41,970 nucleotides of DNA from positions 1-41,970 of the IMG/VR virus record IMGVR_UViG_3300010885_052497; one strand, written 5' to 3'. The position numbers were made by a program, and so were the translations under genes. The notes beneath the pieces are model-generated. The model made no database searches, was not told where the DNA came from, and was given only the letters and a program-made list of their open reading frames with translations. Positions 1 through 41,970 of this stretch are shown here, in pieces; within the stretch, counting starts at the first letter, position 1; each line of letters begins with the position of its first letter. Source of the stretch: a virus.

Positions 1-32
1 GAACCTGATATAACTGCTGGTCCGGTATATGG
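1..32. repeat. 32-base direct repeat, copy 1
   Basis: Bases 1-32 are identical to 178-209. Both encode the GPAVISGS block of the fibre C-terminal part, so the window edge cuts a tandem protein repeat. Confidence 0.85.
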
Positions 33-3000
33 AAAAGTTGCTGATGGTGCTCCTGTGCCATTTAAGGCATAAGAGGCTGTTAGTGCATATGATGCTGTAC
101 CAAATAAAGAACCAGTTATTCCAGCATTTACTTTTAAAGAGCCTGTTACTGTCAATCCTGAACCTGATATTAATAAAGAACCTGATATAACTGCTGGTCC
201 GGTATATGGGAAGGGTGATCCACCTGTTCCACTTGTAGATGTACCATCTGCTAAAAGGTATTGAGCTCCTACTCCAGGTTTAACAAAACCACTCGTAGCC
301 GTTACAGCTCCACTTACTTTTAATGATCCTGTTATTTGAACTTCATTTCCGGATGCAAATATTAAGTTTGATCTAGCTGTATTTGATGTTCCATTTCCAT
401 GAATGAAAGCCGATTGCGCTGATGATGTTATATTATATCTACCCTGTACGTGTTGGTAGTCTCCTGCTGCATATGTATAAAAACCTTCAGCATGTGAGTA
501 ATTTGCTGATGTGTATGTTCCAAACCCTTCAGCATGCGAACCTTTTCCTTTTGCTTGTGTGAAATATCCTTCTGTATGAGAACGGCTTCCTAATGCTGTT
601 GTACCATATCCTTCTGCATGTGAGTATTGACCTGCAGCATATGTATTTGCTCCTTCAGAATGTGCGTTTGAAGATGTTAGTCTGTTACTAAAAATTGCAT
701 ACATTGTAGGAACATCGCCTTGAATAGTTATTGAAGATGATATACCATTATAACTAACTGAGTTAAGTGTTACATAGCTGTGATTTATATTATTTACTGC
801 CCATACACCTTGTAATAGTGATGCTGAATATTCAGTGGTAAAGTAACTAGTTATGTCTCCGGTAAAATTATATTTACTATTTGAATCTATATAAATGCTA
901 GAGGTACTTATTGGAGTTCGAAAGTAACCAGTATATGTATTTTTTCCTTCAGCATGTGAGCCGTTTCCATATGCAACGGTATTTTGACCTTCAGCATGTG
1001 AGTATTGTCCAACGGCAGTTGTTTTTGACCCTTCTGCGTGTGTATATTTATTAATTGTTACAGATTTATTTCCTGTCGACATTGAAAATTTTCCAGATGC
1101 TGACGAATCTGCTATAGAAAATAAATCTGTATTCATCTTTACTGCCCATACATTCCTCCATCGTTTAGGAGTAATAAGTTTTATACCCATATCATCACCA
1201 CGAACATTAAATGAACCTAAATCAAATGTATTATCTTCAGCAGGTACCCAGTTACCATAATGTGACGAACCTTTTAAATCTGACGTAATTGAGCTATCTT
1301 GAAATTGTATTGCAGTTGTTGACAGTCCTAATGACGATGCCATTTGTACTATACGCAACTCAGTTATTTTGAAGTTTTTTACTTGGCCTGTTCCTGCAGT
1401 ATCAGCAAATTGTTGCCATGATATACGTATTCTAAATTTAGAGGTACTAATTGAATTATTATCAGCTAATATACTTAATAATGGAATATTAAAATTATTC
1501 CAATCTAACTTATAGTCTGAGCCTAACTGAATTCTTGAATCTGAATATAATACGGCGCCTTGTGTAGAAATTATTTCTAATGTACATGTAGGATCAAATC
1601 CTGTAAAGTTGTCTTCATAAAGCGTTGATAAATCTATATAAGTTAAGTTGTTGAATTGTGTTGAAAATTGTAACAACAACGGCGGTATAGGTAAGCTTTT
1701 ATTTTTATAATAGTTAAATAACTCACTACAACTTATAATTTCAGATGTTATTGACGCAACCGTCGACGGAGTTGTGATTGCTGGCACATTGAATTCTATA
1801 ACATCTAATGTTGAGTTACTTAATGTTGTTGATATATAATTGTTATATTCAGGTAATACATAAGAATTATTTATGAAACCCCATTTTTGAAATCCGGGAG
1901 GTGTTGGTATGATAGATCTTTGTGACGCTGTTACAGCTCCCATTGGAATCATACTACTAGACCATTGTAATAATCCCATTGAAATTAATCCATTTTCACC
2001 TACGGACCCAGTATTAAACTTATATATTTGAGAATTAATTGCAGTTGAGCTAGTTACCCATGATTCTATTAAATATTTGTTACCTTTTTTAATTGAAGCT
2101 GATGGTATTAATCCTATAATATTAACATCTTTGAATATTCCGGTATTAGCATTGATATTTCCTGACATATCAACGTTTCCATTAGAATCTAAATGAAAAT
2201 TTGATGATGATATTTCAATATTTCCATTTGCACCAGATATGAATTGATTTGTGCTACCTAAAAAGAATTTAGGTGTTATTAAATTGATATTTGAACCTGA
2301 TATTGTAGCTGAATCAGAAACTTTTAATACAAATGCATTGCTACCAAATGATATTTGATTGTTATCATCTTTTTTAAATAAAAATTCTCCAGATGAACTT
2401 ATATAAGAATTCCATGCTGAATTTGAATAATATCCTAAATAATTTGTTGATAAATACAATCCAGCACCAGCTGAAGGAACATCTTGTGTTTTAGTTATTT
2501 TATTATTAGCATCAGTTACAATTCTATTAACTGCTGTGGTTATTGATGTCGCAGCTGATGATGAAACTGAAGTTATGGATGTAGCGATTGATGATGATAA
2601 TGAGCTAGTAGCTGAGCCAATTGATGATGTTACAAATGCTGTTGTAGCTGCATTACCTCCTGTAATATTAATATTACCAGTTATTGATAATGTCGAGCCG
2701 TCCCATGCTAATTTATCTTTCAAAGAAAACTGTCCTGTATTATCTAAATAAAATCCAGTGTTAGTATTGTTATATGTGCCGGTGTCGGTAAATAATTTGT
2801 TAGATTCCATTTTTATTCCGCCTATACTACCCGTATTAGCAATAATACCTCCTTGCAAAAACACATTATCAGTAGCTAAACCAAATCCTGGATTAGATTT
2901 TCCAAACACATAACTAGAATTTGCTAATCCAGATAAATCTCCTAAACGAGCTTTTAAAGCAACATCATAAATTCCACTACCGGTTCTTTCAACAATATCA

Positions 3001-5888
3001 ATATAAGGAGTAGCTTGATCATCTGGATTAGCATTGATTCGAATAAATCCAGACCCTAGTTTTCCTGTAGACACAATTACTTGAGAACCAGAATAACTTT
3101 GTCCTGCACTTGGCGATTCGCCTAATGAAGATGAATTTCCAGTAAGCGCATTTCCATATGCTCTAATTACGTATATTCTACCTGATAAATTTGTGTCGCC
3201 GACACCGTCTCGTGAAGCTGAATTTATATATAAATATTCTGTTGCAAATCCTGTTCCATTAAATTTTTTAACAGTAAGTATTTCTCCATTTTCAAATCCT
3301 GTAACATTTTCTACTGACATTGTTGTTTGTGTAGAAGTATAATTACCGGTTGTGCTAGCGCCAGCAAAGCTTGATCCTGTTAATGTAGTTGAATTTGCAA
3401 CATATAATTGTCCGCCGACTGCATTAACGGATGTTTTTTCAAATACGGCAGTTGATAATGTACCTCGTATCTTTGCATTTTCAAATTCTGCCGTTCCATT
3501 TTCTGCAGCGGAAATTTTCCATCCTTTTAAATTAGACGCATAATCAGAAGTTTGAATTGACCCCGCACTATCTATTATAATGTTTGTTCCGCTAATTTTT
3601 GAAGAATCAATTGTAAATCCTCCAACTTTACCTCCATCAAATAATACTTGAGAGCCGGATACTGTACCGTCTTGTCGTACATTAAATTTGCTTGAACTTA
3701 TAAAAAATGCAGTGCTTAAATTAGATGCATCTACTGAACTTGAAATTAAAAAAGTTGTTGCGCCTGAAGAAATTCCACTTAATGCGTTATTAGTTAATGT
3801 AAATGAACCAATTTTACCTCCGGTAAATAAAACAGATGATCCAGTAATATCTCCTGATGCTTTGACATTGAAGTTAGAAGATGAAATAAAAAATTGATTT
3901 CCTGTTGCAGAACCAGATAAATAGAATCCAGATCCTGTAATTGCATTTTTTGTTATATTAAATCCTCCAATATTACCAGTAGTGGCATTGATGTCTCCAG
4001 TAACAGATACTGAACCTGAAAATAAAGCCGATGATGCAGTTACATCTCCATTTGCTTTAACATTAAATTTGCTTGAACTTATAAAAAATTGATTTCCAGT
4101 TGCTGATCCTGATAAATAGAACCCTGAACCTGTAATTGCATCGTTGGTAATTGCAAATCCTCCAATATTTCCTGTGTTTGCATTAATATTACCTGTCATA
4201 TTAACGTTTCCGTCGGAATCTAAATGAAAATTTGATGATGATATTTCAATATTTCCATTTGCACCAGATATAAATTGATTTGCACTACCTAAAAAGAAAT
4301 TATCTGTTCTTACATCTAATAATCCTGAGCCTGAAGTTGTGTATTTGAAATATGATGATGTATTTGCAAATAACTCAATTCCTACTCCTGAGTATTGTTC
4401 TGACGAATTTAATATTGGTTGAATTGAACCAGAATAAATTACAAATCCGCCTGGAGAAGTTTCTGCTTTTGCTTTTGCAAATCCTTCATAACCTATACTG
4501 CGAATTATTGCAGAATTGTTTTTACCTGAAATTTGAACTCCAGAACCTGTAGAGCTAGCTACAAATAAAGAACCAGTAATTAAATTATCATCACCACCAA
4601 TATATGTATTACCTCCTTGAAATGTAGTATTTTTTATTTCTGCTATTTGTTTTGATACAAATCCTTCAGGCGATATAAATTCAAATTTAAAATCAATTTT
4701 TTCATTTTTATGTATAGTTGGAAGCGAATATGTTGCTGATAATGATCCAGTATTAAATCCAAGCTCAGTGTCATATGACGTAATATCAGTTTCATTTAGT
4801 AAAATATATTCACCAATTCCAGAAGATTTATAATATGATCGTATTTTTGCAACTGTTCCAACTAATGGTATTAATTTTTTAAACTTGACATTAACTGAAT
4901 TATATGTATTTTGAGTTACATTTTCAAATGTATATATATTATCTGGACTTGATGATAATGTATATTGTATATCTAAATTACTAAACTCTATAGATTTTGG
5001 ATAATACCTATTATTGTTATTATCAATTGGAAATGATAATGGCTCATCTAAAAAAGCAATATGACATCCAGGTGCAGCTATTGGAAAATTTTCTAAAAAA
5101 TTTAATGATCCAGAATATAATATTACACTTGAAGATACTTGTTGTGTAATACTGTTAGAAGTTTCTGGTGATATTTTAGTTATATAACTAGAAGATATAT
5201 TAATAACAGTTTTTATTGATGCAGTTATATAACCACGATCTACAGCATAATAACTCCATGCATTAGCATCAAGAATAATTACTGGAGTATTATTACTATT
5301 ATAATATGTAGCAGCTGGGTTATTAAATGTACTTTGTATAAGAGCTGTTTGTGTTTGCTCTAATGTATAGCCGTTATTAGCAATGTTTTTATACCTAATT
5401 TCAGATACTCTATCATAATTACTTGTTACTGTTACTGTAGGAGTTTCGCTGAATATTATTTCAGAATTATTTCTTTTAGATATATCAATATAAATAGGTA
5501 CTTGCCATCTTAAATTGATTTCAGACGGATCTAAAATTTGACCTGAAGCAGACTGTGTTAATGTGCTACAAATTATTATACTACCGTTTCCAGGACAAGT
5601 ATCTTGAGTTATAAAAATAGTTACTACTATAGGCTGTTCCGTTGATTCTAAATCAATACCTATTTCATAATAAATTGGCTCTCCATTAGCATCTAATATT
5701 TCAACATACGCGCCTGCTCCATCATAAAATAATGATGGATTTCCTTTAAATTTAAACACATTCGTACCAGAAGTTAATTCTGTAGGTAATTGTGTAACTC
5801 TAAAATAATCTGGAGAAGTTAATGAGGTATCTTCAATTATAACCGGAATTACATCTAACCCTTGATATAATATTTCGTTTTTAGCCAT
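1..5888 (-). CDS. Giant repeat-built tail fibre/adhesin, 3' end outside window
   Basis: An open frame runs from the ATG at 5888 to the left edge without a stop (about 1,962 codons visible). The start reads MAKNEILYQGLDVIPVI. The first ~400 residues look like beta-sandwich attachment sequence. From about residue 430 to 1,250 the chain is made of glycine/serine/asparagine-rich blocks with recurring NIGGF, SGSGFYLSGSATGNQF and NGNIEISSSNFHL motifs. Between about residues 1,614 and 1,801 there are eight SHAEG-type motifs (SHAEG, SHTEG, AHSEG, THAEG), resembling the head repeats of trimeric autotransporter adhesins (YadA-like). The last visible part repeats GPAVISGSLLISGSG and TASYALTASYAL. Long trimeric phage fibres are built this way, and many end in an intramolecular chaperone/peptidase S74 domain, which would lie outside the window. 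It sits behind a putative late promoter, just after the fused SbcDC gene. The fibre call is firm; the receptor is unknown. Confidence 0.85.
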   Translation of the reverse strand, partial: MAKNEILYQGLDVIPVIIEDTSLTSPDYFRVTQLPTELTSGTNVFKFKGNPSLFYDGAGAYVEILDANGEPIYYEIGIDLESTEQPIVVTIFITQDTCPGNGSIIICSTLTQSASGQILDPSEINLRWQVPIYIDISKRNNSEIIFSETPTVTVTSNYDRVSEIRYKNIANNGYTLEQTQTALIQSTFNNPAATYYNSNNTPVIILDANAWSYYAVDRGYITASIKTVINISSSYITKISPETSNSITQQVSSSVILYSGSLNFLENFPIAAPGCHIAFLDEPLSFPIDNNNNRYYPKSIEFSNLDIQYTLSSSPDNIYTFENVTQNTYNSVNVKFKKLIPLVGTVAKIRSYYKSSGIGEYILLNETDITSYDTELGFNTGSLSATYSLPTIHKNEKIDFKFEFISPEGFVSKQIAEIKNTTFQGGNTYIGGDDNLITGSLFVASSTGSGVQISGKNNSAIIRSIGYEGFAKAKAETSPGGFVIYSGSIQPILNSSEQYSGVGIELFANTSSYFKYTTSGSGLLDVRTDNFFLGSANQFISGANGNIEISSSNFHLDSDGNVNMTGNINANTGNIGGFAITNDAITGSGFYLSGSATGNQFFISSSKFNVKANGDVTASSALFSGSVSVTGDINATTGNIGGFNITKNAITGSGFYLSGSATGNQFFISSSNFNVKASGDITGSSVLFTGGKIGSFTLTNNALSGISSGATTFLISSSVDASNLSTAFFISSSKFNVRQDGTVSGSQVLFDGGKVGGFTIDSSKISGTNIIIDSAGSIQTSDYASNLKGWKISAAENGTAEFENAKIRGTLSTAVFEKTSVNAVGGQLYVANSTTLTGSSFAGASTTGNYTSTQTTMSVENVTGFENGEILTVKKFNGTGFATEYLYINSASRDGVGDTNLSGRIYVIRAYGNALTGNSSSLGESPSAGQSYSGSQVIVSTGKLGSGFIRINANPDDQATPYIDIVERTGSGIYDVALKARLGDLSGLANSSYVFGKSNPGFGLATDNVFLQGGIIANTGSIGGIKMESNKLFTDTGTYNNTNTGFYLDNTGQFSLKDKLAWDGSTLSITGNINITGGNAATTAFVTSSIGSATSSLSSSIATSITSVSSSAATSITTAVNRIVTDANNKITKTQDVPSAGAGLYLSTNYLGYYSNSAWNSYISSSGEFLFKKDDNNQISFGSNAFVLKVSDSATISGSNINLITPKFFLGSTNQFISGANGNIEISSSNFHLDSNGNVDMSGNINANTGIFKDVNIIGLIPSASIKKGNKYLIESWVTSSTAINSQIYKFNTGSVGENGLISMGLLQWSSSMIPMGAVTASQRSIIPTPPGFQKWGFINNSYVLPEYNNYISTTLSNSTLDVIEFNVPAITTPSTVASITSEIISCSELFNYYKNKSLPIPPLLLQFSTQFNNLTYIDLSTLYEDNFTGFDPTCTLEIISTQGAVLYSDSRIQLGSDYKLDWNNFNIPLLSILADNNSISTSKFRIRISWQQFADTAGTGQVKNFKITELRIVQMASSLGLSTTAIQFQDSSITSDLKGSSHYGNWVPAEDNTFDLGSFNVRGDDMGIKLITPKRWRNVWAVKMNTDLFSIADSSASGKFSMSTGNKSVTINKYTHAEGSKTTAVGQYSHAEGQNTVAYGNGSHAEGKNTYTGYFRTPISTSSIYIDSNSKYNFTGDITSYFTTEYSASLLQGVWAVNNINHSYVTLNSVSYNGISSSITIQGDVPTMYAIFSNRLTSSNAHSEGANTYAAGQYSHAEGYGTTALGSRSHTEGYFTQAKGKGSHAEGFGTYTSANYSHAEGFYTYAAGDYQHVQGRYNITSSAQSAFIHGNGTSNTARSNLIFASGNEVQITGSLKVSGAVTATSGFVKPGVGAQYLLADGTSTSGTGGSPFPYTGPAVISGSLLISGSGLTVTGSLKVNAGITGSLFGTASYALTASYALNGTGAPSATFPYTGPAVISG
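178..209. repeat. 32-base direct repeat, copy 2
   Basis: Identical to 1-32, in the same reading frame of the fibre gene. Confidence 0.85.
484..1045 (-). repeat. SHAEG (YadA-head-like) repeat block in the fibre gene
   Basis: Eight near-copies of a codon string for S/T/A-H-A/T/S-E-G recur here, visible on the plus strand as ccttcagcatgtga and variants near 484, 528, 567, 610, 651, 948, 991 and 1030. Spacing is about 42 bases (14 residues) inside each group, with a ~280-base insertion between the group of five and the group of three. A 14-residue step fits the left-handed beta-roll of YadA-type heads. Confidence 0.75.
2185..2240. repeat. 56-base exact repeat in fibre gene, copy 1
   Basis: Identical over 56 bases to 4216-4271, about 2 kb away. 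It encodes the NGNIEISSSNFHLDS block (about residues 1216-1234). Exact identity at third positions points to recent duplication or recombination inside the gene. Confidence 0.85.
4216..4271. repeat. 56-base exact repeat in fibre gene, copy 2
   Basis: Second copy of the block at 2185-2240 (about residues 539-557 of the fibre). Confidence 0.85.
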
Positions 5889-5906
5889 TATATTTTATTA
5901 AATATC

Positions 5907-5924
5907 TATTTTAAATAAATATCT
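5907..5924 (-). promoter_or_regulatory. Putative late promoter element (fibre gene)
   Basis: The minus strand reads AGATATTTATTTAAAATAG, about 25 bases before the fibre ATG and touching the stop codon of the upstream SbcDC gene. It belongs to a six-member family with consensus (G/A)ATATTTAT(T/A)nnAAAG. Recognition by the gp55-like sigma factor in this window is inference. Confidence 0.45.
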
Positions 5925-8900
5925 AAATGTAATATATCTTGGAAGATCCGTTGATTTTTGTTATTTCAATTAATTTATCAACTACATCTCTCATGGAATC
6001 AATATGTGATATTACCAACATAAATGAAAATTGAGTTTTAAGATATTCAAATAAGTTGAACATTGAATTTAGGTTTTCTGAATCTAACACTCCAAACCCT
6101 TCATCTATTGCTAAAAAGTTAGGTCTTGGTAAAGATGATACATTTATCAATGCAGTTCTAATAGCTAAAGATGATACAAACTTTTCCATTCCAGAAGTTA
6201 ATTCTATTGGCCAAAAGTTATCTTGATCATATACAATATAACAATTAATATTTTTACCATCCATTTCAAGCATCAAGTTAAATTCTACTAACTGACTTAA
6301 TATGTTATTTATTTCTTGCTCAATATATGGCACTGCTGTGGTAATTAAATCGTATGGAACTCCATCTCTATTAACAGCCTCTAAATAATATTGATAGTAT
6401 TTGTATTGTTGAGTTAATTCTTTTAATTTTTCAATTGATTCCTCAGTTTTTGTTTTAATATTTTCTGCTACTAAAATATTAGAATAACATGTTATCATCA
6501 AATCATTTAAGTTGCTTAATTCATCTTTTAAATCAGATACTTTAATATTTAAAGAGTTTATCTGACCATTAATAACCTCATTTTCTTTGATTACATTTTC
6601 TTGTTTATAATATTCAGCAATTTTAGTATCAACTTCCCCTAATCTAGAAGTACCTTGATGATATTTAGATTTAATTTGATGTAATTCAGATTCAATAGAT
6701 GATTTTAAAGATTCTGTTTTATGAATATCTTGATTTAATTTATTAAAATCTTCTTTTTCTTGAATTGAAGGTTTTAATTGAGTTATTTTATCTTTAATAA
6801 ACTGCAAATTGTCTATTATTTTTTGAGCATGTTTTTTATCTTCCTCTATAGAAGCTTTTGTAGCAATAGCATCTTTTACAAATACATTATCCATACAAAA
6901 TGAACAATTTTCATCATATTTCAAATCGTCAAGTTTTTTCATTTTGTCTAACTTATGACCAACTTCAGCCTTAAGTTTTTCTACATTGCCATGAAGATTT
7001 TTTTCTGTACTATGCAATCCGTCTAGCACATCAATTCTAGCTTGAATTTTGGAAATATTAAACAACTTTATACTTTCTTGCAAACTATAAAGTGATACTT
7101 TGCAATCTTTTAATTCAGTTAACTTTACCATTTCATTCTTTTCTAATTGAGTTAAGAATAAAATAGCTTGATCTCTTAATTCAGTTAATCTGTCTATATT
7201 TGTAATTGAATTATCTACAGGAACTAAATTAGAAGTTAATGTTAAAATTTCATCATTGATGTTTGATATATTATCTTCAAGTTCTTTTTTATCTAATTGA
7301 TGATTTTTATGTTCTAAAGTATATATTTCAATATCAGTATTTGCGTTTGCTAATTGAGTTGAAAAATCTTGTCTTTGATATTCTTTAATTAATGTAGCAA
7401 CTTCTTTAATATCAGCATTTGCTATACTATATAAATCTTCAAATATATTAATATCTAAAAACTGTGCTAATAAGTCTTTTCTATCTTTTTGAGCCATGTC
7501 TATGAACCCAGAATTGTTATTTTGTACTGATAACGCAGTTAATACAAAGTCCTCGTAGGTGCCTAATAGGTGTCTGATATTATCATTAGTCTCACTTCTT
7601 TCTTTACCATTCAAAGACTCTTGCTGTCCAAATTCATCTATGGTATAAAAATTAACATCAACTCGAACGTGGTTACCTCTTCCTCTAGTCCCACGCTTTT
7701 CAATAAAATAATCTTTACCGTCTAATTCAAAATTGAATTTGCAAGTAAATGAAGTTGATTTATTATTTAATACTGCTACTGCTTTGGAAGTTCTTCCACA
7801 TTTGTCAAATATACAATAAGTTATTGCATCTAACATTGTAGATTTACCTGCAGCGTTTGGAGCAAATATACCATAAACTCCACTCATGTTTGTAAAGTCG
7901 ATTATATTGCCAGTCCCATAACTAAACATGTTTTCAAACTCAAAGTTTTTAGGAATCCAAGATACATTTCTGTTAATTTCCAATGTAGGTAATCCTGAAT
8001 TTACTGTTCTATTAACATGGCGAACTCCATCTAAAATATCATCTTCAAGAGCAAATTTGTTTTCTAAATATTTAGATATTAATTCATTTTGATATTCAGC
8101 ATCTCTTACATCTCCAATATTAATCTTTTGAACTCTAGTTTTATTTTGAGTAAAATCATTGATTTTTTGAATTGTATATTCTTCAATATTAAATGCAGTT
8201 TTAATTTCAGCAATAATAGATTTTAAATCTGCAGGATCTGTATTTTGAACCTTAACTCGCAATCTTATTGTTTTATTTTGAAGTGATAATGGAATTGGAG
8301 TATAAATATTATTATCAATTTCCACTGTATAATAACACATATCATTTTCAATCTCAACAAATTCTGCTTGAGATGTATTTGTATTCCAAACTAACATTCC
8401 ATGCACCAATGCTTCAGCATAATTTTGTTGAAGTAAACTACCTGGATATGCTATTGTTTTTGCTGCATCTAAATACTGGTTAGGTTTATGTATATCTCCT
8501 AATAAAGTAATATCATACCCCTTAAATGTATCAATATCAACATGATCATTTACCAATCTAAATCCTATATCAGTTAAAGCATTATTAACTGCACCGTGAT
8601 GTAAGGCAATTTTATAATCTGCTTCAAATTCATCTGCTTTTATAAAATCTTTAGGTTTATCAAATACTGACATTACGACAAAGTGTTTATCAGCTAATTG
8701 ATATATTCCGGAATCTTTAAGATAATACATGTTTGGATGCGCCATTGCATTGATAATTGGCGTTAATGCATCTAATCTAGATTTATTATTTAAGTTGCAA
8801 TCGTGATTTCCTGTAATTAATATTGTAGGAGCTAAATCTGCAAACATTTTAAAAAATTCTTGCACTGATTGAATTAACTCAGGTGTCATATCTGTTTTTG

Positions 8901-9081
8901 CATGTACAATATCTCCTCCTAAAAAGATGATATCATTTGGGCCTATTGTTTTTTTAATAGCCTCTACTGTTCTATCAAATACTACTTTATATTCTTGGTG
9001 TCGTCTGAGGTTTCTAATATGAATATCTGCTATGTGATATATTTTATCAATCTTCTCAAATCCTATGTTAAACTTTTCCAT
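5923..9081 (-). CDS. Fused SbcD-SbcC (Mre11-Rad50, gp47-gp46) recombination nuclease
   Basis: One 1,052-residue chain carries both halves of a complex normally made from two genes. Residues ~13-260 are a calcineurin-like nuclease: HIADIH (D19, H21), FLGGD (D57), GNHD (92-94), ALHHG (~155) and LGDIHKP (~195). A Rad50-type ATPase follows: Walker A APNAAGKST (~403-412), a long coiled coil broken by a CSFC zinc hook (~724-727), a signature-like LTSGMEKF (~960), Walker B FLAIDEGFG (~993) and the H-loop VISHID. Family role: ATP-driven end processing for recombination-dependent replication. The ATG overlaps the primase stop as TAATG, so the two are probably translationally coupled. No in-frame stop or frameshift separates the halves. 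Function is near certain; why it is fused is unknown. Confidence 0.95.
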   Translation of the reverse strand: MEKFNIGFEKIDKIYHIADIHIRNLRRHQEYKVVFDRTVEAIKKTIGPNDIIFLGGDIVHAKTDMTPELIQSVQEFFKMFADLAPTILITGNHDCNLNNKSRLDALTPIINAMAHPNMYYLKDSGIYQLADKHFVVMSVFDKPKDFIKADEFEADYKIALHHGAVNNALTDIGFRLVNDHVDIDTFKGYDITLLGDIHKPNQYLDAAKTIAYPGSLLQQNYAEALVHGMLVWNTNTSQAEFVEIENDMCYYTVEIDNNIYTPIPLSLQNKTIRLRVKVQNTDPADLKSIIAEIKTAFNIEEYTIQKINDFTQNKTRVQKINIGDVRDAEYQNELISKYLENKFALEDDILDGVRHVNRTVNSGLPTLEINRNVSWIPKNFEFENMFSYGTGNIIDFTNMSGVYGIFAPNAAGKSTMLDAITYCIFDKCGRTSKAVAVLNNKSTSFTCKFNFELDGKDYFIEKRGTRGRGNHVRVDVNFYTIDEFGQQESLNGKERSETNDNIRHLLGTYEDFVLTALSVQNNNSGFIDMAQKDRKDLLAQFLDINIFEDLYSIANADIKEVATLIKEYQRQDFSTQLANANTDIEIYTLEHKNHQLDKKELEDNISNINDEILTLTSNLVPVDNSITNIDRLTELRDQAILFLTQLEKNEMVKLTELKDCKVSLYSLQESIKLFNISKIQARIDVLDGLHSTEKNLHGNVEKLKAEVGHKLDKMKKLDDLKYDENCSFCMDNVFVKDAIATKASIEEDKKHAQKIIDNLQFIKDKITQLKPSIQEKEDFNKLNQDIHKTESLKSSIESELHQIKSKYHQGTSRLGEVDTKIAEYYKQENVIKENEVINGQINSLNIKVSDLKDELSNLNDLMITCYSNILVAENIKTKTEESIEKLKELTQQYKYYQYYLEAVNRDGVPYDLITTAVPYIEQEINNILSQLVEFNLMLEMDGKNINCYIVYDQDNFWPIELTSGMEKFVSSLAIRTALINVSSLPRPNFLAIDEGFGVLDSENLNSMFNLFEYLKTQFSFMLVISHIDSMRDVVDKLIEITKINGSSKIYYI

Positions 9082-10025
9082 TATCCAAATAATTTATATT
9101 CCATGAATTTTCCAAAAGTAAGCGGTTGGGTTTGTTTAATTAATTTACTCATTTCTTCAAACCCTATATCTGCAGGGTCTTTTTCAAATAAATCAACAAA
9201 GAATACTTGAACTCCATTATTCATGAAATATTCAGCATGCTCCAATGCTTGTTTTTGTGCGTCTTTATCAAGACAAATATATAATTTTGTTACTTTATTT
9301 TCTATAATCTTTTTTCGCAAATCTTCTGATATTGTTTTTCCAAATAATGGTATTGCATTTCTTCTGACTGCAATAGCATCAAATGCACCTTCTACTAATA
9401 CCAAAGGAAGTGACCAATTTATAAACAATTCAAATCCTACACAATCTTTTGTGTGGTCTGGATTTTTATGTTTAAAGTCGACTTCATAATATGCTCTGCC
9501 TACAAAATAATTTAATTTACCAGCATCGTCATAAGAAGGAATTATTATCTTTTTAGCATAATCTCCTGATTCACAATAGCCAATGTTATATTTTACAATC
9601 TCAGATAAAGTAATTTTTCTTTTACTTCTTAAGTAGTGAATAGCATTTTTATATTCAATTGACTCAGAATGTTTATACAAAGGGATATACTCTTTAGGCA
9701 GGTCTAGGACCTGTATAGATTGGTTGTAACCAATGTTCGTATTGTTACTATATTTGGGTTGGATGTTAAGAACCGTATAAAGTTCAGAAATCTTTTCTCT
9801 GCTAACATTCAGTGATTTGAACAGCGAAGTTAGCTTTTTTCCAGCTTTGTTACAAGTCCAACAATGCCATGGATTTTCTCCTTTATCATTGGTAACTGAC
9901 TGAACTTCTAATTTTCGTCTTGAAGAATGACAGAAAGGACAATGATGAGCTATATTACCTTTATTGGTAAGCTTACCTTTGCCTAACACAGAAGTTATCA
10001 GTTCTATTAATCTATTATTTATCAT
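9081..10025 (-). CDS. DNA primase (CHC2 zinc finger + TOPRIM)
   Basis: A 314-residue protein. The N-terminal zinc finger has C29-x2-C32 and C55-x2-C58 (HHCPFCH, WHCWTC), as in CHC2-type primases. After a polar linker (~85-120) comes a primase core and TOPRIM: LVEGAFDA with E212 and D216, then the CLDKDA acidic pair D253/D255. It would make RNA primers for lagging-strand synthesis. It is short and has no helicase domain, so a separate replicative helicase should lie elsewhere. It begins 37 bases after the endonuclease I gene and overlaps the SbcDC start by one base. Two strong hairpins lie in the linker codons (9699-9734). Confidence 0.9.
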   Translation of the reverse strand: MINNRLIELITSVLGKGKLTNKGNIAHHCPFCHSSRRKLEVQSVTNDKGENPWHCWTCNKAGKKLTSLFKSLNVSREKISELYTVLNIQPKYSNNTNIGYNQSIQVLDLPKEYIPLYKHSESIEYKNAIHYLRSKRKITLSEIVKYNIGYCESGDYAKKIIIPSYDDAGKLNYFVGRAYYEVDFKHKNPDHTKDCVGFELFINWSLPLVLVEGAFDAIAVRRNAIPLFGKTISEDLRKKIIENKVTKLYICLDKDAQKQALEHAEYFMNNGVQVFFVDLFEKDPADIGFEEMSKLIKQTQPLTFGKFMEYKLFG

Positions 10026-10062
10026 CTAGACTAATATAAGAAAACCTTATGAATAGAACAAG
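10026..10062 (-). promoter_or_regulatory. Putative host-type promoter for primase
   Basis: In this 37-base gap the minus strand has CTTGT, a 19-base spacer and TATATTAG, close to the -33 TTG / -7 TAnnTTTG layout described for Bacteroidota. The segment TTCATAAGG-TTTTCT-TATATTAG resembles those before UvdE and tRNA-Ser. The initiation site is not resolvable by eye. Confidence 0.4.
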
Positions 10063-10467
10063 TTAAATTAACCAATCAGTGGGAATAGTTTTATCTGCGA
10101 ATATATAACCATGCTTAATACACCAATCTGCATATGTAGTTTTTGATGCCTTGGAAATTTTAGTTTTAGAGTTTTGAAATAAAAATCTAATATCTAATTC
10201 AGGGTGTTGTGCTTTAATTAATAGATGCTTTTTTCTATCATCAGTTAAAAACCTACCTTTTGTTTCTACAAATATACCATTTGGTAATTTGAAATCAGGG
10301 TGATATTTGTGTTTTGTTTCAGGTTTAGTAAATTCAATAATATGTTTTTCATATTCTCCATCTATTCCTTGAGCCTTTAAAGATTCATCTATTGTCATTT
10401 CTAGACCAGATCTAAATCCGTATTTTGCAGCTACTGCTTTTACTGAGTAAGGGTTTCTTTTTGCCAT
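10063..10467 (-). CDS. T7 endonuclease I-like Holliday junction resolvase
   Basis: A 134-residue PD-(D/E)XK nuclease. E23 (SGLEM), D58 (YHPDF), E68 and K70 (FVETKG) have exactly the 35/10/2 spacing of T7 endonuclease I (E20, D55, E65, K67). The length also fits (T7 gp3 is about 149 residues). The family cuts four-way junctions and branched DNA, resolving recombination intermediates and debranching DNA before packaging. T4 itself uses the unrelated endonuclease VII, so this T4-like phage has the T7-type solution. It lies between virion genes and primase/SbcDC, which agrees with a recombination role. The ATG is 12 bases after the upstream stop. Confidence 0.9.
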   Translation of the reverse strand: MAKRNPYSVKAVAAKYGFRSGLEMTIDESLKAQGIDGEYEKHIIEFTKPETKHKYHPDFKLPNGIFVETKGRFLTDDRKKHLLIKAQHPELDIRFLFQNSKTKISKASKTTYADWCIKHGYIFADKTIPTDWLI

Positions 10468-10479
10468 AACTTTAATTTA

Positions 10480-12243
10480 TTACATATCAAACTTAACTAT
10501 TAAGTTTAAATCAACGTCGTCTCGTTTTTTAATTGGGGTGCCTAATTTGCCTACTGCTAACATTCTGCCATATTGATCATATAATCCAATAGTTGTTATA
10601 TACGGAGCAAATGATTCATTTGCTACAAATGATTTAGGCACGTCTGAATTTTCATTATTATCTAATCTAATAGTAGAATTTGAAGTAAAATTAAACTCAT
10701 CTTCATTTGCTTTACAAATATATTCATGTTCATATAATGTAACAGTGGAATTGTATTCTAATAAGAAATTTGTTAAATAATTTGTTTGAGTGACCCCCGT
10801 TGTATAATTAAATAATTTATCATTGAACATTCTATATTGTTCAGTGCCATATTTAGTTCTAGGATCAGATAATACTATAATTCCATGCTCATAAAATATG
10901 TTTCCGACAGCATTTGTATTAGTTGTCATTAAATTTTCAGAACCTGTATATGATAATTGTGTAATTTCGGATGTTGTTAGTCCTTTACTAAACATTATAA
11001 TTTCATTTAAAGATCCCGTAAACCCTTGATTGACATTTCCTGTGTCTGTTAATCCTAAAGATCCTATAAATATATCAGCATCAGTATGGTAATTTTCAAC
11101 GTCAATTGTTTTTGAAGATTGTAATGCACCATTTACATATAATTCAAAATTAGAACCTGTTTTTTGTAATAAAATATGATTAACATTATTTAATAGAAGT
11201 GAACTAGTTAAAGAAGTTGTTACACCTCCGTTTGATGTTCTGCATTCTAATATTGATCCACTAAAAACTCTAATATCATATGGATATTGGTTTATTGGCA
11301 TATTATAATCAACATATTTATTAATACCCGAACGTTGTTTTATATTTTTCTTTAAGGTAGTTCTTTTTGACAATATAGTAGATACGTTTGTTGCCGTAAC
11401 AGTTGCGTCATGACCTACCCATATTCCAATAGCAAAGTCATCACTTCTTTTAAAATTTAAAGTATCATTATTTGGTATTCTAATATAAGCATTTCCGTTG
11501 AACAATGCAGAATTTCCATATGCATTTGAAGTTGATTTGCTTAATAAATTATAAACTTTATCTGAATTAGAAATATATAAATTTACTCCTTTTACGTCTA
11601 ACTCTTGTATAGTTGTATCTGTTTGAATTGAATCTATAATATTATTTGTTATAGTCCAATTTTCAGTATTATCAGTCCAAAATTTAGAATATGTCATTGC
11701 ATTGAATCCTAAATACAAAATTTCATTTGAAATAGAACTACTTAATGCGGAATCAATTAAATTGCCGTTTCCATCGTCATATAAAGACATTGATATTGAA
11801 TTTAATTGTGAATTTTTTAAATTAAGTTTAACAGAACCTGGCTTAATTAGTTCTCCAAATTGTTTTTGAGGTATTGAAATTACTGCCGCTTCATTGAATA
11901 TAGTTCTTTCTATTACGGCTGGATCTGAATATCCAAATGTTTCAAATGGCATACCAGCTCTTTTATAATATAAATGATTTAAGCTATACCAAATTAATGA
12001 TGCTTCTTTATCATTAGCAGAGTTGATTAATATTGAGCTAGAATCAAACTTTGTTTGCCATGTATCCAATGTAACTTTTGCCCCGGCATATTTTGCGCTG
12101 TTTGGCTTAATCGCAACTAACCTATCAATACCGCTACTATCTAAACTAGATGTAGATTCATATCTCCAAGATTTATAAACCTTAAAAGGTGTTATATTTC
12201 TATCTTGTTCACTTATTTTTTTAAATACTCCAGGTTTTCCCAT
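10480..12243 (-). CDS. Virion protein with LamG-like domain and shared tail C-terminal domain
   Basis: 587 residues from the ATG at 12243 (MGKPGVFKK). An upstream in-frame ATG at 12279 would start inside the hairpin/promoter element, so I prefer the internal start. The middle part (GNAYIRIPNNDTLNF, FELYVNGAL, FTGSLNEIIMFSKGLT) is a concanavalin A/laminin G-like sandwich, typical of carbohydrate binding. The C-terminal ~45 residues (YITTIGLYDQYGRMLAVGKL to FDM) match the ends of the next two upstream proteins. Together the three form a paralogous set of tail or fibre-associated proteins. Which tail part it belongs to cannot be told from sequence. Confidence 0.75.
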   Translation of the reverse strand: MGKPGVFKKISEQDRNITPFKVYKSWRYESTSSLDSSGIDRLVAIKPNSAKYAGAKVTLDTWQTKFDSSSILINSANDKEASLIWYSLNHLYYKRAGMPFETFGYSDPAVIERTIFNEAAVISIPQKQFGELIKPGSVKLNLKNSQLNSISMSLYDDGNGNLIDSALSSSISNEILYLGFNAMTYSKFWTDNTENWTITNNIIDSIQTDTTIQELDVKGVNLYISNSDKVYNLLSKSTSNAYGNSALFNGNAYIRIPNNDTLNFKRSDDFAIGIWVGHDATVTATNVSTILSKRTTLKKNIKQRSGINKYVDYNMPINQYPYDIRVFSGSILECRTSNGGVTTSLTSSLLLNNVNHILLQKTGSNFELYVNGALQSSKTIDVENYHTDADIFIGSLGLTDTGNVNQGFTGSLNEIIMFSKGLTTSEITQLSYTGSENLMTTNTNAVGNIFYEHGIIVLSDPRTKYGTEQYRMFNDKLFNYTTGVTQTNYLTNFLLEYNSTVTLYEHEYICKANEDEFNFTSNSTIRLDNNENSDVPKSFVANESFAPYITTIGLYDQYGRMLAVGKLGTPIKKRDDVDLNLIVKFDM

Positions 12244-12255
12244 ATTATAGTAAAA

Positions 12256-12287
12256 TAGACTCTTTAATATAAATATCAAAGAGTCTA
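12256..12287 (-). terminator. Hairpin with late-promoter-like loop between two virion genes
   Basis: The 10-base arms tagactcttt / aaagagtcta enclose a 12-base loop. On the minus strand the hairpin lies 25 bases after the stop of the 477-aa gene and is followed by ATTTTACT, so it could terminate. The arms and loop also contain the late-type element TTTGATATTTATATTAAAG, so terminator and promoter may overlap. 12261-12281 is identical to 19973-19993. Confidence 0.5.
12261..12281 (-). promoter_or_regulatory. Putative late promoter element (LamG virion gene)
   Basis: The minus strand reads TTTGATATTTATATTAAAG. Its 21-base block is identical to 19973-19993, before the 1348-aa gene. ATATTTATA ends 25 bases before the ATG at 12243. 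The element is nearly palindromic (CTTT...AAAG). Confidence 0.45.
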
Positions 12288-12311
12288 CTTAATGGTATAT
12301 TTTTTAAAATT

Positions 12312-13745
12312 TTAGAAATCTAATCTAACTTTAATTAAAGATTCTTTTGAGAATGATTTTTGAATTGCTTTAGATAATTTTCCTACTGCTAATAATTCTT
12401 GCCTATCGTTATACATGCCTACCGTAGTAATATATACTGTCGGATCTCCTACAAATGTTGGTTGAGAAAATGTTCCTTCTGAACCTGTAACATACGTTGG
12501 ATTATTTGAGAAATTATATTCTGCGTTTTTTACTCGCACAAAATAATGAGCGGATGTTCTAACTATTGAATTTCTTGATTGAAATGAATAATTAACTGGG
12601 TCTGTACTAAATGCTCCTGAAATTGATGTTAATAATTTCCATGCATTATCTCCATTTATATTTGAACCTGTTACAGTATTAAATGATGCTGATTGATTTA
12701 ACTTAGTATCATTTAATATTATTATACCCATTTCAGGATACATTAAACCATAATACTGTGGATTTGTAGGATTATAAATACCAGTTAATAAAGATCCTGA
12801 AACTACATTAACTACTCTTCCTGTCGTTGATATAAATTCTTGTTCTAAATCATTTGAATCGTCTATTAATGTTATATATGAAGGGTTTACTCCTGAACCT
12901 GATATTAATCTAACGTTAGACCCTGTATGTGAACTATTAGCTACTGCTGAACCTGAAAGCTGCCCTAAGGTTAATTGCCAGTTACCTGGATCAACTTTGT
13001 CTAACATCCTAGATCTATTGAAATTAATTGCGTATATTGAATCTGATGATGTACCGTCTTTGAAAGTAAATTGAGTATCTTCTGGGTTTAATAATAATAA
13101 TCTATATTGAGAATATATTGCTCTAGAAGGCGAATCATTTATAGTTCCGGATGCTGATGAACCTGAACCTCTTCTGTGTCCGTAAGCTACTGAAAATTGT
13201 GGTTCTGCACTTTCTGACGTCGTAGGATTTTTATTCCAAGTTTCATAATAGTATTGTTTACTTGATACATTTTGTAATGAAGAAGTAAATAATGCAGACA
13301 TAGTAGCGGCATTAACAGACACTCCATTGAGTGTGTTAGAAAATAAACCTGTTGTTAAAAATACTTTTTGATTTTCAACTATATCATTTACTGGTTCAAA
13401 TCTAGTAAATACTCTTCCTGTATCAGTAAGCCGTGCTTGAGTTACAATTTGATTAACCATTTCAGTTGCTAATGTAGTAGCTTGTGCCTGAATTTCTGAA
13501 TTAATTTGTGTTGTTGTAACTGGAATCGGCGTTGGTGTTGGATTGGATGGTGTTGGCTTAGGTGTAACAGAGATATCTTGTAACGGAATTGCAAGTGGTC
13601 TTGGACTATTAGGAAATAGTGGTGATCCCGTAAGTGTATTAGTTGGTCGTACAGGTGATGCCATTGGTGCCGCAGGTCTAGGTACTGGCCTTGGACTTGA
13701 TGAACCTATAGACAGTCTAGTTCCTGGAATTCTGAATAGTGCCAT
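12312..13745 (-). CDS. Virion protein, proline-rich N-terminus, paralogue of the 461-aa protein
   Basis: 477 residues. The first ~80 are proline/serine/threonine-rich (repeated RPxP and PTPxP), probably a flexible linker. From ~residue 100 on it is strongly similar to the neighbouring 461-aa protein: shared GRVFT.F, QYYYE.WN, EPQFSVAYGHR, PSRAIYSQYRLLLLNP, DGTSSDSIYAIN, DPGNWQ.TL and the end YITTVGMYNDRQELLAVGKL...RLDF. A 69-base stretch (12862-12930) is identical to the neighbour's. The C-terminal domain is also shared with the 587-aa protein. I recognise it only as a conserved phage virion protein; its position after the baseplate genes suggests a tail, collar or fibre-connector role. Confidence 0.75.
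   Translation of the reverse strand: MALFRIPGTRLSIGSSSPRPVPRPAAPMASPVRPTNTLTGSPLFPNSPRPLAIPLQDISVTPKPTPSNPTPTPIPVTTTQINSEIQAQATTLATEMVNQIVTQARLTDTGRVFTRFEPVNDIVENQKVFLTTGLFSNTLNGVSVNAATMSALFTSSLQNVSSKQYYYETWNKNPTTSESAEPQFSVAYGHRRGSGSSASGTINDSPSRAIYSQYRLLLLNPEDTQFTFKDGTSSDSIYAINFNRSRMLDKVDPGNWQLTLGQLSGSAVANSSHTGSNVRLISGSGVNPSYITLIDDSNDLEQEFISTTGRVVNVVSGSLLTGIYNPTNPQYYGLMYPEMGIIILNDTKLNQSASFNTVTGSNINGDNAWKLLTSISGAFSTDPVNYSFQSRNSIVRTSAHYFVRVKNAEYNFSNNPTYVTGSEGTFSQPTFVGDPTVYITTVGMYNDRQELLAVGKLSKAIQKSFSKESLIKVRLDF
12862..12930. repeat. 69-base exact repeat between paralogous virion genes, copy 1
   Basis: Identical over 69 bases to 14315-14383. It encodes the GSNVRLISGSGVNPSYITLI segment in both proteins. 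Identity at silent positions implies recent duplication or gene conversion. Confidence 0.9.
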
Positions 13746-13767
13746 ATTGATATTTATTTATTTAATA

Positions 13768-15153
13768 TTAGAAATCTAATTTAACTTTGATTAAAGTTTC
13801 GATTGAAAATGATTTTTGAATTGGCTGCGATAATTTTGCTACTGCTAATAACTCTTGTCTATTATTATACATACCAATTGTTGTTATATATGTTCTAGGA
13901 TCTCCAATAAATGTTGCTTGAGCGAATTCTCCAACTGAGCCGGTAGTAAATGTTGGATTATTTGAGAAATTATATTCTGCGTTTTTTACTCGCACAAAAT
14001 AATGAGTTGATGTAATAGTTTCTACATTTCTGGCTTGCATTGCAAAATTTGCGTTTGCAGCAAATGCTCCTGAAATTGATGTTAATAATTTCCATGCATT
14101 ATCACCTGCTATATTTGAACCTGTTACAGTATTAAATGATGCTGATTGATTTAACACATTGTCATTAAGAATTGCTATTCCGAATGCTGGATATAATAAT
14201 CCGTAATATTTAGGTGCATTTGAATTATAAATTCCGTCTGTTAATGAACCTGATACTATATTATATACATTTTCTGAGCCTGCAGTTCCTAAATTATATA
14301 AATCTCCTGAATCATCTATTAATGTTATATATGAAGGGTTTACTCCTGAACCTGATATTAATCTAACGTTAGACCCTGTATGTACATTGTTTGGAACAAA
14401 AGACCCGGATAATTGAGATAAAGTCATTTGCCAGTTACCTGGATCTAATCTATCTTTTAATCTTGCCCTATTATAATTGATTGCATATATTGAATCCGAT
14501 GATGTACCATCTTTGAAAGTAAATGCTGTGTCCCCAGGGTTTAATAATAACAATCTATATTGAGAATATATTGCTCTAGAAGGCGAATCATTTACAGTTC
14601 CTGCTGCTGATGAACCCGAACCTTTTCTATGGCCATACGCTACTGAAAATTGTGGTTCTGAATTTACTGCAATCCCATTCCAAGATTCATAATAATATTG
14701 TTTAGATGTTGTTGATTGTAATGAAGATGTAAATATTACTGACATAGTAGCTGCATTGCTACTAAACAATCCTGCTGTAACTTGCACTTGTTGATTTTCT
14801 AAAATATCAGAATATGTATCAAATGTGGTAAATACCCTACCACTAGCTGCCATCATACGATTAGCATTTTGATTAGCTATTATTTGATTAGCTAATTGAA
14901 GTGCTTTTTGTTGTACCTCTGCTGGATTTGATAATGGAACTAAATTTTTACCTTCTGATATATAACCTCCTTCTGGAATAGAGTTTAATCCTGATTTAGA
15001 TACTAAAGTAATTTTAGGTGATCCCCAATCGATATAAGATTTCTGTGATCGATAAACATAGCGTTTCCCTCCAGTATATAAATATACATTTGGATCGCCT
15101 TGTACTTGAATCGCTGTACCAGTTAAAGATGCAACTGAAGTTCCTGATGCCAT
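13768..15153 (-). CDS. Virion protein, paralogue of the 477-aa protein
   Basis: 461 residues. The N-terminal ~75 residues differ from the paralogue and contain DPNVYLYTGGKRYVY, a short beta-rich motif. From ~residue 100 to the end it runs parallel to the 477-aa protein, including the C-terminal YITTIGMYNNRQELLAVAKL...VKLDF. The pair looks like a tandem duplication whose N-terminal parts were later replaced or diverged, perhaps giving two attachment modes on one scaffold. The leader is AT-rich, with no clear Shine-Dalgarno site. Precise function unknown. Confidence 0.75.
   Translation of the reverse strand: MASGTSVASLTGTAIQVQGDPNVYLYTGGKRYVYRSQKSYIDWGSPKITLVSKSGLNSIPEGGYISEGKNLVPLSNPAEVQQKALQLANQIIANQNANRMMAASGRVFTTFDTYSDILENQQVQVTAGLFSSNAATMSVIFTSSLQSTTSKQYYYESWNGIAVNSEPQFSVAYGHRKGSGSSAAGTVNDSPSRAIYSQYRLLLLNPGDTAFTFKDGTSSDSIYAINYNRARLKDRLDPGNWQMTLSQLSGSFVPNNVHTGSNVRLISGSGVNPSYITLIDDSGDLYNLGTAGSENVYNIVSGSLTDGIYNSNAPKYYGLLYPAFGIAILNDNVLNQSASFNTVTGSNIAGDNAWKLLTSISGAFAANANFAMQARNVETITSTHYFVRVKNAEYNFSNNPTFTTGSVGEFAQATFIGDPRTYITTIGMYNNRQELLAVAKLSQPIQKSFSIETLIKVKLDF
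14315..14383. repeat. 69-base exact repeat between paralogous virion genes, copy 2
   Basis: Second copy of 12862-12930, 1,453 bases away, in the same frame of the paralogue. Confidence 0.9.
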
Positions 15154-15179
15154 ATATTATTATTTATTTTATTAAATTA

Positions 15180-15860
15180 TTATCCTCTAGCATTAGTTAT
15201 TGGAGTACCTGTTGATGTTGCTAATGATGTTTTCTTAACTGTTACAGTAACAGTAGTTCTACCACCCGTCTCATTTCCAATGATAGTTATAGTAGCAGTT
15301 ACATCCGAAACTAATTGTTGTTTTGCAATTACGTTGAAACTAAATCCAACTGCTGATATTGAAGTTGCTGCTTCAGCATCGCCAATAAATCTAGGAACTG
15401 TTGGGCTAACACCTGCCATTACAGGACTCATTACTTGTAATGAACATGCATCTGAATTTGATAAAATAGCCGTATATCCTAGAGTTGCATTGCCTGAAGT
15501 AAAGTTAGTTGTAGTTGGAGTAATTGTAAATACTTGGCCTGGTGCAGTTAATGTTGCTGATGTTTGTGATACAGAAATAACTGGTATTCTTGCAGTTTTC
15601 TTTGGTAATGTTACTAATTTATATCGCATAATATTAGACTCATCAGCAGTTGCTTCTACTAAAGGCATATTTTCAATAATAATTCCATAATAACTAGTTC
15701 CTAATGGATGTGCAGGATTCCACAAATCATAATCAATCTCATCATCAGCTAATGCAAATTGAGTAATTTTAAATTCGTCTTTACCGCGAGCTAACAATTC
15801 TCTACCCTTTTTTGTTAAAATTGCGTCGACAGTGATTGTACTGTTGTTTAAATATCCCAT
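15180..15860 (-). CDS. Conserved virion protein with beta-sandwich C-terminus
   Basis: 226 residues. The N-terminal ~70 residues (MGYLNNSTITVDAILTKKG, ELLARG, FALADDEIDYDLWNP) look like a conserved tail/baseplate-associated module. The remainder is threonine/valine/alanine-rich beta sequence (SVSQTSATLTAPGQVF, VSDVTATITIIG), probably an Ig-like fold, ending in a polar tail. It lies between the 1348-aa and 461-aa virion genes and carries a putative late promoter. I cannot name the structural role. Confidence 0.7.
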   Translation of the reverse strand: MGYLNNSTITVDAILTKKGRELLARGKDEFKITQFALADDEIDYDLWNPAHPLGTSYYGIIIENMPLVEATADESNIMRYKLVTLPKKTARIPVISVSQTSATLTAPGQVFTITPTTTNFTSGNATLGYTAILSNSDACSLQVMSPVMAGVSPTVPRFIGDAEAATSISAVGFSFNVIAKQQLVSDVTATITIIGNETGGRTTVTVTVKKTSLATSTGTPITNARG

Positions 15861-15870
15861 AATATAATTT

Positions 15871-15887
15871 CTTTTAAATAAATATGT
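15871..15887 (-). promoter_or_regulatory. Putative late promoter element (226-aa virion gene)
   Basis: The minus strand reads ACATATTTATTTAAAAG; ATATTTATT ends 16 bases before the ATG at 15860. Member of the six-site family. Confidence 0.4.
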
Positions 15888-15913
15888 AATTTTTAAAAAT
15901 CTAAGTTTTTATT

Positions 15914-18900
15914 TTAAATTGTTCGTTTTTTAATACCGGTATTATTTTCATCAATTGTTGTCCATTGTCCGCTAGCAAATATAATTTGATTTGGATTAAC
16001 TTTAATAACTTTTACTACTGGACCGCCATCTATAGTTTGTTTTGAATTTATATTTACGGCATCAGCTGTTAATTTACATCCATTATATCTTGAATTTCTC
16101 CAGCCATCACTTCGTACCTGTTGTACTTCTGCTAATGAATAACTTTGTGAATAAGGCAATTGTAATGATGCGGATGCAGCAGTACTATAAAAATAATTTG
16201 ACGTATATTGATATGTAGATAATCGCGATTTGGCTATTAATTTTGTAACTGGAGTATATGATCCAGATTCCTTTAATTTATTAATACCAATAAATCTGTT
16301 TTGTACCCAGGTAGTTCCTAGTTTGTTTATATTATCTATATTAGTTGATATTGTACTTTTTGGTATATTAGATACTATACCTGAAGAATTCATTATTCTT
16401 ATTATGTTACCATCAGCAGATTTAATAACTGTAGATGTAGTTAATATTGGATTAGTACTTTCTAATAATCCTAATTTATCAACATCTAAATCCATATATG
16501 GTAATAATTCTATCTCAGGCATTATGCCTAATTTTTCATCATCATAGTCTATAAAAGGTGTTAAATTTATTCCTGCTACGGCACCTAACTTTTCATCATC
16601 ATAATCAAATTTAGTATCTATTTGTACAAATTCTAAAGTTGCTTGTTTATCATCATCATAAGTTATGTCTGGATCTATAATTATTCCATTAAATGAACCT
16701 AGTTTATCATCATCATAATCAAAATTAGGTGTAATTATAGAGTCATCTACTACTGCGTTAATGTCGTCTGTATCTGCATATAATGAAAGATCAAATTGAG
16801 CTATAACAGTCTCATGTGTTAAATCTTCAATTGTAGGTTTTCTATTTAATCTAACTCTACTTCGTTCTAATACGTTAGGCTCTACTACTAATCCTAAAAC
16901 AGCATTAGTTCTTTGCGGTAATAATTTCTTTATATATTTGAATAATGTAAAATCATAAATTTCTAAAGCACGGAAATACGCTTCAAAATCATTTCTATTT
17001 TCATATTTTTTCCAATATTGAATTGCAAAATTAGTTAATTCTGTATAATGTTCATTGTATAAATCTCCCGGGTTACCAATATAATCATCAATTTCAAAAT
17101 AACCTAATTGATTAAATATATCATTGTTAATTTGAGTTTGAGGTGAAAAATAAACGCCTAATCTATTAGAATCCAATGAATATCTATCAAAAGAAGATTT
17201 TTCAATTCTCGTTTGAGTATTCAATCTTTTATTTACATCTAAACTAGATGATTCAATTCTTACTTTGTTTGTATATAAACTTGAACCTCCCAATGAAGGA
17301 GATGGAGTATAATACGTTTCTTCAAATCCTTCAAGTACAAAATTGTTAGGTGAACTTACATAAAGATATGCTCCTGAACCACTTATGTTTATAGTTTGGT
17401 TTGGATGAGCAGAATAAAAATAATTTACATCTTTTATATTAGAATCAGATAATGGAAATCGTTGTAATAAATGTCTAAAAGGTGCGTCTGCTTCATCGCC
17501 TGTTACCAATGCATTTACGTCATTGTTATATGTATATGTATTTGGAGATGCAGCATGCTCTTCAAGTGTAAGATCACTTAATGAACCAGACCATAATCTA
17601 ATTTCTTCAATATGACCTTTAAAACTAGGATTATTAATATTAAAAGACTGTCCAAATGATAATAGATATCCAGAATTGAATAACGGCGCTGGTATATTAT
17701 TAATTGAACCTGAATTTATATAAATTCTTTTTCCGTATAATGATTTTGTTGCTTTTAAAGTTGTGTTTCCTGAAGTTTGATTTTGATCTATTGTTATTAA
17801 ATGCCAACTATTATCAAATATTTCTAAATTACCAACTGTAATTACATTACCATAATCGTCATCATAAATTAATTTACCTAAATTATTATAATTATTTTCT
17901 CTTGCTAAGTATAATTTAATACTGTCAGTATCAGTAAATATTGTATAATTAGTACCATATTCATATGTATAATTATTATCAGTTTTAAATCTAAATTCTA
18001 ATGTATTTGGGTTCACTAATGTTCCAGTGCCATTGTCTAATGCATTATTAGATATATCTAATGTAGTAAATCCATTTACATTCCATGCTTTGTGATATAC
18101 ATCATGTACATATTCTGGAAAATGATCGGCGTCTGTAAATGTAGAAGGTCCGCCATATTCCTTAATGGTTAATACAGTCGAAGGTATACCGAAACAAGTC
18201 AATAAAGCTTTTATTGATCTAGAGGTACCTTTAGATTTTAAAATATATGGTAAATTATTTACAATTCGTCTCCAAATTTCTTTCGTAGTGCTTTCATGAG
18301 ATAAAGAAGTAATTCCTGTTACAGACGCATCTTGTATAGTATTTCCGGCATTATCTACTCCTAAAGCATATTTCCATAAATCGGAACTTGAGTTACCATT
18401 TAAAAGATTGAAACCCATTGATGATGCCACGTGATATAATAAATCATCAGGCATACCATCTTTAGGATGTTCTTCTCTCATTTTAGTAGAAGTTAAATTA
18501 TTAATATATGTCCATATGATGTCAAAATGTTGAGCTATCATATTTACAAATAATAAAAATTGATCTCCGTCCGCGGAATTTTGAATATGTGCTGGTATAG
18601 TATTTTGTAATTGATGTACATTATACTTATCATAAGTATCTGCTAACTCTATTAAATTTTCATAATATATAGTTCCCGCAGTTGACGTTGTAGAATAACA
18701 ATTAGTAAAATATACATTATTATATAATATATCAGTATTTTGCCATTGTTGATGTAATTCTTGCCATGTAGATTGTGTATTGGTTTGTTTTGGCCATGGC
18801 TCTATAGATCCTGTCGTGTTATCAACATGTGTATATAATATACTTCCAGTCGTACTAAAAAATAAATATTTTTCAAAATCGTCAAAACCACTTACTACCC

Positions 18901-19960
18901 TATTTCTTTTAGTTTGTAAATCAAATAAATTATTATCTAAAATAGTTGATGTAGGTGCATTAGTAATTATATCTAATTGTGAAGTAAAATGTTCAATTAA
19001 TTTTAATTTATATTTGAAATTTTTAACTCTTTCAGTAGCTGAACTATATTGTACAAAATTATTAAAATCTCTGTAATTAATATTTAATTTTATTCCAGAT
19101 AAACTGCCTGAAAAATATGTATCAATTAATTGTTGTGATGTAGATACGTTAGTTGCTAATAAATCGTTCCATGATTTAAAATCTGTTGCAATAGATGCGC
19201 CATCTGTATATTCTAAATCAAAATTTGGAGCTGCTAAATTATTAACGGAATCTGATATATGTTGAGGTATTACTGATATTGACTCAACTTGCGGTATTAT
19301 AATTTCTTCAGAAATCCAAACTTTAGTTTTTTCTACATATTTGCTAGGTAACGGTTCATATAACTTAATAATTAATTCAGGTGTCGCTACTTCATTAACT
19401 TTAAATTTTGCATTAACTATTTGATATGTTTCATTAAATCCAAAATTTAAAACAAAAGAATCAAATATATCGTTATTTGATAAATTTTCCCATCGAGTTC
19501 TTAAATCAAATAATTGTTTAACTAAACTATCATTTTCATAATCTGCTAAATGAATTCTCAATTCTTGCCTTGAAGGAGATATTTCTTTTATAAAAGCTTT
19601 TTGAGTATCAAATGACCCTAATACATTATCAAATAAATTATAAACTAATCTATATTGACCCCTAGAAATTCCTACTGTTTCTAATTCCTTTACGGTATTA
19701 ATTGATATATGTTGATGTGCTACTTTTTGTGAAGTAGTATCATTATTTTCAATAGAATATAAAGTGTTATGATTACCTGTTAAATATACGCCGTCAGGAG
19801 TATATACATGCATTTCTAAATCAGGTCGCTGCGATTCTTTAAATGTAACTGCAAAATGCCTTACATCTAATAGATCTTGATCAACAGTTTCTAATCTAGT
19901 TACTAATTGAGTACTAGTTGCTTTTAAAAGTTCTTCTTGATTTTTGTAAACTGTTAGCAT
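15914..19960 (-). CDS. Large baseplate/tail structural protein with LamG-like domain and DYDDEKLG repeats
   Basis: 1,348 residues. The N-terminal part (MLTVYKNQEELLKATSTQL, TPDGVYLTGNHNTLY) precedes a long region without recognisable motifs. Residues ~650-790 form a concanavalin/LamG-like sandwich (FRFKTDNN, WHLITIDQ, KRIYINSG, FKGHIEEIRLWSGSLSDL). Residues ~1,075-1,160 hold about five copies of a ~20-residue acidic repeat with core YDDDKLG/YDDEKLG/DVDKLG. The gene follows gp25/gp6-type genes in the transcription order, where T4 has its large wedge proteins gp7-gp10, but I see no specific match and do not equate it with any of them. It probably forms the baseplate periphery or a fibre network. 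Confidence 0.75.
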   Translation of the reverse strand: MLTVYKNQEELLKATSTQLVTRLETVDQDLLDVRHFAVTFKESQRPDLEMHVYTPDGVYLTGNHNTLYSIENNDTTSQKVAHQHISINTVKELETVGISRGQYRLVYNLFDNVLGSFDTQKAFIKEISPSRQELRIHLADYENDSLVKQLFDLRTRWENLSNNDIFDSFVLNFGFNETYQIVNAKFKVNEVATPELIIKLYEPLPSKYVEKTKVWISEEIIIPQVESISVIPQHISDSVNNLAAPNFDLEYTDGASIATDFKSWNDLLATNVSTSQQLIDTYFSGSLSGIKLNINYRDFNNFVQYSSATERVKNFKYKLKLIEHFTSQLDIITNAPTSTILDNNLFDLQTKRNRVVSGFDDFEKYLFFSTTGSILYTHVDNTTGSIEPWPKQTNTQSTWQELHQQWQNTDILYNNVYFTNCYSTTSTAGTIYYENLIELADTYDKYNVHQLQNTIPAHIQNSADGDQFLLFVNMIAQHFDIIWTYINNLTSTKMREEHPKDGMPDDLLYHVASSMGFNLLNGNSSSDLWKYALGVDNAGNTIQDASVTGITSLSHESTTKEIWRRIVNNLPYILKSKGTSRSIKALLTCFGIPSTVLTIKEYGGPSTFTDADHFPEYVHDVYHKAWNVNGFTTLDISNNALDNGTGTLVNPNTLEFRFKTDNNYTYEYGTNYTIFTDTDSIKLYLARENNYNNLGKLIYDDDYGNVITVGNLEIFDNSWHLITIDQNQTSGNTTLKATKSLYGKRIYINSGSINNIPAPLFNSGYLLSFGQSFNINNPSFKGHIEEIRLWSGSLSDLTLEEHAASPNTYTYNNDVNALVTGDEADAPFRHLLQRFPLSDSNIKDVNYFYSAHPNQTINISGSGAYLYVSSPNNFVLEGFEETYYTPSPSLGGSSLYTNKVRIESSSLDVNKRLNTQTRIEKSSFDRYSLDSNRLGVYFSPQTQINNDIFNQLGYFEIDDYIGNPGDLYNEHYTELTNFAIQYWKKYENRNDFEAYFRALEIYDFTLFKYIKKLLPQRTNAVLGLVVEPNVLERSRVRLNRKPTIEDLTHETVIAQFDLSLYADTDDINAVVDDSIITPNFDYDDDKLGSFNGIIIDPDITYDDDKQATLEFVQIDTKFDYDDEKLGAVAGINLTPFIDYDDEKLGIMPEIELLPYMDLDVDKLGLLESTNPILTTSTVIKSADGNIIRIMNSSGIVSNIPKSTISTNIDNINKLGTTWVQNRFIGINKLKESGSYTPVTKLIAKSRLSTYQYTSNYFYSTAASASLQLPYSQSYSLAEVQQVRSDGWRNSRYNGCKLTADAVNINSKQTIDGGPVVKVIKVNPNQIIFASGQWTTIDENNTGIKKRTI
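16480..16735 (-). repeat. Acidic DYDDEKLG tandem repeats inside the 1348-aa gene
   Basis: Five degenerate units of about 60 bases, recognised on the plus strand by recurring tttatcatcatcataatc-like strings. Each encodes D/Y-D-D-D/E-K-L/Q plus a variable hydrophobic stretch. This looks like protein-repeat expansion; it lacks the identical repeats and unique spacers of a CRISPR array. Confidence 0.8.
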
Positions 19961-19972
19961 TTGGTATATCGG

Positions 19973-19993
19973 TCTTTAATATAAATATCAAAG
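19973..19993 (-). promoter_or_regulatory. Putative late promoter element (1348-aa gene)
   Basis: 21 bases identical to 12261-12281, in the gap before the ATG at 19960; ATATTTATA ends 19 bases before the ATG. Exact conservation between two unrelated intergenic sites supports function. Confidence 0.5.
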
Positions 19994-20016
19994 TTTGATA
20001 TTGTAGGTAGATATTA

Positions 20017-21978
20017 TTATACTTTAGTAGACCATATTTCTTGTCCGAGAGATGAATTTAATACTAAAATTCCATCATTATCTAAAACTGCTTCTGCTAG
20101 CCATCCTGTTGAATTAAGTCCAGAGCTAAATACAATGTCTTGTGATTGCATTACTTTATCACTGTTTTTGTTAATTAATGGAAATGACGGGTTCCATGAA
20201 CCGTATAATGTGCCATCGCTTTCATATACTTTTTCATTTTCAATTTTTAATTTAGAAATGCTAGGAACTAATTGTCTATTTGGTATTGTGCTAAAATAAC
20301 CTGCATTTATATTATCTAAGTCAGGTATATTATGCTGTACATTATATATAGTATTTAATGTATTAATAATTTCAGTAGCCTCTAATACAAATGCAGTAAT
20401 TTTATTTTCTTTCATTTGATCAAAAGTCTTCCATCTTGCTGCAATTTCAGCAGGAGAATACAAAGGCACTGTTATTTTATCAGTTATATAATCTTGACGA
20501 AACTGATTAATGTTCCTTTGACTATTTGTTTTAATTATTTTTGTTTTAGAAACGTCCGCATATGTTGCATTATATGAATCTGTTATATAAGTTTTTATGT
20601 CTGAATTAACTTTATCAATTTTAGAGTCTGACCAAGCTTTACCTTTTACAATATTTTGATTTATATCGCCTGGTTTATTATTTGATGTAAACTGCATTGC
20701 ATAATGAGTTTCAAGAAAATCAATTATATTATTAATATCAGTATAAAATGTTTTTATATAATTATTTTTTCTTATTGTATATTCTGTCCATTTAGTTATT
20801 TTTTCAGCATCAGTAAGATTTGGTGCTTTTCCATATTCTACAACCCAATCCGTGTGAAACCATGTACGTTTCCAATATCCTCCAGTTACAATTGATTTAG
20901 TTGCATTAACTACTACAGTTGTTGCAGCAAAATCATCTGCTATAGCTTTTTTCAATTTATCATTAACTAACTTAATAATATTTGTTGCCCATGCCGGTGC
21001 GTTTTCTCTAACATCTATAATTGATTGAGGTAACCACTTATTAGCATATACTGCATATATTTCTAATTGGCCATCACCTTCAATTGGAAATGCACGACTT
21101 CGTAATCCTTGTTCATATTCAACTCTACCAATATCTGTCCAATGGTCTTTTGCAGATTTAGTGCCTATTTTTCCATATACTTTATCTGCTGCTACATCAG
21201 GATTATCAAGGTAATATTGAGTTTCAGGTGTCATACCTTCTCTTAATGTACCTGGATTGATTTTCATTCCAAACCTTAAAGGCGTTCCATATTTTGCAAT
21301 AGATTCTTGCATCATAGTCGCATCGCCTACTTCATATATTTTTTTGATTTTTGCTCCTTTAATTGGGTTGCCATATATGTCAAATTTACCTACATAGATT
21401 CTAAAATAGCCGTCGTATTCTAATATTCCAACTGCCTTTCTATCTTTGGATAGCAACTTGTTAGTGTTTTGAAAATCGTCAGAAGGTGATATATCATATG
21501 ACGAATATAAATCAAATCGTTTTCCAACTTTGATTAAATCTACTATTTTATTTTCAGTATCAACTGCTTCAGGAGAACCTGTATTTGATAAATTTAATTG
21601 TGTTTCTAATGATTTAATTTGAGATTGTAATGTATTAATTTTTGCAGCGTCAGCTTGAATATCAGCTAATAATTCACTTTTACTTGATTGTAATGTAGCA
21701 ATTTCATCATGTAATCCGGGTATTAAATTAGCTTCAACTGCAGTAAATTCTTTAAAATTTATATCAATAATTTGATCAAACTTAATTTGTGATATTTTAA
21801 CTGTATTTAAGTTTATGAAATTTCTTGAATTAGTTAAATCTTTATTTTTGTCAATAATAGTAGTTCCTTTTGAATTAGTTTCAAAAGGAATATTATGAAA
21901 TTGAGTTACTTTAAAAGCATCAATTTCTTCTGTAAAGATTTTTTCGCTGTCAAATTCATGTAATTCGTATATTGCCAT
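20017..21978 (-). CDS. Tail/baseplate structural protein with coiled coil
   Basis: 653 residues. The start MAIYELHEFDSEKIFTEEID leads into a coiled coil at about 85-130 (IATLQSSKSELLADIQADAA, INTLQSQIKSLETQL). Around residues 250-290, YYLDNPDVAAD...HWTDIGRVEYEQGLRSRAFP resembles a short helical repeat seen in large secreted and phage proteins. The C-terminus (SSGLNSTGWLAEAVLDNDG, ILVLNSSLGQEIWST) resembles a bulb-type lectin strand pattern, hinting at surface binding. Its ATG overlaps the stop of the upstream 370-aa gene as TAATG, so the two are probably co-translated. Exact role unknown. Confidence 0.7.
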   Translation of the reverse strand: MAIYELHEFDSEKIFTEEIDAFKVTQFHNIPFETNSKGTTIIDKNKDLTNSRNFINLNTVKISQIKFDQIIDINFKEFTAVEANLIPGLHDEIATLQSSKSELLADIQADAAKINTLQSQIKSLETQLNLSNTGSPEAVDTENKIVDLIKVGKRFDLYSSYDISPSDDFQNTNKLLSKDRKAVGILEYDGYFRIYVGKFDIYGNPIKGAKIKKIYEVGDATMMQESIAKYGTPLRFGMKINPGTLREGMTPETQYYLDNPDVAADKVYGKIGTKSAKDHWTDIGRVEYEQGLRSRAFPIEGDGQLEIYAVYANKWLPQSIIDVRENAPAWATNIIKLVNDKLKKAIADDFAATTVVVNATKSIVTGGYWKRTWFHTDWVVEYGKAPNLTDAEKITKWTEYTIRKNNYIKTFYTDINNIIDFLETHYAMQFTSNNKPGDINQNIVKGKAWSDSKIDKVNSDIKTYITDSYNATYADVSKTKIIKTNSQRNINQFRQDYITDKITVPLYSPAEIAARWKTFDQMKENKITAFVLEATEIINTLNTIYNVQHNIPDLDNINAGYFSTIPNRQLVPSISKLKIENEKVYESDGTLYGSWNPSFPLINKNSDKVMQSQDIVFSSGLNSTGWLAEAVLDNDGILVLNSSLGQEIWSTKV

Positions 21979-23090
21979 TATTTAGTAATTTTAAAAATAA
22001 ATTCATTAGCATTGAAATATTCCGTAATGCCATCAAATATAGCTTTTACTTCAAATTTATAATATCTCTCTGGATATAACATTGTAGTATAAAAATCAAA
22101 ATAACTTCCGGAAGTATTTGTATTAATTTTAGTAGCATTGTTATATGGTATAATAATATTATTATTATGAGCATCTTTTATTTGATAATAAGATTCTTTC
22201 GGTAAAGCTTTTTGTACTGCAAAAGTAGAATTTTGAGTAAATGCAGGTCTTGGATATTTTGGTCTAGTACCAATTAAGATTCTAGCTTTAGTATTTGTTA
22301 AATATTCACCTCTAAATGACCTTACATACATAATTGGCTCATCTTCATATGTTAATGCGGTTACAGAACCAGTATTATAAGTTATACTGCCTGTCCAACT
22401 AATATATAATTGAGGTTCATATACTGTATGCGTATCTGATGAATATAATTGAATTGATGTATAAGGATAATTTGATGCAGTAATTTCAGCATGTTTAAAT
22501 GACACTGCTAAACCATTGTTATCATATACATTAGTTTTCCAATTTTTTACTATACTAGTAACATCTAAATTTATATAATCATTTGATTTAAAACTAAACG
22601 ATTGAGATGCAATTGATGCGGTATACCATACTCCACCGCCAGATTCATTATTATATTCATTATCAGTACCATCTATAGATACAGATTCCCATGTAATTGA
22701 CCCGGAACCCGCCGTTGAATTCCATGTGGCGCCGTCAGTAATAGAAGTGTTAGATTGAGTGCCACCCGGTAATTCATTTAATCCCGTTCCATTTTTCCAA
22801 TCAACTGCTAATGCTTTAGCTTGTATAGTATATATTTGCGGTAGTTCAAATTCTTGGACAGTATATAATTTTAAACTTGCAGATATACTATTAATTGGTA
22901 TATTATTTTCAGTTAATACTGTATCTAAATCATCTAAATTAAATTTAATTAATATTCTAGATTCTGTTAAATCTAATGTTGACGAATCTCCCTCTTTTAT
23001 AAGTTCTAAAACTTGGTCCAAACCGGAATTTCGATAAGGATCAGATTCAAATATTGTAGTGTCTTGTATTGCAGGTGTTGACCAAATCAT
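21978..23090 (-). CDS. Virion protein with DNRLRE-like domain
   Basis: 370 residues. The first ~215 residues resemble DNRLRE-type beta-sandwich modules: DTTIFESDPYRNSGLDQVLEL, RILIKFNLDDL, SASLKLYTVQE and later NDYINLDVTSIVKNWK. Such modules occur in extracellular fibres and tail proteins. The C-terminal part (PIMYVRSFRGEYLTNTKARI, YKFEVKAIFDGITEYFNANE) looks like a fibronectin/Ig-like fold. It starts 11 bases after the gp6-like gene and overlaps the 653-aa gene by one base, within the baseplate operon. Probably a baseplate-periphery component. Confidence 0.7.
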   Translation of the reverse strand: MIWSTPAIQDTTIFESDPYRNSGLDQVLELIKEGDSSTLDLTESRILIKFNLDDLDTVLTENNIPINSISASLKLYTVQEFELPQIYTIQAKALAVDWKNGTGLNELPGGTQSNTSITDGATWNSTAGSGSITWESVSIDGTDNEYNNESGGGVWYTASIASQSFSFKSNDYINLDVTSIVKNWKTNVYDNNGLAVSFKHAEITASNYPYTSIQLYSSDTHTVYEPQLYISWTGSITYNTGSVTALTYEDEPIMYVRSFRGEYLTNTKARILIGTRPKYPRPAFTQNSTFAVQKALPKESYYQIKDAHNNNIIIPYNNATKINTNTSGSYFDFYTTMLYPERYYKFEVKAIFDGITEYFNANEFIFKITK

Positions 23091-23101
23091 ATTAATTTAT
23101 T

Positions 23102-24976
23102 TTAAAGTGACACAACTTTACCAACTATGTCTTTGTTTAGAAATTTAATTTCAAATATACTAGGGTCTAATGAAGGATAAATAACATTTGCTTTTGTTGC
23201 AGCTTCAATATCATATACATTACCAGAATACCCGTCAGATGTTTCATATAAATTAGATACTTTCACTGAAGTTACTGATTGAACTCCTTCAATTCTATCT
23301 AATTCAGTATATATTTTTGATAATACAATTGGCTGATTAATTTGCCATACTCTACTATCAAAAATAGTTTTTAATTTGTCTATACATTTTAAAACAATTT
23401 CATTTGAATTATATTCAGGTAAAGTTATAATTTCAAATTTAATTCCTATATTAATAATAGAAGCATTTTTTATATTTACTGCATCAGTGAGAATTCTATA
23501 CATATTAATATATGTTTTTAAGTTTTCTTTTATTGCAGGATTCAATGAAGTAAAATTTCCATTTGCATCATATCCTAATGTATATAAATTAATTGCTAAT
23601 GGATTCGGTATCATTTCTTGACCATTATTAGGATTAATTTGTTGGTCTTGAATTACATATGCTTTTGCTACAGAACCAAATTTAGATGGTAATGAGTATG
23701 CTCTGATAATATAATCTTGTGCAGTTACGGCACGCTGTTGTGTTGCAAATGTCGACATTGCATTTTGTCTAATTTCTTCTATTGTTTCTTCACTTTTTCC
23801 TCCCATTGCTGGTAATGGATTTGTACATGCTACAGATGCTTTTACTTTATTTAATAATGTTTTATCTAATAAAAAGTCGTCTATATTATAATTGACCTCT
23901 GCTATATTTGATAATGAATAACTAGATACATTAGATGCTATACCACCACCTGTTGTATATTTTACTGTTAAGGTAGTGTTTGAAGGAGCTAATCCATATG
24001 TTTTAGTGTACATAAAATTAGACGGATCAATAGGATGATCAAATTGAATTTGTAATCCATTTAAGCTAGATCCAACATTATCAGGATTTGGAATTATTTC
24101 TTCATCGTCATTATCTGATATACCTGGACCGAATTGAATTTCTAAATTTTTATCTGATTTAAATTTAGTTATGAACCGTTTAGCAGTTTTCTTTAATTTT
24201 AATAAATACGGAACTTCATTATATTGTGATAACTCTGGGTCATTTTGTACTGTATTTGATATCGTCTCGAATACAACATCCTGTGCTAAATAAGGAACTT
24301 CAGTCCAATTATTTAAGTCTGAGTCTGTTATTGATACTACATCAATAATATCTGTATCATCTATTAGTATTTTATCAAATCGTTTAGCATTTCCAAAATT
24401 AAACGTACGTGTATTAATTTTGCCGGCCATGGCCTTTACTTGTTTTTTTAATAAATAATATTCCGCGGAATTATCAGTGTTAGTTACTTGATATATACTA
24501 ACATCTGTTGGATCAGATTTACTATTAATATTAAAATTAACTAAACTTAATGTTCTAAATTCTGCATTAGATGTATCATCTCGAACTATCATATTTTCTT
24601 GGATAGTTATTGCATAAGAATAATCTGGTTCTTTTCCATTTGTACCAGATTTGGCAGGTATTAATTGAAATACATCTAACATAACCGTTGCTGGAATTGT
24701 GTTTTTAGTTTTATATCCTACTGTAGTTGCTAATGCTAAAACATTAGGTCTATTACCAGCAAATTCTAATAAAGATTCTTTTAATTGATTATCAGTATAA
24801 TATGATAATACGTCCCCGACATATGACGCCATTTCTATAAACATCATACCAGGAGACGTTTCATTGAAATCATTATAAGTAGATGGAAAGTAATTTTTTG
24901 CAAATTCAATTAAATTTGCTCTGAATTGCCCAAAATCTTTATTTAAGTATTTAATATCTTTTTTAGTCTGTGTCAT
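23102..24976 (-). CDS. Baseplate wedge protein, gp6/baseplate J-like
   Basis: 624 residues. The N-terminus (YLNKDFGQFRANLIEFAKNY, ETSPGMMFIEMASYVGDVLS, YYTDNQLKESLLEFA) is the hallmark of T4 gp6-type wedge proteins. The C-terminal half carries the baseplate J pattern (AVTAQDYIIRAYSLPSKFGS, YINMYRILTDAVNI, IYTELDRIEGVQSVTSVKVS). gp6 subunits form the iris-like ring that changes shape on sheath contraction. It lies 4 bases after gp25, the same 25-to-6 order as in T4 and many contractile injection systems. High confidence. Confidence 0.9.
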   Translation of the reverse strand: MTQTKKDIKYLNKDFGQFRANLIEFAKNYFPSTYNDFNETSPGMMFIEMASYVGDVLSYYTDNQLKESLLEFAGNRPNVLALATTVGYKTKNTIPATVMLDVFQLIPAKSGTNGKEPDYSYAITIQENMIVRDDTSNAEFRTLSLVNFNINSKSDPTDVSIYQVTNTDNSAEYYLLKKQVKAMAGKINTRTFNFGNAKRFDKILIDDTDIIDVVSITDSDLNNWTEVPYLAQDVVFETISNTVQNDPELSQYNEVPYLLKLKKTAKRFITKFKSDKNLEIQFGPGISDNDDEEIIPNPDNVGSSLNGLQIQFDHPIDPSNFMYTKTYGLAPSNTTLTVKYTTGGGIASNVSSYSLSNIAEVNYNIDDFLLDKTLLNKVKASVACTNPLPAMGGKSEETIEEIRQNAMSTFATQQRAVTAQDYIIRAYSLPSKFGSVAKAYVIQDQQINPNNGQEMIPNPLAINLYTLGYDANGNFTSLNPAIKENLKTYINMYRILTDAVNIKNASIINIGIKFEIITLPEYNSNEIVLKCIDKLKTIFDSRVWQINQPIVLSKIYTELDRIEGVQSVTSVKVSNLYETSDGYSGNVYDIEAATKANVIYPSLDPSIFEIKFLNKDIVGKVVSL

Positions 24977-24979
24977 ATG

Positions 24980-25435
24980 TTATAATAATTCAATTGAATT
25001 TTGTGTTGCTAATAATGTAACTGGTATTGCTGATTTAGCTTGATTAATAATAACTTTTAAAGATACCGTAACTCCATGTTCAGAATCACTAATTTTATTA
25101 GAATTTACTGAAACGCGTGTAACTACAAGTTCAGTAACATTAATATATGGTAGCCAAAATCTAATAGAAGATTCAATTGCAGTTCCTATTTTATCATGTA
25201 AATTTACATCATTTTGCTCAAATATATAATTTAAAATATCTGTCCCAAATTCAGGTTGCATTATTCTTTCTCCTTTACTAGTAAGAAGTAAATTATGTAA
25301 ATTTGAAATAGCTTGTTCATCAGTTGAATATGATTGTTCAAATAGCCGACCATTCTTTGCAACCATTGGCAATTTAATTCCAATAGCAATATCAGGCTGT
25401 AAATCAGCTACTTTAAATCTTTTTTCGTATGACAT
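24980..25435 (-). CDS. Baseplate wedge protein gp25-like (GpW/gp25 family)
   Basis: 151 residues, the usual size for T4 gp25. LHNLLLTSKGERIMQPEFGT followed by LNYIFEQ is the core gp25-family signature, and IESSIRFWLPYINV matches the second conserved block. gp25 sits at the wedge core next to the hub and nucleates sheath assembly. The start codon overlaps the upstream 164-aa gene stop by one base, and gp6 follows at once, so spike, 164-aa protein, gp25 and gp6 form a tight baseplate operon. Confidence 0.93.
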   Translation of the reverse strand: MSYEKRFKVADLQPDIAIGIKLPMVAKNGRLFEQSYSTDEQAISNLHNLLLTSKGERIMQPEFGTDILNYIFEQNDVNLHDKIGTAIESSIRFWLPYINVTELVVTRVSVNSNKISDSEHGVTVSLKVIINQAKSAIPVTLLATQNSIELL

Positions 25436-25929
25436 TAGTTACCTTTTTTCTTATCTATTGCTTTCATTAAAGCTGAATAGTCTTTAGTTAAATTTTGAAC
25501 TACAGCTTCAGGTAATTTACTCACATCTACATATCTTCCTTCAGTATCAACTTTTGGTATAGTATTTGCAATGCTATGGCCTGTTATTCCATTCATTTGC
25601 ATTGTTGGCCATTCATCAAAGTCTCCACTATAATCGATACTTTCATTTATTATTGACATTGGCCCTTCAGAATTAAATCCACTTGTTTCATTTAAAATAT
25701 CATTAAGTGTTGGATTAGTAGTTAATTGTCTTTTAACAGGCGTTGTTTGTTTCCTTACAGGAGTATAGTTTGACGTAATTTGTTGATTTTTATATATAGG
25801 ATTTTTTTGTTCTGATTTTTTTTGTTCTGTTATCATTGAACCAATATTACCTAGTTCAGTACGAACTGCTGTCTGAACTTCTTCTCTTATTACTTTTCGT
25901 AAAACTTGTATAAAATCTTTTGAATTCAT
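25435..25929 (-). CDS. Baseplate-operon protein of unknown function
   Basis: 164 residues. The N-terminal ~25 residues are amphipathic helix (FIQVLRKVIREEVQTAVRTE), followed by a lysine/glutamine/proline-rich disordered middle and a C-terminal helical end (PEAVVQNLTKDYSALMKAID). There is no catalytic motif and no membrane segment. The one-base overlap with gp25 implies coupled translation, so a baseplate assembly or connector role is likely. It has its own late-type element. I do not recognise the family. Confidence 0.65.
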   Translation of the reverse strand: MNSKDFIQVLRKVIREEVQTAVRTELGNIGSMITEQKKSEQKNPIYKNQQITSNYTPVRKQTTPVKRQLTTNPTLNDILNETSGFNSEGPMSIINESIDYSGDFDEWPTMQMNGITGHSIANTIPKVDTEGRYVDVSKLPEAVVQNLTKDYSALMKAIDKKKGN

Positions 25930-25936
25930 ATATTAT

Positions 25937-25953
25937 TCTTTTTAATAAATATT
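25937..25953 (-). promoter_or_regulatory. Putative late promoter element (164-aa/gp25/gp6 operon)
   Basis: The minus strand reads AATATTTATTAAAAAGA; ATATTTATT ends 14 bases before the ATG at 25929, in the 48-base gap after the spike gene. Confidence 0.45.
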
Positions 25954-25977
25954 TACAATACTAATTTACTAGTATTT

Positions 25978-27117
25978 TTATGATTTTTTAGTAAATGATA
26001 CATCACTTAATAAAGTAGGTATTTGACCTTTCAATGCAGCTATCTTACCCCATTGTGGGTCTACTTTAGTAGGTTTACATGGACCTACAGGAGATATATC
26101 AGTTAAATTTCCAATAGCATCAATTAAATCTTCCATCCACTTTTGCCACTTTTTTCCTAAAATTAGAGGTTCTTCAGAACCTGTACCTAATTCCATTTTT
26201 TTAGCATTAACAGATACTATATTTTTAGCATCTATAGTAATTGATGTTTCTGAAGAAAGCCCAATGCCATTTTTTGCAAATGCCATTATTTCTTTTTGTG
26301 TACTATTAAAAATAATTCTACCTGAAGTAATTAATGTTTGTGGTGTCTTTCCCCAATTTTCACTTTGCCAAGAATTCAGCCCGTATTTAGAACTACTAGT
26401 TAATACTTTAGATGAGTTTTCAAATTCAATTAATTGGCCTGATGCCATAACAATTAAATTGTCATCCTTTTTAAAATCTTCAGTAACAAAATTATTAATT
26501 TTTCCACTACCGCCGGTTTGTTTACTATTTCTAAAAATAGTTATTGGAGCTGCTGGGTCTCCTTTGCTCCATTTAGCAGGTACCGTAAATTTGCCTGACT
26601 TAGGTGTTGTAGTAAATCGTAATGAGTTTCCATATCTTCCGGAAATTAATACATCTCCTATATATGGCTGTAAAGGTTTAACTGATGGATTTTCAGTAAA
26701 ATTAGGATCTAATTTAGGCTGTGATGGTTTTTGTACATTGCCAGATGCAGCTTCATTATATTTTGAAGAATTGCCCGATGTTGCTGCTGTGGTTACTTCT
26801 TTAGCTGATGTAGTCGGCAATCCATTATGATGTATACTAGACTGTAAACTTACAATATCTATATAATAAGTATCTGTAGTGTTTCGAATCGCAGATGCAT
26901 ATGAGCTAGGTGCTTTTAAAAGCAATACTACTTCTCCTACTAATGGTACTCGTATATATGATGTATTTAATGGTTTTGCAGTAATAGCTGCTGTAGAAGT
27001 TGAATCGCCAGATGGCGTTGGGCCAAATTCTTTTACTTTTAAACCATATACTAAATTAGGATTGGTATCTTCATAAATGACTTCTAAAACTTCTGCTGGT
27101 GTTATTTGATCTGCCAT
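25978..27117 (-). CDS. Baseplate hub/central spike-like protein (gp5/VgrG-type fold, no lysozyme)
   Basis: 379 residues. The N-terminal ~90 residues (VYGLKVKEFGP, SYIRVPLVGEVVLLLKAP, YYIDIVSLQ) resemble the OB-fold of gp5/VgrG hub proteins. The middle (YIGDVLISGRYGNSLRF, APITIFRN) and the C-terminal turns (GIGLSSETSITIDAKNIVSV, MELGTGSEEPLILGKKW) resemble the beta-helical spike needle and its tail. No lysozyme catalytic segment lies between the domains, unlike T4 gp5. The gene opens the baseplate operon. Alternative: a tail-fibre adaptor with an OB-fold. Confidence 0.75.
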   Translation of the reverse strand: MADQITPAEVLEVIYEDTNPNLVYGLKVKEFGPTPSGDSTSTAAITAKPLNTSYIRVPLVGEVVLLLKAPSSYASAIRNTTDTYYIDIVSLQSSIHHNGLPTTSAKEVTTAATSGNSSKYNEAASGNVQKPSQPKLDPNFTENPSVKPLQPYIGDVLISGRYGNSLRFTTTPKSGKFTVPAKWSKGDPAAPITIFRNSKQTGGSGKINNFVTEDFKKDDNLIVMASGQLIEFENSSKVLTSSSKYGLNSWQSENWGKTPQTLITSGRIIFNSTQKEIMAFAKNGIGLSSETSITIDAKNIVSVNAKKMELGTGSEEPLILGKKWQKWMEDLIDAIGNLTDISPVGPCKPTKVDPQWGKIAALKGQIPTLLSDVSFTKKS

Positions 27118-27118
27118 A

Positions 27119-27562
27119 TTATACTAAACCGTCTATAATATCATTAATCTCATTATCCATTTTGTCAAGTTGAGATTGTTGGTTTGCTAATTCAACTACT
27201 TTAACGTTGATCTCTTTGCTAGCTCCAGTAATCTCATCTAACTCACCCATTAACTGTTTCTTTTCTTCTTCAGAAAGCATCCAAGAGTTTCCAGTATCAG
27301 ATTGTACCCTATTGTTTGTAGAAACTAACCGCTGTACAATAGCGGCTAGCTTTACTAAATGGTCATCATTTTTGACTCCTACTTCTAAGTATTCTTTGAT
27401 TAGTGGCACTATAACAGTGGCATCACCTACATTTTGTATCAACGGTCTCAATTCACCAATTAACATATTTATCTGACGATCCTTTTTAGAACTGTTAGAA
27501 TAAATGTCTTTCATTAAATCAGAAAATGACTTACCTTTGAATATTTCAATATCGAATTCCAT
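27119..27562 (-). CDS. Conserved phage protein before the spike, function unknown
   Basis: 147 residues, almost wholly helical: GKSFSDLMKDIYSNSSKKDR, DATVIVPLIKEYLEVGVKND, HLVKLAAIVQRLV, then a coiled-coil end (VKVVELANQQSQLDKMDNEI). The arrangement resembles small baseplate/tail assembly or chaperone proteins, but no family can be named. It is separated by one base from the spike gene and has a late-type promoter element of its own, so it is probably produced with the tail module. Confidence 0.65.
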   Translation of the reverse strand: MEFDIEIFKGKSFSDLMKDIYSNSSKKDRQINMLIGELRPLIQNVGDATVIVPLIKEYLEVGVKNDDHLVKLAAIVQRLVSTNNRVQSDTGNSWMLSEEEKKQLMGELDEITGASKEINVKVVELANQQSQLDKMDNEINDIIDGLV

Positions 27563-27566
27563 AATA

Positions 27567-27584
27567 TCCTTTATAATAAATATC
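27567..27584 (-). promoter_or_regulatory. Putative late promoter element (147-aa/spike genes)
   Basis: The minus strand reads GATATTTATTATAAAGGA; ATATTTATT ends 12 bases before the ATG at 27562. It fills the gap between the sigma-factor gene and the tail module, the expected early/late boundary. Confidence 0.5.
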
Positions 27585-28385
27585 TTATTCTAGGAATTCT
27601 GACTTTTTAAATTTAGATAAGTTTAAAGTTGCATTTCCGGTATGTTTATAGTTGTAATACATTTCAATATATGCATTTTTTAGTGCATTTACAACTCGAG
27701 TGATATATTGGGTTTTCACTCCGGTACGATCTCTAATTAGTATATAAAGAGCTTTCTTATTGAAATTTTCAATATTAACTCTATTTCGAAATAATTCTAA
27801 AACTGAATCTGCTACACAAATATCTGCTTGTTTTTTAAATAATACTGTTAAATTAGTATCAATATAATCAACAAACAAATCCATGAATTCTTTCTTTTCA
27901 GCTACTTCTTCTTCCCTAAGCACTTCATTGATAATATTTCTAGCATCATCTATTGCTTCAGTTGGTTCTGTATTTTTAAATTTATTATAATTAGAATTAT
28001 TATGAATAATCAAATAATTTTTAGCTATAATTGAAAAATAAGAAAATGCTTTTCCTTTATTTGGATCAACATACTTATGAATTTTTTCATTTAGAAATGC
28101 AACTGTTTCATGTTTAACATCTTCATAAGGAACATCAAAATGATAAAACTTAAACGTATGAATTATATTTTCAACTAATTTATCAAATGGATATTTAATT
28201 TCAGCTTCATATAATCGATTACGTTCATATACATTATCTAATGAATTATACAATAATATTGCATTTTCAGTTTCTTTTGTAAAGTATTGTTTATTTTTAG
28301 GCTTTCGTCCCCTAGTTTTAGGTTCTATAACCTCTATTGTAATAGGTACATCTATTATCAGCAATTCTTTAATTTCCTCCGTCAT
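27585..28385 (-). CDS. RNA polymerase sigma factor for late genes (gp55-like)
   Basis: 266 residues. An AT-hook-like RGRKPK (25-30) precedes helical segments. Residues 105-126 (YVDPNKGKAFSYFSIIAKNY) match the region 2 pattern of sigma-70 proteins (fDPxkG..FSty.....), which melts the -10 DNA and contacts core polymerase. The C-terminal part (VLELFRNRVNIENFNKKALY, GVKTQYITRVVNALK) could hold region 4-like helices. T4-like phages use the reduced sigma gp55 for late promoters; length and domain content fit. It lies next to the structural genes, six of which share an ATATTTAT element. It overlaps the upstream membrane gene by 17 bases. The assignment rests on motifs only. Confidence 0.75.
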   Translation of the reverse strand: MTEEIKELLIIDVPITIEVIEPKTRGRKPKNKQYFTKETENAILLYNSLDNVYERNRLYEAEIKYPFDKLVENIIHTFKFYHFDVPYEDVKHETVAFLNEKIHKYVDPNKGKAFSYFSIIAKNYLIIHNNSNYNKFKNTEPTEAIDDARNIINEVLREEEVAEKKEFMDLFVDYIDTNLTVLFKKQADICVADSVLELFRNRVNIENFNKKALYILIRDRTGVKTQYITRVVNALKNAYIEMYYNYKHTGNATLNLSKFKKSEFLE

Positions 28386-28668
28386 AATATGATTGTACTG
28401 TTTGATTTAATTCTGTATGTAATGTTACAATTTCTTTAAATACAAAACCTACTTCGTCGTCTGCTTCAAAAGAGCCTTTAATATCTATTTCCTTTAAACG
28501 AATTTCAGTTTGTAATACCTTTTCTCTTATTTCATCAAATATTATTTGATATTCATCTGCTATTGTTACTACTCCTGATTCTAGTTTTTCTACTTGCTTA
28601 AGTAAATTAAAACAACCATATATCAGAATAGCTATTATTATAATTAATACTGTTACTACTATATACAT
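28369..28668 (-). CDS. Small membrane-anchored coiled-coil protein
   Basis: 99 residues from the ATG at 28668 (MYIVVTVLIIIIAILIYGCF). An upstream ATG at 28689 would add seven residues and overlap the HD gene by 20 bases; the 28668 start directly follows its stop (TAATATG), like other junctions here. One N-terminal transmembrane helix is followed by a cytoplasmic amphipathic/coiled-coil tail (LLKQVEKLESGVVTIADEYQ, IFDEIREKVLQTEIRLKEID). Unknown function; a membrane-tethered regulator or lysis accessory are guesses. It overlaps the sigma-factor gene by 17 bases. Confidence 0.6.
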   Translation of the reverse strand: MYIVVTVLIIIIAILIYGCFNLLKQVEKLESGVVTIADEYQIIFDEIREKVLQTEIRLKEIDIKGSFEADDEVGFVFKEIVTLHTELNQTVQSYYDGGN

Positions 28669-28669
28669 A

Positions 28670-29413
28670 TTATCCAAATATTGCGTCAAATGCCGATTTT
28701 AGATTTTCATCTGCTATAGGATTATTGACAGTTGTTAATTTTGATTTAACTTTTGAAGTAGCAATACTATTTACTACAGGGGTTGAATGGTTTTGGTATC
28801 CTTCAATTACAGTAGCTAAATGATCAGCGTGATGTAATAAAATAGGCATATCACAATTAAGTGAAAACTCTGGAGATCCTCCCATCAAGTAAGATTCATT
28901 GCCTTTAGAGTATAAACCATCATGTAATTTAATTGCTAAATATTCATTTTCTGAAACATCTATTCCATATTCTTGAAGTAAAAATACACTTCTATCTGGA
29001 ACCTTCATGAAGGTTAGTTTACCATTAATTTTGTAAATCTGTCCTCTTTTAACGTGCCAATCTGAATCATTTGGAATATAATAATCTTCTTTAGCATTTC
29101 CAATTTTACCTAAATCATGATTTATTGCTGCAAATACTAATTCCTCTTTAGTAAAATTTCCAGTATTAGCTCCTGCTGCGTCCCATGTATCATATAATTT
29201 TAAAGAACATTTTACGACTCTATTTACGTGATCAATATAACCGCCGGGAAAACAATTATGTCTTGTTGAATGTGATGATGCGGGTGCAGTACAAATCTTT
29301 TCTGCTAATCCTTCATACATTATAATAAGTTTTTCTTTTCTTGGACTTGAAATATAATCGCTTATCGTATTCATCAATAAGTCCCATTGCTTGTCGACAT
29401 CTTCTATTTTCAT
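28670..29413 (-). CDS. HD-domain phosphohydrolase
   Basis: 247 residues. The metal-binding HD signature is complete: H62 (GGYIDHVNRV), H99-D100 (INHDLGKIG), then LLHHADHLA near residue 195. RHNCFPGGYIDH resembles the YhaM-like 3'-5' exonuclease and related phosphohydrolase HD group. The substrate may be nucleotides, cyclic nucleotides or RNA ends; sequence alone does not decide. It lies between ClpP-like protease and a membrane gene, apparently in one operon ending with the late sigma factor. Phage HD proteins can act in dNTP metabolism or against host nucleotide signalling, which is speculation here. Confidence 0.8.
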   Translation of the reverse strand: MKIEDVDKQWDLLMNTISDYISSPRKEKLIIMYEGLAEKICTAPASSHSTRHNCFPGGYIDHVNRVVKCSLKLYDTWDAAGANTGNFTKEELVFAAINHDLGKIGNAKEDYYIPNDSDWHVKRGQIYKINGKLTFMKVPDRSVFLLQEYGIDVSENEYLAIKLHDGLYSKGNESYLMGGSPEFSLNCDMPILLHHADHLATVIEGYQNHSTPVVNSIATSKVKSKLTTVNNPIADENLKSAFDAIFG

Positions 29414-29425
29414 AACTTGTTTTTA

Positions 29426-30058
29426 TTAAATGATTTCGTCAATTACTCCTAATTCTTTTGCCTTTGCTGCGGATATATAAAAATCTTTTCTGCATGCATT
29501 TCTCCAAAACTCTTCAGTTTGTGTAGTTTTAGCTGCCATCATAGTATAAAAATCATTTTCTAAACCATCTATATGGTCAGCATTTGCTTTGATATCAGCT
29601 GACTTACCAAATATTTCAGCTGAAGCTTCATGAAGCATAATAGTTGTTAATTTAGATGCTACTCTTTTTCCAGTGCCACATGCTAAAATCATTGCGGCTG
29701 CTGACATTGCTCTTCCTCTAGCAATAATATTAACTGGTACGGCCAAGGATTCAATATAATCAATCATTCCTAAAGCTTCATACACATCTCCTCCATTAGA
29801 GTTAATCATTAAATTAATAGGATCTTCAGCGTTTTCTTCAGGTCGGTTATCTAGTACAATTCTTACTTTGGAAATTAAGTCAAATAAATTACCTAACATT
29901 ATATCACCATGTAAATAAATTATTGAGTCATTAATATTAAGACCATAATCTATTTCATTAAATATAGAATCTTCTTTAATATCTTCTAATAAATCCTTTT
30001 TCTTTTGTGGTTTCAATGGCTCATCATAAATAGTGTCCATACGTATATTTTTTATCAT
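29426..30058 (-). CDS. ClpP-like serine protease
   Basis: 210 residues from the ATG at 30058 (MIKNIRMDTIYDEP). A longer frame needs a TTG at 30076, and a shorter ATG exists at 30040. The ClpP fold is clear: LMINSNGGDVYEALGMIDYI is the substrate-groove strand. The catalytic triad is present: S119 (GRAMSAAAM), H143 (MLHEAS) and D192 (KDFYIS). ClpP normally needs a ClpX/ClpA unfoldase; no partner is in this window, so it may borrow the host's, act alone on peptides, or mature phage capsid proteins as ClpP-type head proteases do. The position away from head genes leaves the role open. Confidence 0.9.
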   Translation of the reverse strand: MIKNIRMDTIYDEPLKPQKKKDLLEDIKEDSIFNEIDYGLNINDSIIYLHGDIMLGNLFDLISKVRIVLDNRPEENAEDPINLMINSNGGDVYEALGMIDYIESLAVPVNIIARGRAMSAAAMILACGTGKRVASKLTTIMLHEASAEIFGKSADIKANADHIDGLENDFYTMMAAKTTQTEEFWRNACRKDFYISAAKAKELGVIDEII

Positions 30059-30106
30059 AGTGATTTTTAATTTCAATTAATATAAGGATTTCTTTTGAAA
30101 GATTCT

Positions 30107-30631
30107 TTACATTAATTTATTTAATTGACGAGATGCTTTTGTTAAGTTTCTAGCTAACTCTGAGCGTTTACCTTTTCTAGTCTCTACAATTAGTTCTGAT
30201 TTAAGATGTTTGATTTCTTTTCCAAGAGCTATAATAGCATCTTGTTTTTCTTGAAGTGACATTTTTACTTTTTCTACTTTTGGAGCAATAACTGTTATGG
30301 GTAAAGTACCTTTTAAATCTGTTTGCTCAACGCCTTTATGAAAAACAGTACCATCAGCTGCAACAAATAATCTCATAAATTTCCAACCTTTTGGTCGATC
30401 AGATTTAATTGTACTTCCTCTTTCAACAGGCGGTTCAACTACTTGATTAACACATCGATGACATAATACAGCAGTTGCTTTTTCAGATACAATTACCCAT
30501 TCATTACATAAATTCTTTTTCCACCATCTTCCGCCTGGTTGTGAATTTTGACAAATCATAATTCTTTGTCCTGATTTATCTGTTTTAGATTTCCATTTTA
30601 GTTTACTGATTTCTTTAACTTGCTTTGCCAT
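30107..30631 (-). CDS. Cysteine-rich (zinc ribbon-like) phage protein, function unknown
   Basis: 174 residues. C27, C42, C57 and C60 (ending CHRC) can form a zinc ribbon in the N-terminal 60 residues, preceded by basic sequence (KLKWKSKTDKSG). A conserved-looking central segment follows (RPKGWKFMRLFVAADGTVFH), then a basic C-terminal coiled coil (KQDAIIALGKEIKHLKSELI, KGKRSELARNLTKASRQL). Nucleic acid or ribosome binding would fit the charge but is not shown. It lies 19 bases after the membrane gene and 48 bases before ClpP. Confidence 0.65.
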   Translation of the reverse strand: MAKQVKEISKLKWKSKTDKSGQRIMICQNSQPGGRWWKKNLCNEWVIVSEKATAVLCHRCVNQVVEPPVERGSTIKSDRPKGWKFMRLFVAADGTVFHKGVEQTDLKGTLPITVIAPKVEKVKMSLQEKQDAIIALGKEIKHLKSELIVETRKGKRSELARNLTKASRQLNKLM

Positions 30632-30649
30632 AACTTATTTATTTAATTA

Positions 30650-31711
30650 TTAATATATTTTAACACCACTGCCATATTGTTGAGATAATTTTTTTTGTTT
30701 TTCTAATTGCCTAGCATTAACTGGTGGTACTACATGAGCCTCTTCTTCTTGTGGTATAGTATCCAATGGGATTGTTTCGATTGGTTCTTGGGGTGTTTCT
30801 AATTGAATATCACTTACTATTTCTTCAAGTTCTTCTTCAATAATATTGTCTGTAGTATTATATAATCCTAATTCTTCATCGGATTTCATAATATTAATAA
30901 TTACTTGTTTCTGTTCGTCTTTATTTTCATTCAAATAATTAAATGCTAATACCATACAAATTGCTAATGGATCAAATACAATCATGAATAATATAATTAA
31001 AATATTTACAACAGTGTCCATTCTAATTCCTGAAACTTTTGATATATAAGTAAGTGAACCTAACTCTGAAGCAACATCACTTTGCAAATTTGCTTGAGTA
31101 GATTGTAATTTCAATCTAGATGATTCTAATGAAAATTTAACAATACTATCATTTAAAATATTAATATCTTTATTTAACTGAGTAATAGATATATCAGTTT
31201 TATTAGCACTCCTGTCTGCAGATCTAGAACTTTTATTTAAAGTAACTAATTGTGTTGCTCTAGACTCTTGAGAATTTCTAATATTAGATAAATTGGTTAG
31301 TTGAGTTGTTTTAATCTCTAACTGAGTTTTATACGAAGTTAGATTATTATCAAAATATGATTTTTTAATTGATATACTATCATTCTGTGAAATAGATAAA
31401 TCATATTTTGATTTTGTGTTTTGATATGCGCCTGACAAGAATCCGTATATACCTATAGAAGTAATTAATGCAATTATAGCAATTGCTGCTATTAAATATG
31501 CCCTTAAAACTTTATTTACAGTAGACCAAGTACGATAAAGGAATGAAGCAATAACTAATTTAGAAGCTTCTAATGTCGAAGCCATAAATACTACAGCCGC
31601 AAACGCGCCAGCAAATAATTTCGATAGACCTACTATTGAAAAAAACGCCGCGCATGCAGCTAAAGCTAATGCAATAATTCCTACTAATATTTTTAGTAAG
31701 GTTTTATTCAT
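30650..31711 (-). CDS. Polytopic membrane protein with central coiled coil, function unknown
   Basis: 353 residues. Three hydrophobic segments lie near the N-terminus (LLKILVGIIALALAACAAFF, LFAGAFAAVVFMAS, AYLIAAIAIIALITSIGIYG). A ~120-residue serine/threonine/lysine-rich coiled coil follows (YKTQLEIKTTQLTNLSNIRN, ITQLNKDINILNDSIVKFSL), then a fourth membrane segment (VVNILIILFMIVFDPLAICM) and an acidic, proline-rich tail. The layout suggests a loop crossing the periplasm or cytoplasm between two membrane anchors. Possible roles include superinfection control or membrane tethering of phage functions; none is supported directly. Its ATG overlaps the upstream 59-aa gene by 8 bases. Confidence 0.7.
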   Translation of the reverse strand: MNKTLLKILVGIIALALAACAAFFSIVGLSKLFAGAFAAVVFMASTLEASKLVIASFLYRTWSTVNKVLRAYLIAAIAIIALITSIGIYGFLSGAYQNTKSKYDLSISQNDSISIKKSYFDNNLTSYKTQLEIKTTQLTNLSNIRNSQESRATQLVTLNKSSRSADRSANKTDISITQLNKDINILNDSIVKFSLESSRLKLQSTQANLQSDVASELGSLTYISKVSGIRMDTVVNILIILFMIVFDPLAICMVLAFNYLNENKDEQKQVIINIMKSDEELGLYNTTDNIIEEELEEIVSDIQLETPQEPIETIPLDTIPQEEEAHVVPPVNARQLEKQKKLSQQYGSGVKIY

Positions 31712-31883
31712 TTGGCTCTAATCCCAATCGTTCAACCACATTATCAATTTCAGATATAATTTGGTTAATAAATAAAATAGCCTCTTTTGCAGACATATCT
31801 GCATTTTCAATGGCGCGTTGAAGAGTTTTTAGTTTCATTGACTGTGCCTCTAATTTACTTAATGTGCTTTCTTTGTATCGCAT
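31704..31883 (-). CDS. Small helical protein (59 aa)
   Basis: ATG at 31883, TAA at 31704-31706. The protein begins MRYKESTLSKLEAQSMK and is almost wholly helical with heptad-like spacing (LKTLQRAIENADMSAKEAIL, FINQIISEIDNVVERLGLEP). The 8-base overlap with the membrane protein start, the full reading frame between two gaps and sensible amino-acid composition support a real gene. Function unknown. Confidence 0.6.
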   Translation of the reverse strand: MRYKESTLSKLEAQSMKLKTLQRAIENADMSAKEAILFINQIISEIDNVVERLGLEPNE

Positions 31884-31996
31884 GGCAATATATATTTTTA
31901 TTGTTATTAATAATTCTTTAATAGTATTATAATAATAAATATTATATTATTAATATTAATAAAGAAAATATAATTATGTAACTGTTTTTAAAACAG
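31884..31996 (-). other. AT-rich intergenic gap with hairpin
   Basis: 113 bases of nearly pure A/T between UvdE and the 59-aa gene. A perfect inverted repeat, taactgtttt / aaaacagtta, straddles the UvdE stop codon (about 31979-31999). On the minus strand it is followed by CATAATTATATTTTC, not a clean T-run, so a weak terminator is possible. Confidence 0.4.
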
Positions 31997-32908
31997 TTAA
32001 TTTTTTGAAAGAATTTTTCGATAATTTAAAACAGCCAATTCTTTCGCTTTGGCTTCTATCATTATATCAATATCAAATCCATGAGTATCTATATAGTTAA
32101 TAACGTAATCTGAATGCGCTCTAGGATTAAGCTTGTCATTAGATTCGTGTAACGATTTCGACTCAGAATAATGAACGACCGGCTTACAGTCGCCCCAAGT
32201 AGATATTGCTAATTGTAAAGCCTCTTGTTCAGACTGACCGCCATCATTAAATGTATGATGATGATAATCAAAAACAATAGGCACTTTTGTGTGTCTATGA
32301 ATTAATTCATATAAATCTTTTACTGAATACATAGATGCTTTATCATCGTTTTCAATAGTTAAACGGCTACGAACTGCCTCGGATAATCTATGAAAGTTTT
32401 TACACCATGTTTCAGCAGCTGCATACTTATCTCCATAAGTAGCACCTACATGTATATTAATCTTATTATAAGGAGTTTTAGATAAACCTAAAAAATCAAA
32501 TAATAAGCCATGCATCTCTAAATCTAATATAGTGTTAACAATAACAGATTCTTTAGAAGATGCTAATAAATTAAATGGGCCTGGATGCGACGTAATACGA
32601 ATATTATTATCTATCGCATATTGACCACATCGTGCCAATACTTTTTTAATTTCAATAATATCTGGAAATGCATCTACACCTACTTTGTTACCCCATGGAA
32701 AGATATCTCCGGAAATTCTAAAAAAGAAAATGCCATTGTCGACATTCCATTTTAAAATCTTTTCGAGATCTATTGCATTTTGTAAAGCTAATTCTGAAGC
32801 ATACTCTATACCTTTCGAGTCTAAAGTTGCTTTGCGTAGAGTTCGACCGGTAAGAATTCCTTTCTTACCTAAAGTCATATTAATACAAGCATAACCGATA
32901 TTTACCAT
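31997..32908 (-). CDS. uvdE: UV damage endonuclease (UvdE/UVDE family)
   Basis: 303 residues, normal family length. The TIM-barrel and metal-site motifs are in order: IGYACINMTL (N-terminus), FRISGDIFPWG, ITSHPGPF, INIHVGA, TIENDD, VFDYHHHTFN and VVHYSESK. These supply the histidines, glutamates and aspartate that bind the catalytic metals, and the lysine of SESK lies where the family has a modified lysine. The enzyme nicks DNA 5' of cyclobutane dimers and 6-4 photoproducts to start repair. T4 uses the unrelated DenV for this task. It has its own host-type promoter. UV exposure of virions in surface water is a plausible selective reason. Confidence 0.95.
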   Translation of the reverse strand: MVNIGYACINMTLGKKGILTGRTLRKATLDSKGIEYASELALQNAIDLEKILKWNVDNGIFFFRISGDIFPWGNKVGVDAFPDIIEIKKVLARCGQYAIDNNIRITSHPGPFNLLASSKESVIVNTILDLEMHGLLFDFLGLSKTPYNKINIHVGATYGDKYAAAETWCKNFHRLSEAVRSRLTIENDDKASMYSVKDLYELIHRHTKVPIVFDYHHHTFNDGGQSEQEALQLAISTWGDCKPVVHYSESKSLHESNDKLNPRAHSDYVINYIDTHGFDIDIMIEAKAKELAVLNYRKILSKN

Positions 32909-32934
32909 TTTTTATTTTTTATTTTTTAATACTA

Positions 32935-32966
32935 TAAATTTAATTAAACCTTTTGATAAAACCAAA
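32935..32966 (-). promoter_or_regulatory. Host-type (-33/-7) promoter for UvdE
   Basis: The minus strand has TTTGG at 32966-32962, 19 bases, then TAAATTTA at 32942-32935. This is close to the TTTG-N19-TAnnTTTG promoter described for Bacteroidota. The ATG follows 26 bases later, after an A/T tract. Confidence 0.55.
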
Positions 32967-33179
32967 TTATTCTTCAACTATTTCTTCAAGCACATCTTCA
33001 AATTCAATAGAAGGTATTTCTTTACAAAAGAACATCATGTTTTCTTTTTTCAAAGCAATGTCGACGTCTAACCATTTTTTAATAGTATCAACGTCTTTAA
33101 TTCTTTCTACGGGATATGCTCGAACTACTTGATATAAAATATCATTGAAGCTTACAAATTCTTTACCTGAGTGGTACAT
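32967..33179 (-). CDS. Small acidic protein (70 aa), function unknown
   Basis: Starts MYHSGKEFVSFNDILYQVVR and ends in an acidic run (FEDVLEEIVEE). No motif. It begins 3 bases after the 149-aa gene's stop, as part of the same tight array of small genes. Real by spacing and composition; function not recognised. Confidence 0.55.
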   Translation of the reverse strand: MYHSGKEFVSFNDILYQVVRAYPVERIKDVDTIKKWLDVDIALKKENMMFFCKEIPSIEFEDVLEEIVEE

Positions 33180-33182
33180 AAC

Positions 33183-33632
33183 TTAATTGTATGTTAATGG
33201 TGGAAGTTTACCTATGATATTATAAACTTTACAATATCGTTGTTTATGAAATAAATCTGATTGTGCAATCGTTAATTGAATTTCAGATAATAAATAACCT
33301 TTTGTATATAATTCTTTGACAGCATCTTCAATTAAATTTAATGATTTAGAATTTAATATAATTTTATTGTTAATAATTAACATATTAACTAAAGCTTTTT
33401 CATTAATAGAAGATTCTATTATATAAAATAATTTATTTTGAATTTGATCAATAACAGATTGCATTTTGTCAGAATCTTTTTCAATTGTATCTGAATTGAA
33501 TTCTTCTGTAGAACCTACGCCATATACTTGATCACAAATTAAATCATAAATAAATAATAACTTTTCATCAGCTTCTAAACTCATAAAAAAATCATAATCA
33601 GATTCGTCAATGATATAATCACTAAAATTCAT
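33183..33632 (-). CDS. Acidic helical protein, function unknown
   Basis: 149 residues from the ATG at 33632 (MNFSDYIIDESDYDFFMSLE). A longer frame from 33680 would overlap the upstream gene by 59 bases; the chosen start gives an 11-base overlap, in line with neighbouring junctions. It is rich in leucine, isoleucine, glutamate and aspartate with helical periodicity (LVNMLIINNKIILNSKSLNL) and a more basic end. No catalytic motif. Confidence 0.55.
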   Translation of the reverse strand: MNFSDYIIDESDYDFFMSLEADEKLLFIYDLICDQVYGVGSTEEFNSDTIEKDSDKMQSVIDQIQNKLFYIIESSINEKALVNMLIINNKIILNSKSLNLIEDAVKELYTKGYLLSEIQLTIAQSDLFHKQRYCKVYNIIGKLPPLTYN

Positions 33633-33849
33633 AATCTTTTCCTTTAAGGTATATATCGTGAGATAGCCATATTGGATCAATATGCTCTTTTACTTTATTA
33701 AAGATTGTTGGATGTGAAAAAAACGTTTTAAGTTGGAATTGACGCTCTATAGAATTTTTAATAGAGTTGTGTTCAGATAATTTATCTAGCTCTATTCTAG
33801 ATAATTTAGACAAATATGATTCTAAAATCGTACCTTTGATACTATACAT
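33622..33849 (-). CDS. Small protein (75 aa), function unknown
   Basis: Starts MYSIKGTILESYLSKLSRIE; mixed charge and probably helical. It overlaps the upstream 122-aa gene by 8 bases and the downstream 149-aa gene by 11, the compact pattern of phage early operons. Nothing recognised. Confidence 0.55.
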   Translation of the reverse strand: MYSIKGTILESYLSKLSRIELDKLSEHNSIKNSIERQFQLKTFFSHPTIFNKVKEHIDPIWLSHDIYLKGKDYEF

Positions 33850-34210
33850 ATTTTTTGTGTATTAAATTTAATGTTTTTGTTAATTCATTAGTTAATGAGT
33901 ATCCATTATTAACAAACTTAATACATAATGCTACTACAGTATATTCTGTACTAGACTCAGATACTAAATTTTTTAGTAACAAATGACGTAACATTTGTAA
34001 TTTGTTTAAGACTTTAACTTTCACATCATGATCGTTATAACCTTCAATATTAAATTCTGCACATAAACTTTCTTCTAATAAAATAGAATCTACTGCGGAT
34101 TGTAATCCGGCAGACTTATCATCTACTAAGCCTCGCAGCGCATCTGCATACGCTGCTTTACTTAATAAATCTTGTATCATTTGCTCGAAAGGAAGAGCAG
34201 ACTTTGACAT
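33842..34210 (-). CDS. Helical protein (122 aa), function unknown
   Basis: Starts MSKSALPFEQMIQDLLSKAA. Soluble, helical and leucine-rich (KVKVLNKLQMLRHLLLKNLV), without motif. It begins 4 bases after the membrane-anchored 84-aa gene. Unknown. Confidence 0.55.
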   Translation of the reverse strand: MSKSALPFEQMIQDLLSKAAYADALRGLVDDKSAGLQSAVDSILLEESLCAEFNIEGYNDHDVKVKVLNKLQMLRHLLLKNLVSESSTEYTVVALCIKFVNNGYSLTNELTKTLNLIHKKYV

Positions 34211-34214
34211 TGTA

Positions 34215-34469
34215 CTAAACTTTTGTCGGTTTAGCCACTGCTTTCTTTTTTGAGAAGACAGCAGGTTTTTCTTTTTGAGTTACTTCCTTAGAAGTTGCCT
34301 TTAGTTTTTGTATCAACTCGGCCTTTGCAATTAACAAAGCTTCTACTTGAGTTTGTAGTGAAGCAATGATTGCGTTTTTAATAATAATTTCTGCTTTAAG
34401 TTGATATGTTGTATATAAATTATACACAATAAACGCAACTGCAGCAATAGATAAAATAAGTAAAATCAT
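34215..34469 (-). CDS. Membrane-anchored coiled-coil protein (84 aa)
   Basis: The N-terminus MILLILSIAAVAFIVYNLYT is a transmembrane helix or uncleaved signal anchor. It is followed by a coiled coil (IIKNAIIASLQTQVEALLIA) and a lysine-rich tail (KKKAVAKPTKV). The architecture resembles inner-membrane spanins (Rz-like), but no outer-membrane partner with a lipobox is nearby and the neighbours are not lysis genes, so I leave it as unknown. Confidence 0.55.
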   Translation of the reverse strand: MILLILSIAAVAFIVYNLYTTYQLKAEIIIKNAIIASLQTQVEALLIAKAELIQKLKATSKEVTQKEKPAVFSKKKAVAKPTKV

Positions 34470-34481
34470 AATAATTGTTTT

Positions 34482-35261
34482 TTATTTAAAAATGAAAAAT
34501 GTAACATCGGTATCTAAATAATCTGCTCTACAAATTACTTTACCATATTTAGACATTAAAAATCCTAACCAATCAGATGCATTCCATGATACTAACATAG
34601 AATTTTCATCTTCAGTAGTGCCAATATTCAAATTGAATGCAACTCCAATTTTAGATTTTTCATACATCTTATCAATACACTGCTGTGTATATTCTGACAT
34701 ATCAGAATTATCATTTAAGTTGAACAATCCCGAGCCCATTATCCAATCATAATCAGCCCCGCCGTCTATAGATAATAAATCTACAGCTTCAACAGCTACT
34801 CCTGGATATTTTTGAGATGCAATATTTAAGATATTTGGGTTGTAATCAATTCCTTTATAATTAATAGGAGCGGCAGGGAATTGTTCAGATAAAAATCCTA
34901 ATAAATCTGCTCTACCACAACCTACATCTAATATAGAATTGTCTGGCTTGTAAAATGACGCTAACATAGCAAACAATAATGTTTGCTCTTCAGCGGTTGA
35001 CCAGCCTACAATTTCTGGCGCATTTATAAGATAATCAGGATCTATTACTTCGTCTGAAGTAATTTCATTTTGAATAGGTTCTAATTCCTTATCTACAATT
35101 TTTTCTTGATGTACTTCAATAGAGTTTACATCATCTTCTTGCGTATTTCTTTGAGCGTAATCCGGTATAGGTAAATGGATTTGCTCCGAAACAGCAACGT
35201 CTTCCATTTCAATGGTTTCTGTCATAACTTGGTTGTTTTTTTTAAAAATGTTTTTAAACAT
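34482..35261 (-). CDS. SAM-dependent methyltransferase (class I)
   Basis: 259 residues. After an acidic, probably disordered first ~80 residues comes a Rossmann methyltransferase: motif I LDVGCGRADLLG (111-122), the ribose-binding acidic residue in YKGIDYNP (D139), AVDLLSIDGG and YDWIMGSGLF. No DNA target-recognition motif (NPPY or DPPY) is visible, so a DNA base methylase is unlikely; small-molecule, RNA or protein substrates are possible. The long acidic extension is unusual for the family. It lies in the early/middle gene block, 26 bases after a 121-aa unknown gene. Confidence 0.8.
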   Translation of the reverse strand: MFKNIFKKNNQVMTETIEMEDVAVSEQIHLPIPDYAQRNTQEDDVNSIEVHQEKIVDKELEPIQNEITSDEVIDPDYLINAPEIVGWSTAEEQTLLFAMLASFYKPDNSILDVGCGRADLLGFLSEQFPAAPINYKGIDYNPNILNIASQKYPGVAVEAVDLLSIDGGADYDWIMGSGLFNLNDNSDMSEYTQQCIDKMYEKSKIGVAFNLNIGTTEDENSMLVSWNASDWLGFLMSKYGKVICRADYLDTDVTFFIFK

Positions 35262-35287
35262 AACTTAATTAACTGTTTAGGTTTATA

Positions 35288-35653
35288 CTAATAAATATCA
35301 ATTTCTTGATCTTTTCGTGAAATTTTCGGCATTTCTGCTCGAAGCTTGCGATTAGCATCTTTAGCAATCTTATCTGCCATTGAAGCTCCTTCCGATCTTA
35401 ATGGATTTGTTCTATTTAAGTTTTGTGATACCCTACATGAAAGTTGAGCAGATTCCCAAGCTAATAATAAACTTTTTTGAGGAGGTATAAATTGTTCTGC
35501 TAGCACATCTACTACACTTAAATCATCATTTTCTTGAACTATAGTATAAAAGTCATTTCCAATGTGATTATGAAATGCGCCAGGATATTGTTTATGAACC
35601 CTTCTTTTATATTTGTCTATTGTTTTTCTGTCTTGTTCACTGAGTTTTATCAT
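35288..35653 (-). CDS. Basic protein (121 aa), function unknown
   Basis: Starts MIKLSEQDRKTIDKYKRRVH. Overall basic with a polar C-terminus (ANRKLRAEMPKISRKDQEID), so nucleic acid contact is possible. A central segment (LLLAWESAQLSCRVSQNLNR) is predicted helical. The ~70-base gap upstream holds no obvious gene. Not recognised. Confidence 0.55.
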   Translation of the reverse strand: MIKLSEQDRKTIDKYKRRVHKQYPGAFHNHIGNDFYTIVQENDDLSVVDVLAEQFIPPQKSLLLAWESAQLSCRVSQNLNRTNPLRSEGASMADKIAKDANRKLRAEMPKISRKDQEIDIY

Positions 35654-35724
35654 TCTTATATCTTTTATGCCGTTAGTATGGAATTATTAATTTACGTAGG
35701 TGTTAAGGGTATATACTAACTTAA

Positions 35725-36159
35725 TTATTTGGGCTTTACAGACTTGAAATATTGATTAAATATCACAGCTAATTCAGGAGTCAATTTATAATTTGTATTA
35801 AATTTAGCTTCATCCTTAGCATTAGATAAATAAGACTGTAAAGTAGTTAATGTAATTCTATTTGTAATACCTTCGGCATCTTTGAAATCAAAATATGGAT
35901 CTGGCATAGATGTATCAATCCACATATTAAGCTGCTTTACTGATTTAATATGATCAGCAATCATAACACATAGTTTTTCCAATCTCTCAACTAAAGGCCG
36001 TTTGACTTCAACTTTTCTTCTAGTAGATTTAGTTCCCATAGTATAATTACTTGAGTCGTTTATATACATTGATGGCATTTCTTTTATAATGTGCTGTATA
36101 CCTCCTAAACTATTTAAGTAACTAGTTAAGTCAGAAAATGTGATTAATTCTTCTTTCAT
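35725..36159 (-). CDS. Phage protein (144 aa), function unknown
   Basis: Starts MKEELITFSDLTSYLNSLGG. Soluble and mixed-charge, with a basic patch (KSTRRKVEVKRPLVERLEK) and no motif I can assign. It lies 6 bases after the RNA ligase gene, so it is probably co-transcribed with it; a functional link is untested. Confidence 0.55.
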   Translation of the reverse strand: MKEELITFSDLTSYLNSLGGIQHIIKEMPSMYINDSSNYTMGTKSTRRKVEVKRPLVERLEKLCVMIADHIKSVKQLNMWIDTSMPDPYFDFKDAEGITNRITLTTLQSYLSNAKDEAKFNTNYKLTPELAVIFNQYFKSVKPK

Positions 36160-36165
36160 TTTATA

Positions 36166-37479
36166 TTAATTAGATTCTTCCATATCAACCACCCCAGCAT
36201 CTTTTACAATACCTTCTAACACTTTAAACTCAAAAGATTTGTGCTTATATACTTTTGGTACAATACCAAAATTATCAATTCTAACACATACTCCTTCTCG
36301 AATGTGTCTAACGTCTAACAAAGATGCTCCTTTAGCAGCAGTATCTACAATTTCAACTAAAAAGTTATAGATATCTCTGTCGTCTTTAGATTTAGAATAC
36401 ACTGCTATCATTTCTAAAGAAGTAATATACAATTCAGGAACATGATTTACACCTAACTCTTCACAACGAGACTTAACATCATCCCAAGTTAAGTCCACAG
36501 ACTGACCATCTTCATTGGTGTTGGTAATTCTATATACATACACTTTGTGTTCTGTTGGTTCACACCCATAAGAGTAAGACATTGTCTTTCCAAACAATTT
36601 AGAAAATTCTTTATCTCCTAATTTAGTTGTATCAACTGAAGGCATAATTGCGGCTCCGGTAGATTCATACCCAACAATCTCAAAAAATACAGTCTCGCCT
36701 TTTCTTAAATTATCTTTGAATAAAGCAAACGCTTTTTGTCTAATTGTTGGGTCATGATACTGAGTTCCGGAAGTTTCCTCTAACACAACTCTTCGAGTTC
36801 CATTAAGATAAGTCCATTCTTTTTCTTCTACATTAGCTCCAAAGAATTTAGCAATCTTATCTCGCCTAGATAATTTTTTATCTACTTGAACTCTTGCAAC
36901 TCTACCAGAAGTACCATGTACTTTTTCAGTAACTACAATTCTATGACCTGGTCTGAACTCATTAACATGCTTACCAAAGTGGGCAGTATCAAAATGTTCT
37001 TTGAACATAATTGATGTCTTTGCAGTTCTTAATTTCTTACCTTGGTTTTCTCTAGCAAGTTTCAAAGTGTTAGGGTTGATGTACTTATCACAGATAGGAA
37101 TACTTTTCCATTCAGTAAATTCAAAACCTTCAACGTCTAATCCAGTTACTTGAATAAACCCAAATTGATGAAGTGGAACCCAAAATCCATCAGAAATTTC
37201 TCCTCTAAATTTTTGTGTTCTAACTCTTCGGTTCTCGTCAAACATACCTGGTCTTTCGTCTGGAAATTTGTTCATCTCTGCTTTACGATACAAGTTGTTA
37301 GCAAAACAAAATTCATGAGAAAGTTGCCCATCGGTCGGAAAATATACTCCTAAAGCATCTTCATTGTTGTCTAATCCTACAACAACTTGATTGCCTTGAC
37401 AAGTTGCTAATTGCACCTTATCAGCGTTGGAATGCGGTCTTACATTTTTAAGTCGAGTGACTATCGCTGCATACGCCAT
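36166..37479 (-). CDS. RNA ligase, Rnl5/DRB0094 type
   Basis: 437 residues. An N-terminal ~130-residue OB-like domain (LKNVRPHSNADKVQLATCQG, GVYFPTDGQLSHEF) precedes a nucleotidyltransferase core, the two-domain plan of Deinococcus DraRnl. Ligase motifs are visible: motif I EKVHGTS with the adenylated K186, motif IIIa VFFEIVGYES, motif IV EGVCVRID and motif V YKHKSFEFK. The enzyme seals 3'-OH/5'-phosphate breaks in RNA using ATP. With ~15 phage tRNAs in the window, repair of tRNAs cut by host anticodon nucleases is a reasonable inference, although no polynucleotide kinase/phosphatase is seen here. Overlaps the upstream 70-aa gene by TAATG. Confidence 0.93.
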   Translation of the reverse strand: MAYAAIVTRLKNVRPHSNADKVQLATCQGNQVVVGLDNNEDALGVYFPTDGQLSHEFCFANNLYRKAEMNKFPDERPGMFDENRRVRTQKFRGEISDGFWVPLHQFGFIQVTGLDVEGFEFTEWKSIPICDKYINPNTLKLARENQGKKLRTAKTSIMFKEHFDTAHFGKHVNEFRPGHRIVVTEKVHGTSGRVARVQVDKKLSRRDKIAKFFGANVEEKEWTYLNGTRRVVLEETSGTQYHDPTIRQKAFALFKDNLRKGETVFFEIVGYESTGAAIMPSVDTTKLGDKEFSKLFGKTMSYSYGCEPTEHKVYVYRITNTNEDGQSVDLTWDDVKSRCEELGVNHVPELYITSLEMIAVYSKSKDDRDIYNFLVEIVDTAAKGASLLDVRHIREGVCVRIDNFGIVPKVYKHKSFEFKVLEGIVKDAGVVDMEESN

Positions 37480-37691
37480 TATAATTCTATTTTTAATTCT
37501 TGGTTAATTGTTTTCACTAAAAGGAAGTCTTCTACTACTTTGGACTCTAATTGCAACTTTCTTTTTTCAGCTAACTGCTTACTAATAAAAGTACTCAATA
37601 TAACATTTCCTTCTTTAATTGCCCAACAAGCTCCTAATTTTTCATTGGTAACGGGCACAATACGATAAACTGATTTACTTAACTTTTTCAT
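37479..37691 (-). CDS. Small basic protein (70 aa), function unknown
   Basis: Starts MKKLSKSVYRIVPVTNEKLG; lysine-rich with alternating beta and helical stretches. It couples to the RNA ligase by a TAATG overlap and follows the 80-aa gene by one base, so all three probably share one transcript from the 37942 promoter. No family recognised. Confidence 0.6.
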   Translation of the reverse strand: MKKLSKSVYRIVPVTNEKLGACWAIKEGNVILSTFISKQLAEKRKLQLESKVVEDFLLVKTINQELKIEL

Positions 37692-37692
37692 A

Positions 37693-37935
37693 TTATTTGG
37701 AATTTTTTACTACATCTCTTTTATTAACAAAACTTACAAGACCGAATTCATTCTTAACAGAAATTCTGTGAGCTAAAGAAAACAAATCGGTATAATTAAA
37801 TTCATAGCTTACATCAACTACTCTGGTAATTTCACCATCTGCATAATAATGTAATTGCTCTTTTTCTAATACAATTGCAAATTTACCGAATCCAACGGCA
37901 TTTGTCTTTTTTTCTGGAACTCTTAACTCACTCAT
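37693..37935 (-). CDS. Small protein (80 aa), first gene of the RNA ligase operon
   Basis: Starts MSELRVPEKKTNAVGFGKFA. Beta-rich pattern (FAIVLEKEQLHYYADGEITR) without catalytic motif. It lies directly behind the strongest-looking early-type promoter (37942-38006), so it may be highly expressed soon after infection. Function unknown. Confidence 0.6.
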   Translation of the reverse strand: MSELRVPEKKTNAVGFGKFAIVLEKEQLHYYADGEITRVVDVSYEFNYTDLFSLAHRISVKNEFGLVSFVNKRDVVKNSK

Positions 37936-37941
37936 AATTTA

Positions 37942-38006
37942 TCTATTTTTTAATTTCTATATATAAAGATAAGGATTAAATTTTTATCGTCCTAATCTTT
38001 TTCAAA
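37942..38006 (-). promoter_or_regulatory. Early-type bipartite promoter, copy A
   Basis: The block at 37942-37974 (33 bases) is identical to 38438-38470, and a second block (TTGAAAAAGATTAGG on the minus strand, 37991-38005) lies exactly 16 bases away. The minus-strand order is TTAGG, then 19 bases, then TATCTTTA, like the Bacteroidota -33/-7 spacing. AAAGATAAGG and CCTAATCTTT also form a near-perfect inverted repeat. Confidence 0.65.
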
Positions 38007-38021
38007 GTTTTTTTCAATTAT

Positions 38022-38219
38022 TTATTCTTGGAATACTCCATCATAAAACATAATACTCTCTTGCTGGAAGTCATCTAATGTGATATTGAAATAATCATTA
38101 TCATAATTCATGATATCGGCATCTAACATAGTCCAATTAATTTTTTGCGTATCCAACCATTTTGCAAATGTGGAAGCACTCATTGAGTCTGCTGTCTTGA
38201 TAATTCGATTTAAAGTCAT
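38022..38219 (-). CDS. Small acidic protein (65 aa), function unknown
   Basis: Starts MTLNRIIKTADSMSASTFAK and ends in an acidic, aromatic stretch (DNDYFNITLDDFQQESIMFY). Its charge would suit a DNA-mimic or inhibitor, but that is only a thought. It follows the 68-aa gene by 5 bases in the operon of the second early promoter. Confidence 0.55.
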   Translation of the reverse strand: MTLNRIIKTADSMSASTFAKWLDTQKINWTMLDADIMNYDNDYFNITLDDFQQESIMFYDGVFQE

Positions 38220-38224
38220 AGTTC

Positions 38225-38431
38225 TTAATTTTCAGTTAATGATAATATTTTCTCTCGGTAAATTTTATTCAACTCATCTTCACTAACTTCTACATCGGTA
38301 TTAGGATATAAGTTAATTAATGTTTTCACAAATCTTATACGATTTTCAGCTAAATCTGGATTGAAACTCATTTCAAATAAGGCGTCACTTAAATGACTTT
38401 GGATAGCGATTGATAATCTTAATGTTCTCAT
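38225..38431 (-). CDS. Small helical protein (68 aa), function unknown
   Basis: Starts MRTLRLSIAIQSHLSDALFE; helical, amphipathic (PDLAENRIRFVKTLINLYPN) with an acidic C-terminal helix. First gene behind early promoter copy B. Not recognised. Confidence 0.55.
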   Translation of the reverse strand: MRTLRLSIAIQSHLSDALFEMSFNPDLAENRIRFVKTLINLYPNTDVEVSEDELNKIYREKILSLTEN

Positions 38432-38437
38432 AAATTG

Positions 38438-38500
38438 TCTATTTTTTAATTTCTATATATAAAGATAAGGACCTTAATTCAAAGATCCTAATTTTTTTCA
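38438..38500 (-). promoter_or_regulatory. Early-type bipartite promoter, copy B
   Basis: The first block (38438-38470) is identical to copy A. The second block starts at 38487 after exactly 16 bases of unrelated sequence. It overlaps the end of the gap after the 128-aa gene and drives the 68-aa and 65-aa genes. Confidence 0.65.
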
Positions 38501-38502
38501 AT

Positions 38503-38889
38503 TTATTTTACATTCATTACAAATGCCTTATCTCCCCAAGTCTTTGCATTTACTGCCTTATATTGAGCTTGGTCCATTAAATTGGAATCATAAAACAATC
38601 CATTAATAACTCCAACTGTTATTTCTTTCAATAAAGCTTCATCTGCTAACACAATATTTTTACCTTTTTTAGCAAACACTGTCAATGGATAATTAGCACC
38701 TTCTGGTATAAACTCAACAGTCTGAAGTGCTCCTTTTTTAAATCTGCTAACAACTCCTGCTAAAGTAGCAATACTTTCACAATTAACACTTGAATAAAAC
38801 CCTGCCTTAACTTTTACAATAGCCTGGAAATGTCCTTTTCTACCTTGAATAAAATCTACTACACTTAAACCTTTTACTAAATTTGTCAT
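38503..38889 (-). CDS. Phage protein (128 aa), function unknown
   Basis: Starts MTNLVKGLSVVDFIQGRKGH. A compact beta-alpha pattern with basic patches (FQAIVKVKAGFYSSVNCESI, VVSRFKKGALQTVEFIPEG) and no known motif. It has its own early-type promoter (copy C) and stands alone between two such promoters, suggesting high early expression. Possibly a host-takeover factor; no direct evidence. Confidence 0.6.
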   Translation of the reverse strand: MTNLVKGLSVVDFIQGRKGHFQAIVKVKAGFYSSVNCESIATLAGVVSRFKKGALQTVEFIPEGANYPLTVFAKKGKNIVLADEALLKEITVGVINGLFYDSNLMDQAQYKAVNAKTWGDKAFVMNVK

Positions 38890-38897
38890 AATTTCTG

Positions 38898-38963
38898 TCT
38901 ATTTATTAATTTCTATACATAAAGATAAGGTGCTTATAACATAGATCCTAATCTTTTTCAAAG
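38898..38963 (-). promoter_or_regulatory. Early-type bipartite promoter, copy C
   Basis: The first block (38898-38930) differs from copies A and B at two of 33 positions. The second block, TTTGAAAAAGATTAGG on the minus strand, starts at 38947 after exactly 16 bases. Serves the 128-aa gene. Confidence 0.65.
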
Positions 38964-39366
38964 TATTTTTCAATTATTTTACATGAAAAATACACCGCAT
39001 AATTAAATACAGTGCATCTTATATGATTATGTCGTCGGGTAGATAAAGTATATAGACTATGTCAAATACAAAATCAATGTCAAAGACCTTCCGTTACTAC
39101 AAAGGCAAAGTCAAAAACTAAGTCTCAGTTTCGCTAGCCACTTTTAATCTCCCACGGGAGTAACATGTCTAGTTATTGAGTTCTATCTCAGTTTTGGTTT
39201 AATTTGTAACAGAAGCGAGTTGGCTGGTTATATAGGGACAGGCCCTATAAAATCAATTAGAGTTGATTAAGATATCATATATATGTTTATATAATTGCTT
39301 CATCAAACCCAACACAAAACTTATAAGGAGTCAGCTTCTGCTTACCTTATTTGTACCATAAAAATT
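38964..39366 (-). other. Gene-free structured region, candidate noncoding RNA or origin
   Basis: About 400 bases with no credible reading frame on the coding strand, in a genome whose other gaps are mostly under 100 bases. It is less AT-rich than the gaps around it. Stem-loops seen: ataagg/ccttat at 39323-39350 with an inner AGC-AGAA-GCT, aatcaa/ttgatt at 39251-39268, tataggg/ccctata at 39231-39249 (5-base loop), ctccc/gggag at 39149-39160, and a weak CCTT/AAGG stem near 39085-39103. Three TTTGAC strings also recur on the minus strand at about 39060-39115. It could be a small RNA, a long 5' leader or a replication/packaging site. Confidence 0.45.
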
Positions 39367-40278
39367 TTAATTCAACTGATTCAAGAATTCATCTACTACA
39401 GATTGGAATCTAGTAGCAACATCAATTTTCAATGCGACCGCCGATTCAATTCCAGCTTGACGCGCTTCTTCAAATTCATGTTGTGCTTTGCGCTCTTCAC
39501 CGGCCCATTGATCATAAGCCAATTTATAAGTATTAGCAGCTGCTGAGTTTTGTTCATTTACTCGAGCTTGGATAATACCTCTTTCTTTTTGAATTCTAGC
39601 ATTTTCCTTAGTAGTTGCATTTTTTACTTTAGATTTGAAGTAATTAACCTTTTGCTCATACCCTCTATGCAATGCAGCAAGTTCTTCATGAACTGCTAGT
39701 AATTGTTGAGAAGTGTGATGTACTTCAACCTTCATAGGAGTTTTCTTTCCTACTTCAATCTCCATGAATTCCAAAGTCTTAATAGTTGGAAGTTCCGCTC
39801 TCAACTTATCTAACCTACCACCTTTGTGAATAAATTGTCCAATATGGGAAGCATAAGCCTCAGACTCTAAATATTCATTGTATTCAGCTAGAGTTAATTG
39901 ATCCCATCCAAAAGCCTCATCAACTTCAGACGGAATTGTTTCTGAAATAAGTTTAGGTCTTTCTGGAGATTCTATTGGATACTCAAATCTTTCACGTTTA
40001 ATTGAATTAATCAATTCGTCTTTGGCTTTGATGTTTTCCATCAAGAATGCTTGAGTAGCTGACAATCTTGCTTTGTCTTGTAATAAAGAAACTACATTGT
40101 CAGGAATAGGGTTTCCTTGAGTTTCTATATAGGTTTCTGTACCTATAGTTAAAGTTTTCTCAACGTTATTGATATCAGCTAAAGCAGCTGTAATATCTTT
40201 TGAACGTTGGTTACACAAATTAGAAATTGATTGTGCTTGAGACATTGATAGTCCTTTAGAAGAAAGAGAATTTTTCAT
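39367..40278 (-). CDS. Coiled-coil protein (303 aa), function unknown
   Basis: Soluble and helical, with heptads near both ends (RSKDITAALADINNVEKTLT, VHEELAALHRGYEQKVNYFK, RIQKERGIIQARVNEQNSAA). A central stretch, AYASHIGQFIHKGGRLDKLR, looks conserved, perhaps a small globular module. No membrane segment or catalytic motif. It lies between the tRNA cluster and the structured gap, starting 45 bases after tRNA-Met. A scaffold-like or nucleoid-associated role would fit the shape, but I do not recognise the family. Confidence 0.65.
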   Translation of the reverse strand: MKNSLSSKGLSMSQAQSISNLCNQRSKDITAALADINNVEKTLTIGTETYIETQGNPIPDNVVSLLQDKARLSATQAFLMENIKAKDELINSIKRERFEYPIESPERPKLISETIPSEVDEAFGWDQLTLAEYNEYLESEAYASHIGQFIHKGGRLDKLRAELPTIKTLEFMEIEVGKKTPMKVEVHHTSQQLLAVHEELAALHRGYEQKVNYFKSKVKNATTKENARIQKERGIIQARVNEQNSAAANTYKLAYDQWAGEERKAQHEFEEARQAGIESAVALKIDVATRFQSVVDEFLNQLN

Positions 40279-40322
40279 AACTGATAATTTTTATTAAATT
40301 AATTTTTAAAATGCTACATTAG

Positions 40323-40392
40323 TAGCGGTCGGCGGATTCGAACCACTCTTCTGGGTTATGAGCCCGGTGTGCTACCATTACACTACCCCGCG
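40323..40392 (-). tRNA. tRNA-Met (CAT), initiator-like
   Basis: Anticodon loop CTCATAA; the three G:C pairs next to it (GGG...CCC) are the initiator hallmark, and the 5' end CGCGGGG is initiator-like. The acceptor stem has two mismatches near the T-arm and the length is 70, so it may be partly degenerate. No CCA encoded. Confidence 0.8.
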
Positions 40393-40402
40393 ATATATTC
40401 TG

Positions 40403-40474
40403 TGGAGATATAGGGAATTGAACCCTAATTTATGATTTGCAAAACCATCGTAATAGCCATTATACGATATCCCC
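40403..40474 (-). tRNA. tRNA-Ala (TGC)
   Basis: Loop TTTGCAA, acceptor GGGGATA/TATCTCC with the G3:U70 pair that marks alanine tRNAs, T-loop TTCAATT. 72 bases, no CCA encoded. Confidence 0.9.
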
Positions 40475-40533
40475 AAAATTTGGATAGATGAGGTTCTATC
40501 CGGACCAGGGCCTTCTCCCTAGGGAGATGCCAA
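40475..40533 (-). other. tRNA-like relict with hairpins and no anticodon
   Basis: On the minus strand, right after the 57-aa gene, TTTAATTGGCATCTCC resembles a D-arm running into an anticodon stem. The stem TCTCC/GGAGA has only CTAG in its loop, as if the three anticodon bases were removed from CTnnnAG. A GGATAGA/TCTATCC hairpin follows. No standard T-loop. Probably a decayed tRNA; a terminator-like RNA is the alternative. Confidence 0.35.
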
Positions 40534-40707
40534 TTAAACTTTTGCTCTTAAAATTTCAATCTCTTTGTTGATTCTTTTCTTATCAGAATCAGTCAATGGA
40601 ACTTTTACATCTGTCGTTTTCTTTTCAGTTTTCACTCCTGAGCTCAATTGAGCTTCTAACATTCCTAATGCTCTAGCCTGTCTAGATCTCTGTGGTGCTG
40701 TTGCCAT
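40534..40707 (-). CDS. Small basic protein (57 aa) inside the tRNA cluster
   Basis: ATG at 40707, TAA at 40534-40536. Starts MATAPQRSRQARALGMLEAQ, basic N-terminus, then a charged helix (LTDSDKKRINKEIEILRAKV). The full-length frame and normal codon use, in a cluster where other short frames are only tRNA shadows, support a real gene. Unknown; RNA binding is possible from its charge. Confidence 0.6.
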   Translation of the reverse strand: MATAPQRSRQARALGMLEAQLSSGVKTEKKTTDVKVPLTDSDKKRINKEIEILRAKV

Positions 40708-40730
40708 ATTTAATTGTTATTTATTATTAG

Positions 40731-40802
40731 TAGCCCCACCGGGAGTCGAACCCGACTTTTTTGGATGAAAACCAAATATCCTAACCGATAGATGATAGGG
40801 CC
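40731..40802 (-). tRNA. tRNA-Glu (TTC)
   Basis: Anticodon arm TTTGG-TTTTCAT-CCAAA, T-arm CGGG-TTCGACT-CCCG, acceptor GGCCCTA/TGGGGCT with wobble pairs at both ends. 72 bases, no CCA encoded. Confidence 0.92.
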
Positions 40803-40808
40803 ATTTTG

Positions 40809-40896
40809 AGGAAGATGTGGGATTCGAACCCACGGAGGTTTTAACGCCTCTCCGGTTTTCAAGACCGGAGCAATAGGCCAACTCTGCCAACCTTCC
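40809..40896 (-). tRNA. tRNA-Ser (TGA)
   Basis: Class II tRNA of 88 bases: anticodon arm CCGGT-CTTGAAA-ACCGG, long variable arm (GAGGCG...CCTC), T-arm GTGGG-TTCGAAT-CCCAC, acceptor GGAAGGT/ATCTTCC. Confidence 0.93.
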
Positions 40897-40909
40897 CTTT
40901 TAATACTTC

Positions 40910-40945
40910 ATAAATATAAGATTACCTTTTGAATAATCCTAATTT
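40910..40945 (-). promoter_or_regulatory. Early-type promoter within the tRNA cluster
   Basis: The minus strand has TTAGG (40942-40938), then 17 bases, then CTTATATTTAT (40920-40910). This is the same TTAGG-to-CTTAT distance as in the promoters at 37942, 38438 and 38898. It points at tRNA-Ser and the downstream tRNAs, in the only 68-base gap here. Confidence 0.5.
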
Positions 40946-40964
40946 TTTTTAATCTTTTTTTTTG

Positions 40965-41036
40965 AGGCGCGAGCTGGATTCGAACCAGCGTTACAGAGTT
41001 TGCAATCCTGCACCTAAGCCACTCGGTCATCGCGCC
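40965..41036 (-). tRNA. tRNA-Cys (GCA)
   Basis: Anticodon loop TTGCAAA, acceptor GGCGCGA/TCGCGCC perfect, T-arm GCTGG-TTCGAAT-CCAGC, U at position 73 as expected for cysteine. 72 bases. Confidence 0.93.
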
Positions 41037-41043
41037 ATTATTG

Positions 41044-41115
41044 AACTCCTAATAGGACTCGAACCTATATCATCTGGTTCGTAGCCAAACGTTTTTCCAA
41101 TTAAACTATAAGAGC
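41044..41115 (-). tRNA. tRNA-Arg (ACG)
   Basis: Anticodon arm TTTGG-CTACGAA-CCAGA, acceptor GCTCTTA/TAGGAGT with wobbles, T-arm ATAGG-TTCGAGT-CCTAT. ACG needs A-to-I editing at the wobble position, presumably by host TadA. Confidence 0.88.
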
Positions 41116-41120
41116 CTATG

Positions 41121-41193
41121 TACCCAAGGCGAGACTCGAACTCGCAAAATCTAGATCCTAAGTCTAGCGTGTCTGCCATTCCACCACTCGGGC
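41121..41193 (-). tRNA. tRNA-Leu (TAG) with truncated variable arm
   Basis: Anticodon arm CTAGA-CTTAGGA-TCTAG, D-arm AGTGGTGGAATGGCAGACAC typical of leucine, T-arm GCGAG-TTCGAGT-CTCGC, acceptor GCCCGAG/CTTGGGT. Only ATTTT lies between the anticodon and T stems, so the long class II variable arm is missing. 73 bases. Confidence 0.9.
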
Positions 41194-41312
41194 CGTTGCA
41201 GAGCATTTTTGTTAAGCAGAAGTCAGCTCTGTCTCTTAAACTGCTAAAAGAAACTGTCCAAGTTTTAAACTACCCTGCTTTCGCTGTCCAGGCTTTACTC
41301 TGTTTCTTATTG
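41194..41312 (-). other. Structured 119-base spacer within the tRNA cluster
   Basis: No tRNA signature and no reading frame. Two long-range stems are visible: cagagc/gctctg (41199-41231) and agaaac/gtttct (41249-41307). An imperfect internal repeat of about 30 bases contains TGGACAG twice on the minus strand. Candidate small RNA, processing signal or remnant of lost tRNAs. Confidence 0.4.
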
Positions 41313-41385
41313 TACCCCTAGAAGAATTCGAATCTCCATTTAACATCTTAGAAGGATGTTGCATTTCCATTTATGCTATAAGGGC
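41313..41385 (-). tRNA. tRNA-Arg (TCT)
   Basis: Anticodon arm ACATC-CTTCTAA-GATGT, T-loop TTCGAAT, acceptor GCCCTTA/TAGGGGT. 73 bases, no CCA encoded. Reads AGA, a codon common in AT-rich phages. Confidence 0.92.
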
Positions 41386-41389
41386 AATT

Positions 41390-41456
41390 TAAAGTAACTT
41401 AGGACTCGAACCTAATCATGCCAAATTAATAGCAATTATCCACCATGCATTACTTT
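41390..41456 (-). tRNA. Degenerate tRNA, anticodon unassigned
   Basis: Acceptor AAAGTAA/TTACTTT and T-arm TTAGG-TTCGAGT-CCTAA are intact, but the whole is only ~67 bases, the D-arm is weak, and the anticodon stem TGCTA/TGGCA leaves a 6-base loop TTAATT. The 5' end (AAAGTAATGCA) repeats that of the neighbouring tRNA-Ser, suggesting a partial duplicate. Confidence 0.5.
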
Positions 41457-41458
41457 AG

Positions 41459-41543
41459 AGGAAAGTAAAGGTATCGAACCCTATCCATTTTATTGAACCA
41501 CTTGTTTAGCAAACAGTGACAACTCCTAGTTGCATTACTTTCC
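41459..41543 (-). tRNA. tRNA-Ser (GCT)
   Basis: Class II size (85 bases), acceptor GGAAAGT/ACTTTCC perfect, anticodon loop TTGCTAA, T-loop TTCGATA. The anticodon stem pairs only with one bulged A, so decoding efficiency may be reduced. Confidence 0.75.
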
Positions 41544-41545
41544 AT

Positions 41546-41633
41546 TGGTACGCCAGGCCGGACTCGAACCGGCACCCCCATTTCTGAGGATTGGATTTTA
41601 AGTCCAACGTGTCTACCATTCCACCACAGGCGC
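41546..41633 (-). tRNA. tRNA-Leu (TAA), CCA encoded
   Basis: Anticodon arm TTGGA-CTTAAAA-TCCAA, long variable arm (TCCTCAGAAATGGGGGT), T-arm GCCGG-TTCGAGT-CCGGC, acceptor GCGCCTG/CTGGCGT with one mismatch, 3' ACCA present in the DNA. Confidence 0.93.
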
Positions 41634-41636
41634 AAT

Positions 41637-41712
41637 TGGTGTGAAAGCTGGGGCTCGAACCCAGAATCTCCTGAACCACAATCAGACGCTTTACCATTCA
41701 GCTACAATCACC
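41637..41712 (-). tRNA. tRNA-His (GTG), CCA encoded
   Basis: Anticodon arm TCTGA-TTGTGGT-TCAGG, T-arm CTGGG-TTCGAGC-CCCAG, a G at -1, and 3' ACCA encoded. The base opposite G-1 is A rather than the usual C73, and the acceptor has two T:T mismatches. Only 3 bases from tRNA-Leu. Confidence 0.88.
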
Positions 41713-41722
41713 ATGTATCTTG

Positions 41723-41794
41723 TTGGGTTATTAGGATTCGAACCTAAACTAAAACAGTCAAAGTGTTTTGTGCTAACCGTTACACTATAACCCA
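41723..41794 (-). tRNA. tRNA-Gln (TTG)
   Basis: Acceptor TGGGTTA/TAACCCA perfect with U1 typical of glutamine, anticodon arm AAACA-CTTTGAC-TGTTT, T-arm TTAGG-TTCGAAT-CCTAA. 72 bases. Confidence 0.92.
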
Positions 41795-41801
41795 AAATTT
41801 G

Positions 41802-41870
41802 TACCGAGTGTTGGATTCGAACCAACCTAAGGGCGGATATGAGCCATCCTTGATCCCAAGCTCACTCGGT
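41802..41870 (-). tRNA. tRNA with CAT anticodon (elongator Met or Ile2)
   Basis: Anticodon loop CTCATAT in stem GATGG/CCGCC, acceptor ACCGAGT/ACTCGGT perfect, T-arm GTTGG-TTCGAAT-CCAAC. It lacks the G:C triplet of initiators. Whether it is methionine or lysidine-modified isoleucine cannot be decided by eye. 69 bases. Confidence 0.85.
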
Positions 41871-41880
41871 AATTAAATTG

Positions 41881-41953
41881 TGGGTCCTGCAGGAATCGAA
41901 CCTGCTCCTTTAGTTCTTCAGACTAACGTACGCACCAGCTATACCAAAGACCC
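41881..41953 (-). tRNA. tRNA-Phe (GAA)
   Basis: Anticodon arm TTAGT-CTGAAGA-ACTAA, acceptor GGGTCTT/AGGACCC, T-arm GCAGG-TTCGATT-CCTGC. 73 bases, no CCA encoded. Confidence 0.93.
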
Positions 41954-41954
41954 A

Positions 41955-41970
41955 TTGCCTGGCTCGAAAC
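41955..41970 (-). tRNA. Probable tRNA cut by the window edge
   Basis: The minus strand reads GTTTCGAGCCAGGCAA, like a T-loop and 3' acceptor strand. Spacing to tRNA-Phe fits the cluster. Identity cannot be assigned. Confidence 0.4.

Follow-up and report, generated by a model that had tools for sequence, protein, structure and literature searches.

The pRNA of phage phi29 is a phage RNA that works within a protein machine; it is about 174 nt long and is tied to packaging motors of the phi29 type. OLE RNA is a large structured RNA encoded in bacterial chromosomes, and it has dedicated protein partners. GOLLD and ROOL, two ornate kinds of phage RNA, are often located near tRNA islands, and ROOL has no known protein partner (PMC12286853). 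Both have long been orphans for want of a pointer to a partner, and new large structured phage RNAs are rare. Here we analyzed a gene-free gap in a stretch of viral DNA of 41,970 bases (IMG/VR virus record IMGVR_UViG_3300010885_052497), the whole of which is hereafter called the window. The gap holds a structured RNA of a new family; we are practically certain of the RNA itself, and its strand, extent, distribution, linkage to one gene and absence from Rfam are matters of direct observation.

Searches of Rfam 15 at the gathering threshold returned no match at the element, either in the window or at 12 homologous loci, the unmatched families including tmRNA, RNase P, 6S, GOLLD, ROOL, introns and ribozymes. 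At permissive thresholds the weak E-value matches differed between homologues and gave no consistent lead. Neither a description of the RNA in the open-access literature nor a relative of the RNA or of the neighboring protein among named phages was found. No homology to the phi29 pRNA was detected (no Rfam match), and OLE RNA is larger than the window RNA, which has no Rfam match to it either. As is the case for GOLLD and ROOL, the window RNA is phage-encoded, elaborately structured with covarying pairs, and of unknown function (PMC12286853). tRNA arrays lie beside it in some of its lineages only; it is ~330 nt long, whereas many GOLLD RNAs exceed 800 nt, and it has a constant protein-gene partner, unlike ROOL, the tRNA context being optional.

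The gap spans positions 38890-39366 (477 nt) and is the longest of the window, the runner-up being 113 nt long; the opening 5.9 kb of the window consist of a single open-ended ORF, thus offering no competitor gap. Its GC content is 0.31 (0.35 within the RNA element), compared to ~0.1-0.27 in the remaining gaps between protein genes, in agreement with a previous sequence-only reading, which had described it as the longest gap and as less AT-rich than the others. That reading had also seen no convincing frame in the gap, and we found none in the element: among 54 homologues the longest ORF starting with ATG had a mean of 27 codons, against 33 in shuffled sequences, and no conserved protein frame, a finding that it had named as fatal to its proposal, emerged among them. 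The minus strand folds with -95.3 kcal/mol, compared to -77.5 +/- 5.5 kcal/mol for shuffled sequences (z=-3.2; 0/100 shuffles as strong), and the plus strand shows a smaller excess (z=-2.7; 1/100 shuffles).

Homologues were collected by a search with the 303-aa protein encoded next to the gap, which yielded 80 related phage contigs; the set was then enlarged by two broader searches with proteins and one with an RNA pattern. In nearly all of the 80 contigs a homologue of the gap sequence comes immediately after the gene. The element is present in ~116 IMG/VR phage contigs (counted by contig name), from genomes of up to 434 kb, and 93 distinct RNA sequences were obtained. Most homologues were reached via the protein, thus the co-occurrence of RNA and protein is partly ascertained; the RNA-first pattern search detected 35 contigs, six of them new, and the protein gene was present in all six. 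When a covariance model for the 3' core was trained on 26 other phages, the window being excluded, it recovered the held-out window copy with 172 bits (E=3.5e-30), as well as 28 further held-out loci (E <= 2e-8), always beside the protein gene. One clear copy was observed in each of 14 phage records. A pattern scan of GTDB genomes gave five matches, of which the covariance model scored just two (E 0.02 and 0.21), and these were taken as chance. The RNA ends were inferred from conservation; the ~327-nt RNA is presumably made as a stable transcript. The features of the locus are listed in Table 1.

Table 1. Features of the RNA locus and its surroundings (window coordinates).
Feature	Position	Strand	Evidence or remarks
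tRNA array upstream of the partner gene, 12 tRNA genes	40324..41953	-	Rfam; clade-specific, not a required part
Partner gene, 303-aa protein	39367..40278	-	Linkage with the RNA strict; member of no Pfam or PHROG family; modeled fold without PDB match
Structured RNA gene, ~327 nt, conserved 5' GGU to 3' GAC/AAC	39031..39357	-	nhmmer E 7.5e-68; 93 distinct homologues; covariation; cmsearch E 3.5e-30
5' hairpin HP1, apical sequence conserved (UAAGCACAAGCYGAU in the consensus, UAAGCAGAAGCUGAC in the window)	39319..39354	-	Helices 1-3
Closing helix P1, 5' strand GUGUUGGGUUUGAUGAAG	39298..39315	-	Helices 4-5; double changes at 14/14 pairs
Closing helix P1, 3' strand CUUUAUCUACCCGACGAC	39031..39048	-	Helices 4-5; double changes at 14/14 pairs
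Variable region, poorly conserved hairpins, including tataggg/ccctata (39231-39249) and aatcaa/ttgatt (39251-39270)	39216..39297	-	Alignments
P4, 5' strand CUUCUGUUAC	39206..39215	-	Helix 6; double changes at 9/9 pairs
P4, 3' strand GUAACGGAAG	39088..39097	-	Helix 6; double changes at 9/9 pairs
P5a, 5' strand AAAACUGAG, opens the conserved ACUGAGAUAGAACUC element	39187..39195	-	Helices 7-8
P5a, 3' strand CUUAGUUUU	39114..39122	-	Helices 7-8
P5b, 5' strand CUCA	39177..39180	-	Helix 9; 78% paired; double changes at 2/4 pairs
P5b, 3' strand UGAG	39124..39127	-	Helix 9; 78% paired; double changes at 2/4 pairs
P6 hairpin, ctccc/gggag at the tip	39134..39173	-	Helix 10; 95% of cells paired; double changes at 6/7 pairs
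Array 1, U-N-R per 6 nt (CUUAGU UUUUGA CUUUGC CUUUGU AGUA), ends overlap P5a and P4	39095..39122	-	Column entropies by phase
Array 2, five U-N-R units at a 6-nt step (UCUUUGACAUUGAUUUUGUAUUUGACAUAG), modeled as unpaired	39057..39086	-	Unit counts, 54 sequences
Near-invariant CUAUAU behind array 2	39050..39055	-	Column statistics
Intrinsic-terminator-like hairpin and U run, directly after the RNA	38985..39018	-	-11.2 kcal/mol in downstream scan; -14.0 kcal/mol in direct fold

The structure model comprises the 5' hairpin, the closing helix P1, the long-range helix P4, P5a/P5b and P6, and was scored on 54 homologues aligned with MAFFT by sequence alone. Standard pairs occupy 83% of the cells compared to 70% in shuffled alignments, and double changes were seen at 46 of the 53 proposed pairs, adding up to 444 double-change cells against 145 +/- 15 after shuffling. 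The covariation score was 0.42, versus 0.21 shuffled and 0.11-0.22 when partners were slid sideways over 1-3 columns. As the model was drawn up on these very sequences, the slid control taken alone is generous, and more weight falls on the counts of double changes. Compensatory changes track RNA pairing over the whole element, including helices more than 100 nt apart.

The gap had been singled out beforehand as the best candidate of the window for an undescribed RNA or a replication site, with covariation analysis on related phages as one suggested check. The double changes, together with the held-out covariance-model match and the lack of an Rfam match, bear out the first of these proposals. 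The second, a DNA replication origin or some other site acting at the DNA level, could appeal to the hairpins and the repeated TTTGAC strings; it is nevertheless extremely improbable, because an origin would need no compensatory changes along a single transcript strand, and here the base-pair constraint lies on one such strand, always that of the protein gene. Furthermore, the orientation to that gene is fixed, the element stays a unit with it even when other ORFs intervene, and a terminator-like hairpin follows the RNA in the window and in some homologues.

Helices 1-3 of HP1 are paired in 94%, 80% and 100% of cells, respectively, with double changes at every pair. As for the four stem-loops that had been picked out by eye, ataagg/ccttat corresponds to this conserved 5' hairpin and ctccc/gggag to the tip of P6, while tataggg/ccctata and aatcaa/ttgatt fall within the variable region and are unconserved. 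An RNA subtype without the ACUGAGAUAGAACUC element was observed in distant lineages (L066, L070, L073, L074, L075, L198, L206, L211 and L216), in which a U/G-rich insert (e.g. UUUUUUGUGGGUUUUU) takes its place. Two other candidate features were discarded: a group I intron core with GACUU / AGUCUAU as P7, whose supposed partners did not covary in the alignment, and a Bacteroidetes promoter (TAnnTTTG) at the 5' end, a near-match limited to one clade.

The repeated TTTGAC strings reported from the sequence are real; they lie on the minus strand and form part of two ordered arrays with a 6-nt period, both in the 3' half of the RNA. The three central units of array 1 are all intact in 49/54 sequences, and array 2 retains its five units in 44/54, the other 10 having four. 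Mean entropy along array 2 is 0.21 bits at the U phase and 0.47 bits at the R phase, the remaining four phases showing 0.94-1.26 bits. The beat is kept although most of the intervening bases vary, a behavior that fits repeated contacts to identical protein subunits, and the arrays are candidate repeated protein-binding sites. Sites recognized by TRAP, the trp RNA-binding attenuation protein, consist of GAG/UAG triplets separated by 2-3 nt spacers (PMC4854314), and the arrays would resemble them in offering a binder of several subunits a short motif at nearly even intervals, in this case U-N-R with 3-nt spacers. This is a resemblance and not membership: about 11 GAG/UAG triplets would be expected of a TRAP-type site, whereas these are two short arrays of 3-5 units set in a folded RNA, with a middle base that is mostly U and a neighboring protein without Pfam match.

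Read as codons, the arrays take the form NTN-RNN, with U at codon position 2 and a purine at position 1 of the next codon in every 6 nt, as would be seen in a short coding frame for an alternating hydrophobic/polar peptide. Such a frame is scarcely credible, given that an in-frame ATG exists in just 2/54 sequences and that ORFs are no longer than in shuffled sequences; in addition, the distance between the arrays has one length in 26 sequences and is 1 nt longer in 27, so that they do not stay in one frame. Arrays that are conserved, unpaired and U-rich, with a fixed beat, could also belong to a trans-acting regulatory RNA or sponge, whose UUUG-rich stretches would capture host or phage RNAs by pairing, or titrate these or a protein of the Hfq type. 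We consider this unlikely, since at least half of the positions within the arrays differ freely from one lineage to another, as an antisense seed would not; moreover, no target emerged, and the linkage to a single protein gene would be left unexplained.

That linkage is strict. The RNA starts 9 nt behind the 303-aa gene in the window, and wherever a contig extends beyond the gene, the RNA comes after it in the same orientation, with a spacing that is usually 7-40 nt; the gene was seen without the RNA only in three contigs (appearing as seven pieces), all of which end inside the gene. Four phages sharing a baseplate or SbcCD-like gene have neither the RNA nor the 303-aa protein, and the same baseplate and SbcCD-like queries matched 10/10 and 14/14 phages of the RNA family. 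Genes of this lineage other than the pair have their nearest relatives in Microcystis and Flavobacterium phages. Homologues of the protein are kept down to 46% identity, and gene and RNA have stayed together across 46-85% protein identity. In our judgment the RNA and the 303-aa protein are very probably functionally linked.

The predicted fold of the protein is confident (pLDDT 85.5) and runs twice through a helix, a beta-hairpin and a long helix, which suggests an internal duplication in the modeled structure. Comparison of the model with the PDB gave no significant fold match (best E 0.09), and BFVD contains a single homologue, an uncharacterised protein from an uncultured phage. The protein is acidic (pI 5.3-6.6), a mild argument against simple coating of RNA, and no known RNA-binding domain was found in it. 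Two homologues of the gene look damaged: that at L047:5001-5903 has a single in-frame TAA at codon 147, and that at L108:9383-10077 is without its middle part (residues ~110-180); the RNA is kept in both.

In several lineages the slot between gene and RNA is occupied by unrelated ORFs of 64-468 aa, at least five in total, raising the spacing to up to 1494 nt; the unit is not broken, the GGU start of the RNA is kept and the RNA is the next element in line. The slot behaves as if it were an insertion hotspot, and differing small ORFs fill it in L001, L009, L015, L016, L018, L022, L025, L030 and L213. These insertions bear on the reading of the RNA as an element that controls the 303-aa gene from its 3' side, to which the protein would bind in order to tune the stability or translation of its own mRNA. 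A start only 7-40 nt past the stop codon in most lineages is what such an element would show; we regard this as rather improbable, because of the intervening ORFs and of a fold that is bigger and better conserved than the usual autoregulatory site.

Phages of the window's clade have 11-25 tRNAs upstream on the same strand. A distant clade (L196-L218) has no tRNAs within 3.6-5 kb of the RNA and always the protein gene, thus the tRNA context depends on the clade, whereas the protein gene is constant. The tRNAs beside the RNA would suit an RNA-only scaffold or cage tied to phage tRNA arrays, after the manner of GOLLD and ROOL, ornate, often close to tRNA islands and, in the case of ROOL, partnerless (PMC12286853). 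The tRNA-free clade and the missing Rfam GOLLD or ROOL match make such a cage quite unlikely.

Other elements were observed around these loci. One related phage contig has, at L057:3306-3437 (+), a self-cleaving ribozyme of the Hatchet family (Rfam RF02678, 60.6 bits versus a threshold of 51), which lies upstream of its copy of the protein-RNA pair. Near-identical leaders are found in the window at 38432-38502 and 38890-38960 (-), ahead of two adjacent genes (TTGAAAAA..ATTAGGATC...CCTTATCTTTAT.TATAGAAATTAA), and in L037, L038, L039 and L043 a piece matching them is present downstream of the RNA; they are possibly a phage promoter or translation leader. The window also encodes a UvdE-type UV endonuclease (31997-32908), a Clp protease (29426-30076) and an RNA ligase (36166-37479), all on the minus strand.

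The proposal that we favor, and to which we give about an even chance, is that the RNA and the 303-aa protein act as an RNA-protein particle in which the arrays would be the binding sites. The RNA would probably be cut from a transcript running through the tRNAs, the 303-aa gene, the RNA and the terminator; it folds into the 5' hairpin, P1 as a long helix that closes the structure, and a branched domain inside it made up of P4, P5 and P6, with two U-rich stretches bearing the regular U-N-purine beat at a 6-nt step. Its most likely partner would be the 303-aa protein encoded just upstream: the folded part may supply shape and the arrays evenly spaced sites at which a protein would bind in several copies, in the simplest case this one, which is presumed to bind the RNA directly. 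Several observations weigh against the particle, namely the acidic protein without a known RNA-binding domain, the substitution of the central ACUGAGAUAGAACUC element in the most distant lineages, and the constant neighbors, which co-transcription or autoregulation could also explain. A bolder form, a new phage ribonucleoprotein whose protein, of no known fold, would polymerise or form a ring on the two 6-nt arrays of its own dedicated RNA and so build a particle that serves infection in a broad lineage of large phages, is more doubtful than likely.

Large phage RNAs are broadly a known kind; the novelty is the RNA family together with its protein, neither of them with known relatives. The window RNA comes with its partner gene in every contig where this can be checked, which provides a concrete RNA-protein hypothesis, along with a confident protein model without known fold and a regular array predicting repeated binding. 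An RNA placed directly behind one gene in more than a hundred large phages suggests an RNA-protein machine.
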